NCBI GenBank assembly: GCA_004565275.1
Contig: SDOX01000122.1
Coordinates: forward strand, 1,033,665 to 1,095,381
Length of the DNA: 61,717 nt
Source of the DNA: Nannochloropsis salina CCMP1776
Taxonomy: Eukaryota > Sar > Eustigmatophyceae > Eustigmatales > Monodopsidaceae
Direction of reading: 5' to 3'
In this document: in pieces, positions 1 through 61,717 of the stretch
How positions within the stretch are numbered: the first letter of the stretch is position 1
Layout: each line of letters opens with the position of its first letter
The notes under the pieces: generated by a model
Seen by the model: the letters and a program-made list of their open reading frames with translations, nothing else
What the model was told of the DNA's origin: nothing
The model's database searches: none
Translations under genes and position numbers: made by a program

Positions 1-1682
1 ACAAGGCAGGGCACTCCCTTTACTTCAACCCGCCCTGGGAGACGCAACGGCCCTACCTCCGGACGCTCTCCCGAGACCTGGGGCTTCTTCCCGGTGACGG
101 TCTGGGAGGGAGGCAGGGAGGGAGGGAGGGAGGAGGGGAGGGAGGGAGGGAAGGGGGAGGGGACATGGAGGTCTTTGCCGTGCGCCCCCCCCATCGTACT
201 CCCTTCCATTGGGACTCCCAGCACAATTTTACGGTCCAGATCCGGGGCCGAAAACGGTGGACCGTTCAAAATTCCAATTTAAATGAGCCGTTGAGCAACC
301 ACCATCCTTCCTCATCCAACCGTCGGGCGAGGGCGGCGGACGCCGCCCTTCACATGGCCTGTGGGATGCCTGTAGAAGCTCTTCAGGCACCCAGTTTCCA
401 CAGCCCTCCCTCGTCCTCCTCCCCCGCATCTTTTGTCCTGCGGCCGGGGGCGGTGCTCTACCTTCCTGCGGGCTGGTGGCATGCGGTGGAGGCTTTGACG
501 GATGAGGAGGGAGGGGAGGAGGAAGGGGAAGAGGTGGAGGTAGAGGAGGAGGAGGAGGAGGAGTGCATTTCTTTGAACTTCAGCCTGGATCCATGCCGAT
601 GGCGGGATATGTTGACGGGGTGCCTTGGTCCCGTGCTCTGGGGGAGGGGAGAAGGGGGAGGAGGTGGAGGAGGACGAGGAGGGAAAGGAGGAGGAGAAGA
701 GGCCGGTCGCTTCGAAGGAGAGAGTGAAGGTGCGGCATGGAGGGGGAGGGCAAAGGTCGCGATGAAAAGGGGGGGCAGGAAGGAGGGTTGGGGGGAGGTG
801 ATGCGGACAGCGAGGGAAAAGGTAGGGGACATGCTGCGGGCGTTTCGAGAACGGCTGAGAGATGTGGCGGTGGAGGATGTGTTGCCGTTGTCGATTTTTT
901 TGGGGGGAGGGGGAGGGGGAGGAGGAGGAGGAGGAGGGAGGGGGAGAAGGAGGGAGAGAGAGAAGGGAGGAGAGGAAGAGTCGTAGTGAGTGTTGAGGAG
1001 GAGGACAGAGAGAAGGGAGGAGATGAGGGTATGTGGAAGGAGAAGGAGGAGGAGGAGGAGGAGGAGGAGGAGGAGGAGGAGGAGGAGGAGGAAGGAGAAG
1101 AGGAAGAGGAGAAAGCAAGGCAGCTGGGGTCTTTGCAGGCGCGTCGAGGGCTATCAGCAGCCGCTGGATGGGCGGGGGAGGGAGGTAGTGGAGGGGGAGG
1201 GAGGGAGCGAGGGGGGAAAAGAGGGGCGGGTATGCCTATCGCCGAAAGCCTTGGTCTTCGTGCGGAGCCCGCTGGCCGTCTTGGTGATGAGTATGGAGGG
1301 CAAGAGGGCAGGCGAAAAGGAAGGTTGGGTGCATCTGATCCTGCACCGTGGCTTCCCGTTGAGCGCGTCTTGGGCAGCGCCCGAGGCAAGCGCGAGGATC
1401 CTGATTGATGTGCCTGGAAGGATAGAGGAGGCTGTGAAGGCGCTGGTCTCTTTACCTCCAACGGGCGGCAATGCGTCTCCCTGCAGCGTGCAGGCGTTGC
1501 TCGAGGCAGTGATGGGGAAGGAAGGGAGGGTGGAGAAGCTGGGAGGGAAACGGCCGGGGAGAGAGGGCGGGAGAGGCGGCGGGAGAGAGGAGGTGGAGGT
1601 GCTGGTAAAAAAGCTGGTAGGCATTTTGACGTACCACGGCTATCTTCGCCCCTGGCGACGCGACCCGGAGGAAGGTGGATGA
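1..1682 (+). CDS. JmjC/cupin-fold oxygenase-like protein, 5' partial
   Basis: The open frame enters from the left edge (AGHSLYF...) and continues to a stop at 1680-1682. The JmjC/cupin signature of the MINA53/NO66/YcfD type is visible. A FHWD motif (HxD of the Fe(II) site) is followed by FTVQIRGRKRW. About 70 residues later LRPGAVLYLPAGWWHAVEAL supplies the second strand and the distal His, then ISLNFSL. The family uses Fe(II) and 2-oxoglutarate to hydroxylate protein residues; the substrate here is unknown. After the domain a frame of good quality (RERLRDVAVEDVLPLSIF) runs into G-rich sequence with TAG-TGA at 984-989. The same frame resumes and gives a convincing C-terminus (HLILHRGFPLSASW...KKLVGILTYHGYLRP). 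I therefore infer an intron between about 820 and 1138. A GGGA tract at 98-168 may be a second short intron or an exonic Gly/Arg/Glu insert. Start codon is outside the window. Confidence 0.7.
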
Positions 1683-2468
1683 GCCGCGAGCGTTGATGGG
1701 GAGGGAGGATGGGAGGTACGGGGGAGAGGTGGGGACAGGGGGTGAAGGGTCCAGAGGGTGGGTGACGATGGAAGACGGGTATGGACGAGTGATGGGGAGG
1801 GAGCGCCTTTTAAGCACGCGGACGCCCAGGGAGGAGAATGAGTGATTTCTCTGGAAGGGAAGGATCGTGAACCTGCCTTGCGCGGTACAGAGGAGGGAGG
1901 GAGGGAGGGAGGGAGGGGGAGGGATTGGGAAGATCTTTGAGGAGGTGCTGGACTCCTTTGGCCGTGGGGCCAAGAAAAGCGATTCCTTGCCATGAAAGCA
2001 ATCGACACCGGCAGAAAAAGAAGAGGCTACGGCAAGGGTTTTGATAGTTCTCTCGCAACGAGCGTTCTCGAGTCTTGCTTGTCTCTGTCCTTCCTCCTCC
2101 CTCCCCTTACTTTGAGCCCTTCCCTCCGTCCCTCCCTCCTTCCCTCCCTCCCTCCCTCCCCTTGGTACCGGCATGCCTATTCTCCCTCCGCCCTTTCCGT
2201 TCCACAAATTCCTCCCTTTTTTTATCTTACGCCTCTTTCTCGCCTTCCTCCTCTGTGTTTCTCGTACCGCTGTCGACATCCGGGTAGTCTTTTCCGCCCA
2301 CATGTTCGACCAGGAGAGCACCACGCTTGTGCCGTCCATAGGATTTCCAGAATTTCCACTTTCCACCGACTGCCCTCTCTCTCCCCAATACGCTAACCTC
2401 CTCTATGCCACCACTTGCTGTACAATTCCCTCCCTCCCTCCCTCCCTCCTTCCCTCCCTCCCTCCTCT

Positions 2469-3509
2469 CTACACGGCCAAGTCATCCCCCCGAAGATGGA
2501 AGAAAAGCGTGCCACCGATGAACATGAAGATAGCCCGCCGTCGCCACACCAATCCCCCCACCTGCCCCCCTACCCGAATGATGAAAATCATCGGTCCCAC
2601 TGCCCAGCGCCAGAGCGACAGCACCCTGCTCCCCCTTCCATCTTCCCGCCCTTCCTCCTCCTCCTCCTCGTCCTCGTCCACGCTTTGAATCCCCCCCTTC
2701 CTCCCCATGCGGACACCGCCTTTTTTGACCACGCCCGCCCTCCCCTCTCCTTCCCCTTTCCCCAACCTCCCCACCTCCTCCTGCAATTTTTGCAACTCCT
2801 CCATCACCCGCTGGACTTCTACCCGGTTCCTCCGTTCAAATTTGAACACCAAGCGCACCGCCGGCACGTTCGTCAAATCTTCCACCCCTGGTGTCTCTGT
2901 CGCTGTCTCCTTCCCCTCCACGGCCGCCGACGCGTGCCAGTCCGACAGCTGTCCCAACTCCGACTCCCGGTAACGGTTGTGTAACGGCACCTGGACAAAA
3001 TGTTCCAAACGGGCGCCGAAATGGACCACCACCTTCGCCTCCAAAGACATCAGGGGAAAGGTGGCGATCCCGCCCACCTCCTCCACCTCGACCTGGGCCT
3101 CGCCTTCCTCCGTCATCACCGCCGTGCTCGGCGAGACTTCTACCAAAAACCGCAAATTCTTGTGCGAATAATTGTGGGCATGGAGACTCGTGTGCCCATT
3201 CAAGAGCGCCTCCCCATCCTCCCCGGGCCTCGAGGCCGCATCGTCCTCGGCCTCCTCGGGCGTGGCGGCCACCGTGGGGGGAGTCAGGACGTTACGAACA
3301 TCCCGTACTGTCACATGTAGCGTACCCCCACGATCTGCGTTCAGCGTGGGCAGTTTTTCGTTGGCAAGTTCGTGGATCTTTTCCTGCTCAGAGAGGGTCG
3401 TGTGGGAGGTAGAGGAGGGGAAGGGAATGACGGGAGGTACGTGTCGGTATGACGGGGCGGGCACAGCACTGATACATAAGCCCGTCGCGCCAGACTGTAC
3501 GACTCGCAT
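2469..3509 (-). CDS. Unknown protein with coiled coil and C-terminal membrane anchor
   Basis: ATG at 3509-3507; the open frame ends at 2469, and further 3' exons down to about 1690 are possible but unresolved. The N-terminal half has a repeating beta-strand pattern (GGTLHVTVRDVRNV, KNLRFLVEVSP, ATFPLMSLEAKVVVHFGA) that could be a C2-like or other beta-sandwich domain; I cannot assign the family. A coiled coil follows (VEVQRVMEELQKLQEEVGRL), then an acidic run, then two hydrophobic stretches near the end (AVGPMIFIIRVGGQVGGLVW and AIFMFIGGTLFFHL), suggesting tail anchoring. It is divergently arranged with the TBC1D23-like gene, with 744 bases between start codons. Frames between 2366 and 1690 contain plausible pieces such as MDGTSVVLSWSNMW and GIAFLGPTAKGVQHLLKDL, which may be terminal exons. 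Coding itself is likely; function is unknown. Confidence 0.55.
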   Translation of the reverse strand: MRVVQSGATGLCISAVPAPSYRHVPPVIPFPSSTSHTTLSEQEKIHELANEKLPTLNADRGGTLHVTVRDVRNVLTPPTVAATPEEAEDDAASRPGEDGEALLNGHTSLHAHNYSHKNLRFLVEVSPSTAVMTEEGEAQVEVEEVGGIATFPLMSLEAKVVVHFGARLEHFVQVPLHNRYRESELGQLSDWHASAAVEGKETATETPGVEDLTNVPAVRLVFKFERRNRVEVQRVMEELQKLQEEVGRLGKGEGEGRAGVVKKGGVRMGRKGGIQSVDEDEEEEEEGREDGRGSRVLSLWRWAVGPMIFIIRVGGQVGGLVWRRRAIFMFIGGTLFFHLRGDDLAV

Positions 3510-4253
3510 GCCCTGCGATTTCACGCGCAAAGGATCTCATTACGTAATCACGGCCTCCCATCCGACTTTCTGCGCTTGCTCCCGTCAAACCATTGCCTGT
3601 CACATCCGCATGGAGGAGAAGACGCATGCTCGCTCTCTTTCTTTCACATCTCTGTCCCAACAATGGCTCGTCTTCTACTTGATGTCCTCCCCCTCTCCAA
3701 TACCTGTAACCGCTGCCGCAATGTTCCAGCGTCTTCTTGCGCTACCATGTCCCTGCGTGGATACCTAGTCCTGTGTTACCTGTATGCAGTGGGGAGGGTG
3801 GTTGGGTTCACGATAGGGATGAGCGGCGATGCCAAGTGTATCTTCGAGACACCAGGGAAAAGAAATTAAGCTCCCAAGCCGACGAATAAAATTACCAGCC
3901 CATCGCGTCCCGCCCCTTGGCAAGCTATGCCACGTTGTAAACCACCACAATGCCAAGATGACCGTGCGGGAACACAACACGACACGAAGAGAGGCGCTAA
4001 CCACCCACATCGCTTTTTTCATTCCTCCCTCACAGCTCGCTGTGAGGCAACCCAATGGGCCTTTCCCCTGATAGGCTGGCTTGGACAAATTATTTCACGT
4101 GGCGGGGCCACATTCCTGTCAATCAACCGATAATTGTCCGTAATCTATCAATTCCTGCACTGACAGGGTCTTGCTCTTTGCGTTGGTGGTCTTTTCGGCA
4201 CTACGAGCAAGGTTTGCGTGGTACATCATTAGCCCTCAGCGGGGTCCTAGACC
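3510..4253. promoter_or_regulatory. Divergent intergenic region
   Basis: About 740 bases between the start codons of the minus-strand membrane-anchored protein and the plus-strand TBC1D23-like gene. No conserved reading frame is seen. By position it must carry both promoters, but I cannot point to a defined TATA or operator. A CCAAT element, a common promoter box in eukaryotes, occurs near 4048. Confidence 0.4.
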
Positions 4254-6817
4254 ATGTTGAGCGCGCAACTTCGCGCTGAAATCAACAAAACAGACATGGA
4301 CGTGCCCAAAATCAAACATTTTTGTCGTAATCATCCTGTGGGTACCATTGTCGACAACAAAATGCGCGTCAAAGTGTGGTTGGCGCTTCTCCTGGACGGG
4401 GAGCCCCCGCCGCCGCTACCTGCCCTCCCCCCCACGGCCCTATTGATGGAAGAAGACGCACGCGTTGTGGACGCCGACGTGAAGCGTACGCGCGGCTACC
4501 TGCCCATCTTCCAACTCCCGGACACCCAAAACACGGTGCGCAAGCTCCTTAAAACCTACTGTCTGGCTACCGGCGTCAAATACAAACAGGGCATGCACGA
4601 GCTGTTGGCCCCGTTTGTAGCCCTAAGCCCGGACCCTCCGTCCCCCCCACTGCCAGTCGAGGCTATCTACGCCATGTTTTCCCGCTTCTTATGCCGGTAC
4701 CTCCGGCCCTTTTTCTGGGACGCAGGGACCCGAGCCTTGCAAGCGGGCTTTGCACGTTTTGAACTCCTGCTTTTGTACCACGACCCCGAACTCGGCACGC
4801 ATTTAAGGCGACACGACTTCCCCCCCGCCCTGTACCTGACGCCCATGCTTGTGACGCTCTTCGGTGGGTGGAAGAGAGGGGGGGAGGGAGAAGGAGGGAA
4901 GGGATGGAGACGGTTCTCGGATGGCTGACAGTCAACCCTCGTTTCGCCTTCCTTCCCTCCCTCCCTCCCTCCCTCTTTTCTTCCCTCCCTCCCTCCCTCT
5001 TTCCCCTCCTCCATTTTATCCCAGCACACAACCTGGAAATGTACCTGGTCCATCGGCTGTGGGACAGCTACCTGAGCGTGGACGACCCTGCCTTTGTCTA
5101 CTTTGTCGCCCTCGCCCTCTTCGCCAGCAAGCGCTACCTCCTTCTTCCCTCCGGGAGGGAGGGAGGGAGGGAGGGAGGGAGGGAGAAAGGGCTAGCGATC
5201 TTGGAAGTGATCGGAGAGGTCCGCATCCGATCGCAAGAGGAGATCTCAGAGCTAATACCTCGAGCCATGGAGGCTAGGGCCAGGACCCCGAACGGGTTCC
5301 AAAAGGAGCTCAGGAGCACCACCGTGGGCGGGAAGGACGAGGGAGAAGGGAAAGGGAGGATCGAGGCGGAAGAAGAGGAGGAGAACGGGGGGGAGGGGAG
5401 AGGGTTCCTGTGGGGGACTTATCGGTGCCTGGAGGTCTCTGCGGCGGAGCTCGCCCACGCCCTGGTGGCTGAAGAGGAAAGGAAAGAGGGGAAAAGCCGA
5501 AAAGCACCGAATGGAGCTCCTGCTTTCTCCCCCGTCAGGCCAGCGCCTTCAAAATCCTGCCTCGATGTTTCAACTTCCCCGCTTCCTTCCTCCCCCTCCG
5601 TCGCGTCCTCCCTCCAGCGGCATCCGCCCGCCTCCCTCCTTCCCTCCCTCCCTCCCTCCCTCCCTCCCTCCCTCCCTCTCGTCGTCTTGGACGCCCGTCC
5701 CGCCCAGGAATACGCCCAGAGCGGAGCCGGTCGCGTGCGGCACTCTTTTCGCCCTCCTCCCCCCCTGTGGAAGTCTCCTCCCCTCCTCTCCGACTGGCTG
5801 AAGCGTCAAGGCCTCAGGCCCGGGCGGCAACGGCTCTGTGTGGTGGGGTCCTGGCAAAGAAAAGAGGGGAGGGGCGAGAAGGAGGAGTCCGAGCAGTTGT
5901 GGCGACGCCTGTTGTTGGGCTCGGGCGAGGAGGAGGAAGAGGGGGAGGGGGAGGAAGAGGAAGGGGAACGGCATCCCCCCTCCCCAAGGTTAGGGTCAGG
6001 GTTGGACACGGGCCTCGTTCTCGCCCAGTCCCTGCAGGCGCTGGGCTTCCCCTACGTGAGCAAGCTCCGGGGCAGCTTCGACCACTTCGTCGACTTCCTC
6101 CTCCTCTCGCCGGGCTTTGGCACGTCCTCCTTCTCGCCTCCCGTTGCGACCGAGGACCCTCCGGGTATCTTGGTGGAGCGCCACGATCCTTCCGTCTACG
6201 AGCTGTGGCGGCGGCGAGCATGGGCAGCGGCGGCCCTCCCTCCCTCTTTGTACACCACCGCTGGCTTTCGAACTCCCTCCCTGCTCCCTGCCTCCAACGC
6301 CTCGCCCCTGTCCGACAATCAATGGTGCTGGCCGCCAGGCATGGCGGGCTTGCCCTTGCCAAGGGGAAGGAGATTAACCCCTAAAGACATGTTGCGGTTG
6401 GCCGAGACATTAGAGGCGGCGGAGAGCAAGGGGCACAGCGCCGTGGTTCGGGCCGTGAAGGAGATGGTGGCGGTGCAGAAGAAAATGATCGAGGTGGGCG
6501 TGGGGGACGAGGGGGAGGAGGAGGACGAAGGGCGGGAAGCGAAGGAGCAAGGTAAAGACTTGGAAAGAGGGGGCTCCCCCCACAGAGGCGGCCAGTCACG
6601 CATGCAACATTTTTTCTCGCGCAAGCCCAAGAGCAGCAGCGAGGACCCCAAGAGCATGGACGGTAACGGGCAGGGGGAAGGTCGTGAAGGAGGAGAGGGA
6701 GGGATGACAGCTTCGATGGTGGTGGGAAAGGCGGCGCTTTTGTTGGACAAAGCGGACAGGTACTTAGGTCATGTGGTAGAGAGGCATGCCGGTGATAACA
6801 GCGAGACACTCCTGTGA
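4254..6817 (+). CDS. TBC1D23: TBC1D23-like protein (TBC plus rhodanese domains)
   Basis: Exons 4254-4863 and 5025-6817; the intron 4864-5024 starts GTGGGTG and ends CCAG, joining ...VTLF to AHNLEMYLVHRLWD in phase 1. Without further introns the product is about 800 residues (human TBC1D23 about 700). The TBC domain fills roughly residues 15-300: DVKRTR fits the Arg-finger region, VKYKQGMHELLAP the Q-finger motif (YxQG), then the final helices NLEMYLVHRLWDSYL. A rhodanese fold follows (VVLDARPAQEYAQSG, RLCVVGSWQ, LGFPYVSKLRGSFDHFVDFL). TBC followed by rhodanese is diagnostic of TBC1D23, an adaptor that captures endosome-derived vesicles at the trans-Golgi by binding golgins. The expected rhodanese loop reads GS rather than Cys, so sulfur transfer is unlikely. 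A GGGA tract at 5152-5186 is in frame (GREG repeats), and a CCCT tract at 5637-5679 encodes SLPP repeats or is an unrecognised intron. Confidence 0.85.
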
Positions 6818-9067
6818 TAATGGCTAGAAGCTTTGGGCTTGTTTGTCGATATTGTGATTTTGGAAGCCTTCGACATCGGTAGTGAGCACGACTGGAGGTT
6901 TGTCGTGGATAGGAGAGGGCACTAGGACATGTGTACACAGGAAAATCCATACATGCATAGAAAGCGCGACTGGGGAAAAATAAACGGAAGTAACCAAGCA
7001 ATAACTAGTCAAGTTAAACGAGACACTAACTGTAAATGTCGTGATAAAGATAAAGAAACGACCTGTTGCGTTTTACTCGGCGGTATCTACCGCACTAAAG
7101 ACATTACCCGACTGACCCTTTAAGGGGAACACGGGTACAACGGGAAAGGTAATCTTAAGCCTTGTCCTGACGGTCCAAGGATGTACATGCCATGACTCTT
7201 TAGCAACTGAGCAACACCTTCAATATCCAGGGACGGTTAAATCACATAATTGGCCTTCCCCCCCCCCCCCCCGCCGTCGCAACGACTGATTGAGTTTTTA
7301 GAAAGGGGTAATATTGGTTGCTCAAATTGACCGGTGGGTTCAGCTCGCATGATAGACTCCTGGAGAAAGCGACTTCGGTGTGGTTACAAGGACGTACATA
7401 GATTTATAAAACCATGTTTCTGTAGCACTTCGTATTCAGATAATCCCTATGGTAGATTGGAGCGTCACTCCAACACTATGCACTCCGATAAACCTGTCAG
7501 CGTGTGGCGTAAAACCTCCGACAAATGTGTCACATCATGCCTCCAGCAATTCCATTTAATAAAGGGGTCTAGAGTGCTACCCTGAACTCAAGTTTGGCAA
7601 GTGTGAGGAAAACTTAGGTACAGAAAAGATTTTGCAGTGTGCCTTAACTTACGAGGAGAGACGACGGCCATGGCGGACTTTTATCGTCTCCACCATACGG
7701 TCACCAGGTCGGGCCGCAGAGGAACCTTGGCCGCTTCATTTGGGGGAGATTTGGGTCTTTTTAAAGGCCCTAGATAAATCCAGGGACAGCACGCGGGGAC
7801 CTGGCCAGTGTGAGTCGGGCATGAAGTTATTGATGCGCCGCTACAGGCATGTCAAAAATCCCGAGGAGCGGGAGGGCCTAGGTTGGCAGTTGCCACGTGG
7901 TATCCTGGCTTAGCACACCTTGGTAGCGGAGGAAGGGTGTATTTGGGATGTAATCGACTGGAAGTGGGTGTGTAGCATAGTACAGCTTTGGTCTTGCCCT
8001 TCGTAAAGGATCAAGACAAGTCCCGGCGACGCATCTATTGGCTCGACAAGGACCTCTACCAGAAGACGGGAAAGTATCCGGCGGTCCCCACAAACTGTGA
8101 CTCCACGCAGTCTTGAAAAAAATTATGAAAGAAAAGAAAAAGCTTGCGCTGTTTACTTTACTTACGCGTACAAGCTGCGTCACCATCACCTATCCGGGAC
8201 ATGTGGTAAGTTTTCACCACCAGAACTTGGGAGACGGCGAAAGGAAAGGAACGTTGGTATATTTGCTTCAGCAGATCGACAAAGTTGGATCTGCATTAGA
8301 ACTATATTTGTATTTTAGAAAAATCATAGGCTCAAACAGTCGATTAAAAGGATACATCTCTGTATGTCATGTGATTGAACCATGCGGCCGCGTCCTTTAT
8401 TGGGGTTTTGAAAATATTATAACTCACATATGTCTTAAACGCTCATGCAGACGTTGGAACGCGGGACTGGTGAAGGTTGATAAGACCTTCGTGGGATCAA
8501 GGAGATCGTGCATTACTGATATAGATTTGAAGAATTAAGCATCCAAAACGCCTAGAGGTAAAAGATATTCTCTTCCGTCGGCACAGAGCTCGCACACGCC
8601 TCTTCTAAACGAGATTGCCCCCTTTTTTGGTAGGTCCTCGATGCAACCATGCGATGATCCCAACGGCCAATTTCGGGTATTATATACATTAATTTTCCAT
8701 TGAGTCGAATATCGTCAAACCTTTTAAGACACGCGATAACACAATGCCTGACATGCCTGTGTAAACAGGCAGTTATCTGCCGAAACGTCATTCGCACGTT
8801 CGGGACAGAGGCGTGGGCCGCCCTCGAAAAGAAGGAACGTATTTAAGGCCCTGTTTCGCCAACTCCAAAATACCTCCCGCTAACTTCGAAAACTTCGATT
8901 GCATTTGAAAAAATGCACGAGCTTTATTTCATTTTTTGGGCCACCGATGTGATTGGATATATAAAGCCACTGAAACTCTCAATTGTTTCAGAATATTGAT
9001 GTTTAGGGCTGAAAAGTTTCTCTTTTTCCAACCTACCCCCCCCACACACTGGCCGACGTCCCTTAGG
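6818..9067. other. Gene-poor stretch
   Basis: About 2.2 kb with less of the GGGA/CCCT repeat than elsewhere and a more AT-rich feel. It holds a 15-C run (7258-7272) and several short frames, none of a known family. A strong donor-like GTGGTAAGT occurs at about 8201. The only stretch that reads like protein is listed separately (7632-8116). The last 100-200 bases should hold the SSNA1 promoter. Confidence 0.4.
7632..8116 (+). CDS. Candidate unrecognised short gene or exons
   Basis: Two neighbouring pieces look more coding than their surroundings. The first is a frame ending at 7913 with a charged, non-repetitive C-terminal half (GMKLLMRRYRHVKNPEEREG). The second follows a possible acceptor (GCATAGTACAG, exon from 7986): LVLPFVKDQDKSRRRIYWLD, then KDLYQKTGKYPAVPTNCDST, with a stop at 8114-8116. 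I cannot fix the splice junction or the start and do not recognise the family. It may be a small lineage-specific gene, a decayed gene or chance. Confidence 0.25.
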
Positions 9068-9615
9068 ATGGCCGCATCCTCGTCTTTTTCCTCCTCTTCC
9101 ACCTCATGGCCACGCAGTGACCCTCCTTCAGACGACGAAAAGCTACAGACATACAATGTTGAACTTGTAAAGGCGTTGAAGGAGCTGAAAAACATGCGGA
9201 ACGGGCTTAGCCAACAAATTGAAAAAGGCGAAAAAGAAAGAAGTCGTCTGCAAAATGACGCCGCAGCCATTGCGGCCCAGCTTCAATGTCTCGAGACCTC
9301 TTTGGACGACACGATGCGCGCGAGAAATACCTACGATAAAATGAGTAAGTTTTATGGGGCTGCAGGAACCATTACAACACACGCTGTTCCCGGTATCTAT
9401 AAAAGTCTATTATCTCAGGTCGAAAGTATCCAACAACCCGCACAGTCGGTGACGTGGAGGCGGCCTACCGTAAGATTTTGGAGAGCAGTCAGACACTCTT
9501 GCACGTGCTGCGGCGGGAGAGCCATCACATGCAACAGGCGGCACAGACAGCCAAAGAGAAAACGGGCGAGCATCGAGCCTGTCCGTCGTGTCCCATGCCC
9601 GAGTCGAACGCGTGA
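9068..9615 (+). CDS. SSNA1: SSNA1/DIP13 microtubule-associated coiled-coil protein
   Basis: Exons 9068-9344 and 9446-9615; the intron starts GTAAGT and ends CACAG, and the phase 1 junction gives ...YDKM-IGDVEAAYRKILESSQ. Product 148 residues (human SSNA1/NA14 119). The body is one long coiled coil: YNVELVKALKELKNMRNGLS, QQIEKGEKERSRLQNDAAAI, then the family signature EAAYRKILESSQTLLHVLRR. SSNA1 (DIP13 in Chlamydomonas) self-assembles into fibrils, binds and branches microtubules, and localises to basal bodies and centrosomes. A short Cys-containing tail (ACPSCPMPESNA) ends the protein. In-frame ATG codons lie upstream, but 9068 gives the family-like start after a Ser-rich lead. The stop codon lies inside a 47-base tandem duplication. 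Confidence 0.9.
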
Positions 9616-9690
9616 GGCATTCAAGAGGCTGCCATCATGAGCTGCCCGAGTCGAACGCGTGAGGCATTCAAGAGGCTGCCATCATGAGCT
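9597..9690. repeat. Perfect 47-bp tandem duplication over the SSNA1 stop codon
   Basis: Positions 9597-9643 and 9644-9690 are identical (each begins GCCCGAGTCGAACGCGTGAG). The first copy encodes the last residues and TGA stop of SSNA1; the second carries the same stop context in the 3' UTR. Identity without mismatch suggests a recent event or an assembly duplication. Confidence 0.95.
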
Positions 9691-9936
9691 GGCATTTGAC
9701 ACGGTTGAAAAACGGCAAAATGCAGGACATAAGCAACAAAAAGCCCAGCTCTAATCTATCTTGCCGACAATATTGTCTCCAGAAAGTCTTCTTTGAATGT
9801 GCGTTGCATTTCTGCTTACAAGCCGCTTTAAAATACTCTTCTGTTGAAGCACCATCAGTCAACACTTGCCAAAGTCACACGCTTTATGCCTCCTTTGTAC
9901 AACACGAGTCTCCCTTATGCCATCGTCCTGATTCGT

Positions 9937-12900
9937 TCACTGCTGTTGCGCCAGGACCGCGCTGTCGCCGGCCAAGTGCTTCGCGGAATTTTTGGACACG
10001 CAGGGGTCGGGGGAGGAAGAGGAGGGGAGCAGGAATGAGGGAGGAGGAGGGGGAGAGGAGGCAGGCGACGTCGAGAAAGAGGCGGAAGGAGGGGGCGAAG
10101 CCGCAACGGGCACGGAGGGAGCGGGCGAAGGCTCAGGCTCCGGTGGGGGGCTCTGACAGGCTTCTCGGTGTCCTCCCTTCTTCCAGTGCCAGACCTGTGC
10201 CGGAGATCAGTCCGGTCGAGACGCCGAGGGAATGGGGATAAAGAGGGAAGCGGAGGTGATTTTTGGGACGAAGGAACTGGACACATTGGGGGAAGGGGGG
10301 GAAAAGATTTGTTTCCGGTGCCTGGCGCCTCTCTTCTCACGCGACTGGACATGCATCCCCTCCTTCCCTCCCTCCCTTCCGCCCTCCCGCCCGCCCTCCC
10401 TCCCGCCCTCTCTCGCATATTGCTACCTGACACGCCTTGGAGCAGTATCTCACGCGTCGGCAGCGTGCGCACCGCAACAAAGTGTTCCGGCCCAGCATCT
10501 CGGCACTGGTCCGACACATCCCGCACACGCTTCCTTCCCCCCCTCCTCCCATCCCTTCCAATCCCTCCCATCCGCCCGGCCCCCAGAGCATCAGCCCCCC
10601 TCGATCCTTGATCTTCTCTCGCAGAATGTTCAACAAGGCGGCCGTCCCGTCCGCCCAAAACGTGGCCCGCACCTCCTCCCATTCCTTCCTCCCCTCCGCC
10701 CCCATCACCACCGCGCTGGCCAAATACTGGACCCCTGCATCCAGCGCCGCGTGGCCCGTAAACTCTTCCCGCGCCCGTAAAGCGCCAGCACTGGCCTCCG
10801 GGCTATGCAGCACCTTCGCAAGCACCCGCGTGATCCACGCGGGGCTGTTCTCCCTCCTTCCCTTCCCCCCTCCCCCGCTCCTTCCCTCCCCCCCCTCCCC
10901 TATCCCTCCTCCCTGGTCTTCCTGTCTTTCCCCCCCTGCCTCTTTCTCTTGCTCTTGGAGCTGCACCATCAACAAGAGGCACTCCAATTCCGAGACAAAC
11001 ATCCCCCACCCTGCCTTTCCCTTCCCTCCGTCCTCCTTCCCTTCCTCCGCCACCTCCCGCGGATGGATGACCATTAAGGCCACCAGCAAGACGTGAACCA
11101 TCAAGCGCCACACACCGGGGGAAGCGCAGGTCAACCGTCGGTACCGGACCGTTTCTCGGACGCAGGAAAAGACCGAGGAACTTCGGGGGTTTCCGTCCGG
11201 CTCGGCCCACAGTCGAGTCAAAATCCCGCGCGTCACCATCTCCCCCTGGTCGCTCAGCCCCCCTACCCCCTCGTCCTGCCCCTCGCGGCAGGTCTCCTTC
11301 GTCGTTGTCGTGCCGCCGGTGCGTGCCTGGCCTCGGTTGCCCGCCTCCGACGTGCGGATTTCGGCACGGGACGTTCCCTGGGGGGGGACCGGGTGGACAA
11401 GGAGGACGATGCAGGCCACCACCAGGCCGGACACTATGCTTCGCATGGGCTCCGGCGCCCAATGCAAGGCTTCGTGCAACAGCGAATTCAAGGTTCTGTA
11501 CAAGGGTCCCCCCTGGACCGCGTCCGTCCGGGCTGTGGCCCATGTCGCCGGGGAGTGCAAGAGCAAACTCACCAACATGCCCAGCACTGCCGGCAAGAGC
11601 TCTCCATGCTCCCCTCCCCCCCCTCCCTCCTCTTCCGCCCCGCCCGTTTCCCCTTGACAACAGGTGCACCGTTTCTGCTTTTCCTCGTTCCCTTCCTCCC
11701 CGATGACGGCCTTTCGGTACCCCTGCAACCGGCGGACAAGCACCGGATACAAACCTAAGGTAGCTGCAAACCGGGCATCCTCCCCGTCTTCCCCCTGGGC
11801 CAGAAAGCGCGCCAAGGATAGGAGGGCGAAGGTGCGTTCGTGCGCGTAGTCGGGGTGTTCCTTCCCTGCCCATCGCACCAATGCACCCACCATGGGGAGG
11901 ATTAAGGTAGCGTGGGCCGGACCCAGATTCGTTAGAAAAGACAGGATGGACAAACGGTCCGTCCGCCGCGCCGACCACACCTCCAGGCTCTCTCCCTCCT
12001 CCTCCTTCCCTACCCCTCCCTCCTTCCCTTCCTCGAGCCCGGCCAAGGCCGCCGCCACCGGCCCGAGGCCCCCGGCGCCGACAAACAGGTGCCACCCGGC
12101 CGCTCCTTCCGCCATGATCGCATTCCCTTCCCCCCCCATCACTTCAAACAAGCCCAAGCTCTGCGTCGCCCCGCATACTTCCCCTTTGGAACGCGAGTAC
12201 TGCAACACCAAGGAAGCCGCCTCCAGCAAACACAGCTTCGTCTCGGTTAAGGAGGCTTCAAATTCGGACAGTTGGACCACCAGGGAAGGAGGGAGGGAGG
12301 GAGGGCGGGCGGTCTCCGTCCCGCTTCGGCTCTCGGCCGACGTCCGGCCCATGTTCGCCAGATCCAAAGCCGTCAGAAGGTCAAGCGCATGAACCAATGC
12401 CTGCAAGGCACCGCGCGACCGGCGCGTCTCCGCAGTGACATGCCGCAAGAACGTCCACACACCACGGAGACGGGCCTGGCGCCGGTGTCGGTCCGAGGGA
12501 GGGAGGGAGGGAGGGAGGGAGGGAGGGAGCGCTTTGGAGCCACGTCCATGCCGAGGACGGCGGCGGACCTGCCGGCCATGACCGGGAAGGCGGGGGGTGG
12601 AGGGAGGGAGGGAGGGAGGGAGGGCGTCGGCGGAGGGATTCAAAAAGAAGTCCACCACCGCATGGGGCAGCGGGCGGGTGGAGGAAGGGGAAGGCGAAGA
12701 CGGGAACGGGGTACGCATCGCGTGCTTGACGCAAGCCGTCAATGCCAGCATGGCGCAGCCAGCAATGCAAGGCCGGGCCACCACCTGGCCCGACGCGTAC
12801 AGGCCATTGATTTCTTCCACGACGCCGTAGAGCGTGGGCACGTACCAGTCCGCCTGCGCGTACATGCAAGCCCCACGAGGGGTACCACTGAACAGGCCCA

Positions 12901-13366
12901 GGTAATGCGCGAGCCGACAACGTGCCCGCGGAAGGTTCCGTTTGTCGGCCAAAGCGCGCAGGTCGCTTTCGAACAGAGGTTGAAGCTCGGCCGTGGGGAG
13001 GCGCAGGTATTCCTCTGGAAGTAAGGCGTCTGGTCCTGCGATGGCTTGCCAGGACTCGGCCACGCAGGTGCGTGCTTCGGGTTGAGAAATTCCTGGGAGC
13101 ATGTGTGCGAGGGACAACCCTGCCAGGGGGGAGGTCGTAATGACTGGGGGGTCTGTAACCCTCGAGGCGAGGTCTCCTTCCCTTGGTAAGGACCCCCAGG
13201 GCTCTGTAGATGATGTGACCGAGGACAAGGCCATGGCCAGGTCGGAAAAATGGTCCAGGTGTCGGGCGCAAGAGGAGGGCGTGAGCTCCCCTTTCTTGCC
13301 GCAAGAGGTACGACGGGCAGCATCGTGGTGGCCATGATTTCTTTTGTGGCGCCGGCCCTGGCTCAT
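9937..13366 (-). CDS. MYND zinc-finger protein with long helical N-terminal region
   Basis: Main exon 13366-10427, last exon 10194-9937; the intron starts GTAGCAA and ends GGCACAG in phase 0. Splicing completes a canonical MYND finger: CGMC...LLRCARCRRVRYCSKACQ joined to VWHWKKGGHREACQ, giving C-x2-C, C-x2-C, YC-x3-C and H-x3-C. MYND fingers bind PxLxP-type peptides and are common in transcription regulators and SET/ankyrin proteins. No SET or other known domain is obvious upstream. The first roughly 980 residues are mostly helical, Leu/Ala-rich and could be an armadillo/HEAT-like solenoid (inference). CCCT tracts at about 12270-12620 encode SLPP repeats in frame and could be small unrecognised introns. 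The tail after the finger is Pro/Ser-rich. Start at 13366 is the first ATG of the frame; ATG codons further in (about 13227) are alternatives. Confidence 0.75.
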
Positions 13367-13758
13367 GCCTCAGTGCGATTGCCCGCGTGTGCAGAGCGTG
13401 ACCGCCCCCGTGCGATCGGCTCGTTCGCTATTTTTGATGGACGATGGCACGTATCCACCAGGGGCCTCTATGGGATGGTAAGATGAGAGACAGGGGTAAT
13501 TTGTCAGGACTTAGCGTTCCATATAATCACTCGAGCACACACATATGTGCGAAAAGGGGCCATGCATGAGGATAGTTGCTTCTATCACGACGTCTGGTGC
13601 ATATTGACTAGCATTTACGCCGTATAGTTCGCCTTGTGGCGTCGTCATTTACGGGCAGGATAGGTTGGGGCGGACACGGGCGAGCATCCAGTGTAGGAAA
13701 GGTTCCGCCTGCAATTACGATTTATTTTGCCCCTTATTCATTTAAAAACCACCTATAC
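13367..13758. promoter_or_regulatory. Divergent intergenic region, MYND gene and TspO-like gene
   Basis: Only about 390 bases separate the two start codons. No reading frame of interest. It probably holds promoters for both genes; no defined motif can be named with confidence. Confidence 0.4.
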
Positions 13759-15016
13759 ATGAAACAGACGACCATGCTACCGCTGTCTTTGGTCTGTAGG
13801 GCGAAATACCTGGTACTGGGACTCTTGCTTCTTCTGGCGGCCACCCATGCTTTTCGGTTGAAGGGCCTCCCCAGCACTACACGACAAACAAGCAAGCTGC
13901 TCCCACACCCATCTCCGCACCAAATCCTCATTACAGGGCAGCCATCCCGCCCCACGCGCACAGCGACAGCTTATCTTTCGTCATTTGCGCTGCAGGTGGC
14001 CCCATCCAGGTCCATGGTGGTGGTGGCTTCGGGGACAGAGTACTTGGACAACCTCCCCTCCCGCGCGTCGAAGGAAGGACCCCCTATGCAGTGGGGTGCC
14101 CTAGGCACTTGGATACTGGCCACTGCCTTGCAATTTGCGACAATTGTGGCCTTTATGTACGGGATGGAAAAGGCGTTCCTGAGATTCAACTTGTCGAAGC
14201 AAGCAAGCATTTTTCTCGTCCGGGCGTTTTTCGCCTTCATGAGCTTGAGGTGGGTATCGATGCAATGCAGCCTGTAAGGTGCCAACATGGCACGCCATTG
14301 CTTTCCAACGCACATTTTAATCGATTGATGACGTCGTGTTATCACCGTTCATGGGTACAGATCGCGAGTCTTCTCCATCCTCGATAACTCCCGCCCCACG
14401 GTGGCCATGGAGGACAGGAAACGCAGGCTTCGAAAACGTCCTTCCTGGATGTAAGTGCCCAATCCTTCACCATGGACAAATTGTTGTCGCTAATAAATCT
14501 CTTGTCTCGGTGTGTTGACAATGAAAGCATGCGCCCTGCTAATTCGCAGCACAGGAGCTTTCTCTTCCTCCTGACTCCTGCTTGTCCCTCACGCGCTCTG
14601 TTCCCCACGGAATCTCTGACCCCTTCTTTCCAAGCAGGCCACCTGCCAAAGCCTTTCCTGTCATTTGGATTTCCATTGGTGTCCTTCGTACTATTGCCTC
14701 CTCCCTTGTGTACGAGACGACGAATACTCTCCTCTCCCCCGCTCTCCTCGCCTTCGTCTTGCACTTGTCCGTTGGTGATACCTGGAACACGATCACCAAC
14801 GTGGAGGATCGACAAGGCGCGTCCGTTCCTGGAGTGTTCCTGGTCTGGCTTTCGGTCGTGAATGCGGTCAGGATGTATGCACAAACCCTGCCCTTGGCAG
14901 GGAAAGTGCTAGCGCCCAGTGCCGTGTGGATTACGATCGCGAACGTGTTGGTCATCTCGATATGGAGGCTGAATGGAGCAGAGCCTTTGTACCCGTTCAA
15001 AAAACGGCGGGAATGA
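13759..15016 (+). CDS. Plastid-targeted TspO/MBR-like membrane protein
   Basis: Exons 13759-14249, 14361-14450 and 14638-15016, all with GT-AG borders and consistent phases, giving 319 residues. The N-terminus is a signal peptide (LVLGLLLLLAATHAF) with Phe after Ala-Thr-His-Ala, followed by a basic Ser/Thr-rich segment. This resembles the bipartite plastid leader of algae with red secondary plastids. After a first membrane helix (TWILATALQFATIVAFMYGM), exon 2 to exon 3 creates RLRKRPSWMPPAKAFPVIWI, close to the TspO signature (KPxWxPPxxxFxxVW). Four more hydrophobic segments follow, including LSVGDTWNTITNVEDR, comparable to the TspO WN motif. TspO/MBR proteins bind porphyrins and sterols and are linked to tetrapyrrole and stress signalling. 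Assignment to the superfamily is likely; the exact subfamily is uncertain. Confidence 0.65.
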
Positions 15017-15753
15017 AACGTAATGCCTGTCTTGTGACTTATCGGTCAGTGGGGGCGAGGGTGTCCTCGGAGCATGCGCCGTTTGATCTTGGTGGTATAT
15101 TGAGTGTGTAAGAGAGGGCATCGAGGTATAAATTTGTATTGCTCCTTTCTGGGCATTTAATCGTGTGAGACTTATGAGGTGATGGAGTACAACAAACGCT
15201 CCATAAGAAAAACGATAAGAAGCAGCTCGTTTATTAATTCCGAACGAACAGAGCATAGCAAGAGGGATTATTCTGGCGGTTGGAAAAGGTTTCTTTGATA
15301 GACCCCCTTTCAGGCCCCTTCTGTTCAAGTGTAAGTACCTCGGGATTCCTTTTTTAGGCATCCTGTCTCGTACATCATGCCATGGCTGTTTCCTGTGGAT
15401 TCGACTACCCATAGGCTGCCGTGTGCGATGCCTACCTGGGATGCAAACATTGAGACGAATGAAAAAGCCCTTGAATTAAGATCTGCTTGACTGATTTCCT
15501 GCGCGCTAGCAAGCCATTGCGTTTATAATTGCCCGGCATCAGGCCTGATAATGAAAAGGAGCGCATGCGCTTAGGAGCAAGCAGCTCGGATCTCGGGCGT
15601 CACGTCCCGCGACAGCGGCGAGGGGACCTCCAGGTTATCTGCTGTCGTGTATGTTTATAGTCTATTAAGAGCTTTGACTGATTTTGACACCCCTACCTCA
15701 TGATCAATTTGCTAGCTGCACAGGTGCTGGGGGTGAGTAGGTGTGTTTTGGTC
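15017..15753. other. Intergenic spacer
   Basis: No conserved frame. AT-richer than the flanking genes and free of long CCCT tracts. Presumably holds the 3' UTR of the TspO-like gene and the promoter of mS29. Confidence 0.4.
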
Positions 15754-18289
15754 ATGAAACGCTTGCTTTGCTGCAGGAGCGGGGGGAGCCGTGGAAGCAG
15801 CGTGGCCTGTCAGGTTTCCGCTTTAAAACCAATTCCTGCGCGACAGGTAAGTTATGATTTTCTCAACACCTTTTTGGTGCACATGTCTCTAGGGCGAACT
15901 CTTTTCTGCTTTATTTATTCATGCGCGGTGTGTTGCACACCTATGACAACCAAGGGTGTGCCACCGCAGGCTTATGCCTCCTCATGGAGCTATCACTCCC
16001 GCTCTCCCACTGGTGATTGACGAATTTAGCCACATATTGCATGCCATCTTGAAGTTATAAAGCGGTGTTACTCCTGCATCAATCCAGGACGTATTTATCT
16101 TTTCCAATCATCCTCTTCTGTATCCACACTTCCCTTTCACTCGGTGGCAGCCCCTACCGCCGTCGATCTCTGCTGCGGCCTTTGCGCGCTCCTCCTTCTT
16201 CCCCTCTTCTCTCCCATTCCGCGCTATCACGACGAAATCTACCGATGAAGATCAGGTCAAGCCTCCTCGGGCGACCGGTGGCAAGTACAAAGCAAGAGCC
16301 ATGGGCAAACGATCGGCTGCCCTGACAGATTCAGGGATAGATGACGCCCTGGAGAAAGAATTACTCTATCTTGACACGTCGTCCCTGGTCCTACCCCCCG
16401 GAACGCAGACGGAAGGGATGACTGTGGAGGAGATGCAGACGTTGGCGGACGCCTACGCCCTTCAAATGCAAGAAAAAGCGAACCGGGAGGGGGACGTGGA
16501 GGAGGGCCATTACCCGGAGGTTACGTCGGAGCGGTTGGACCCTACCATGGTCTATGCCCCCTCTGACGACCCTCGGCACCACGTGGAGGAGGGAGCGATG
16601 GGGAAAATTTACACGCTGAGCGAGGAGGAAGTCAAGCGGTATTTCCCGGGGCCTTGGAGGCGGCCTAGTCGCGTCCCCTGGCTAACGGACTTACAAGCCG
16701 TGCTGACCCGTCGCTACCTGTTGGTTCGGCCGCAGGCGGTGGAGGTGATGCAAAACTTGGGAAGCTTCGCAGGAAAAGGGCGGGAGCAGGGTCGGTTCGG
16801 GGGCATTGAAAGGGTGGAGGCCTTGCGGAACGACTGGGAGGAGAAAGGCGGGTTTGACGGGGCCTTGGCGCGAGCTAAGAGGGGGGAAGGGGGGGAGATT
16901 AGGCCGTCAGTGGCACCGACACCCCCACTCGGGAAAGCGGTGGACGAAGAGGAGCGTGGAGAAGGGGAAGAAAGGGCGGTGGATGGGGAAAGGGTGGACG
17001 ACGACGACGACGAATACGATTTGTTCGGTGGGGAGGAGGATGACGAGGAGAGGCTACGGGCGGGATTGGGGGGGGCCGACGGGGGAGGCTCTGCCTACGA
17101 GGCACGAAAGACGGACTGGGACCAGTACGGGACTCTGAAGCAATTGGCGGTGGACGATTCGTCCCTGGTCCATCCGGAGCAACGTTTGGAGCTCCCCGTG
17201 CCGGCGGTGCCGACCGAGGGCGGGAGGGAGGGCGGGAGGGAGGGCGGGGTCCGGTCCATCTTTCTCCTGTCGGGCCCCAGGGGCTCGGGGAAGACCGCGA
17301 CCTTGTACCATGCCGTCCATTACGCACGGCGGTCGGGCTGGGTGGTGTTTTTCGTCCCGTCGGCCTTCGAATACCTTCACGAAGGGGGCTTGATCCGTCC
17401 ATCCCCTTTCTATCGGGGCTACTTCGACACCCCCGACTTGGCGCAAACGACCTTGCGGCAACTCGGCGAAGCGCACGGACATCAATTTGCCTCCCTGCCG
17501 TACGCCGCCCCTCGGGGTTTGGAAAGCTTGGAATTGTCGGGCGAGCACACCTGCTGGGACCTGATTGCTTTGGGGCTGAGCCAGCGGAAATGGGCCACCA
17601 CCTGCCTGCTCGAGTTGAAACGGGCCTTGGAAAACCAGGACGCGTACCCGGTGCTCTTCGCGGTGGATGAGGTCTCGGAATGGTTCTATCCGTCCTCGTA
17701 TTTCTACGCGCGGAAAAAAATCGAGGCTTCCCGCTTGGCAGTGGTGGCCTCCCTCCGGGGCCTCCTGCCCTTCCCTCCCTCCGGCCCCGGGTACGGGAAA
17801 CATCACCAACGTTTTGCTTTCTTGGCGGCATATTCCCATAGGTACCCGCGGCGTTCCTACAAAAAAGCCAGCAAGGGAGCCGAGGGACGAAAACGACGCG
17901 GGGACCTTCCCCCTTACCCCCTCCCTCGCTTCCTCGCACCCTACGACGTGCCTCTACCCCCAACCTATTCCCCCACTGAATTCCAAGTTTTGTACAACTT
18001 TGTCGCCGATCAGGGGCTCTGGGGACCTCAACCGTCCTTCACCAGCGCCGCCCTGCGACAGGCCCGGATGATCTCGGCGGGACATCCGGGTACCTTTGCG
18101 AAGGACGCGGTGGTTTTGGAACGTCGACTGTTTGCTCCGCAAAACCGGGTGGGGAAAGCCTCGGCGTGCGCACCCGCCAATTTCATGCTGGCGGATCTGT
18201 TGGAGGACGAGGAAGCGGGGGAGGGAGGGGCGGAGGGACGGGAGGAGCACCGAGCTTCCGATGCGCAGCAGGTGGCCCAGCAGATGTGA
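15754..18289 (+). CDS. DAP3: Mitochondrial ribosomal protein mS29 (DAP3)
   Basis: Exons 15754-15846 and most likely 16151-18289 (acceptor TCGGTGGCAG; an acceptor at 16087 is also in phase), about 743 residues. Exon 1 (MKRLLCCRSGGSRGSS...) and the first part of exon 2 (AAFARSSFFPSSLPFRAITT) form an Arg/Ser-rich mitochondrial presequence. The DAP3 AAA-type GTPase core is clear: Walker A GPRGSGKTATLYHAVHYAR, then VVFFVPSAFEYL, Walker B-like YPVLFAVDEVSEWFYP and the C-terminal YSPTEFQVLYNFVADQGLW. mS29 is a head protein of the mitoribosomal small subunit. Compared with human DAP3 (about 400 residues) there is a long acidic, low-complexity insert before the P-loop (around 16860-17240). The frame also opens at ATG 16301, but sequence upstream of it is coding-like, so I prefer the spliced start. 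Confidence 0.85.
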
Positions 18290-18454
18290 GGGAGGGAGGG
18301 AGGGAGGAAGGGAGGGAGGGTGGAAGAGAAGGCAAGGGAGAAGAGGAGTTGAAAGGCAAAAAAGCAACGGGTACCGTTCGCAGCGAAGAGATGGGGCCGT
18401 CCCGGCATTCGGGCTCTGCGGGCCCTTGGGGACACTCGTGGCCTTCCTTCCACG

Positions 18455-19947
18455 TCACGCCTTTGCCTAACGTACAACCTCCCTCCCTTCCTCCCTCCCG
18501 TCCTCCCTCCCTCCCTCCCTCCCTCCCTCCTTACGTGGACGAAGGCCATGAAGGCCGCCAAACGAAATTTGTTTTTGCACTCGTGGAAGGTTCCCACTAG
18601 CACCGCCCCGCAGGTGACCATCATGGTCATGGAGATGATGTCTATGGAAGGAGAGAGAGGGAGGTAAAGGGCCGCGTGATGAGAAGGAAAGGGGAGGGGG
18701 CGCTCGTTGTCGGGGCCTGAAGGGGAGGTACAGGCTGCACTCAGCCCGTACAAGCGATGGGAAGGGAAAGAAGGAGGATGGAGGGGTGGAGAGGGAACAA
18801 GAGGGAACGGGGATGGGGAGGGAGGGAAGGGAAATCGGTGGGGAGGGAGGGAGGGAGGACGGGACGCCTGGACGCATACCCATGTCGGCCTTTTTGAACA
18901 TGAACATGTAGCCAAGCTGGGACTCCTGCAGCACCTGGATGGAGTCCGGGAGCCAGGAGGGAAGGCGAGGGGTGGGAGGAGGGAGGGAGGGAGGGCGGGA
19001 GGGAGGGCGGGCCGGAGGGAGGGCAGGAGATGGTATAAATAAAAGAGGCCCCGGCTTGTTGCGCACTCGCCCCTCCCCCCCGCCCTCCCTCCCTACCTGT
19101 ATGGTCTCCACGGCCACGATCTCTTTTGCGAGGAGAGTGAGGAGATAGCCGGTCATGATCACCGGCACCAAAGTTAAGGTGGCCCGGGTGCCCGCCAACC
19201 GCACGTCCAAATAGTCCCGGGGGGAGAAGGTGATCGTGTAGACGGCGATGGAGAACAAGCCCACGCCCAGCAAGAGCATCATGTACTGGACCACCAGGAA
19301 AGCTTGATTGAAATGGAAGGCATGCGTGCAAAGGGAAGGTTCGGGCTGGCCTTGGTAAGCGGGCAAGTCAGCGTACATCCGGGGGTGGATGAATTTGGTC
19401 AAGGTGACCAGGGTGGCGCTCATGACGCGAGGCTCCGGTTGAATCGGAGAAGATTCGCGGTAGACCGTCATCCCCAACAGGCCAGAGAAGGAGACAAATA
19501 GGGCGTAGGGCAGCATGTCGTGATCGATCAACCCCGCGTTCACCCCGTTGAAGGACAAGATCAAAAAAACCACGGCTTTCATCGCGAAGGTGGCCTGGCG
19601 TGTGGAAGGAAAGGAAAGTGCAGGAGTGGATGGTGAGGGGCCAGGGACGACGGAACCTCGCATGAGAGGGCCCGGGCCATGCCGGGAGCTCGTACCGCAG
19701 ACCCCGTAAAGAGCGTTTGATCACCCACGCCAAACCCCCCCTTGTTCGGGGACACCAAGCAGCGTTGCCAGTCCTCAACAGTGTACCCATACTGCCGGCC
19801 TTGGATCCAGGCATAGACGGTGGCCAAGATCGTCGACGCCATGACTGTCGGGATCGCTACCAGAAGCAGGATTTTCAGAGCAAATATGGCCTTCCTGTCC
19901 ACCTCCTCATTATGCACTCCCCCCCACCGATTTAGCTGGATGGGCAT
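18455..19947 (-). CDS. Multi-pass membrane protein, family not recognised
   Basis: Five exons fit with GT-AG sites and matching phases: 19947-19696, 19594-19097, 18934-18880, 18641-18535 and 18466-18455, giving 307 residues and a stop directly after VHAKA. At least six hydrophobic segments are visible: ILLLVAIPTVMASTILATVY, AVVFLILSFNGVNAG, MLPYALFVSFSGLLGM, AFLVVQYMMLLLGVGLFSIA, LTLVPVIMTGYLLTLLAKEI and ISMTMMVTCGAVLVGTF. The N-terminus is cytosolic-looking and lacks a cleaved signal. The consistent intron phases argue strongly for a real gene, but I do not know the family. Introns 2-4 contain CCCT tracts on the sense strand. The gene is convergent with mS29, with about 165 bases between stop codons. 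Confidence 0.7.
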
Positions 19948-20815
19948 TGTTCTTCGTCCCTCTCGTTCACGGCGCTTCGGATGAAGAAGAACACCTTGAA
20001 GAGGGGTCGGCGGGAATAGGAAAGGGAGAGGTGAGAAACCGTAGTAGTACTAGCAGTAGCGGCGACATGTTTTGGGGGAAGGCGGCTCCAAATCTCAAAC
20101 ACGCAAGAACGACATTCGGAAGACCCAAGCATGACATGCTGACGCCTATATCTACATGGGGTGCCTTTTGATGTGCCGCATTCGCATTCCGTGAGGTTAG
20201 TGTGTCACTTTTTAAATTTCATTTTTATGGCATCCCGGGACGTCGGACAGCGAGCGCAATAATCCCTCAGTGGGGGGGTACAAGGACCCGGTCGAAAAGG
20301 GTCGCTATGGCAATGCACGCGCAGCTACAGGAGGGGACAATGTCGAATCTAGTTTAGTCGTCGGACAGAGGTATTGGTTTTGCGAGGATTTCTGCAGGGA
20401 TGCAAGGGATTGCACGTAGATTTGAAAATGATCGGAATGAGACTCAAACGCGACGGTACGTGATAACCTCCTTGCTTGTACTAACTAGTTGACAAAAAGA
20501 AAATTAATCTTGGCAATCCAAAGAATCGCACAGTGCGTTAGAAACCGTGCCAACATAGCTTCTGCAAGCCTTGGCACTTCAAATCGAAGTGCAGGCTGGT
20601 CAATGAGCCATTTTTACCGCGCCTGCATGGTAAACCCTCATTGTGGCATACACTGCAGGCAGCGCATGGGAAGACGCTTGATACCCCCACGAAGCATATG
20701 CATAAATGTATGTATATCTATATATCATTATATAAATCAACCGAATGGACACGTGTGTATACTTGTACATGCTATCGTTCTTTGGCTTACCCTCGCCTTA
20801 ATTGCACGTCGTAAT
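19948..20815. other. Intergenic spacer
   Basis: Contains the likely promoter of the multi-pass membrane protein and the 3' flank of CCDC47. Locally AT-rich, with a TATATCTATATATCATTATATAA-like stretch near 20710-20735. No convincing coding sequence. Confidence 0.4.
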
Positions 20816-22968
20816 CTAACTAATCCGGGTCTTCGGCCAGCGTGACTTTTCTGCGTCCCTCCTTTTCTTCTTCATTTCCTTCTCTTCCTTCTTCCGCTTT
20901 GCCTCCGGAGTCGACCGTGCGAGTGCCTCTTCTTCCTTCCGTTGTTTTTCTCTTCTTTTCCACTCCCTCTCTTGCTGATGCGCCACCTGCAAGGCTCTCA
21001 ATTTCTTGGCTTCAATCTCCGCCCGGACCTCCTTGCTCCTCCTGCGCGCCGCCTCCGACAACATCACTCCCCCTCCCGCCACATGATCGAGCAGGTCAAA
21101 CACCAACTGGAGCAAGGGTAAGAGGTGTGCTTTCACCCCCGTGGCCGTGGTGGGGAGAAGGAAGCGGGCCCGTAAAATGACAGGAGGGAGGTAGGGATGC
21201 CCACTACCGGCGAGGATGAGGGAGGGAGGAAGAGGAAGGGAGGGAGGGAGGGAGGGAAAGAGGGCGACTCAGGCTGAGCAAGGGCTAGATAGATGGACAG
21301 GAATGGATCGACGGCCGTGGCGGGGGACATTTCCTCTGCATGCAAACATAGAATTCCTCTTGAGGACATAATAGCTTCCCTTCCTCCCTCCCTCCCTCCC
21401 TCCCTCCCATTTCTTCCTTCCTCCCTCCCTCCCTATTTCCTTTCCGTCCGCCCTCCCTCTCTTCCTCTCTCCCGTTCCATTTCCCTCCCTCCCTCCCTCC
21501 CTCCCTCCCTCCCTCACCCCACAGGTGTGCTGTTTTGATCACTGATATGGATGTGGTCGAAGAAGTGCTTGTGCTCGTTCAGGCGCCGAGCGAGGCGGGG
21601 AGGGAGGGCGAGGGGCACCGGGGCCGCATTATCGGCATAGACGACGAAATGGGCCGTGTCCAGGTCGGGGAGGAGGACAGGGAGGAGGAGGAGGGAGGTG
21701 TGATGGAGGAGGTCAGGGGTGAGGAGGTGGAGGGAACGGTGGTGGCGGCGCCGGGAGAGGGCGAGGATGATGGGGGGCACGTCCTCCGGGCTCAAGCCTG
21801 CTTCCAAGGTGACGCTGTCCTGGGAGGGAGGGAGGGAGGGAGGGAGGGAGGGAAGGACGGGGAGTATGGTTGAGGGAGAGGGATGAAAAACACTTTTTCA
21901 TTGCACGACTCCCTCGTCATATGTATGGAGCAACTCCTTTCTTTCTTTCTTCCCTCCCTCCCTCCCTCCCTCCCTCCTTCCCTCCCTCCCTCCCTCCCTC
22001 TTACCTCCCCCGGCAAGACACGCGCCCGCAGCACGTGCAGAAGGTCTTGTCGAGGCTGTAAATCGACGGTAATAGCCATCCCTCGCGGTAGATGACGACG
22101 ACCCGAAGCCCAAAGTTGGAAGCAGGCGTTCGATTCCTGGGGGACAGGAAGGGAAAAAGGGCGGGAAGGAGGGCGGGAAGGAGGGCGGGAAGGAGGGCGG
22201 GAAGGAGGGCGGGAAGGAGAGCGGGAAGGAGGGCGGGGAGGAGGGCGGGAAGGAGGGCGGGAAGGAGAGCAGGTGTGAGAGACTTGTCCCGGAAAGCGGT
22301 AGCAGGACGATCGCATTCCGTCTGGGGACCAAAAGCGAGGATGGAAGCGAACGGGACTACCCATTGCGACACTGGCCGTTATCCTCTCCTTTCCAAAAAC
22401 ACATCACCGCGCAAGAATCATCCACCTCGTCCTGCTCGCCCCCGCCTTCCTTCTCCATCACCTACCTCCTCCCCTACCCCCGTACCCCGAGACCCGTCTC
22501 CACCCCTCCTCTCTTAACCCATTCCTCCCCTCCTCATCGAACCTTAAAGGCGACCAAGTCTTCCTCCTTCCCTGGGCTCCCCTCGGCAGGCTGGCTGCCC
22601 TCCCTCCCCACCTCCGAGCCCGGCCCCACGTAGGCAAATTGTTCCGACAACAGAGATGCACATTGCTCCAAAAACAGGGCCTTGATGCGTTCATTCTCCC
22701 GTCGACCCCATCGGAAACGCAGCAGGAAGCACAGCAATATTTGAAGCATGCAGATCTCGTACATGGAAATGCGACTGACACGGGGGGGAAGACCCAGCCA
22801 GGAAAAAGTGGCAAAAGGACGGGCTGGGGGATCGGGCGTCAAAAATTCGTCCTCCAAGTCATCATCTGTGATGCCATGAGCGGCTGCAGTCATGCATTGG
22901 ATCCCGATCGCACCCAAAAAGAGAAGGAGTAATGTTCGTAATGGGGGAGGGGAGGCTGCTGTCGGCAT
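20816..22968 (-). CDS. CCDC47: CCDC47 homologue, ER membrane PAT complex subunit
   Basis: ATG at 22968-22966 begins a signal peptide (LRTLLLLFLGAIGIQCMTAA) followed by an acidic segment (DDDLEDEFLTPD), as in CCDC47. Exon 22968-22543 contains the membrane helix (YEICMLQILLCFLLRF) and ASLLSEQFAYVG. Exon 22136-22005 gives ACFQLWASGRRHLPRGM and PRQDLLHVLRARVLP, matching the human LWCSGR...RQDLLNVL segment. Exon 21819-21518 gives LDTAHFVVYADN...DHIHISDQ. A short exon near 21376-21310 (YYVLKRNSMFACRGNVP) and a last exon ending at 20816 (LLPLLQLVFDLLDHVAGG, then a Lys/Arg/Glu-rich coiled coil ending EKSRWPKTRIS) complete it. CCDC47 with Asterix/PAT10 forms the PAT complex that shields polar transmembrane helices during insertion at Sec61. 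Borders of the last two exons are approximate. Confidence 0.85.
22159..22270. repeat. 12-bp minisatellite, about nine copies
   Basis: Unit GGGCGGGAAGGA on the plus strand, with a few AGAGC and GGGGAG variants. It lies in the CCDC47 intron between 22542 and 22137, just upstream of its 3' splice site, so on the sense strand it is pyrimidine-rich (TCCTTCCCGCCC). It differs from the 4-base repeat seen elsewhere. Confidence 0.9.
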
Positions 22969-23580
22969 GTCCACCCCCGGTAATGCCTGACTTCCAACCA
23001 GGCGCCGCTCCTTCCGACGCGCTTGCCAAGCCTTGATGCAGCACCTGTGCAACACATGTGAATTGCCCGTGTGAATGGCGCGGTCTAAAAGTACAATACA
23101 TAGTTTTGTGTCCAACCACGCTTGGAAAGAAAGAACATAGCACCTTCGCCATCGCCTCCTCCTGTCTTTCCGATCACGCTTTATGGCACGAAAGATTAAA
23201 AACATTAGTAGTAAGGCATGCTTGGGGCATGGGACGTGAAGCATAGGTGCATGTGCCTTTCTTTCGAAAAAGCCACCCACATTTGTGTTTTTTGGTGGCT
23301 GAAGCTTGTTGCTGCCTCGCGATCATTTCCTCTGTGCATGAATGATATCGCCCTCCCCCTGCCTTGACCCCTTTCCCCCCTCCAACGTCTCTCTCTCTTT
23401 CAAGTCCCCCATGTGCCCCTGTAGTGCTTGTATAGCGTGTCGTACTTCCCCTCAATCCCCTCTTTTCGCAGAGTGGTTTGCTTTTTTCTGTTCTAGCTTC
23501 CTACCTTCACGATAACCCTCCGCTCGCTATGCTCCCCCTCCTCCACTCCCTCCTCCATACGCCAGCCCTCCGGTTTCAGG
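22969..23580. promoter_or_regulatory. Divergent intergenic region, CCDC47 and pinin
   Basis: About 610 bases between the two start codons. The right half is pyrimidine-rich, typical of a 5' leader before the pinin ATG. No other gene is seen. Confidence 0.4.
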
Positions 23581-24903
23581 ATGTCAACAGCCGAAGATCC
23601 CTCCTCCACAGTAGCCTCGCTGCAAGCCAAGTTGGGAGAGATTCATAAAGAGCGCCAAGCCCTGGAAAAGAAACTGGGCGGAGGCCTCGGGCCTTCCGCG
23701 CGGGGGCCACGAAGACCCCCCGGAGGTCACGAGCATGGAGATGGCGTCGGAGTGGCGTCGCGGGGCAATGCATTTGGTGCACAGGGCCATCCCAGGGCCG
23801 GTCAGCGCGATGGAGGACTGTCAGCGCGTGTCGGGGAGAAAAGAGGGCGTTTGGCCTCTGCAGTGGCTGTTCCTGGCGAGGAAGGGAAGAAGGGGGAGGA
23901 GGAAGGAGGGGGGGACGATGGGGAGGGGGACGATGGGGAGGGAAGGGGGGCAGGCAGGGCACAAAAGCTGGCGCGCGGGGAAGGTAACACTCAGAGGAGG
24001 GTGGGACGGAGCTCTGTGGTCGTCTTGCCCCAGGCGGACGCGGCCCCACGCGCCGCCCTCCGCACCCGGCGTTCCGAAGTATACGAAGCCACAGAACTCC
24101 CAGAGGCCGAGAAGGGGGAAGTGAAGGAAATTTACAAGACGGACGAGGTGCAGAAGAGGGATCGGCGCATGTTTGGTGCCTTGATGGGTCATTTGGGGGC
24201 GGCCCAAGCCAGGTTGCGGCAAGACACGGGGGCTTCAGGGATTTTGAAGAAACAACGCGAGGTCTTGACGAACGTGAGCGAAAAAGACCGAGAAATGGCC
24301 GAGAAAAGGAGGGCTCAGAAAGCGGAGGAGCAGGCGGCGGCACGGCGGGGGGAAGGAAAGGAACGGGCGTGGTTGGAAGTGCGGCAGAAAACGGTGGAGA
24401 AGGAATTGGACTGTGCCCGTTATCGGGACTATTGGCGGGCTTTTTCGGGGTTTATTTTAACGGACACGGAACCCCGGCTGTTCTATGTGCCAGCCCGGAT
24501 GACAGAGGCTTTGGAGAAGCTCGTGGAAAAAACGCGGGGAGAAATGGAGGCGAAGGTCGGGCGCAAGGAGGAGGAGAAGGACGAGTCTGTCCGCGAGCTC
24601 GAGAGGGCGTTTCGAGAAAAGTGGGGGCAAGCGGAGAAAGTGGGGGAAGAAAGGGCAGGAGGGGAGGTGGATGGCTCGGGGGGGCTGGGGGGAGAGGGGG
24701 AGGGGGAGGGGGAAAGGGAAGGCGCGGGGGAGGGGGAAAGGGAAGGCGCGGGGGAGGGAGCGGCGGAGGGAGGAGCCGAGGGCACAGCGCCGGCTGCGAG
24801 CTCGTCTACGGATGAGGAGAGAGAGGAAGAGAGGGGAGGAAACGGGGAGGAGGCGGAGGAGGAAAGGGAGGGCGTGGCGGCGGCAAACGAGGGGGCAGCG
24901 TAG
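23581..24903 (+). CDS. PNN: Pinin-like splicing-associated protein
   Basis: Single exon, 440 residues. An N-terminal coiled coil (STVASLQAKLGEIHKERQAL, EKKL) resembles the pinin N-terminus. The pinin/SDK/MemA domain then begins at RDRRMFGALMGHLGAAQARL and ends with the characteristic RYRDYWRAFSGFILTDTEPR, LFYVPARM (human: HLFYIPGRM). The rest is Glu/Arg-rich low complexity. Pinin is an exon-junction-complex-associated nuclear protein that acts with SRm160/RNPS1 in splicing; the acidic, charged tail is usual. The G-rich sense strand in the tail (24660-24770) encodes GEGEGEREGAGE-type repeats and is probably genuinely exonic because the frame stays open and charged. Divergent from CCDC47. Confidence 0.85.
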   Translation: MSTAEDPSSTVASLQAKLGEIHKERQALEKKLGGGLGPSARGPRRPPGGHEHGDGVGVASRGNAFGAQGHPRAGQRDGGLSARVGEKRGRLASAVAVPGEEGKKGEEEGGGDDGEGDDGEGRGAGRAQKLARGEGNTQRRVGRSSVVVLPQADAAPRAALRTRRSEVYEATELPEAEKGEVKEIYKTDEVQKRDRRMFGALMGHLGAAQARLRQDTGASGILKKQREVLTNVSEKDREMAEKRRAQKAEEQAAARRGEGKERAWLEVRQKTVEKELDCARYRDYWRAFSGFILTDTEPRLFYVPARMTEALEKLVEKTRGEMEAKVGRKEEEKDESVRELERAFREKWGQAEKVGEERAGGEVDGSGGLGGEGEGEGEREGAGEGEREGAGEGAAEGGAEGTAPAASSSTDEEREEERGGNGEEAEEEREGVAAANEGAA

Positions 24904-25666
24904 GTGTAAGGGAGGCGGCGGCTTCTTGCTTCCTCCGGTGCATGCCGCCTCCGGGCTTTATGAAAGCCTGGAGAGAAGGCCGTGGCCGAGCAATTTTTAA
25001 TTTCGTTGGCGACCGTTTCTGAAAGAAAACATCAAACGGAAAGGACGAACTGAGACCGGGGCATCCGAGTGAAAGGAAAGGGAAGGGCCAGATACCCGGG
25101 CGTCGCATGGCGTTGGCTTTCCGTGGACCGGCGGGGTTTTTCTTTTTTGAAATTTTGAATTTTGAGTATCATTCGGCTCCCACTTTTCTCGATCCTGGTC
25201 GGCACAGGCCTGTCGCCCATGCACACTCCCTTCGAATGCACGTCCCCGATCTTCCACATTCATCAGTCTTTCTCTCCCCCGCCATCTCATCCCCGCACCT
25301 CCTCCTACCTCCTGCATCCCTTTCGCTCCATACCCTTCCTTCCCAACTCATCACTTTCTTCTTTCCTTGCATGCACGACGCTGTTTGCACGTTCCTCTTT
25401 TTGCATGCACCAAGCTTCTCCATGGTGGACACCACGCCTGCCAATGCCCTCTCACTCGTCACGTCGTTGACACAAAATCGACGTCGCAGCACCCCTCGCG
25501 GCGTCGCCCCACAACTCGCAATATTCTGTCCGGACATTCCACCGCTTGACCCTCCCTCCCTCCCTCCCTCCCTCCCTCCCTCCCTCCCTGTCGTCCTCGT
25601 CGCGGGGACCGTCACGCCCCACGGACAGCCTCCGGCCTCGCTTCCCGATCAATGCGATCGGCGAGC
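24904..25666. other. Intergenic spacer with CCCT tract
   Basis: Holds the 3' flanks of the convergent pinin and TENT4-like genes and a CCCT run at 25551-25588. Frames here are repeat artefacts or Ser/Pro/His-rich shadows; I see no gene. Confidence 0.4.
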
Positions 25667-27544
25667 TCACTGGCAAAATTCAATGATGACCCCCCTCTCC
25701 CCACCCATGGCGTTTTCCCTTCTCTGCTTAGGCCTATCCTGTCCTCGCTCCCGAGCCCGCTTCCGGGTATCCTGAAAGTCGCCATCGACCCCTCGAAAAC
25801 TTCCTTCCCGATCCTTCCTTCTCCGCTTCTGCGTGCTGCCCACGGCGGAGGGCGCGAGCGTTACCTTCTCCCCTCCCTGCTCCTCCTCCTTTCCGCCCTT
25901 CTTCTTGGGCGGGAAAATGGCTCGGGGCCCCGTCGGTCGCTTCTTCTTCTGTGCGGGCTCCTGATGGGTCCGAGGTAACGGGTGCGGTTGGCGTTGTTGT
26001 CCCTCCCTCCCTCCCTCCCTCCCTCCCTCCCTCCCTCCCTCCCTCCCTCCCTCCCTCCCTCCCTCCCTCCCTCCCTCCCGCCCTCCCCCTCTTCTTACCT
26101 CGTCCCACCACCGGGGTTGTGGTGCACATTGTGGTGGCGCCCGTGATGAGTGTGGAGGCGGTGCCGCTGGCGTCAGCTGCTGCCGTTGCCGCTCCCGGTC
26201 CACAGGGGTCGCCCGCCGGGACAAGGGTTCTCCCAGGCCTCTTTCTTTCTTCCTCTTTCCCTCCTTCAACAACCCCTCAGCTATCCCTTCCTCCTCCTCT
26301 TGCCCTCCGCCCCCATCCATCTCCTGCCTCCTCCTCTTCTTGTCTGCCCTCCTTCTCTTCCCTCCCTCCCTCCCTCCCTCCTCCCTCCCTCCTTCTTTTC
26401 CACCCTCTCTGCCCCTTTCTCGCGGTCCACTTCCACCGCGTTCGCGCCATTTTCCATCGCTTTTTTCCCATCCCACGCCGGCGCGGCGACGANNNNNNNN
26501 NNNNNNNNNNNNNNNNNNNNNNNNNNNNNNNNNNNNNNNNNNNNNNNNNNNNNNNNNNNNNNNNNNNNNNNNNNNNNNNNNNNNNNNNNNNNAGGGGAGG
26601 AGGAGAAAGACGGGGGCACCATGAGTGGCGGAAGGAGATGCTTGACATGTCAAGAGTTAGGCAGGCCACAGCCCTCCTTCCCACCCTCCTTCCCTCCCTC
26701 TGTCCCTCCCTTTGTCCCTCCCTCCCTCCCTCCCTCTGTCCCTCCCTCCTGACCAGGAGGACAGCCCCCGCGTCGTCCCTGCTCCCCGTGTAGTGATGCT
26801 TCAGGAAGCGCGCGAGAAGGAGGTAGAGTTTGTAACTGCCGAGTCCGCCCTCGAAAGGCTTATCCATTCTTCCCTGGTGCAGGAGGACCTGAGGGAGGGC
26901 GGGAGGGAGGGAGGGAGGGAGGGAGGGAGAGAAGGAGGATGCGGAGGGGGTGACGTGTCGCGACGAGAACACACGACCGTCCAGAAGGAGAATGAAGAGG
27001 AGCGGATGCTCATGCTCCCAGCTCCGATGAGCTTCCACATCCATCACAACACCGCTCCCGTTTTCTCTTCCACCCCCAGGGAAGACCCACCTTAAGCAGG
27101 ATCGCCACAGGCGCGAAGCAGGGGTGGAAGGTGCAGAGGCGCTGGAGGAGGGCGACGGCCGCGTGGTCGGGGGGGGAGACGCGGATGTCTACTTCCACCT
27201 GAGGGAGGGAGGGAGGGAGGACGGAAAGAAGGGAGGGAGGGAGAGGGAGGGAGGGAGGGAGGAAGGGAGGGAGGGAGGGAGGAAGGGAGGGAGGGAGGGA
27301 GGGAGCAAGATCGCACCTTGATCAGGTTGTTCAAGGCCTCCACCACCTTTATACGTGCACGTTGCTCCATCGGCGTCAAGGAAGCGTAGCGTTGGAAGGC
27401 TAGGAGCTCGTCATGGAGGGAGGGCGGAGGGGAGGAAGGGGGGGAGAAGGGAGGGAGGAAGGGGGGGAGGGGACGGGGGCGAGCCAGGGACATTCCTGGA
27501 GGAGGAGGGGTTCGGGGCCGAGGCGCTTGTCGATTTGACTCCAT
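25667..27544 (-). CDS. TRF4/TENT4-type nuclear poly(A) polymerase, incomplete in this assembly
   Basis: Exons 27544-27317, 27198-27091 and 26888-26754 are clear and all phase 0. They match the TRF4-5/PAPD5 family: LHDELLAFQRYASLTPMEQR, ARIKVVEALNNLIK; then VEVDIRVSPPDHAAVALLQR, with HPCFAPVAILLK; then GRMDKPFEGGLGSYKLYLLL, ARFLKHHYTG. The last piece matches the GGISSYSL segment of the central domain. These enzymes add short A tails to nuclear RNAs for exosome decay. The roughly 80 residues carrying the catalytic GS...DxD motif should lie between exons 1 and 2, but only 118 bases of GGGA repeat are present there. A 100-N gap (26493-26592) interrupts the gene downstream. A basic C-terminus (KKKRPTGPRAIFPPKKKGG ... 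RGVIIEFCQ) ending at 25667 probably belongs to it. Start ATG at 27544; 27610 is an in-frame alternative to check. Confidence 0.7.
26001..26079. repeat. (CCCT)n tract, about 79 bp
   Basis: One of the longest uninterrupted runs in the window. It lies in the damaged TENT4-like gene. On that gene's sense strand it reads GGGA, so here the purine strand is sense, the opposite of most introns in the window. Confidence 0.95.
26493..26592. other. Assembly gap of 100 N
   Basis: Exactly 100 N, the conventional placeholder for a gap of unknown size, inside the TENT4-like gene. Bases on both sides are low-complexity. Confidence 1.
27199..27316. repeat. GGGA repeat intron replacing an expected catalytic exon
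   Basis: The whole 118-base interval between exons 1 and 2 of the TENT4-like gene is GGGA repeat with AAGG interruptions. It functions formally as a GT-AG intron (GTGCGA...CTCAG on the minus strand), yet the family needs an exon here. Confidence 0.8.
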
Positions 27545-27625
27545 GGTGGGGGAGGTCCCGACGGTAGGGCTAAGGAGGGGGGAGGAAGGGAGGGAGGGAG
27601 TGGAATGCATGAACGTGGCAGTCCT

Positions 27626-28283
27626 CTACCTCTTCTTCCAAAATGTGCTGGCTACGTTGGGGACAATGCCTCCCGTTACCCGTGCAGGGCTAGTGATATT
27701 CTCCCTCCTTGTCTCCCTCGGCGTACCGGGCGTCAATGTTTTCAGGATGGCCACCCCCACCTTCTTTTCGCTCTTCTTTAGCCGCGTCACCCCCACGGGC
27801 ATCACGTCGAACAAATTCCCGCCTTTCTGGTGGCTTTTGGGCGCCAGGACAAAGCCCCCATCGCGCGATCGGTAGTCATTACTGAGCGTGTGGCCATTTC
27901 GGTCGCCCTGCTGGCGGGCACGACCTTTTCTTTTGGCCGTGGAACCCGGTGGGGGATAGTGCTGAGGTGGGGGGCGCCCTGTGTACTGGAATAGGAAAAT
28001 CAAACAACCATCAAAGGGAATATCCGTCCCAGGAGCAAGTGCTCGGGTGTACATTCAGCGCCATCACATTCGACAGGCAGGCCAAGCGTCGAAAATCCTG
28101 CCCGTCTTAGGAAGTTGTACCATGGCCCACAGGAAACATGGAAAAATATGAAACGGGGTTCCGAGATTTTTTTTTCAAAGGACGCACCTGTCTTTTGGTC
28201 AAGCCCTCGCCGCGGGCTTTGGGCGCAAAATAACGCCCTCCTTTACTGCGCCCCCCTTTTCGACCGCGTGGGGCTTTTCCCAT
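27626..28283 (-). CDS. Small basic protein of unknown function
   Basis: Exons 28283-28188 and 27985-27626, joined by an intron GTGCGTC...ATTCCAG in phase 0, give 151 residues. The N-terminus is Gly/Arg/Lys-rich (MGKAPRGRKGGRSKGGRYFA). The middle is basic (TAKRKGRARQQGDRNG) and the end is more ordered (GGFVLAPKSHQKGGNLFDVM, PVGVTRLKKSEKKVGVAIL). The charge suggests a nuclear or nucleolar, RNA- or DNA-binding protein, which is inference only. I do not recognise the family. It lies head-to-head with SMU1, with about 970 bases between starts. Confidence 0.55.
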
Positions 28284-29257
28284 GCCGAAGCGGGCTGTAT
28301 TTGATATGCGGTTAAAAATGGGCAGGGGGGGAGGTATGCCAGGAGGTAGAAGAGAGATAGCAGAATCAATAAAAGCCATCGCTATCTGCCATCAAAGCAC
28401 TTTCAAGTATCTATACAAGATGCTATTTCACTGGAGTTCGTCGCGGTATTGTGGTAGAGAAACCTCGCATTGAAGGCGGCTGTTGCGCCTGAGCATATCG
28501 CTGCCATGGAGTCGCCTCTCTTCAGCTCCATCTTTACCCTCCACCCTCTTCCAAACTATTCAAGAATCTATGACACGCCATCGCTCGTTCTCAGTCGAAA
28601 ATGACCACTCCTGATAGAAAGAAATCCGAAAATTGGCATGATTGTTGGCAAGGAGGGAGAACTGTCGTCGTGCTTAAAAACCAACAGACCTCAAGCACAG
28701 CGCAGAGAGGGCGGTGCTCGAGTCTCACTGCGCATGCCTCTTCATCTTCTCTCACAAGACGACGCCATCCCATAAACATATACTAGAGCGTCAAAGAGGA
28801 GAGTCGAGGAAGGCGTTTAGCTCTTCTTTGTCTGCCGTTGCATTTGGAAAGGCTGCATATGACTGGAAGCCGGACCTTTTGGCCCCAGCACTCTCACTAG
28901 GTAGGAAACGTCTTTCAAAAGCCAGACTCACCGCCAGACTCGCCAGACTCACCTTTTATGTTTATTGGAAGGGCCTTGTCGGGACAGATTAGTTCGTTGG
29001 AAGGGGGGGAAAGATATTACGACGAGCCCGCCGCCTGCATGACCTGTGTAGGACGGAGCAATCAAGCATTACATTCCCTTTCTTCTGGGGCTTCCCTGTT
29101 TCCATCCCGGACTGAACAATGCGGTTCACGGTGCTGTCCGGCCCTCGTTGCAGCGCTGCCTGGTCGACGCGCGCATGACCACCGCCCTTTCTACCCTAGT
29201 ACCTCATTGGCCCCTGCCTTGCCTTTTCCTCCACCAGGCTTGCCGACACCAAGCACG
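28284..29257. promoter_or_regulatory. Divergent region upstream of SMU1
   Basis: No conserved frame. A short imperfect direct repeat of CCAGACTC occurs three times at about 28921-28950. Presumably contains promoters for SMU1 and the small basic protein. Confidence 0.4.
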
Positions 29258-32031
29258 ATGAGTAGCCTGCCCACCTCCGCCGCCTCGGGCGTCTACGAAG
29301 TGGAGGCCTCGGACGTGATCAAACTCATCCTTCAATTTTGCAAGGAGAACAATTTGCACAGGACCCTCCACACCCTTCAGTCCGAATCCCAGGTGGCCAT
29401 GAACTCGGTGGACTCTATGGAGAATTTTCTCAGCGACGTGAACCAAGGGAGATGGGACAGTGTTTTGCCTCAAGCAGCGGGGCTCCAACTACCCCAAGAC
29501 AAACTGCTGGCGCTCTATGAGCAGGTGCGTGGTTGGGGTGAGCGGCACGCAGGGAGGGTAACCCGAACGGAAGGAAACTTTTGCGGCTTGTTTTTACCCT
29601 TTCTTTGTTCTTGCCCAGGAAGGTATCCATAGCAAGGGCTCGACCGTAAGCATCTAGTCGAAAGTGCCACACGGCCCATATCCAGGCCGTGACCCGTCGC
29701 TCCGGGTAGCCTTTTTCTTCTCGTCCTGAACAAGCTTCCTGATGTCTGGCTATCGATCCATTCCCCCCACTTTCCGGGCTGTTTTGCTCCCACAGGTCTG
29801 TCTCGAACTCATCGAAATGCGTGAAACGGAACTGGCCCGGGAAATGTTGCGAACGACAGAGCCGTTGCAGCTTTTAAAAACTCAAGACCCGGACCGTTAC
29901 TTCCGGTTGGAAACATTTTTGAACCGCAAGATCCACGACGCGCAGGAGCTGTATGCCTACGGCCTCAACAAGGAACGGAGACGGCAGGAGATCGCCGACA
30001 GCCTCGCCGTCGAAGTCTCCGTCGTTCCCCCTTCCCGCCTTCTTGCCCTCTTGCAGCAGGCCTTAAGGTTTCAGCAACTTCAAGGAAACCTGCCCAAGGA
30101 CCGGCGTTACGATCTTTTTCGAGGCAGCGCCCGCTCTGCGGGGAAGGATGAGGCGGAACGGCCCCCTAAGAAGCAGGTGCTCACATGCCTTTTTTCCAGC
30201 CCCTGTGGAAGATACCCGGACCTTTTGGACTTTTTCTGGAAAACCCCGTCATGGGTACCCTTGCCGCGCCCCCTTCCCCGAAGCTCATGCATTCTGCGCT
30301 TCCCTTTTCTCTTTGTCCCTCTCCCCCCCCCCCTCCCTTTCCCCCCCCCCAATTGTATTTCTTTACAGGCGGGACAAATCAAATTTGGCTCCAAAACCCA
30401 CCCGGAGTGCGCGCGTTTCTCCCCTGATGGCTTGCAGCTCGTCACGGGCTCTTTGGATGGCTTTGTGGAAGTGTGGGACCCGGACACCTGCCGGCTTCGG
30501 AAGGACCTGCCCTACCAAGCCCGGGAAGAATTGATGATGCACGACGCGGCGGTCTTGGCCCTGGCGTTTTCCAGGGACGGAGAGATGCTGGCGACGGGGG
30601 ACACGGACGGGGCTGTCAAGGTACCCGGAGGGAAGCAGGGGGGCCGTTTGGGCGGGGAAGGGGATAGGGGGGGGCCGAGGTGGCGAGAGAACAGGTCTCT
30701 GGTGTCAATCGAGGAAATTAGAACAGGCACGGGGGGCGGCATGAATCGTCCTCTCTCCCTCCCTTTCTCCCTCCCTCCTTCCCTCCTTCCCTCCTTCCCT
30801 CCCTCCTTCCCACCTTCCCTCCTTCCCTCCCCTTCTCCCCCCCTTGTCTCTTCCGCTGCCCGCAGGTATGGAAGCTGAGCAGTGGGAAGTGCCTCCGCCA
30901 CCTTCCCCACGCCCACAGCAAAGGTATTACCTCCCTGGCGTTTTCCCGAGACTCCTTGCAGCTGGCGACGGCTTCGTTCGACGGAACCGCGCGCTTGCAC
31001 GGGGTCAAGGCAGGGAGGGTTTTGAAGGTGAGAGTTTCAAGGCCGCAAACTAGATTTGTTTTTTCCCTTTCGTTGTCTCTGCGGGGAGGGAGGGGGGGGA
31101 GAAGGAGGGGGGGGCGTTGATGACAAGACCGTGGGCGCCTGTCCTTGGGGGGCCTACCGCGAAGAGAAGGGAGGCACAATGCAACGCATTCTTGTTACGT
31201 GTCGGGATAGAAAATGACAGAGAGTTACGCCGGGACAAAGCGAGGCGTACCATGCCATGTGCTGGACGCCAATGCCGATGTTTTGCCCCTATTCACGGCC
31301 CCTCTGTCTCCTGGAGTGGCCTCCGTGCCGCGTCTTGCTGCCGAAGCTCCTGGCCTGGAGGACACGATGGAGCAGCCGTTCCACTGAAGATGTTTTCAGT
31401 TTTCTTTTTGCTCTTTCATTTTCCTCCTTATGAGAATTTGACTGAACCTTTTTTCGCTTTCCGTTTCGCTCCCTCCTTTTCCTCCTCATGGGAAAACCTT
31501 TCCCCCCCGCTCCAGGAATTCCGGGGCCACACCTCCTTTGTGAACTGCGTCTGTTTCACCCAAGACGGGAGCCGCCTCTTGACTGGCAGCAGCGACGGCA
31601 CGGTCAAAGTATGGGACGCGCGGAGCAGCGAATGCCTCCACACCTTCCGACCGGGGGTGGAGTCCGCGGCCGATCTGGAGGCCATGGTGCATACGGTCCT
31701 GCCCTTGCCAGGGGGAGCTGACTTGTTTTTTATCGCCAACCGAACCTCCACGGCCTATGTCACGACGGTACAGGGGCAGGTGGTGAAAAGGATGTCGAGC
31801 GGGAAGAAAGTAGGGGGGGATTTCGCCGCGGCCGCCCTGAGTCCCAAGGGTACTTTTGCGCATTGTGCGGGGGAGGACGGGGTAGTGTATTCTTTTCAGC
31901 TGAGCAAAGGGGATTTGGAAAGCTTTGTGAAGGTGGGGGAGAAGGAAGTGATCGGGGTGGCCCACCACCCGCACCGGAATCTTGTGGTGACGTTTGGGGA
32001 CGAAGGCGTGCTCAAGGTGTGGAGGGCGTGA
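29258..32031 (+). CDS. SMU1: SMU1 spliceosomal WD40 protein
   Basis: Five exons: 29258-29524, 29796-30176, 30369-30620, 30866-31027 and 31516-32031, all phase 0 with GT-AG borders, giving 525 residues (human SMU1 513). An N-terminal LisH/CTLH region (ASDVIKLILQFCKENNLHRT, NQGRWDSVLPQAAGLQLPQD) is followed by CLELIEMRETELAREML and VSVVPPSRLLALLQQALRFQ. The WD40 propeller starts with QIKFGSKTHPECARFSPDG, LVTGSLDGFVEVWD. Further blades are seen in TKLATGDTDGAVKVW-type joins across introns 3 and 4, in SRLLTGSSDGTVKVWDARSS, and in the final HHPHRNLVVTFGDEGVLKVW. SMU1 binds RED and acts in B-complex spliceosome activation. Introns 3 and 4 contain CCCT or G-rich runs. Nearly complete conservation along the length makes this one of the safest calls. 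Confidence 0.95.
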
Positions 32032-32388
32032 GGGAGGGAGGGAAGGAGGAAGGGAGAGAGGGAGGGAGGGAGGGAAGGAGGATGTCGAAATCGGCTCCAA
32101 TCAAATTACTCGTCGTGGTGTGTGGCCCAGAGCGCGAGTCCGTGTGACTTTGTCTTCTTGTTACAAAATGCCATCGCTTCCCGTTACCCCCCCGCCCCCC
32201 TAGTCATCCGACCCCCGAGTCGATGCAACCGGGGGCCGCCCACTAATGTCTCCCGCCCCTCTCGCGTTTTTGAAGGACGAGTGCCAACAACCCTTTCTTG
32301 TGCGGGCGTAGCAACCTGGTATGGCCACCTTCTCCCCACCGCCCGTACGTTTCAAACCGAGGGTAGGGTTAAAACCCTCCGCTCCCTC

Positions 32389-34798
32389 TCATATAGGCGA
32401 CAATACCGGCAACCCATCACACTCCAAGGTCCCAAACATCACCACCTTTCCCTCCCCTCCACCCTCCTCCCCACCCTCCCCCTCTTCCTCCCCGGGCGCC
32501 GCCAAACTCGAGACACCACTGCCGGTCTGCGTGCTCTCTTCGTCGTCCATGTCGCCTATCGTCCCTTCCCTCCCCACCCGCGGGGGCCACAGGGCGGCGC
32601 CTGCCTCCATATCCGCTGGAGCCCGGCCCCGCCTGCCCGCCCTCCCCCCCTTCTTCGACCCTCCCTCGCCCTCCTCTCCTCCTTCGGGGCCCAAACCGGC
32701 CACGGATCGGAAGATATACCAGCAAACGCCGGCGGCCAACAAATCCAACGCCGCCGCCACCCAAAATGGCAACCCCAACATCCACTCGCTCCCTCCCCCT
32801 GGCCTTTTTTCTTCCCCAGCTTGGCGCAAGGACAGAGCTACAATGGCACCGAAGATCGGGCCGCCGACAGCCTTGCTCAGCACGCGCAGGCTCGACACGG
32901 ACCCTTGGAGCACCCCCTGCTGCTCGGGGGCGATGCCCTTGGCCAGCGCGGACATGAGGCCGGGGTTTTTTAGGGAGGCGGCCATCTGGGCAGGGAGGGA
33001 GGGAGGGAGGGAGGGAGGGAGGGAGGGAGGGAGGGAGGGAGGGGAAGTGGGTGGGATGTGAAGATATTCGTCGGCTGGGATGCGCTTGTGCTAGCCCCAT
33101 ACACGATGAGGGGCGCAATTTTTCTTTTTCATCGGTACTTCCTGAATGCACCCACATAAATAGGCCGGGCATAGCGATGCAAGAAAACAAAGAAGGTTCA
33201 TTGTAAATATCTGGAGAAGCGAGAAGGGGGGAGCGGGGGGAGCGGAAAAGAGGGACTCGGGACCGACCTGGGGCAGTATCGTCAGGCCCATCATCCAGCC
33301 GTGGGTGGCTACCGATATCACCCCCATGGCCAGAGCGTGCCCGAAGAGACCGACGGTGACACAGCCGTTCTCGCTCACAAAGCGGGGGACGAAATAGCGC
33401 AAACTCCCCTGGACAATGGCGAGGCAGATCCCGATGATGGAGACGTAGAATCCCAAGGTCATGTAACCCCACCCGAAGCGGCGTTTGGTGTACAGCACGA
33501 CGAATTGGTAGACGCATTCCGTCAGCTGGTTCAAGAAGAACGGCCCGGAAAAGAGCTGAAAACGCCGAAAACGCATGGCCTCCCGAAGCACGAAGAAAGG
33601 ATTGGCTTTCCTCCAATTGATGTTCAAAGCCCGATGGCACGCCTGCAAACTCTCTGCCATGGACCAGGCAATGACAATGGAGACGCCTAGGAAGGCAAGC
33701 GAGAGGTAAATCGGGTAAAGGACATTCACTTTCTGTAAGACAGGACCGATGGCGGGGCTGTTGGGTAATAAAGAATAAAGGGGAGGGGAAAGAGCTGTGA
33801 GTCGATCCTGCCAAGCGGACCCATGGCATGCCTGCGGAAGCATTCAATAGACTTTAGGCGACTTTTCTCTACACACATGCACAATGTCTCCAGACCCCTG
33901 ATGATATCCGCGTACGATTCTGCTATGGCCATCCATTTTGCAGGGATCTCCACATGCTTGTTCCTCCCATGCCCCCCCTTGGTCTCCAATGCTGGCATCC
34001 AGACACCCCCCCAACGACATCGAACCAGCCGGAAGCACGCTGAGATTAAAAAAGGTTGTGTGGGACGTACCCTAGAATCATGGACAGCCCAATCGCCATC
34101 CCCAGCCTTCCGTACTGCTGTGCTAACTCTCCTTCACCGGTCTTGCCTTGCGCGGAACACAGGTCGGCAACGATGGCATTGATCATGCCCAGGGTCACGT
34201 TGCTCGCGCCGTTGATGAGAAAATAGATCAGGACGCTGTGTCGCGTTGGCAAGATCGCGACCACCATCAGGGAGGCGAAGTGAAGGAGGAGGGAAAGAAG
34301 CAATATGGGCCGGCGACCGACGCTGTCGCTCAGGTTACCCAATACCGGCGAAGAGAAAAATTGGACGCCTCGTTCTACCCCGGCACAGACGCCTAGGAAG
34401 GCAGCCGTTTGTGAGTAATTGTTTCCAAAATCGTTGAGAAGTAGTTCGGTGAAGGTGGTAAACAGGACCCCGAAGCTTATGTGGTAGAAGAACCCCAAGG
34501 CGCGGCAGAGTTTTTTCGTTCGAACTAATTGCTTTGCATGATGATTGTGTCCGTGTATTTGGTTCTCCAAATTATCAGACGCGTGAATAGAGTCAAAGGG
34601 TGTGACTTGACGCCGGCTTCCATCACCGGTTCGTAATGGAGTGGTTATGCCCTCCTCTGTGGGGGATAGGATAACCACTTTCTCCTCATTTACTAGAACA
34701 GGAGTAATAGGTAGCTCTGTCATGGCAGTATGACCACCTCCTGGACTTAATCTGTTACCATAAGCCCCATTTACACGCTTTCGAGGGCTGGCCTCCAT
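32389..34798 (-). CDS. Major facilitator superfamily transporter, MFSD14/TetA-like
   Basis: Exons 34798-34071, 33757-33268 and 32985-32389, with phases 2 and 0 matching, give 604 residues. After a hydrophilic N-terminus of about 100 residues come MFS helices. The loop 2-3 motif A appears as GNLSDSVGRRPILLLSLLLH. The exon 1-2 junction builds motif C (SMILGPAIGPVLQ), as in drug:H+ antiporter-like families. The second half continues with GWGYMTLGFYVSIIGICLAI and LGLPFWVAAALDLLAAGVCW. Best resemblance is to MFSD14/HIAT1 and TetA-like 12-TM carriers; substrate unknown. The C-terminal tail is Gly/Glu-rich. Intron 2 ends in a 50-base GGGA run on the plus strand (CCCT on the sense strand) directly before the acceptor. 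No N-terminal signal peptide is seen, so plasma or endomembrane location is open. Confidence 0.8.
32992..33043. repeat. (GGGA)n tract next to a 3' splice site
   Basis: About 52 uninterrupted bases. On the sense strand of the MFS gene it is (CCCT)n ending close to the CCCAG acceptor of exon 3, so it serves as the polypyrimidine tract. Confidence 0.95.
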
Positions 34799-35207
34799 AT
34801 CAGAGCCTAATATATATGGGTTAGGGGGGAAGGGTTAAGGCAAAGATCTGTGTCGAATCCCCGTTGTGATAAATGAACGCGCCCCCTATTTTTGCTTATT
34901 AGAAAGAGATATTGAGGAGGCATGCCTAGTGGAGTCTCAAATAAATTACGCACGCATTCGACGTTTTTACATGAAAAAAACAACGAAAGGAAGGAAGGAA
35001 AAAAACTCCATCCTTCGGAGAGGGACCCAAAAAGCGGAGGTTGATCTTTTTAAAATTTTGAATATCAAGCCCAGTTGCTATGTCGCCTCTGTCTCATCTG
35101 TAGATGATGTGCTTCAGGTCCCACGCGCCACGCTTTCGTACCACTGTACGATTATTAACCTGCGCTTACCCATACTGTATACAGACTTATATTTGACGCC
35201 GCAAATC

Positions 35208-36138
35208 ATGTCCGAGTATTCTTCCGCTGGTTCCTCCGATAAGCTTTCCCCCCCGGCTTCTGCTCGGTTGCCACCTCCTCATAGTTCACTGCGCAGCAAC
35301 ACGGCTTCCTGTAGGTACAGAGACGCAACGCGCGACGTGATCTTCAACACTCCCGATATAAATTTTCATTATTTATTCGTTTCAATGTGAAGTGCTATCT
35401 AGGATTCAAGCTTTCATACCGCAGATCGCTCAAGCCAACGCCCACTTGGAAGAGCGCCTTCAATCAGGTCAAGGAGCAGGTATGTAGAAGCCTCTAGACT
35501 CTATCTAATTTTCTTAAATTTACGTCTACCTTTTTGTCATTATGTCTTAATGTTTTCACGACGACGCATGCCGAACATGGTTTGTGGAGCTCTTGCGAAC
35601 AACAGGGCGTGTAGGACTAGATAGGACCTTTAGCCATCTATTACGTAATTGACTTCTCTTTTGAATGCTTCGGGCGCATATTCATTTGTCAAACACTTCG
35701 ATAAATGCTACGCTGCTGCTGCTTTTAAGCAAGGGCGTGCGCTGGCATCTCGGTCAAACCACTCGTACCAACCCTTCCCCTTCAACAGATGTGCGGCTCG
35801 ACACGGACCTATCGGCGGAGCAAGCGGACCGGGACGAAGGCGAGGATGACGCAGCACGTGAGGAGGAGGAGGAGCAAGCCGTGATTAGCTTGGATCTTGC
35901 CGTCGGGCCCGTAGATGAGAGCCTCGTTGCCGCTCTGGAAGGGGACGAGGGTGGTGGGAGTAGGGAGGAGGCGAAGAAGGAGACCTCAGGAATGGAAGAG
36001 GGGGAGGAAAAGACCGAGAGGGTGCTCTCCTTGTTGGGAGGAAGAAAAAGGGCGGACGAAGCGGCGGGAGAGGGGGCAGAAAAGGCTGGAACGAGGCACA
36101 AAGGGTCCAAGAAGCCGTTGATTCAGGAACTCACTTGA
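35208..36138 (+). CDS. Small acidic protein, unknown
   Basis: Likely spliced. Exon 1 starts at ATG 35208 (MSEYSSAGSSDKLSPPASAR). A middle 55-base exon runs about 35424-35478 (IAQANAHLEERLQSGQGA). The last exon begins near 35789 after TTCAACAG and ends at the stop at 36138 (DVRLDTDLSAEQADRDEGED ... GSKKPLIQELT). The middle and last exons join in phase 1, but the exon 1 donor is not settled. The product is short, rich in Glu/Asp and Ser, and has a basic end. No domain recognised. The coding call rests on the charged, non-repetitive final exon and good acceptors. Confidence 0.45.
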
Positions 36139-36790
36139 CAGGGTTCAGAGCCTAGGAATTTCATGCTTGGATCTGGGAATCTCACATCAATTTGCACTTA
36201 TTCGGAGGTGGCTTGTAATGTCCTCCTACTCCCTTAAGGGAAAAATTATAGGCATACAATCATACTCCGGCAGATGGTGGAGGCCCTTGCCCCCCCTGCC
36301 CCCTCTTGATCGCTATCCAACCCCCCAAATGAAGCGATGGCTCTTACCCCTTCATACTTTGTTGCATTTCATTATCATGCAGCACATTTTCAACCCTTGT
36401 GCCCGCCGTGGATGTTCGGCATCCCCTAAGTAGCCTCTTCTTTCCTCCCTCGCTTTCCTCCCACCCTCTCCCTCGCCTCCCCCTATCAGGCATCATCACT
36501 GAGCTTACAGGCACCCGTGTCCCACAAAACACCTGGGCCTACCTTTCTGCCTCCTGTGGTCCGTGTAAGCTTCTCCCCCTCCCTCCTCATCGCTCATACC
36601 AACCGAAACCGCAAGGCTATTTCCTGCGTGGGTTCGACTCCGCGCCCGGCCACGGCTTGCCGCGCACCCTCCCTCGCGCCATCCCTCCTGCCTTTTTGCC
36701 TCCCTCCGATCCATGTCTGTGGCTTTTGGTCCTCTTTGCCTCTTCTGTCTCCTCCTTCCACGTCCCCCCCCTCGTCCTCCCTCCTGCTTA
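36139..36790. other. Spacer, Pro/Ser-rich shadow frames
   Basis: Pyrimidine-rich plus strand between the acidic-protein gene and the DMT-like gene. Contains a chance B-box-like GGTTCGACTCC (about 36632) without a tRNA fold. No gene is supported; the 3' end of the DMT-like gene could extend into it. Confidence 0.35.
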
Positions 36791-38380
36791 TCACCCCCCC
36801 CGGCCCCCTCCTTCGAGCTCCTCCCCCTCCCTCCCTCCCTCCCTCCCTCTCCCCCTCTCCCTCCCTCCTGCCCCTTTTTTCCACAGGCACAGACACCCTG
36901 TCAATGTCAGCGCCGCACTCACGCTCTCCACCATCGTGACGCGGGTCGCCAGCAACAGCCGGCTCCAAAAGAGTTCGACAACCAGGGAGCAAGAGAAGGC
37001 GAGGAAGAGGAAGGGGTTCCCGGGGGAGGAGCAGGAGGAGGACGGTGGGGAGGTCGGGAAGGAGGGGGAAGCGGAAGCCAAGGCGGTCAAGGACTCGAAC
37101 CAGAGGTAGTGGAGGCCCCACAGGAAAAACGGGCCATAGCCAACCAGTGTCAACCAAAGCCAAGGTTCGTAGATGCTGGCGAGCGCGCTGCCCCCGCTTT
37201 CCGCCCAGGCGAGAAGGTGGAAACCGAGGCCTGCGAGGCAGAGACGTCCCACCGCACAGAGCCCGGCGGGAACGGTCGACAGGTACATCCGGGTAAGTTC
37301 TTGGGCCAAGGCAAAGCAAAGGGCACTCAGGACCAAGCAGGCTCGACCCTGGAAGGCAGGGAGGGAGATGAGAGCCCCCGTGGGCTGCGTGTCGATCCCT
37401 TTGTTATCCCCTTGTCCTTCTGGATCGCTTGTGAGAAATGACAGGACCGCACCTAGGAGGAGCAAGAGGACGCCGCTGCCGAGCCACCACCCCTCACGAG
37501 GATCCCGCAATGGGGAGGAAAGCCTTCGTTCCTCCCCAAGACTGTCGTTCAGGGGGAGCGGGCACTGAGACTTGCCCCTTGTGGTCTCAGTCTCAGCAGC
37601 TGCCGCCTTCTGTCCCACCTCCTGCTCCTCTTGCTCGTCTTCCGCCTGCCCCTCCCTCCCCATCGCGCTACTTCCGTCCGACAGGAATGACCACCGCCGC
37701 GACACGCGGCTCGAAGCGCGATCCGCCCAGGTGTGGCAGATGAGGAGCACAAGGATATCCACGCGGCTTAGCACGCTTGTGACGGGGACGTTTGTCTGTA
37801 CGAGGCCAGCGAGGAGGAGGCGGGAGGTTAAGAGCGGGCCGAAGACGGTCACCGCCACCAGGGCCCACCATCCCTTGACCTGCACCTCGCACAGGCGACC
37901 TAGATCTGCTCGATGGAGATAGAACGCGAAAGGAAGGGCGAAGATCGTGGCAGCAGCGAGGAAAGAGGTCGGAGAGGACCCCCCCTGAGGGAAGGTCGAG
38001 GACGGCGGAGACGACAGGATCCAAGTCAACACCGAGGTGTGCGTGGAGTGAAGGAGAAAGGTGAGTAGGAGGCATGCGCTGCCTGCAGGCAGGCTAAGCC
38101 TGGTTATGGACCAGTAAGGAATCGGCTTGGTCGTGGCGCTTGGCTTTTCTCTCCCCTGAGGTGGGGATATCACGTCCGCGTTTTCCAGTGGTCTGTCTTC
38201 GTACACCGTGCAGAGCATTGAGCTGCTTTCGGCAGCCTTCATAAAATACGGGACTTGCTTGACCTCTTGTTTGTGTCTGCCTCGTGTGGGCGCGTGTCTG
38301 TGGATTGTCTCACCCACGGTCTGTCTACTTTGAGCTGAGCCTAGGCCAGCTACGGAGCATGTGGGAGTGGTCAATGCCAT
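36791..38380 (-). CDS. EamA/DMT-like multi-pass transporter
   Basis: One long frame of 529 residues from ATG 38380. Around ten hydrophobic helices are spread over two halves separated by a charged loop: LPAGSACLLLTFLLHS, FLAAATIFALPFAFYLHRAD, WWALVAVTVFGPLLTSRLLL, GVLLLLLGAVLSFLT, ACLVLSALCFALAQELT, WLTLVGYGPFFLWGLHYLWF, FLFLAFSCSLVVELFWSRLL and SVSAALTLTGCLCLW. The segment GLVQTNVPVTSVLSRVDILV resembles the drug/metabolite (EamA) signature, where helix 4 of each half follows a TxxAxxxxxxxP-type turn. The second half (ELFWSRLLLATRVTMVESVS) repeats this. The last 30 residues are GREG low complexity and may be an unspliced intron, so the true C-terminus is uncertain. Substrate is unknown. Confidence 0.6.
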   Translation of the reverse strand: MALTTPTCSVAGLGSAQSRQTVGETIHRHAPTRGRHKQEVKQVPYFMKAAESSSMLCTVYEDRPLENADVISPPQGREKPSATTKPIPYWSITRLSLPAGSACLLLTFLLHSTHTSVLTWILSSPPSSTFPQGGSSPTSFLAAATIFALPFAFYLHRADLGRLCEVQVKGWWALVAVTVFGPLLTSRLLLAGLVQTNVPVTSVLSRVDILVLLICHTWADRASSRVSRRWSFLSDGSSAMGREGQAEDEQEEQEVGQKAAAAETETTRGKSQCPLPLNDSLGEERRLSSPLRDPREGWWLGSGVLLLLLGAVLSFLTSDPEGQGDNKGIDTQPTGALISLPAFQGRACLVLSALCFALAQELTRMYLSTVPAGLCAVGRLCLAGLGFHLLAWAESGGSALASIYEPWLWLTLVGYGPFFLWGLHYLWFESLTALASASPSFPTSPPSSSCSSPGNPFLFLAFSCSLVVELFWSRLLLATRVTMVESVSAALTLTGCLCLWKKGAGGRERGRGREGGREGEELEGGGRGG

Positions 38381-39156
38381 TATAAAAGAGCCGGGATTTC
38401 TTTCCCTACCGTGCCGAATTCCATTCCCCGTCGTTACTTTAGATTTTTTTCTACGCCACCTTCTAGATGGGCAAAGCCACCGCTCTACCGGGGGGGCAGA
38501 TAAATCAAGCCAAGGAGCATAGCTATAACCGACTGCGTCGGTAAAAGATGCCTACCAAACCTTTGTTGTTTAGAAGAAAATGTACCAAAGGATAAGAATG
38601 AGCATTATTCTTGCATTTCTCCTTTCCGAAGCAAAACTGAATTAAAGGAGCGGGGGGCACTGTCACTGGTATAACACACATGGATTAATTTCAATGCTAT
38701 TATTACCGGACTGGCGCTCCGGAAGTTGAAGTCTGACAGGTACCTAGTAAATATATCCCGACGTATGCGGGACCAGTCTTAAATGCCAAACTTTGAATAG
38801 TTTTACGATATATAAGGGGTTTCGATGATGTGTGCTGAGATGTTATATCTCCAAATATTCTGTAAGATTCACGCTTTCAAAAGGAAAGAAACCTTGAATG
38901 TAAATGTAATTCGGCTAACGGGGCAATAAAGCCCGTGCGCGCGATGATAGCTGGACACTCCATGCAGTGACATTTTCCGGCTCATTATGTACACACGCAT
39001 CATGAACAAAAGGACTACTATTTCGATAAACCAACCGTGGCTGGCATCTATACCTATATTTCAGGCGAGAGAGTACAAAAATCATATTTCATGCCAAAGG
39101 GGCTTTATTTCTACTTTTTGGGACCTCCTCGTTTATCATTCTCATGCATTTATTTC
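38381..39156. other. AT-rich intergenic spacer
   Basis: No coding signal. It has a perfect small hairpin ACCGAC-TGC-GTCGGT at about 38529-38543. On the minus strand there is an A-box-like GGTAGAGCGG (about 38490) without a matching B box. Likely promoter of the DMT-like gene plus the 3' flank of the MDP-1 gene. Confidence 0.4.
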
Positions 39157-41007
39157 TCATTTTTTGACAAAGTGCTTCGCCATAATCGATCTCGCCCGTC
39201 CTTTCTCCCTGTACAATCGCAAACCCTTTTCCAACGACGCCCAGGACAAGCCGTCTGCGCATGAGACACTCTGCGCGCAACATCCGAGCCTTCTGGCATC
39301 TGAGAAAAATAAGAAGTATGTTTTTGGAACAAGGGAATCAAAAAGTTTGGTTATTAGTAAATGACCAAAACTCTCCATTGATATAATTACATGCATGCAC
39401 GCGGCCTTGCCATCTGGATTGCGCCCAATATAACGCGTAAGACAGCAGTACCGCGTATACTAGGATGAAATGCCATGCACGGAACAGTGTGCATTACCTA
39501 TGTGTCAACAAGGCGGGAACCATGGGGCATTCCCCAAAAAATGAGAAATACAGTAGCTCGTGGGGACCGGCTCATGCAGTTGACAAAAACCGACCTACCT
39601 TCCAAATTGCCTTTCTGGTCGTCAAAAAAGAGGACATTATGGGGCTGTGCGCCGGTCCACCTGAGTATGTGAAGTCGGAAAAGTACACTTAGCAATGCGC
39701 AGAGCAGTGGAGTCAGATCAAGAGTCTATCCACCGAGAAATGCCGATGACTACCGCGATCATCTGATCCATCCTCTCTCCACCGAACAGAGGAGGCATAC
39801 CTGAGAATATCCCGCAAATGCTTCGTTTTACCCCATCCGTCGTTGGCGATCGCTATCAACTCCTGCGGTTCCTGTGGACCTATTCCCCTTTCTTCTTGTG
39901 TCTCCCACTTCTCACCCGCCCCCTGCCCTCTCGGCGGGCTAGACCGGGAGAGAGGAAGACGGAAGAAAGCATGTAACTCCAGGAGTTTGAGCATTGTGAC
40001 CGCAGCCATAGAGTCGGGCGCCCGCGAGGCAATGGCCAGCCTGGTGACCCCATGTAGGGCCGTGATGACCTGATATAGGGGAGGAAGGGAAGGGATGATG
40101 CAGCCAGCGGCGGGGGAGGGAAACGAGCCGCCACGTGAGCGATACGGTACAGACAAAAGGCATAAAGACCCAAGATTGTAACGATGGCACGGGCGCATGG
40201 GGGGGGGGGGGCAGGATTTTAGGGAAGAGATGGACACGCATTGCCGCCCAAGGCATCTGGGGGCGACGATGCAATCGAAATATGGGCTATATCCACGGAC
40301 GCCTCTCGTCCAGGAATCGAAAGTCACATTCCAATCCACCAAGGTGTGAACACAGATGCTTTCCCTCCAGGCCCCTCCCAACGTACCTGACGGGCCTCTG
40401 GAAAGAGGGAAAAAAGCCTTCCCCTTTCCCCCCCCATGCTCCCTGCCCTGCCCCTCCGTCCTGACGCCCCGGCCCCCCAGCTCTCTCGGGATCCGTGGAC
40501 GTGCACCCGGTCGGGATGCTCGCTTCGCACAAAGGGCGGTACTTGGTCCGACACATTGCCTTTCCACAGCGTGTAATCCAAATCGACAATGACCAGGGAA
40601 GGAAGCAGGGAGGAAGGTAAAATCGAGGACGGGGAGGCCATTGATCGTGAGGAAGGAGAGGAAGGGAAGGGATGATTGCAAGGGGAAGATAAGGCGGCTA
40701 GGAGGACACGCAAACGTTGATGGGCCGATTCGGAAGTAGGAAAAATGGGCGGCGGGCACCCCTTCGGCAAGGAAGATGTTGACGGCGGCAATCGTGGCAA
40801 TCCTGAAAGTTTCGTGGCATTTGTTTCGATTGGTGCCATTTTTTGGAGGCGCTTGGAACATGACGCTTCCGTGCTTCCTCCTTCATATTCCTCGTCACTG
40901 CTGTCGTCTACAACGATGACAGCAGCATGACTCTTGACGGTAGACAACGACGGACCAAGACGAACCAAACGCTCGTCGTTCTGTCTCCGATGTCTTTTCA
41001 CCATCAT
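39157..41007 (-). CDS. MDP-1-like HAD phosphatase with long N-terminal extension
   Basis: Exons 41007-40387, 40069-39801, 39660-39599 and 39299-39157 join with phases 0, 2 and 1 to give 364 residues. HAD motifs are in order: motif I SLVIVDLDYTLWKGN (nucleophile Asp, DxDxT); motif II RLAIASRAPDSM (Ser); motif III Lys probably in GWGKTKHLRDILR; motif IV NVLFFDDQKGNLEDARRLG. The terminal exon (LSWASLEKGLRLYREKGR) matches the end of magnesium-dependent phosphatase-1. MDP-1 (human about 176 residues) is a protein-tyrosine/sugar-phosphate phosphatase proposed to act in glycation repair. The first 140 residues are an extra segment with a basic MMVKRHRRQ start and an acidic patch (VVDDSSDEEYEGG), perhaps nuclear targeting. 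Start at ATG 41007; ATG 41004 is the next codon. Confidence 0.8.
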
Positions 41008-41910
41008 GCACCCGTTGGCCTCGGACCTGTCGCGTGGTTTGCATCTAACAAGCAAGGGACGGAATTAGGGTCCAAGCATGTGAGCCTTTCACAGAGCCCA
41101 ATGCATCAGTTGATCTATTACCCCTAAGCCCAGAAACCACATTTAAAATTACTTGCATGGATACAGAGCGGTGGCATTTTTGAGGCGCAAGTATCGGGAA
41201 AGCTTGAGCACCCTTTATCCACACATAGACACACGCTCTCCCGACAAAGCGAGCGTTTCAAGGCCAAGGCAGCCATCAATTTGCAGGGTTTTCCCGCGAT
41301 AAAGGTGGCAAGATTGTAAACATCGCGACAATTCATTTTGCTTTGGCGTGTGCGTACACTCAACCGGAAGACAAATACAGTACGCAGAGAGGAATTCACG
41401 AAGCCAGGAGGGGCACCATACTAGAATGCTCGTCGTACCGCAATGCACACTTATAAACAGCATCCCAGCGACTGTCAACAATCCAGTAAATAGTCATGTA
41501 AAACAAATGATAGGCGATGAAACCTTGATTGCCAGAGAGGAATTATAACAACCATTTTGGCAGGCATGCATGGCATCAGAAATGTGCCCGAGGAGTTCAG
41601 GAACGTAAGGAGAGAGCAAGGATGCTCTTGACGGAAAAAGATTGAGAAAGAAAAGAAACACTGAGTCCATCCCACACTTGCGGTCGCATCGCTATGTCCA
41701 CAAAGAATTCTGTCGGCAGAGTGCGCGCCATTGTTTTTGAATATGTCTTGTCATGCTCCAGCCTGCCCGTCGTCCTCTCTCATCTCAGTCATATGTGACG
41801 GTCCACCGCAAAGCCCAACCAAACCCCCACTGGTAATTAATTCCACAAACCACCTCTATTTCTCTTCTCCACCACGACTCCTCTCCTTCGTTCCTGTCCT
41901 TCCTTTCCGC
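41008..41910. other. Intergenic spacer
   Basis: No conserved frame seen on either strand. Presumably the MDP-1 promoter on the left and the 3' flank of the ATP6AP2-like gene on the right. No repeats of note. Confidence 0.4.
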
Positions 41911-43811
41911 TCAATCAGTCTTCCCTCCCGATGTATCGGCCGCAAATTTGGCATACAACAGCGAGTCTTTCGGACCGGAGCCCGCCCCCGCAAGCAGGCA
42001 GAGAGACATTAACAAGGCAAGAATCAGCCCCACCGTGGTCCAGGTTATAATATTGACCTGCCGGTTGGGAGAAGCGGAATGAAGGAAAAGGATTTGCGTG
42101 AAACACACTCCGTTGAAAAGGGGGCGAAGATAAAGGATGCCTAGGCCTGCCTGTCCATGGCACGTACATTGAAAATGTCTTCCTCTGTCACCGGCGTGGC
42201 GTCTTCGTCCGTGGGCTGCAGCCGTCTTCTCGGACGGGCCACCTCGACGAGCGCGCCCTGCATGTTTGTGGAAAACAAAGAACCATCAAGACCCCTGGGG
42301 AGACTAAATGCCTTCCCCCCGCACACGTTCTCGGTCACCACGCGCAAACCTTCCTCCTTCCCTTCCCTCCCTCCCTCCCTCCCTCCCTCCCTCCCTCACC
42401 GTCTGCCGCAGCAAGACCTGGGAAATCAGGCCCCCCTCGGCGGCATACCGCCGTTCCAGCGCCCGGCTGGTCTGGTCGAGGGCCTTATCCATCATCCTCC
42501 CCGCCAAGGAGACTTGGGGCGAGGAGACGCCGTACGCGACTTCCAAGCCTCGAAGGGCATCAGCTGCGTAAAGGATGACGTCGCGACTGTCCCCTTGGGC
42601 ACCGGGCTTCCCCGGCAGGAGGAACGGCAGGCGGAGCAAGCTCTGGACCTCGGCGAGGAAGCGACGGTCGGCCTGAGGGAGGGCCCGAAAGAGGGAGGGG
42701 TGGAGGGAGGGAGGGGTGGAGGGAGGGAGGGTTGGAAGGGGAGGCGATGGGTCGAGACGTAAAGGCATACTGAATGGATAGTGGCTCCGTTCACTTCGAG
42801 TATTTGACTCCACAATGCCCTCGCCCTCCCGTTCGCCCTCCTCACCACTCCGCCCATCTCAAACGTTTCCCCCAACTCAGTCGGGGACGCCAGACCCGGC
42901 AACTCCTTCGCGATGAAGGCCAGGTCAATCTTGTGCAGGAGAGGGTCCTCGGAGATCCTGTTTTTCGCGGCTTGTTGGCAGACGGGCAAGGCGCGTGTGG
43001 CGGGATCACAGGCCAGGCAGGCCACCAAGGAGGAAGGGGGGGAGGGACGGGAGCTGTTTCCGTAGCTGGTGGCCACGGCGTGCAGGTCTTTGAAACTGGG
43101 TTGCCGGGTAGAAGAGAAGTGGGTGAATAGGTCATATCGGGCCTTGCTTCACCCTTTTTTTCCCCTATCCCGCCCTCCCTCCCGCCCTCCCTCCCTCCCT
43201 CTCCCCCTCCCTCCCGCTCTCCGCCTCACCCGGCGACGCGGGCCTCGTATATGCCTTCCACCGCCTGCAACCGCTCAATATACGGTGTCGTGGCGCTGAC
43301 ACCGTCCAATAAAGCGATGAAGACTCCTGAGGGGGGATGTGGGGCGAAGACATCCAAGCTGGGCAACGCCTCCCGGTAAGCACGGGCATGCCTTCCCATG
43401 ACGCGTTGATGAACTTCCTGCAATTCCTCCGCAGAGATCTCGGGGACAAGCCCCAAATTGCCTTGTGGTGGCTGAGAAGAAGATAAGACAACCGGGAAAG
43501 TGGTGGTTGCGGACAAAAATAGAGGGGAAAGGGGGGATGGGTGGCTCTCTAAGGGAGAGAAGGAAAACGTGACCAGGCAGAACGCCAACCTCCCAAAAAT
43601 CGAAGGCCTACTCAGGGGTAAAGGGGCGCTGTAAGATCACGTCTGATTCGTGTCATACCGTGGGTGTATGCAGCAAGGTGCTGTGGCCGGTACTTTGAGG
43701 CACTACAAGCGCGCGGAAGTGCGAATTCGAGCAGGTCATGAGGTCTGCTCCGTGCGCCGCTCCCATCCATGCCAAGCACCAAAAAGCCCCCGCTGCCTGC
43801 CGACGAGCCAT
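41911..43811 (-). CDS. ATP6AP2/renin-receptor-like type I membrane protein
   Basis: Six exons with consistent phases: 43811-43659, 43471-43230, 43095-42771, 42672-42400, 42257-42168 and 42057-41911, giving 409 residues. Exon 1 encodes a signal peptide (AFWCLAWMGAAHG). The lumenal part has helical segments (EISAEELQEVHQRVMGRHAR, KIDLAFIAKELPGLASPTEL) and short Cys-containing stretches (VACLACDPATRALPVC). The C-terminus is one membrane helix, NIITWTTVGLILALLMSLCL, then DSLLYAKFAADTSGGKTD. This W...TM...DS(I/L)xY layout matches the renin-receptor (ATP6AP2) family. ATP6AP2 helps assemble the V-ATPase Vo sector in the ER. The family match is strongest in the C-terminal helix and tail; the lumenal domain is divergent. 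CCCT tracts mark the 3' ends of introns. Confidence 0.6.
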
Positions 43812-44467
43812 TTACAGCTTCACGATGTCTATGACACAGTGAGAGTGGGTTACGAGGTGGACGAAAGCATGTGAATATGGAGTGAAAGGGTACAGGAAAC
43901 TCACGGCCCGTTAGCAGGGAGAGCGAGGTCAACATGAAATTAATGACAGGCCCCGGGAGCATCAGTCCGTGGGCGGGGTGTCTACCCGCCCGCATGTTAC
44001 CCAGACGCTTCATTGCATGGGTGCACGTGCACGCCGGTGACGGCCAGGACGCAAGAACGGCCATGTAAGAGGGGCAGAGATTCGTACGGGAAGTCACGGG
44101 AGGGATGGAGGAACCGGGTTAAAAAAACACGCACAACAAACCCACAGTCAAACCACCAGCGTGTCCAAATTTGGAATCCGCGCCAGGGTCTGGCAGTACG
44201 ATCGACAGAGTCCTTGCGTGCGGTACATTCGGCAAATACACAAGGTTCGCCTTGTCGTTTTTTCAGGGCAACAGGCCTATCGTATTGCAGGTGCCTCATC
44301 GGTATCGCTCTGTCTCTTAGCGACTTTCCAGCGGAAGCAACTCAGGCCAAAAGGATGGAAAAAAAGAAGAGTGCAGGTCCACAGTTGCAAAAAGAACTTC
44401 TCACGTCTTTCATCCACACCGTCAGGAACTGTGGGAACTTCGTGGTCGCCTCGTGAAAAAAGGCATC
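43812..44467. promoter_or_regulatory. Divergent region upstream of EMC6
   Basis: Separates the ATP6AP2-like start (minus) and the EMC6 start (plus). A frame GRLVKKG continues upstream of the EMC6 ATG, and a possible small exon (MEKKKSAG near 44354) exists, so an extra 5' EMC6 exon cannot be excluded. Confidence 0.35.
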
Positions 44468-44950
44468 ATGATGGACCCGAGCATGATGCAGGCGCAGATG
44501 GCAGCTTCCTCATCCAATCCTGAGTCAAACGACCTCAGTTCCCGCTCCCAATTGTTCTCGCCAGCCGTGGCACACAATGCTCAGATTGTCGAACACGTGC
44601 GGGGACTAATGTCGATCTTTGCCGGGGCCGCGGCTGGAGTGCTAGGGGTGACCGGGATAATACAGGTAAGGAGGAAATACAGCACAGAAGCGTGATGGCA
44701 ACCTAGTTTACAATTTGTGGTGAAATTTTCTTTCTCCGCCTGTCTATGACTATCACAGGGAGCCTGTGTCTTTATCATTTTCCACATTTTGACGTCCCTG
44801 GGCTTACTGGCGAAGATAAAATTGACGGGGAAGGTGTCAAATTACCTTCCCACCAAATGGTACGCGTTCTTGGTGGCAGACGCGGCGAATCATTTGTTGT
44901 CATTCCTCTTGTTTTGGACCATGGGATACACGCTCATCCATATATACTGA
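44468..44950 (+). CDS. EMC6: EMC6, ER membrane protein complex subunit 6
   Basis: Exons 44468-44665 and 44759-44950, phase 0 junction (GTAAGG...TATCACAG), 129 residues. Residues 30-66 hold AQIVEHVRGLMSIFAGAAAG, VLGVTGIIQ; exon 2 gives CVFIIFHILTSLGLLAKIKL, then WYAFLVADAANHLLSFLLFW, TMGYTLIHIY. The ending LFWTxxYxLxHxY and the GAxAGxLGLTG helix are the EMC6 signature. EMC6 is a core three-helix subunit of the ER insertase for tail-anchored and multi-pass proteins. The unusually Met-rich start (MMDPSMMQAQM) leaves the exact initiator ambiguous between 44468 and 44471. Confidence 0.9.
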
Positions 44951-46569
44951 GGAAGGAATCGAAGCTTTAAAAAAAGGAATGGAAAAGGGATGACATCGGC
45001 GATTGCACGTTGAAATGAAACACGGTGGTGCTTTGATTTGTCGCCTTTTATTTACTGTCGCGTTGCAACGTCTTGCACGTGTTCGCAGTCACTGAATGTC
45101 AGGTGTGAATATTCACGTCATACCACCAAAATGTGCATGGGTCGTCACCAAATGCGAGCCGCTCAATATCGATGTCAAACGACGAGCTCTGCAACGCTTT
45201 TCCCCCCAGAGAAACGTACAACCTTCTTTCCCTTCAGCTACCCGCGCACTTATCTTTATAAGGGCATGGGAGCAGGAGGAGAAGATGGCCGTCAGGCGTG
45301 TCGGTATGGCCATGGTCAGGTATGAGCGCCGTGATAGTCGGGAGCCGGTAGGAAAGCCAGCCAGTAACGGGCCTAGAACGTGGAGTGTTCGTCGTGTTTG
45401 TCATAAGGGTAGAATTCGGATGGGCAACCGCGGAAGCGCAGGCTCCAAAGAAAAACATCGAGCCCTGCCTAAGCTTGCGCAGGGAGCGAGGGAAAAGCCA
45501 AGCCGCATTCGTTGGAGAATGAGTAAGAGGGATGCCATGTTGCTGCTGTCCCGGCCCTAGCAGGTCGAGACCGGCCCACTGGTCGATGAGCGGCAGGATG
45601 CGCCACAGCCTGAGCTCCCGCGTAACACCAACGGCTTGGTCCAAGGCCCGCATTGAGTTGCCGTTTGATGCAATGCACCTCATTGTAGATGATACATGCG
45701 GCCAAGGGATAATACGGGATCCTCGATAGGCAAATTATAAGATCATACTACTTTCCCTCATTAAGAACTGAGCAAAGGGCGCTGGTCTGCTTCCATGGAA
45801 TAGGATGGCGTCATCAAGTCTATCGAATGTGCAATGTACGCTATGTGAAGAACATTCAATGAGTTTTTAAAAAAAGTACTGGGAAGAGGAAAAGGCGCGC
45901 GTCCGGGTGTGACTTGATGCGAGTATATGATTGTCAATGGATGGGAGCGAAAATGTGGAGGACGAAGAGTTCAGTGCTTTCTGGAAATCGTCGTTTTCCT
46001 AATCATCAATTTCCTGATGTTTGTATGGAATCAGACCTTCATGCCTAATGTACGGGAGAGATTGAGGTGGCGCGCAAGCTTCCCTTGCAGGGAGGTTGTG
46101 AGAAGCTTTGCGATTGAAAAGAAGAAGTCTGTTCCAAATGTGCATTCATCATTCTTCGCTACCATTTACAGAAAATAATGACTGTATGATTTTATGAGTA
46201 TCTCAAATTACTTGTCGGTAAATCTCGAGGAAATACGCACAGGGAGTGCAACTCCGCGCAGCGTCTCGGGTTATTGTTCAAATTTTTAAAAACACAACGC
46301 CGTCCCGCAACCGTTAACGGCACGGTCGACCATTGCCCTCGCGACACAATTACGGGCCCATTACAAGCGCGCATGGGCTGGCGTATATATCAACCATATA
46401 CATGCATAAAGCTTCAAACCGAGGTCTCCTACCTAGACCTCGTGCGCATCCATTGATTTGCTTCTTATCGTTAAACCTCCTAAGGAGCCCGGTACTACCC
46501 TACCCCCGTAAATACATGCTTTATCCCACTTTCTTCGGTGTGGGAAAACAGTGATACTTCTCCTCATCG
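44951..46569. other. Gene-poor stretch
   Basis: About 1.6 kb without a recognised gene. A 91-residue basic frame at 45285-45560 (MAVRRVGMAMVRYERRDS...) overlaps an open frame on the other strand. A frame at 45927-46178 has one hydrophobic helix (FLEIVVFLIINFLMFVW). Neither matches a family I know and neither has clear splice support. Confidence 0.35.
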
Positions 46570-47728
46570 ATGGACATTGCTAGCATATCTAGTCCTTCAG
46601 GATCTTCGAAAGCTTTCTCCGCGCCGGCCGATCAGAGTAGTATGGGTAAGACTTTATCTCGCTTTAAGCTTTTTCAAGTGATTATCCAAACGCATTTTGT
46701 CCACGTACCTGCGGACTGGTGCGAATGATCTTTGAAACATAAGTGTCTCAAAGGTAAAGATCCCTCTTACGAAAGGAATCAAGAAACAGAAGGAAGATAA
46801 GACCTGGGAGCACGCATGGGAGATGAAGCGCGTGCTGAGAATGACGGTACGTGTTGGTAGTCACAAGAACAAACTATCAATAGTTAAAATCCTCATGAGC
46901 AACTTAACACCAGTTGCAGCATGTCAGCTGCTGGATGAAATTTAGAGAACATGTTAGCACGACAAGACAGATAGTCTGTCGCGCTTTATCTCCACGTACT
47001 TATATGATGCCGTATTCCTAAATACCCATGCCCGTTGATTTTCCGGGCTTGGTAGGAGGAGCTTATAGAGGAAGAAGAGATAAGAAGTGCTTATGAGGCG
47101 CATAAACAGCTTGAGGTGACCAAGAAAGAAGCAAATCAACGCAAAAAACTCGATAAAGCAGAGGTATTCCAAGCCAAAATTGAAGCACTGCGCTGCGTCA
47201 AAAAAGAGAAAGAAAGGGAGGTAAGCGTCCAAATCTGTTTAATTCCTTTGAAACTCTGACAAATGCGTGACTAACATCTAGCCCACTGAAAGGCAGCCAC
47301 AAGTACTCAAAACCCCGGCTTTCTCCAACGTGTACCTTGGATCCCCGCAGGAAAAATCTATGCGAGTCTTCCTCGGCCGGGACTATGCCCGTTCCATGGC
47401 TCGCAAGAAAAAAGAGGAATCCGAACAGCGAGCGGCGCGCCAGCTTGACCGAGACCAACGGCGCGAGGTCCTGCTCAAAGAGCTACAACTGCTGCGAGAG
47501 GCGTCTAGGCGCGAAAAAGTCGCCAAAGAGGCTGAGAAAGATTCGTGGCAGCTTCGACAGATGGCTGAAAATGCCATCGAGGAAAAAGAGAGGACGGAGA
47601 TGGTGCGCAAAGTACGAGCGTCCATAGACACACAGATAGAAAAACGACGCGCCTCGCTCTACAACGCGTCTGCCGCGTTGAGCCGGGAAAGATTGTGCGA
47701 AAAGAGTCCCTCCAAAACAACAAAATAA
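46570..47728 (+). CDS. Charged coiled-coil protein, unknown
   Basis: Three exons are convincing and in phase 0. About 46756-46847 ends at GTACGT and encodes KIPLTKGIKKQKEDKTWEHA, WEMKRVLRMT. About 47059-47220 encodes EELIEEEEIRSAYEAHKQLE and VFQAKIEALRCVKKEKERE. About 47294-47728 encodes LGSPQEKSMRVFLGRDYARS, then nearly 100 residues of Arg/Lys/Glu heptads ending CEKSPSKTTK. A candidate first exon from ATG 46570 (MDIASISSPSGSSKAFSAPA) has a good donor but its phase does not match the next exon, so the start is unresolved. The protein is almost wholly helical and strongly charged, like cytoskeletal or flagellar coiled-coil proteins, but I cannot name it. Confidence 0.6.
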
Positions 47729-48990
47729 AAGGGCAAAAGGTTTCGGCAGAGTAAGCAATCAGGGATGTAAAATTTCACAAAGAAGTTTTACCTACCGGTG
47801 AGAGCGACGATACGGTTAATGTGACAGGAGATGGCAGCAGCCGAACGGGCAATTTATACTTAAGAGAAAGAGGAACAGCAGCCCCCAGGGGTGGGGGGAA
47901 GAATGTAAATCGTGTCTATAGGCGTGGAAGAACATTTTTGTTTTGGCCGTTGCAAATTTAGCTTTTCAACCGCCTTCATTTGAAAGCTTCGTTCAAGCCT
48001 GGCATGTCATGTGCAAGGTGCATATTTCTTTCTGGTCGTTGCCTTATCTGCCGGCACAGCCACCGGCTCTGTGCGGGTTCTCCGCTTGCTTGGCAGTATG
48101 TGCTATATTTCGTGCCATTTTCGTACTAACTCTCTCGGCTCTACGATTTGCCATGTATTGCCCCTCTCACTGGAGCTTCTTTCACATCCTTTCGCCCTTC
48201 GTACCCAAAGTTCTGAAACAGGTGGTACTTTGTTTATGTGGCTTCTGGTACGATTTCGCTACGCGACGCACTAATTCCGTCGGTGAATACCACCACAGTA
48301 GCCCCAATATATGGTGTATTGCCTTTTTGGTACCCTCCTAGGCTGTCACATATGATCAATCCGAGCATGCACTCACTGCCTCTCATTCTGATTTCTCGGC
48401 TTCTGCCTCCTGACGACCCAGCCCCCGAGCACGGGAAAGAGGCTCCGAGCCTTGCATGCCCTCACCACTACAGCCACCGCAGCCTCCTCCTTCCATCTTG
48501 ACCAGCTCCCCAACGTCGGCGGCCGCATCCCAGGACCTTCAATGCGCATCCCACGGCCCGTCGGTGGGCGACGCCAGACGCCCTTGCGCCAGGGAAATGG
48601 GTTTCTCCCCACTGCCCAGAGTCCAGTAATTGCGCCGCTGGAACGAGAGCGCGAAGCCCTTGGATAGTGCAGCGGTGGCGGGGGATCTTGCTTTTAAATA
48701 TAAATTAATAAGCCTGCTTCCCCTCGTTGCCGGCCTCCGGGCAGAGCGCTCCGAGCACCCCTATGCCCCCCGATTCTCTACACACCATCCTCCTTTCAGC
48801 TCACATCCGTCCCATTTCCTTTCCTTCTCATTGATGCCACGCGCTGCTTCCCCGCCTTCTTCTCCCTCCTCGCATCCACAATACATGCACTCTTCGTCGT
48901 TCTACACGTCTCTCAATTTTCCTCCCTCTTTCCCCAGGGCAGAGGCATGCCACGCTGCTGCTCTCCCCTTTCCCGCTTTTATCCCCCCGC
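47729..48990. other. Spacer
   Basis: No supported gene. A minus-strand frame near 48667-48545 (GFALSFQRRNYWTLGSGEKP) reads like protein and could be a final exon of the beta-mannosidase gene or of something else; not resolved. The plus strand is Ser/Pro-rich shadow. Confidence 0.3.
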
Positions 48991-51900
48991 TCAAAATTCT
49001 TTGGAATCTTCAGCCCCTCCCCGTAACTTGCGAACCCCTCCCTCCCTCCCTCCCTCCCTCCCCTCTGCCCCCAGTCCCTCCTCCACCCCCGCCCACGACC
49101 GCATCACTTGCATTCGGTTCCCTCCACTTTCCTCCCTCCTGGCCATGGCCCGATTCGCCTCCCCCACCTCCGCATCCGCCACGGTTTTGTGCTTCGTTTC
49201 TGCCACTCCTCCTTCCTCTGCCCCGACCTCCGTCCCTCCCTCCGACACCGTGTCCCACAAGGAGCGGACGCGCAGGCTCGCGAGGAATCCCTCCCTCCCG
49301 CCGGACATGGGGCCGTTCCGAGGGGTGAAAGTGATGCTTTTGACCTCATCTTTCCGAAGGTGGAAGGCATTGTCCGAGAAAATCCCGGGGCGGCCCATCG
49401 CCTCCACGAAGACAAAGAGGGCCGTATTGTCTGCGTGCACCCTCAGTTCCAACGGGGAGGACGGGGTGGAGGGAGCGGGGGAGGCGTCGATCTGCAGCGT
49501 GGCGCGGGGCAGGACCACGTCCTTGAGGACCGTGAAGTGCACGACTGCCAGGGGGGGAGGAGGGAGGGAGGGAGGGAGGGAGGGAGGGAGGGAGGGAGGG
49601 AGGGAGGGAGGGAGGGAGGGGAGGAGGGAAGGAGGGAGGAAGGAAGAGGTAAGGACGCACGAAAGCATGGACTATTTAAAATTGAAAAGGATCTTGGGAT
49701 GCAGGGGTTGAAAGAGGGAAAGGAAGGAAGAAAGGAAGGAAGGAAGGGAGGGAAGGAGGGAGGGAGAATGACGGACGCACCGAACCATGTTCATGTTGGC
49801 GTCGACGGATGACTGTAGAAGCCACTCAATGTCTTCGTCGTCCGCCTGAGGGAGGGAGGGAGGGAGGGAGAGAGGGATGGAGGGAGGGAAGGAGGAGGCA
49901 CTGACTTGCTGCCACACAACAGAGGGGAAGGGAGGGAGGGAGGGAGGGAGGGAGAGAGGGAAGAAGAGAAGGAGGGATTCGCACCTCATTGTAGAAGACA
50001 CCGATGGGGATGATGTTAGCGCCCTTGGCGAAGATGGGGACGTGATTAACCTCGAAGTAGAAGGAGAGGCCTTCCGAGCCAGGCACGGGCTCCTCCACCA
50101 GGCGGACGGTCCGAATCCCCACGTTCTTGACCTGAGGGAGGGGGCAAGGGAGGGATGGAGGAAGGGATGGAGGGAGGAAAGGAGGATGGAGAATGGGTGA
50201 CGGGGCGTCTCGGCGGTTTGAATGCTGCGCGCTTTTTTTCCTCCCTCCCTCCCTCCCTCCCTCCCTCCCTCCTTACCTTGCTCTGCCCCGCCATGCTCAC
50301 TACTAGCTTGTAAAGGTGAGGCTTTCCCAGCCCCACCGGCCACCAGAGCTCGGGTTCCGCGATCGAGAAGGTTTGGATCACCTGATGAGGAGGGAAGGAG
50401 CACGAGGTGGAGGGGAGAGGGGGGGGGGGAGCGGGGAAGGTTGGTGGAGAAGCGAGTCGGCAAGGAGGGAGGGAGGGAAGGAGGGAAGGAGGGAGGGAGG
50501 GAAGGAGGGAGGGAAGGAGAGAGGGAGGGATCGCGCCTACCTCGTTCTCGCCAGGGACCAGGCTCACATCGACCGAGATAGGAGCATTGCCACTCTCCTG
50601 ATGAGGGGGGAAGGAAGGGGAGGTAAAGAAGGGAAGGAGCCCGCGTGAGAGCTGAAAAGGAAGGCAAGGTAGCGGACCTGGGTGCCCGCATCCAACATGG
50701 GCCTCCCTCCCTTCCTCCCTCCCTCCCTTCCTCCCTCCCAACCTGCAGGTCCAGGACGAGGGTGGTCTGGGCGGCGGCGGGGACGTGCGAGATGAAGGTT
50801 CGGGTCGTGATTAACACGGAGCCGTCGTCTTGGAAGGCCTGCTCAGGGAGGGAGGGAGGGAGGGAGGGAGGGAGNNNNNNNNNNNNNNNNNNNNNNNNNN
50901 NNNNNNNNNNNNNNNNNNNNNNNNNNNNNNNNNNNNNNNNNNNNNNNNNNNNNNNNNNNNNNNNNNNNNNNNNNATAAAGGACTGGGCTGCGGTCAGATT
51001 GCTCCCACGCAGGAGCGTCTTGGCCGGAGACTGGAAAACCAGGGCGCTGGGGGAGGGAGGGAGGGAGGGAGGGAGGGAGGGAGGGAGGGAGGGAGAGAGC
51101 ATTGAGGCGGTAGAAACGAAGTGTAAATTTCAAGGGAGGGGGCGAGAAAACCATGACAAATCCATCAACGATGCCGCTATGCCATGTGAACGGATCGACA
51201 TAGAAAGGAAAATAGGACGGAAAGGGGGGAGGGAAGGAGGTAGGTAGGGAGGTAGGTAGGGAGGAAGGGAGGGAGGGAGGGATCACCTGTCGTTGCCCTG
51301 GAGGGAGACGGTCTGATTCCATTCATTGAGGGCCACAGCGCTGTCTTTGTAGGCATAAAGACGCACATTAAGCTCGCCCTGGACCGTGTCGGAAGGTTTA
51401 AGATCACTGGGGAGGAAGGGAGGGAGGGAGAGAGGGAGGGGTAGCAGAGAAGAGACTTAAGCGTGTGCAGTCGATGGCAATTTTTCAAGAGAGCCTCCCC
51501 TTCAGTACGAAGCAAAGACAAGGAAGGAAGGGAGGAAGGAGGGAGGGAGGGAGGGAGGGAGGGAGGGAGGGAGGGAGAGAAAAAAATGGGGCGCAGATGA
51601 CAGTGGCCATGGGAGGGAAGAAATAATAAGCAAGGGGGAGGAGAAACCAGGGAGTCACGCAGGGAGGGAGGGAGGGAGGGGCCTACCTTGAGGTCGACCT
51701 CCGTAGAATAGGTCCACGCGTCTTTACAAACCCATTGGTATTTGATCTCGTTGTCCCGGTAGAGAGGATCCTCTGAGGGCAGAGGGAGGGGAACAGGAAG
51801 GCTCAGAAGACGCTCTGCCCGTCCCAATGTGCATCCATCCCCTCCCTCCCTCCCTTCCTCCCTCCCTCCTTTGCCACGCACCTTCCAGAATGCCTTGCTT

Positions 51901-52414
51901 ACGAAGGTCCAAATGGACCGTGCCGGGGACTGCTGCGTCGTCCACATGGTACGTGCCATCGCGCTGCCAAACAGGGCGGGGAGGGAGCAGGGAGGGAGGG
52001 AGGGAGGGAGGGAGGGAGGGAAAGGGTTTCCAGACAGGTTGAGCTTCAAATGCAAGACGCAGTGGAAGGCTTGTGCATGGCGCCAGGCTGCGAGCCGGAG
52101 GTCAAATTGTGACAATGGACATATTCTACGTATTGCCTTGCGCTCAAGATCGATTCGAGTCACGGAGGGGCTCGATCTCACTCACTCCTTCCATGGGACT
52201 ACCCCGACCTTTCCCGACACCGAAAAATAGAAAGCGAACCTATATTTTCCAGGCCCCCCTGTTTATCACGTACATTGGAGAGCTTCCAGACCTGGCCATC
52301 CTTGCTGTTGAGCGAAAAAAAAGACGCGGCCTGCGAAACCACGGCCTTCGCATCGTGGCGCTTCGCCTCCCCGGAGAGCGTCGAAAGGAGGAGGAATTGA
52401 AAGGCGAAGAGCAT
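48991..52414 (-). CDS. MANBA: GH2 beta-mannosidase, exons out of order and catalytic core absent in this assembly
   Basis: ATG 52414 starts a signal peptide (MLFAFQFLLLSTLSGEA). Exons 52414-52274, 51963-51882 and 51772-51687 give the N-terminal domain: AVPGTVHLDLRKQGILEEDP, LYRDNEIKYQWVCKDAWTYS. Exons 51406-51287 and 51046-50975 (SDLKPSDTVQGELNVRLYAY; ALVFQSPAKTLLRGS) look like the C-terminal region after the barrel (human VSDLHSDYSMTLSVRVHTW). After a gap, exons 50838-50743, 50597-50541, 50381-50277, 50131-49985 and 49845-49781 give the middle: ELWWPVGLGKPHLYKL, RTVRLVEEPVPGSEGLSFYF, WLLQSSVDANMNMVR. Exon 49544 onward is the C-terminus (MGRPGIFSDNAFHLRKDEVK). The TIM barrel with both catalytic Glu residues is missing. 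The enzyme removes terminal beta-mannose from N-glycan remnants in the vacuole/lysosome. Confidence 0.8.
49557..49624. repeat. (GGGA)n tract at the missing catalytic domain of beta-mannosidase
   Basis: About 68 bases of pure repeat between exons 49845-49781 and 49544-. Family comparison demands several hundred residues of TIM barrel here. A second interrupted tract lies at 49718-49770. Confidence 0.95.
50875..50974. other. Assembly gap of 100 N
   Basis: Exactly 100 N, bordered on the left by GGGA repeat, cutting a beta-mannosidase exon (sequence resumes at 50975 within coding). Confidence 1.
51050..51096. repeat. (GGGA)n tract
   Basis: About 46 bases, CCCT on the beta-mannosidase sense strand, directly before the acceptor of the exon starting at 51046. 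Similar tracts lie at 51536-51577 and 51988-52021. Confidence 0.9.
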
Positions 52415-54024
52415 GCCGGAGGAAAGCAAGGTGCGTGATTGCTTGGATAGGTGTGACAGGGACAGTTCTCGTCTTCTTCTCATGTCGCTACACAGAATAG
52501 GAAAAGAGCTTTTAGCGCGCCAACCACGGGGGTGACCGGAAAGTGCAATGCCCAGAGTATGGGCGCAGAAGGACATTGGGATATATTCAAGATACGCCTT
52601 TAAAACCATGGTAAAATTTGATAACAATGCTAATCGTCATATTTGGGGCACTGATGAGTCTTCATTGCGGTCACATGACTCACTTTTGTGTGTCTCTCCG
52701 TACAAAATACATGCGGACACGACATGGGCAGTATAAGAAAGCGAAGGCCATTTGAATTTGTACGTCCTTCAGGGAACGCCGATCAACAGTATAGAAAAAG
52801 AAAGAAATATGCCTTGCGTCCGACTTGCTTTGAGTGCCCGCTGGTAAAATTTACATGCATGTCGTGCAACGCGCAAGGGAGCCAGTGGGTGCGTTGACAC
52901 GACCTCCGGGCTCCTGGAGAGGGTCGTTGAAGAAAACTACCATCTACAGTATCAAAGCCCCGGGCATCATCACGGAGCGTCACATTGTCTTCATCCCCCT
53001 TCAAAAACAGGAAAGGGAGGGTTTGGACCGCAAGGAACGTGCCCAATATGTTAAAAGCGTGTGATTTCGTGAAACCGCTTTCTGCCCCTCCCAGGCCCAG
53101 CCCGCCCGTCGGGCTTGCGCGTTGAAGTAGGAAGGACAAAGACCGCGATGCAAAAAGCGGCAAGAATGGGGCGTGGGGTGCCATGTAGAGCGCCCAGGCC
53201 CCGCAATGAGGTCCTTGACATACAAAGTTCATCGATGTGATGTGAGTGGAAGGATTGGGTGTCGTGAAAAGGAGGGAAGTGCTTTTGGGGGATTCTAAGC
53301 TGCGTGTGTGGCTGGTCGAAGCCCTACGGCCCATACAGAAACTGATCCGTTACACTTCAAGAATAAAAAGACGGGAAGATGCCTCATCATTCATGGGTGT
53401 AACATGTGTCCGCGGCGTGAGATGCTGTCGAACGGTTTCTGTTGGGGTGAGAGGATTGCGTGAATTGTCGATATTGTCAGTCAGACAGGATGCACCTCTT
53501 CTGCCGTGTTCTATGAGGGAGGTTGAACAGACGGCGGATGGAAGAAAGGATGTTCCAAAGAAAGCCAAAGCTTTTACAATTTTTGGTCGCTATGCTACGT
53601 CATTTCGGTAGTTTTTCTAGTGCTTTTTGTCAGCATTGAATTTCTCGTTTCATACGTCAGTAGGTATCGTCACCTCAACGGGGCGACTCTACGCTAGTCG
53701 TGCATCCACTACTTCCTCTAAACATTACATGCTTTCAAGAATCATTCACCTTCCACCTCCCGGAGTATAGTCAACATGCTCCATACCAAAGTCCCGCTTT
53801 ATAGCATCCATCCAGCTCAAAGTCCTGTGCAATAAGTAAGGAAGAGGAACCGAGATTTGGGATCGTCACGCATGATATGTGGAAACAAGGACTCTCCAGA
53901 ATGGTCGATGGGCCGGTATTTTCGTTTCTCCCGTGCAAAAAGCTCAGTAAAGAGAGCCCACATGTTCCCCCGTTTCTTCTTTCCTTTTCTCCCCCTCATA
54001 CCCTCCTTTCCCCCGCGTCTGGAC
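52415..54024. other. Gene-poor stretch
   Basis: About 1.6 kb. Minus-strand frames near 53230-53060 (GPHCGAWALYMAPHAPFLPL, then LFASRSLSFLLQRA) have some hydrophobic character but no family match or clear splice partners. Otherwise I see nothing beyond the beta-mannosidase promoter and the 3' flank of the FAM185A-like gene. Confidence 0.35.
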
Positions 54025-56289
54025 TTACTTTATTTGCAACCTCCCACCCTCGCCTTGCGTGCGAACCAGGATGGATGCCTTCCGTCCGGTGTCCTCAGGT
54101 TTTTCGATATTGACCTGGGAAAAAGACTTGAGCGCTTGGTTCTGAGCGCCCTTCAGGTCGATCTTCCCGATTCCTACGCCGGCCTGCCCGCTATTCGTCT
54201 GCCCTCCCAGTTTTTGGCGCGAAGGCGTCGGAGGCTGGCCTGTGGTCGGAGAAAGGAAAGAAAAGATATCCGGATTTTGTGGGCACTGGCGCCACCAACA
54301 CAGTGTAGACATAAAGAAACACGATGTAATTGCCCGGTCTGGTATCTTTCCGCCCTCCCTCCCTCCCTCCCTCCCTCCCTCCCTCCCTCCCTCTTGCCAC
54401 ACCCACCGGTCAATAATCCTTGCACATAGCCATCAGCCTGGTCCAGAACATCGAACCCGACCACGCTCTCCTTCCCTCCCTCCCTCCCTTCCTCCTTCAG
54501 CGCCGCCAGTAGGGAGGAAACGGCGGCCTTTCCTTCCACTCGCAGGGATGCCTGGAGATCGCGGGCCTGACATAAGGAGGGGAGGGAGGGAGGGAAGGAG
54601 GGAGGGAGGTAGGGAGGGAAGGAGGGGGGACGTTGGTTTACACCGCGGCGCACAACAAGATCGGGTAAAGAGAGAAGGGAGGGTTGCTTTGACGCACCAC
54701 CAGCAGGTTGACCGGCCCGCCCTGTGTTGCCAACACATTCGTCTGCCCTGGCTCTAGGCCCTCAAAGCGGACGTCGATCCCGCCCGCCCTCCCGCCCTCC
54801 CTGTCACCCCCGCCGGTTTGCACGACCGCAGAACCGTTCACACCCCCCAGTCGTACGCCTCCCTTGGTTGCGACCACCTTAAGCGCACCGTGCGCCCTCC
54901 CGATGCAGACCGCGGTCCCTTCTCCTTCCCCTCCCCCCCTCCCTCCCTTCCCTCCCTCCATCTCTCTATGAAGGGGGGACGCCGGTTCCGGTTCTGCTGT
55001 GCACAATATGGCCGCATCTTTCCCATAGAGGGCCTCCACTGTGAGCGGAGCTTCTCCCTCCCTCCCTACCTCCCCCGGTTCCGCCCTCCCTGCCTCCCTC
55101 TCTCCCTCCCTCCCTCGCACGAGCATCCTGACCCGGTGCCCTTTCACCATCTTGGCTGTCAGCCTCCCAGCCCGGACCGTGACGTCTCCCTCCAGCCACT
55201 TTTCGACCGTTACCTTCCCTCTCTCGGCCGTTACATCGACCGTTACGCCTGAGGTCCAAAGGGGAAGGGAAGGGACAAAAAGAGTCGGTGGGCATACCTC
55301 GTGATCATACATAAGCCAGGCAGGCTGCTTTATTTCTTGGTAGGGCAAAGGAGTACCTCAGTTGTTTTGATCCAGATCTATTTCCTCCCTTATTCCCCGA
55401 CACGGTCTCTCTCGCCGTCCTCCTATTTTTCTTATTCGCTCTTTAAGCGTCTTCTTCCTCACCTCTAATTTTGTTGATATGCACGTCCCCCTGTTTACTG
55501 AGGATGTCTATGCCCTCCCCCTCCACCTTGGAGGTAACAGAAATGGTGCCTGGCGACTGCGAGAGATGAGCCTGGAGGGAATGAAGCTTCTCCGGGACGG
55601 TGATGTGCACGTGGTATTTGCCTGCAGAACAGTAGGGGAGGGAGGAAGGGAGGGAGGAAAGGGGATCAGGGCGGGAGGACAAGGTAGCGCGGAAGCCAGG
55701 ATTGATATTTAAACCAGAAAGACTATTTGCGTCTTCACGTACCTTCCATGTACTTGAGGGCGTCGGGGGGAAGAAGGATCTTGGCATCCGAGACGGACAA
55801 GGTGGAGAGGGTCGACTCCTCCTCAGCCGTTCCCTTTGCTCCATTTCCACGCAGCACTTGCACGTCCAGAGCCGGTGCATGCGGTGGAGTGTCGATGCGG
55901 AGCTCTGTATGGTCAATCCACCCACTTGTGATGGAAATCTGCGCCGGGACACGGTGGAGGCGCACACTGAACGAACTGCCCTGGCCCAAGTTGGGAAATT
56001 TTACTTTCCAAAGAGGAATACAGAAAAGAGGGCAAATTGCAAAGAAATGGGCAGGAATTGTCAAAAATGACAACCTCTGGTATATAGTATCCAAGGATTT
56101 GTCGATTGGACATCATGAGACAAAATGCTTGCAAAAAAATAAAGACATTGCCACGGGTGCTAACCACGTACCCCCCTCACGAGCGGGAGGTAATGAAGAG
56201 GAGATAGACGACGTAAAAAATCGTGAGAAAGGACGAAAGTGGAGGAGGCAGGCATGCGAGACATAACGCCTCTGAAGCGTGGGCAACAT
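54025..56289 (-). CDS. FAM185A: FAM185A-like mitochondrial protein
   Basis: Six exons fit in phase: 56289-56172, 56003-55743, 55621-55463, 55248-54698, 54566-54407 and 54239-54025, giving about 487 residues. Exon 1 is an Arg/Ser-rich mitochondrial presequence (MLPTLQRRYVSHACLLHFRP, FSRFFTSSISSS). The rest is a repetitive beta-helix-like DUF4097 (putative adhesin) array: GTISVTSKVEGEGIDILSKQ, GDVHINKIRG; GVTVDVTAERGKVTVEKWLE; GALKVVATKGGVRLGGVNGS; ending KIDLKGAQNQALKSFSQVNI. This layout matches FAM185A, a poorly known mitochondrial matrix protein. The donor of exon 4 could be 54700 or 54697; both keep frame. A CCCT tract of about 40 bases (54353-54393) lies in the last intron. A GREGERE insert near 55100 is in frame and could be exonic. 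Confidence 0.75.
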
Positions 56290-56699
56290 GGTACGGCTGT
56301 TTCGTGTGCAAGGGAGAAAGAGTGGTGTGTATAACCGGTATCAAGATGGCTGGGAGGTCCCGCTAGTTTTCCCCTAACACTCAAGTCTTGCCCCCTCACA
56401 AGGTATGAGGATAGGAAAAAGAAGCACCTTGCCGCCCCAGAAATTTGTCAGAAACCTGACGCTTAAATCACATTCCACATATATCACAGGATTGTGACAT
56501 ATCTAACACAGCTTACTTTGAATTCGGAAGAGCACAAACAGCGTTCGTCTGATACAACCTCGCATCAGGAGACGAGCATAGCCCTTGGACATCACAATTC
56601 AATCCCCCCACGCACATCAAGCCGTCGAAGTAGCATCCCTGGAAGTAGGCAGGCAAAGAACAGAGCGTTGAAAGGCCTCTCTGGCAGTGATCCGAAATT
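56290..56699. promoter_or_regulatory. Divergent 410-bp region, FAM185A-like and GID8
   Basis: Shortest clearly divergent spacer between two well-supported genes here except the MYND/TspO pair. No reading frame; probable bidirectional promoter. No specific element can be named. Confidence 0.4.
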
Positions 56700-57521
56700 A
56701 TGACCCCTCCATCCACTTCAAGGTCCCGCGTTGAGGCCGTAAGAACGCGGCCGTTGCCAACGAAGTTATCTTCGCACGCCGGTGGGACATTTTTCCCTGC
56801 CCATGCACCTCTTCTCAAACGGCGCGTCCGCAAGCGGTACCTGGATCAGCTGGTGATGAATTATTTCATCGTCAAGGGCCACAAGGAACTGGCAGAGAGC
56901 ATGGCCCGGGAATCAGGGACAGCACCTCCCGTGGATCTTCAATCGATCGAGGTACGCATGCGCATCCGAAAGGCATTGATGGAAGGAGATGTGGACGCGG
57001 CTATAGCACATATCATGGAAAGTGACCCGATGCTGTTGAGAAAAGACCAAGATCTACATTTTGCTCTTCATGTGCAAAAATTGGCGGAGATGCTGAGGCG
57101 TCGCCTCACTCCGCCGGAGGGAAAGAAGGAGGACGACACGACGGGAAGAGAGAAAACGGAGAGCGAAATTTTGGCCTTTGCGAGGAAAGAGCTGACCTTG
57201 GGAGAGGACACGGGTGCACAAGGGGAGAAGGACGGGAGGAGCCAGAGTTTGGAAGTGGTGGAGGAGGCAATGACCCTGATGGTCCTCGGCACCACAGCCG
57301 TCGCGGCCAAAACGACCAGGCAAGGAGATAGTCGTGGAATAGCGAATGGATGTAAGGAGCGCTACGGTTTGCTTGATTTCTCCCGCCGGGCCGCAACGGC
57401 GGATCGAGTGAACGCGTCCATGTTGCGTAGTCAAGGACACGATCCACAGCCAGTGCTGCAGAGCATTTGCAAACGCTTGCGGGCAACGGAGGCAGAGCTG
57501 GCGAAAGAAATGATGCTGTGA
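56700..57521 (+). CDS. GID8: GID8/TWA1-like subunit of the GID/CTLH ubiquitin ligase
   Basis: Single exon of 273 residues. LisH-like start YLDQLVMNYFIVKGHKELAE, then CTLH: VDLQSIEVRMRIRKALMEGD, VDAAIAHIMESDPMLLRKDQ, then CRA domain: EILAFARKELTLGE and SLEVVEEAMTLMVLG, ending with a helical segment. The order LisH-CTLH-CRA with no SPRY or RING is typical of GID8 (human 228 residues), the scaffold of the GID/CTLH E3 ligase. The N-terminal 50 residues (Arg/Ser/Thr/Pro-rich) are not conserved in the family, so a true start further in or an upstream exon remains possible; ATG 56700 is the first in frame. The ending is close to the family C-terminus. Confidence 0.85.
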   Translation: MTPPSTSRSRVEAVRTRPLPTKLSSHAGGTFFPAHAPLLKRRVRKRYLDQLVMNYFIVKGHKELAESMARESGTAPPVDLQSIEVRMRIRKALMEGDVDAAIAHIMESDPMLLRKDQDLHFALHVQKLAEMLRRRLTPPEGKKEDDTTGREKTESEILAFARKELTLGEDTGAQGEKDGRSQSLEVVEEAMTLMVLGTTAVAAKTTRQGDSRGIANGCKERYGLLDFSRRAATADRVNASMLRSQGHDPQPVLQSICKRLRATEAELAKEMML

Positions 57522-58267
57522 GAGATACTTCGTCGTGCTCTGCTCGCTGAGAAGTGCTGGAATCGGGTTAAGCTGGTTGCTGCATAGTGCGTGGGAGTGG
57601 ATCTATGACACCTTCATGGCAGTAAAAAAAATGCGAAGGGACACGGGGCCCACGTCTGTAAAAAGTCAATTGGTAAAGAAAAATGAAAAGAAACACCCCC
57701 TCAAACCATGGGAGTATGATTGTTAGGTTTGTTGTTGTGTGTTGTAGAAGGCATGAAGCATTTAGCGGTGCCGTCATGGACGGGGTTCTGCCACTGGCAT
57801 GATAGTGACCGTGGGAGTCAATACCACACGTTTCAACGAGATCCAAACTACACCACAACCTTACATCCTCAAAATAAATTTAGAGACATGCCTTACTATT
57901 TTTTCTGTCGTTGCTTGCTTCTTTCCCACGCGTTGGAAGGCTATCTTGGAGCATACTTGGTCAGGATCGTAGCCCCTCGCTTTTTAACGCGAGCGATGAG
58001 GAACCGAAGCGTTTCCCTCCCCCGCTGCCCTCTTTCATCCGATACGACTTGCTCTCACACATTCTACGCATCGACCTCCACCCGCACGTACCAGGAGAAG
58101 TGGAAGAAGAAGGAGGGGTCAAGGGAGTGGGCCGCCAACTTCTGCTTTGTTGTCGCTGGCATCCCGCACCCCCCGCGGAGGGCCTTAACGTGCCGGGTAA
58201 CAGGCACGAGCACCGAGAAGGAAGGAAGAAGAAGCGACCGTTGACCTGCATACAAGATTGAATTACA
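57522..58267. other. Intergenic spacer
   Basis: No recognised gene between GID8 and GOT1, which are co-oriented. A 174-residue plus-strand frame (57720-58244) shows no domain and is probably chance. Confidence 0.35.
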
Positions 58268-59342
58268 ATGTTAGACGACAACAAGAAGATTGGAATGGGC
58301 CTGCTTGGCCTAAGTTTCCTTTTCATCTCCATGGGCGTCATTTTCTTGTTGGACTCGACACTAATCGCGATTGGTAGGAAAAGGGAGGGAAGGGTGACAA
58401 GACACCAATAAGGAGGAGTGTGGATGAGTCGAGAGCTTTCCAACTTTCCTTTTTGTCGTGTAGCTTTGGGTTACACAATATGTTGTGACAGACAAGGAGA
58501 AAAGGACGGTTAGGGTTAGGCTTGAGCCGTATTGCTTCCATAGCCCTACAACGGACAAACTCTCACTGATGCCCACTGAACTATCCTCGACTCCCCCGTT
58601 CACGTCAATGGCACTCCCTCCCATCCTCTACAGGCGACTTTCTCTTTCTGACGGGACTGGTTTTTATCATTGGGATGCAGCGCACTGTACGCCTTTTCAC
58701 CAAGAGGGATCGGGCCCCGGGCATTGTTTGCTTTTTCCTGGGAATTGCCTTGGTTTTCTTCAGGTGAGGCCGGTTTCTGTGTGGGAGGCAAGGAACAAAA
58801 GAAATGGTCTCAGATATTCACCGGGCTCGTCGTGTTTAAAGCTTTGTATGGGTGTGCGGACGTGGGCGGTGCCTGAGGAAATGGAAGGAGGAAACTGGGC
58901 GGAAAGGATGATGTTTCGGGCTTGCGGTCTCATGCGAGGAGCGTGCCGTCGCGTTGAGTGGGTGATCCAGGAGGAAAAGATGGACGGGGGTGGGGGGAAA
59001 GGGACTATGGCTCCATATGATCAAAGTGGGCGGTGCGACGTTGCCGCTGATGGTCTGGAGACAGCAACGCCTCCTCTTCCTCGGACTTCTGCGCCACCTT
59101 GATCATTCTCTTGTCCCTCACCTCCTCCACTTCCATGCACTCCTCTTCTCTCTCTTGCCACCAGGTGGACCTTGATCGGCTTGATCCTCCAACTCTTTGG
59201 GTTTGTTAACCTGTTTGGGAATTTCTTCCCCCCCGCTATCTCCGTGATGCAGCACACTCCCGTTTTGAAAGACATCTTGCGGTTACCGGGTATACGTTAC
59301 GTCGTGGGACGGCTGGGCACGAGGTCGAGGGCGCCGGTTTAA
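58268..59342 (+). CDS. GOT1: GOT1 Golgi/ER vesicle transport membrane protein
   Basis: Exons 58268-58373, 58634-58763 and 59165-59342, phases 1 and 2, give 137 residues (yeast Got1p and human GOLT1B about 138). Four helices: KIGMGLLGLSFLFISMGVIF; DFLFLTGLVFIIGMQRTVRL; GIVCFFLGIALVFFR; WTLIGLILQLFGFVNLFGNF. The hallmark end LPGIRYVVGRL matches the family LPGIRSFVDKV. GOT1 proteins act in COPII and Golgi membrane fusion steps. Intron 1 contains two adjacent TTAGGG-like units. Confidence 0.95.
58508..58522 (+). repeat. Short telomere-like TTAGGG run in GOT1 intron 1
   Basis: GGTTAGGGTTAGGC, a little over two TTAGGG units. Too short to be a telomere; may be an interstitial relic or chance. Confidence 0.6.
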
Positions 59343-60319
59343 ACAGTAGGGTCTTGGGGGCGGGTCAAGCACGTGGAGGCTGCCTGCAAGAAGATGATAA
59401 GTGGTGGAAGGAAACACGGAACTCGAACAACGAAAGAATTTGTAATTTTTGAATGTCGGCCTGTGTGAAAGCAGAGACAGGCGGGTCAAATAAAATAACT
59501 GAGGAAGCATTTAAGGCCATTGACTTGCCGTTCCCTAGCTTTCTTTGAGCGAGAGCTTACGAATCTTGTCAAAGATGGGGTTCGGCCATACGCCAACATA
59601 CTCAATGGCGAGCAAGAATAGATCGTCTCATGGCTTCCATTCTTGCATTTTTGATCCGAGCATGACTTCAGTGGTATTGCCTCCTCGTTTCGACTGTAAG
59701 AGAAATATGTCTACGTTAGTGTGAGCCTCACCGAGGACCCATTGTTGCCGTTTGCAGGTGTTGAAAGGGTTTGACCATATTTCAAGTACAACTATCGAGC
59801 AACACTTGAATCCTTAGGCATCATGAGTTCATTGACAGCAGAAAGTATTACGCAGACTCATCGAGCCCATCAGGGGGAGGTTCACTCAGCCTTACCACTT
59901 TTCATGGTACAACCATCAAAACTCCTGAGTCAACATTTTGACTGCTCCGTCCAAACATTGAAGTGATGGGATTTAAATCACAGGCACCATCATGAATGAT
60001 TCGGTTGCCAGTACGCTGGGGCGGGCATGTCTTAAAGTCACTCCTCCTCGTTCTGGCCCGCACGAGGAAATTTCCGGCTAGGGGGTTGAAGAAAAAGCAA
60101 ACTCTTTTTTTAAAAAACATGCCGTTTTTAAAAGGCTCTAGGTATCGGCCTGGCATGGCACTTGCCGATAACATAGGACTCGCCTTCCCTTTATCAAAAA
60201 GCGGCTTATGTCTGCGTTGTGAGCATCCTGCCGACTGTTGTTCGCGGAAGTCGATCATTTTCGGATGGTTCATCCTCACATGCAACAATACCCTGCCGCT
60301 TCATATACTAGGAGTGACC
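59343..60319. other. Intergenic spacer
   Basis: About 980 bases with no convincing frame; contains the likely promoter of the SIAE-like gene and the 3' flank of GOT1. No repeat tracts of note. Confidence 0.4.
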
Positions 60320-61717
60320 ATGACCCGGCCGGGACAAGCCCGGGCTCCCCAATGGGCCTCCAGGTATGCCTTCTACCGCCTCCTGCTTCTCGGTGTGGTG
60401 GTGGTCAAAGCAGCTGACCTCGCCCCTGTCCGTCCATCATCCATGGCATCGGATGCGAAGCCCGCTGCATCTCCCGATCCTAGAGCCTTGGAACCCAACA
60501 CCCTCCGACTTGCCCATACCCTCGGCTCGCACATGGTCTTGCAGCAAGCTCCGCTCCCTGCCTGTCTCTACGGAAGCGGCTCACCCACTGCCTATATTGC
60601 TTTGAGGATGGACCAGGCACTCACGCCCGTCGTCGGCACAGTGGTCGACCTCAACGGGGAATGGGCAGCCTGCCTGCCCCCTCAAGGTCCGGGAGGGCCG
60701 CATACCATCACCATTACGGGCAGCGGGGGCCGCATTGTGGTGGAGGATGTCCTATTTGGGGACGTGTGGTTGTGTTCGGGTCAAAGCAACATGTTGATGA
60801 CCATGTCGCAGACGCTGAACGCGACGGCGGAGATTGCCTCCTCGGGGAGGGAAGCAAAGGGAGGGGCGCGCCTGCGCATCATGGCGATCGATCGCAACAC
60901 CTCAGGAATCCCCTTGGAGGACTTATCGTCCCCCCCTTTGCTCTCTTGGAGCGTGGTGACCCCAGAGACCCTCGGCGGCCCAGACTGGGAATTTTTCTCC
61001 GCCACCTGTTTTTTTTACGGCCTCCACCTGACCAGGCACCCGCGTTTAGCCCAGACACCCATAGGGCTCATTCAGGCGGCCTATGGATCGACGGAGCTCA
61101 AGGCCTGGTCCCCCCCTGAGGCGCTCGACTCGTGTCGCCTGCTGCCCTCCTCCCCGTCGGGGAGGGCCCCGCCTCCGAAGCTTCGAGAAGGAGGGACGGG
61201 AAGGACGGGCTCGGGCCACTCAGGCGTCCCACGCGACGCACGAGGCAATGCCACGGGCGATGCGGCCTCGACATCCGCAGTCGCCTCGCCCGCCTCCCCC
61301 ATGACGACGGCCACATTGCCCCCAGAGGCCCCTGTGCCCGTGCCCGTGGAACCCCCACACCCCAACGCCGAAACCAACAGCAGCCACAATGGCACGGGCC
61401 AAGCCAACGACGGAGAATGGACCCGCACCGCTTCCCTGCCTGTGTCGCCGTCCACCCCTTCCCTTCCCCCCGCCCGCCCTCCCTCCCGCCCTCCATCGGC
61501 ACCTGATGGCCATCGACATGCCCTACGGGGCCTCCCGGATGCGACACACGCCACGGCTTTACATGGATTCGTCCCATCGTGGCGGGTGGGAGAGCATTAC
61601 TCCTCTTCTACGGCCCGTCTAGCCAACGCAACGCGAGGAAACGCGGCCAAGGGAGGGGAAGGGAGGGGCGGAGGGGGGGGAGGGGGAGAGGAGGGAGCAT
61701 GGAGACAGGACTGGCGT
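60320..61717 (+). CDS. SIAE: Sialate O-acetylesterase-like secreted esterase, 3' partial
   Basis: ATG 60320; the frame is still open at the right edge, so the C-terminus is outside the window. A hydrophobic segment at residues 17-31 (FYRLLLLGVVVVKAADL) is a signal peptide or anchor. The SGNH-type SIAE domain follows: LGSHMVLQQAPLPACLYGSG, then GPHTITITGSGG, VEDVLFGDVWLCSGQSNM with the nucleophile Ser in GQSNM, FSATCFFYGLHLTRHPRLAQ, TPIGLIQAAYGSTELKAWSP. SIAE removes O-acetyl esters from sialic acids or, in plants and bacteria, from xylan and other sugars. The block before the edge (from about residue 275) is a Pro/Ser/Thr/Asn-rich insert with several NxT/S sites, and GGGA-type repeat begins at 61650. 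The catalytic Asp/His must lie beyond the edge. Confidence 0.85.
   Translation, partial: MTRPGQARAPQWASRYAFYRLLLLGVVVVKAADLAPVRPSSMASDAKPAASPDPRALEPNTLRLAHTLGSHMVLQQAPLPACLYGSGSPTAYIALRMDQALTPVVGTVVDLNGEWAACLPPQGPGGPHTITITGSGGRIVVEDVLFGDVWLCSGQSNMLMTMSQTLNATAEIASSGREAKGGARLRIMAIDRNTSGIPLEDLSSPPLLSWSVVTPETLGGPDWEFFSATCFFYGLHLTRHPRLAQTPIGLIQAAYGSTELKAWSPPEALDSCRLLPSSPSGRAPPPKLREGGTGRTGSGHSGVPRDARGNATGDAASTSAVASPASPMTTATLPPEAPVPVPVEPPHPNAETNSSHNGTGQANDGEWTRTASLPVSPSTPSLPPARPPSRPPSAPDGHRHALRGLPDATHATALHGFVPSWRVGEHYSSSTARLANATRGNAAKGGEGRGGGGGGGEEGAWRQDWR

Follow-up and report, generated by a model that had tools for sequence, protein, structure and literature searches.

Do the exons of a GH2 beta-mannosidase gene in Nannochloropsis salina CCMP1776 lie out of order in the chromosome itself, or only in the draft scaffold that represents it? 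The question is raised by positions 52414-48991 of the window, the whole stretch of 61,717 nucleotides analysed here (C15:1033665-1095381), which forms the terminal part of a 1,095,381-base contig in an assembly of 26.5 Mb and 103 contigs. A first inspection of the letters alone, below called the sequence-only reading, had noted that two exons resembling the post-barrel part of the enzyme lie 5' of exons for the middle of the protein, and had named repeat-driven scrambling of the scaffold as the simplest explanation, with a truly rearranged pseudogene as the alternative.

Results

Four exon blocks of a predicted beta-mannosidase

Eleven minus-strand exons at the locus are pieces of a GH2 beta-mannosidase (Table 1). 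They fall into four blocks: E (E1-E3, 52414-51687), A (A1-A2, 51406-50975), B (B1-B5, 50838-49781) and C (a single exon, 49544-48991). In each of the 11 exons the chosen frame is open, and the splice borders are canonical, as in a working gene. Judged from its family membership, the gene is predicted to encode a beta-mannosidase that hydrolyses beta-mannosides. Exon C extends for about 80 residues beyond its Ig domain (48991-49240), and this tail is rich in glycine, glutamate and arginine and includes a translated GGGA repeat (49036-49062).

Table 1. Exons, apparent introns and gap of the beta-mannosidase locus, in window positions.
Feature	Position	Strand	Description
Exon E1	52274..52414	-	ATG at 52414, hydrophobic signal-like stretch, start of N-terminal domain; GT donor, phase 0
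Exon E2	51882..51963	-	N-terminal sugar-binding-like domain, VPGTVHLDL; phase 0 in, 1 out; PF22666 with E1 and E3
Exon E3	51687..51772	-	N-terminal domain, DPLYRDNEIKYQW; phase 0 end; PF22666 for E1-E3
Apparent intron E3/A1	51407..51686	-	Phase clash, 0 vs 2; TCCC arrays 51538-51577 and 51661-51680; longest pure run 40 nt
Exon A1	51287..51406	-	Displaced post-barrel Mannosidase_ig; PF17786 jointly with A2, no match alone
Exon A2	50975..51046	-	Mannosidase_ig continued, runs into gap; phase 2 join with A1; PF17786
100-N gap	50875..50974	.	Cuts exon A2; other side adjoins GGGA array 50845-50874
Exon B1	50743..50838	-	Pre-barrel domain; phase 0 in and out
Exon B2	50541..50597	-	Pre-barrel domain; phase 0 in and out
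Exon B3	50277..50381	-	Pre-barrel domain, PELWWPVGLGKPHLY; PF00703 for B1-B5; resembles relatives
Exon B4	49985..50131	-	Transition from domain to barrel, VGIRTVRL...FAKGANIIP; about 50% identity to bacterial GH2 enzymes
Exon B5	49781..49845	-	TIM barrel start, DANMNMVR; phase 2 end; subsequent family residues (WGGG...) absent
Apparent intron B5/C	49545..49780	-	Phase clash, 2 vs 1; 60-nt pure repeat run, longest among the gene's introns
Exon C	48991..49544	-	C-terminal Ig_mannosidase domain, repeat-rich tail, stop; PF17753

Order of the blocks relative to the protein family

Pfam searches assigned block E to PF22666 (positions 1-58 of 167, E 3.6e-13), block B to PF00703 (58-109 of 109, E 4.4e-8), block C to PF17753, Ig_mannosidase (15-81 of 81, E 4.6e-17), and block A to PF17786, Mannosidase_ig (13-61 of 91, E 6.7e-5). 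Both PF17753 and PF17786 exceed the Pfam cut-off in this gene, the latter barely (23.8 bits against 23.4), and exon C is the sole PF17753 match at E <= 0.001 across the assembly. On a profile of four full-length relatives, which were taken from plasmid records, E occupied columns 34-101, B 278-432, A 757-802 and C 826-903. The family order is E, B, A, C, whereas the window has E, A, gap, B, C, that is, the N-terminus, the post-barrel Ig domain, the 100-N gap, the pre-barrel domains with the start of the barrel, and the C-terminal Ig domain. Exons 51406-51287 and 51046-50975 are post-barrel by their PF17786 match, just above the cut-off, and stand upstream of mid-protein exons, in line with the sequence-only reading.

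When the block translations were compared with the GH2 family, the check that this reading had proposed, E, B and C were firmly placed, and the placement of A, the least secure of the four, depended mainly on its one Pfam match. A search of the PDB with E2-E3 plus B returned beta-mannosidase 6ddt (residues 31-75 and 276-377), a mouse-type enzyme whose residues 31-75 match the E3 region; C retrieved one beta-mannosidase (E 0.058), and A one unrelated, insignificant match (E 1.6). NCBIfam gave nothing above its cut-offs for A or B. None of ten decoys of A (nine shuffles and one reversal) matched PF17786, and two of them matched other families below the cut-off (E 0.02 and 0.085). PF17786 was not detected in the six-frame genome search, in which the domain is split over two exons.

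On the four-relative profile, A scored 0.2 bits, higher than all 50 of its shuffles. A 20-sequence profile, built from the four plasmid relatives and 16 of 29 loci (in the other 13, no open frame containing the barrel-start motif reached 700 aa), brought no gain for the placement of A, which reached 0.2 bits there, lower than the best of 200 shuffles (1.7 bits). Both of our own profiles nonetheless gave A its best, insignificant alignment between B and C (757-802 and 754-798, respectively). In addition, the GLDT and NM residues, which all four relatives share without variation in their N-terminal half, are missing from A.

Intron phases break where the family order breaks

All seven testable joins within blocks (E1/E2, E2/E3, A1/A2, B1/B2, B2/B3, B3/B4 and B4/B5) are phase-consistent and have GT..AG borders, which bears out the earlier remark that exons join cleanly inside the blocks. 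Both ungapped joins between blocks clash. Exon E3 stops at 51687 on a whole codon (phase 0), and A1, which begins at 51406 with T|GAT, requires two upstream bases (phase 2); joined straight to E3, it opens with a TGA stop. Exon B5 ends at 49781 in CG (phase 2), and C, which begins at 49544 with TC|GTG, requires one upstream base (phase 1). For E2, E3, B1 and C, the exact ends were determined by manual reading of the window sequence. For both clashes, the coordinates and phases given by the sequence-only reading proved correct, and the clashing joins are the same two at which the family order breaks. In the family order the joins are phase-compatible, with B5/A1 at 2/2 and E3/B1 at 0/0, although the latter agreement says little, phase 0 being the phase of five of the seven tested joins.

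Repeats in the introns and at the gaps

Arrays of the GGGA/TCCC type are present in all introns of the gene. Among its nine complete introns, the two suspect ones, B5/C and E3/A1, rank first and third by longest pure repeat run (60 and 40 nt), and they have a 41-nt exact match in common. The A1/A2 intron carries a 44-nt run and has 43 and 45 nt in common with the two suspect introns. The claim that repeat lies at both breakpoints and at the gap holds, a GGGA array adjoining the gap. Since every intron of the gene carries some array, however, the presence of repeat at both breakpoints alone carries little weight; chance would give ranks 1 and 3 of 9 in about one case in 12. Such arrays are also widespread elsewhere, the repeat parts of the locus matching many contigs (393 matches, the locus itself included).

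A survey of 261,717 bases, comprising the window and 20 stretches of the same contig, found three gaps, a small number, each of exactly 100 N, as would be expected of placeholders of unknown size. Two of the three adjoin a GGGA/TCCC array and one lies farther than 60 nt from any, compared with 3.5% of bases that lie within 60 nt of an array. A second 100-N gap in the window (26493-26592) has TCCC arrays about 115 and 122 nt away (26359-26378 and 26715-26734).

About half of the protein is absent

From the alignment to an 863-aa relative (L010) we estimate the missing sequence at about 140 residues of the N-terminal domain between E and B and about 300 residues, nearly the whole catalytic barrel, between B and A. 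By the same family alignment, only about 15 residues are lacking between A and C; overall, about half of the protein is absent. PF22666 is represented in the window by positions 1-58 of 167 only. The absence of the barrel and of part of the N-terminal domain goes beyond what the sequence-only reading had observed.

In searches of the window and the assembly, the catalytic TIM barrel with its WGGG and WQDF motifs was absent from the scaffold after DANMNMVR. Neither the missing barrel nor the N-terminal half was recovered from the 103-contig assembly by Pfam families, by a full-length relative, by barrel and N-terminal pieces, or by three motif patterns, each of which matches all four relatives (one pattern allowed one mismatch, the other two none). 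Two WGGGxYE matches were obtained in the assembly, neither in a barrel-like context, and tblastn of the four relatives against the window gave weak chance matches and no convincing barrel exon. The search with a full-length relative recovered exons B4 and E3, at about 50% identity, and no other exons of this gene; short or diverged barrel exons could therefore have escaped it, and the gene in the cell may still have a TIM barrel with WGGG and WQDF. No second copy or alternative contig in the right order was present among the matches listed (40 of 367 candidates scored), and the matches listed when the locus was searched against the assembly were the locus itself and short matches to repeat stretches elsewhere.

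One barrel match was considered and rejected as the missing piece. PF02836 was detected on contig C37 only, in an uninterrupted frame of another GH2 enzyme that the mannosidase queries did not match; the same frame holds a PF22666 match below the cut-off. This different enzyme has a complete barrel (C37:675886-676770, PF02836 positions 1-302 of 302, E 1.9e-96) and is encoded by a single open frame of 1394 aa without interruption, whereas the beta-mannosidase gene is rich in introns. By its motifs, it looks like a LacZ-type beta-galactosidase.

Discussion

We observed a displaced exon order, phase clashes and repeat-bearing introns, and found neither the missing pieces nor a second copy; we infer that the break belongs to the assembly rather than to the chromosome. 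Very probably, the locus is an ordinary GH2 beta-mannosidase gene that was wrongly assembled in the draft scaffold through repeats, with two unique blocks swapped and others dropped, and it is not a new biological feature. Introns with similar GGGA/TCCC arrays would separate short unique segments of the gene, and at least three copies of one repeat between such segments would make the order of the enclosed segments ambiguous to an assembler. With r for the repeat, a path E - r - B - r - A - C may thus have been resolved as E - r - A - gap - B - r - C, while the unique pieces leading from E to B (about 140 aa) and from B to A (about 300 aa, the greater part of the barrel) would have been dropped. 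The two chimeric joins lie in ungapped sequence, so that the assembler must have closed them falsely if this scheme is right. Misassembly of this kind explains the swapped blocks, the clashing phases, the gap in exon A2, the repeat at the breaks and the lost unique sequence. Repeat-driven scrambling, as first proposed, is hence retained as the best reading and fits the repeat evidence, but reordering alone is insufficient for this locus because of the missing N-terminal and barrel residues; the error would be a swap plus sequence loss.

Arrays that confuse assemblers can also promote recombination, and recombination between intronic repeats could have deleted the barrel and swapped two blocks in the chromosome, leaving a recent pseudogene. 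A true deletion would likewise leave parts that searches of the assembly do not recover, and the lack of a second copy among the matches listed is also consistent with such a history. Nevertheless we regard it as unlikely: it needs several events (a swap and two deletions), with all breaks falling in introns and no decay, the exon frames being open and the splice borders canonical, and it leaves the placeholder gap inside exon A2 unexplained. That the order is real in the chromosome, in a beta-mannosidase gene freshly shuffled through recombination between the tetranucleotide arrays of its introns and now either nonfunctional or rescued by trans-splicing, seems to us quite unlikely.

Very unlikely, in our view, is that block A is truly part of the N-terminal domain and in its correct place, with only the gap and some exons at fault. 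This reading can appeal to the insignificance of the post-barrel placement of A on two of the three profiles. Against it, no match of A to the N-terminal jelly-roll, the result that the sequence-only reading had named as contradicting its proposal, was obtained; its sole Pfam match is the post-barrel PF17786, both other profiles align it best, if insignificantly, between B and C, and it lacks residues that the four relatives all share in their N-terminal half. Moreover, the E3/A1 clash gives a stop, and the B/C clash and the missing barrel are left unexplained. A genuinely scrambled gene whose pieces are ordered by trans-splicing or DNA rearrangement would suit the phase-consistent exon run of each block but is extremely improbable, as searches of the assembly did not recover the barrel pieces, an assembly gap forms one of the three block joins, and we are not aware of any comparable mechanism acting on a nuclear gene of this type.

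If the locus is misassembled as we propose, genes of this assembly whose introns contain GGGA/TCCC arrays can have models with scrambled or missing exons, and similar errors may affect other genes given how widespread these arrays are. The absence of the barrel here should not be taken as loss of the beta-mannosidase enzyme. Intron phase together with domain order offers a cheap test for such errors.

Comparison with known systems

The gene is like GH2 beta-mannosidases of known structure (PDB 6ddt and 2je8) in that its pieces from the N-terminus, the pre-barrel domains and the start of the barrel have sequence matches there, and like the family at large in that its C-terminal Ig pieces match the family's Pfam domains. 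It is unlike 6ddt and 2je8 in the order of its pieces in the window and in lacking the greater part of the barrel, along with half of the N-terminal domain, there. Literature searches returned nothing on this gene among the matches listed. The closest parallel is the rhesus macaque draft genome, for which passages of the published account describe missing exons, genes split by assembly errors and the detection of misassemblies through anomalies in conserved exon order (PMC3426473). That case concerns a vertebrate, and the tetranucleotide-repeat cause proposed here is absent from those passages; the two cases are alike in their missing exons, in their split genes and in the use of exon-order anomalies as a detector of misassembly.
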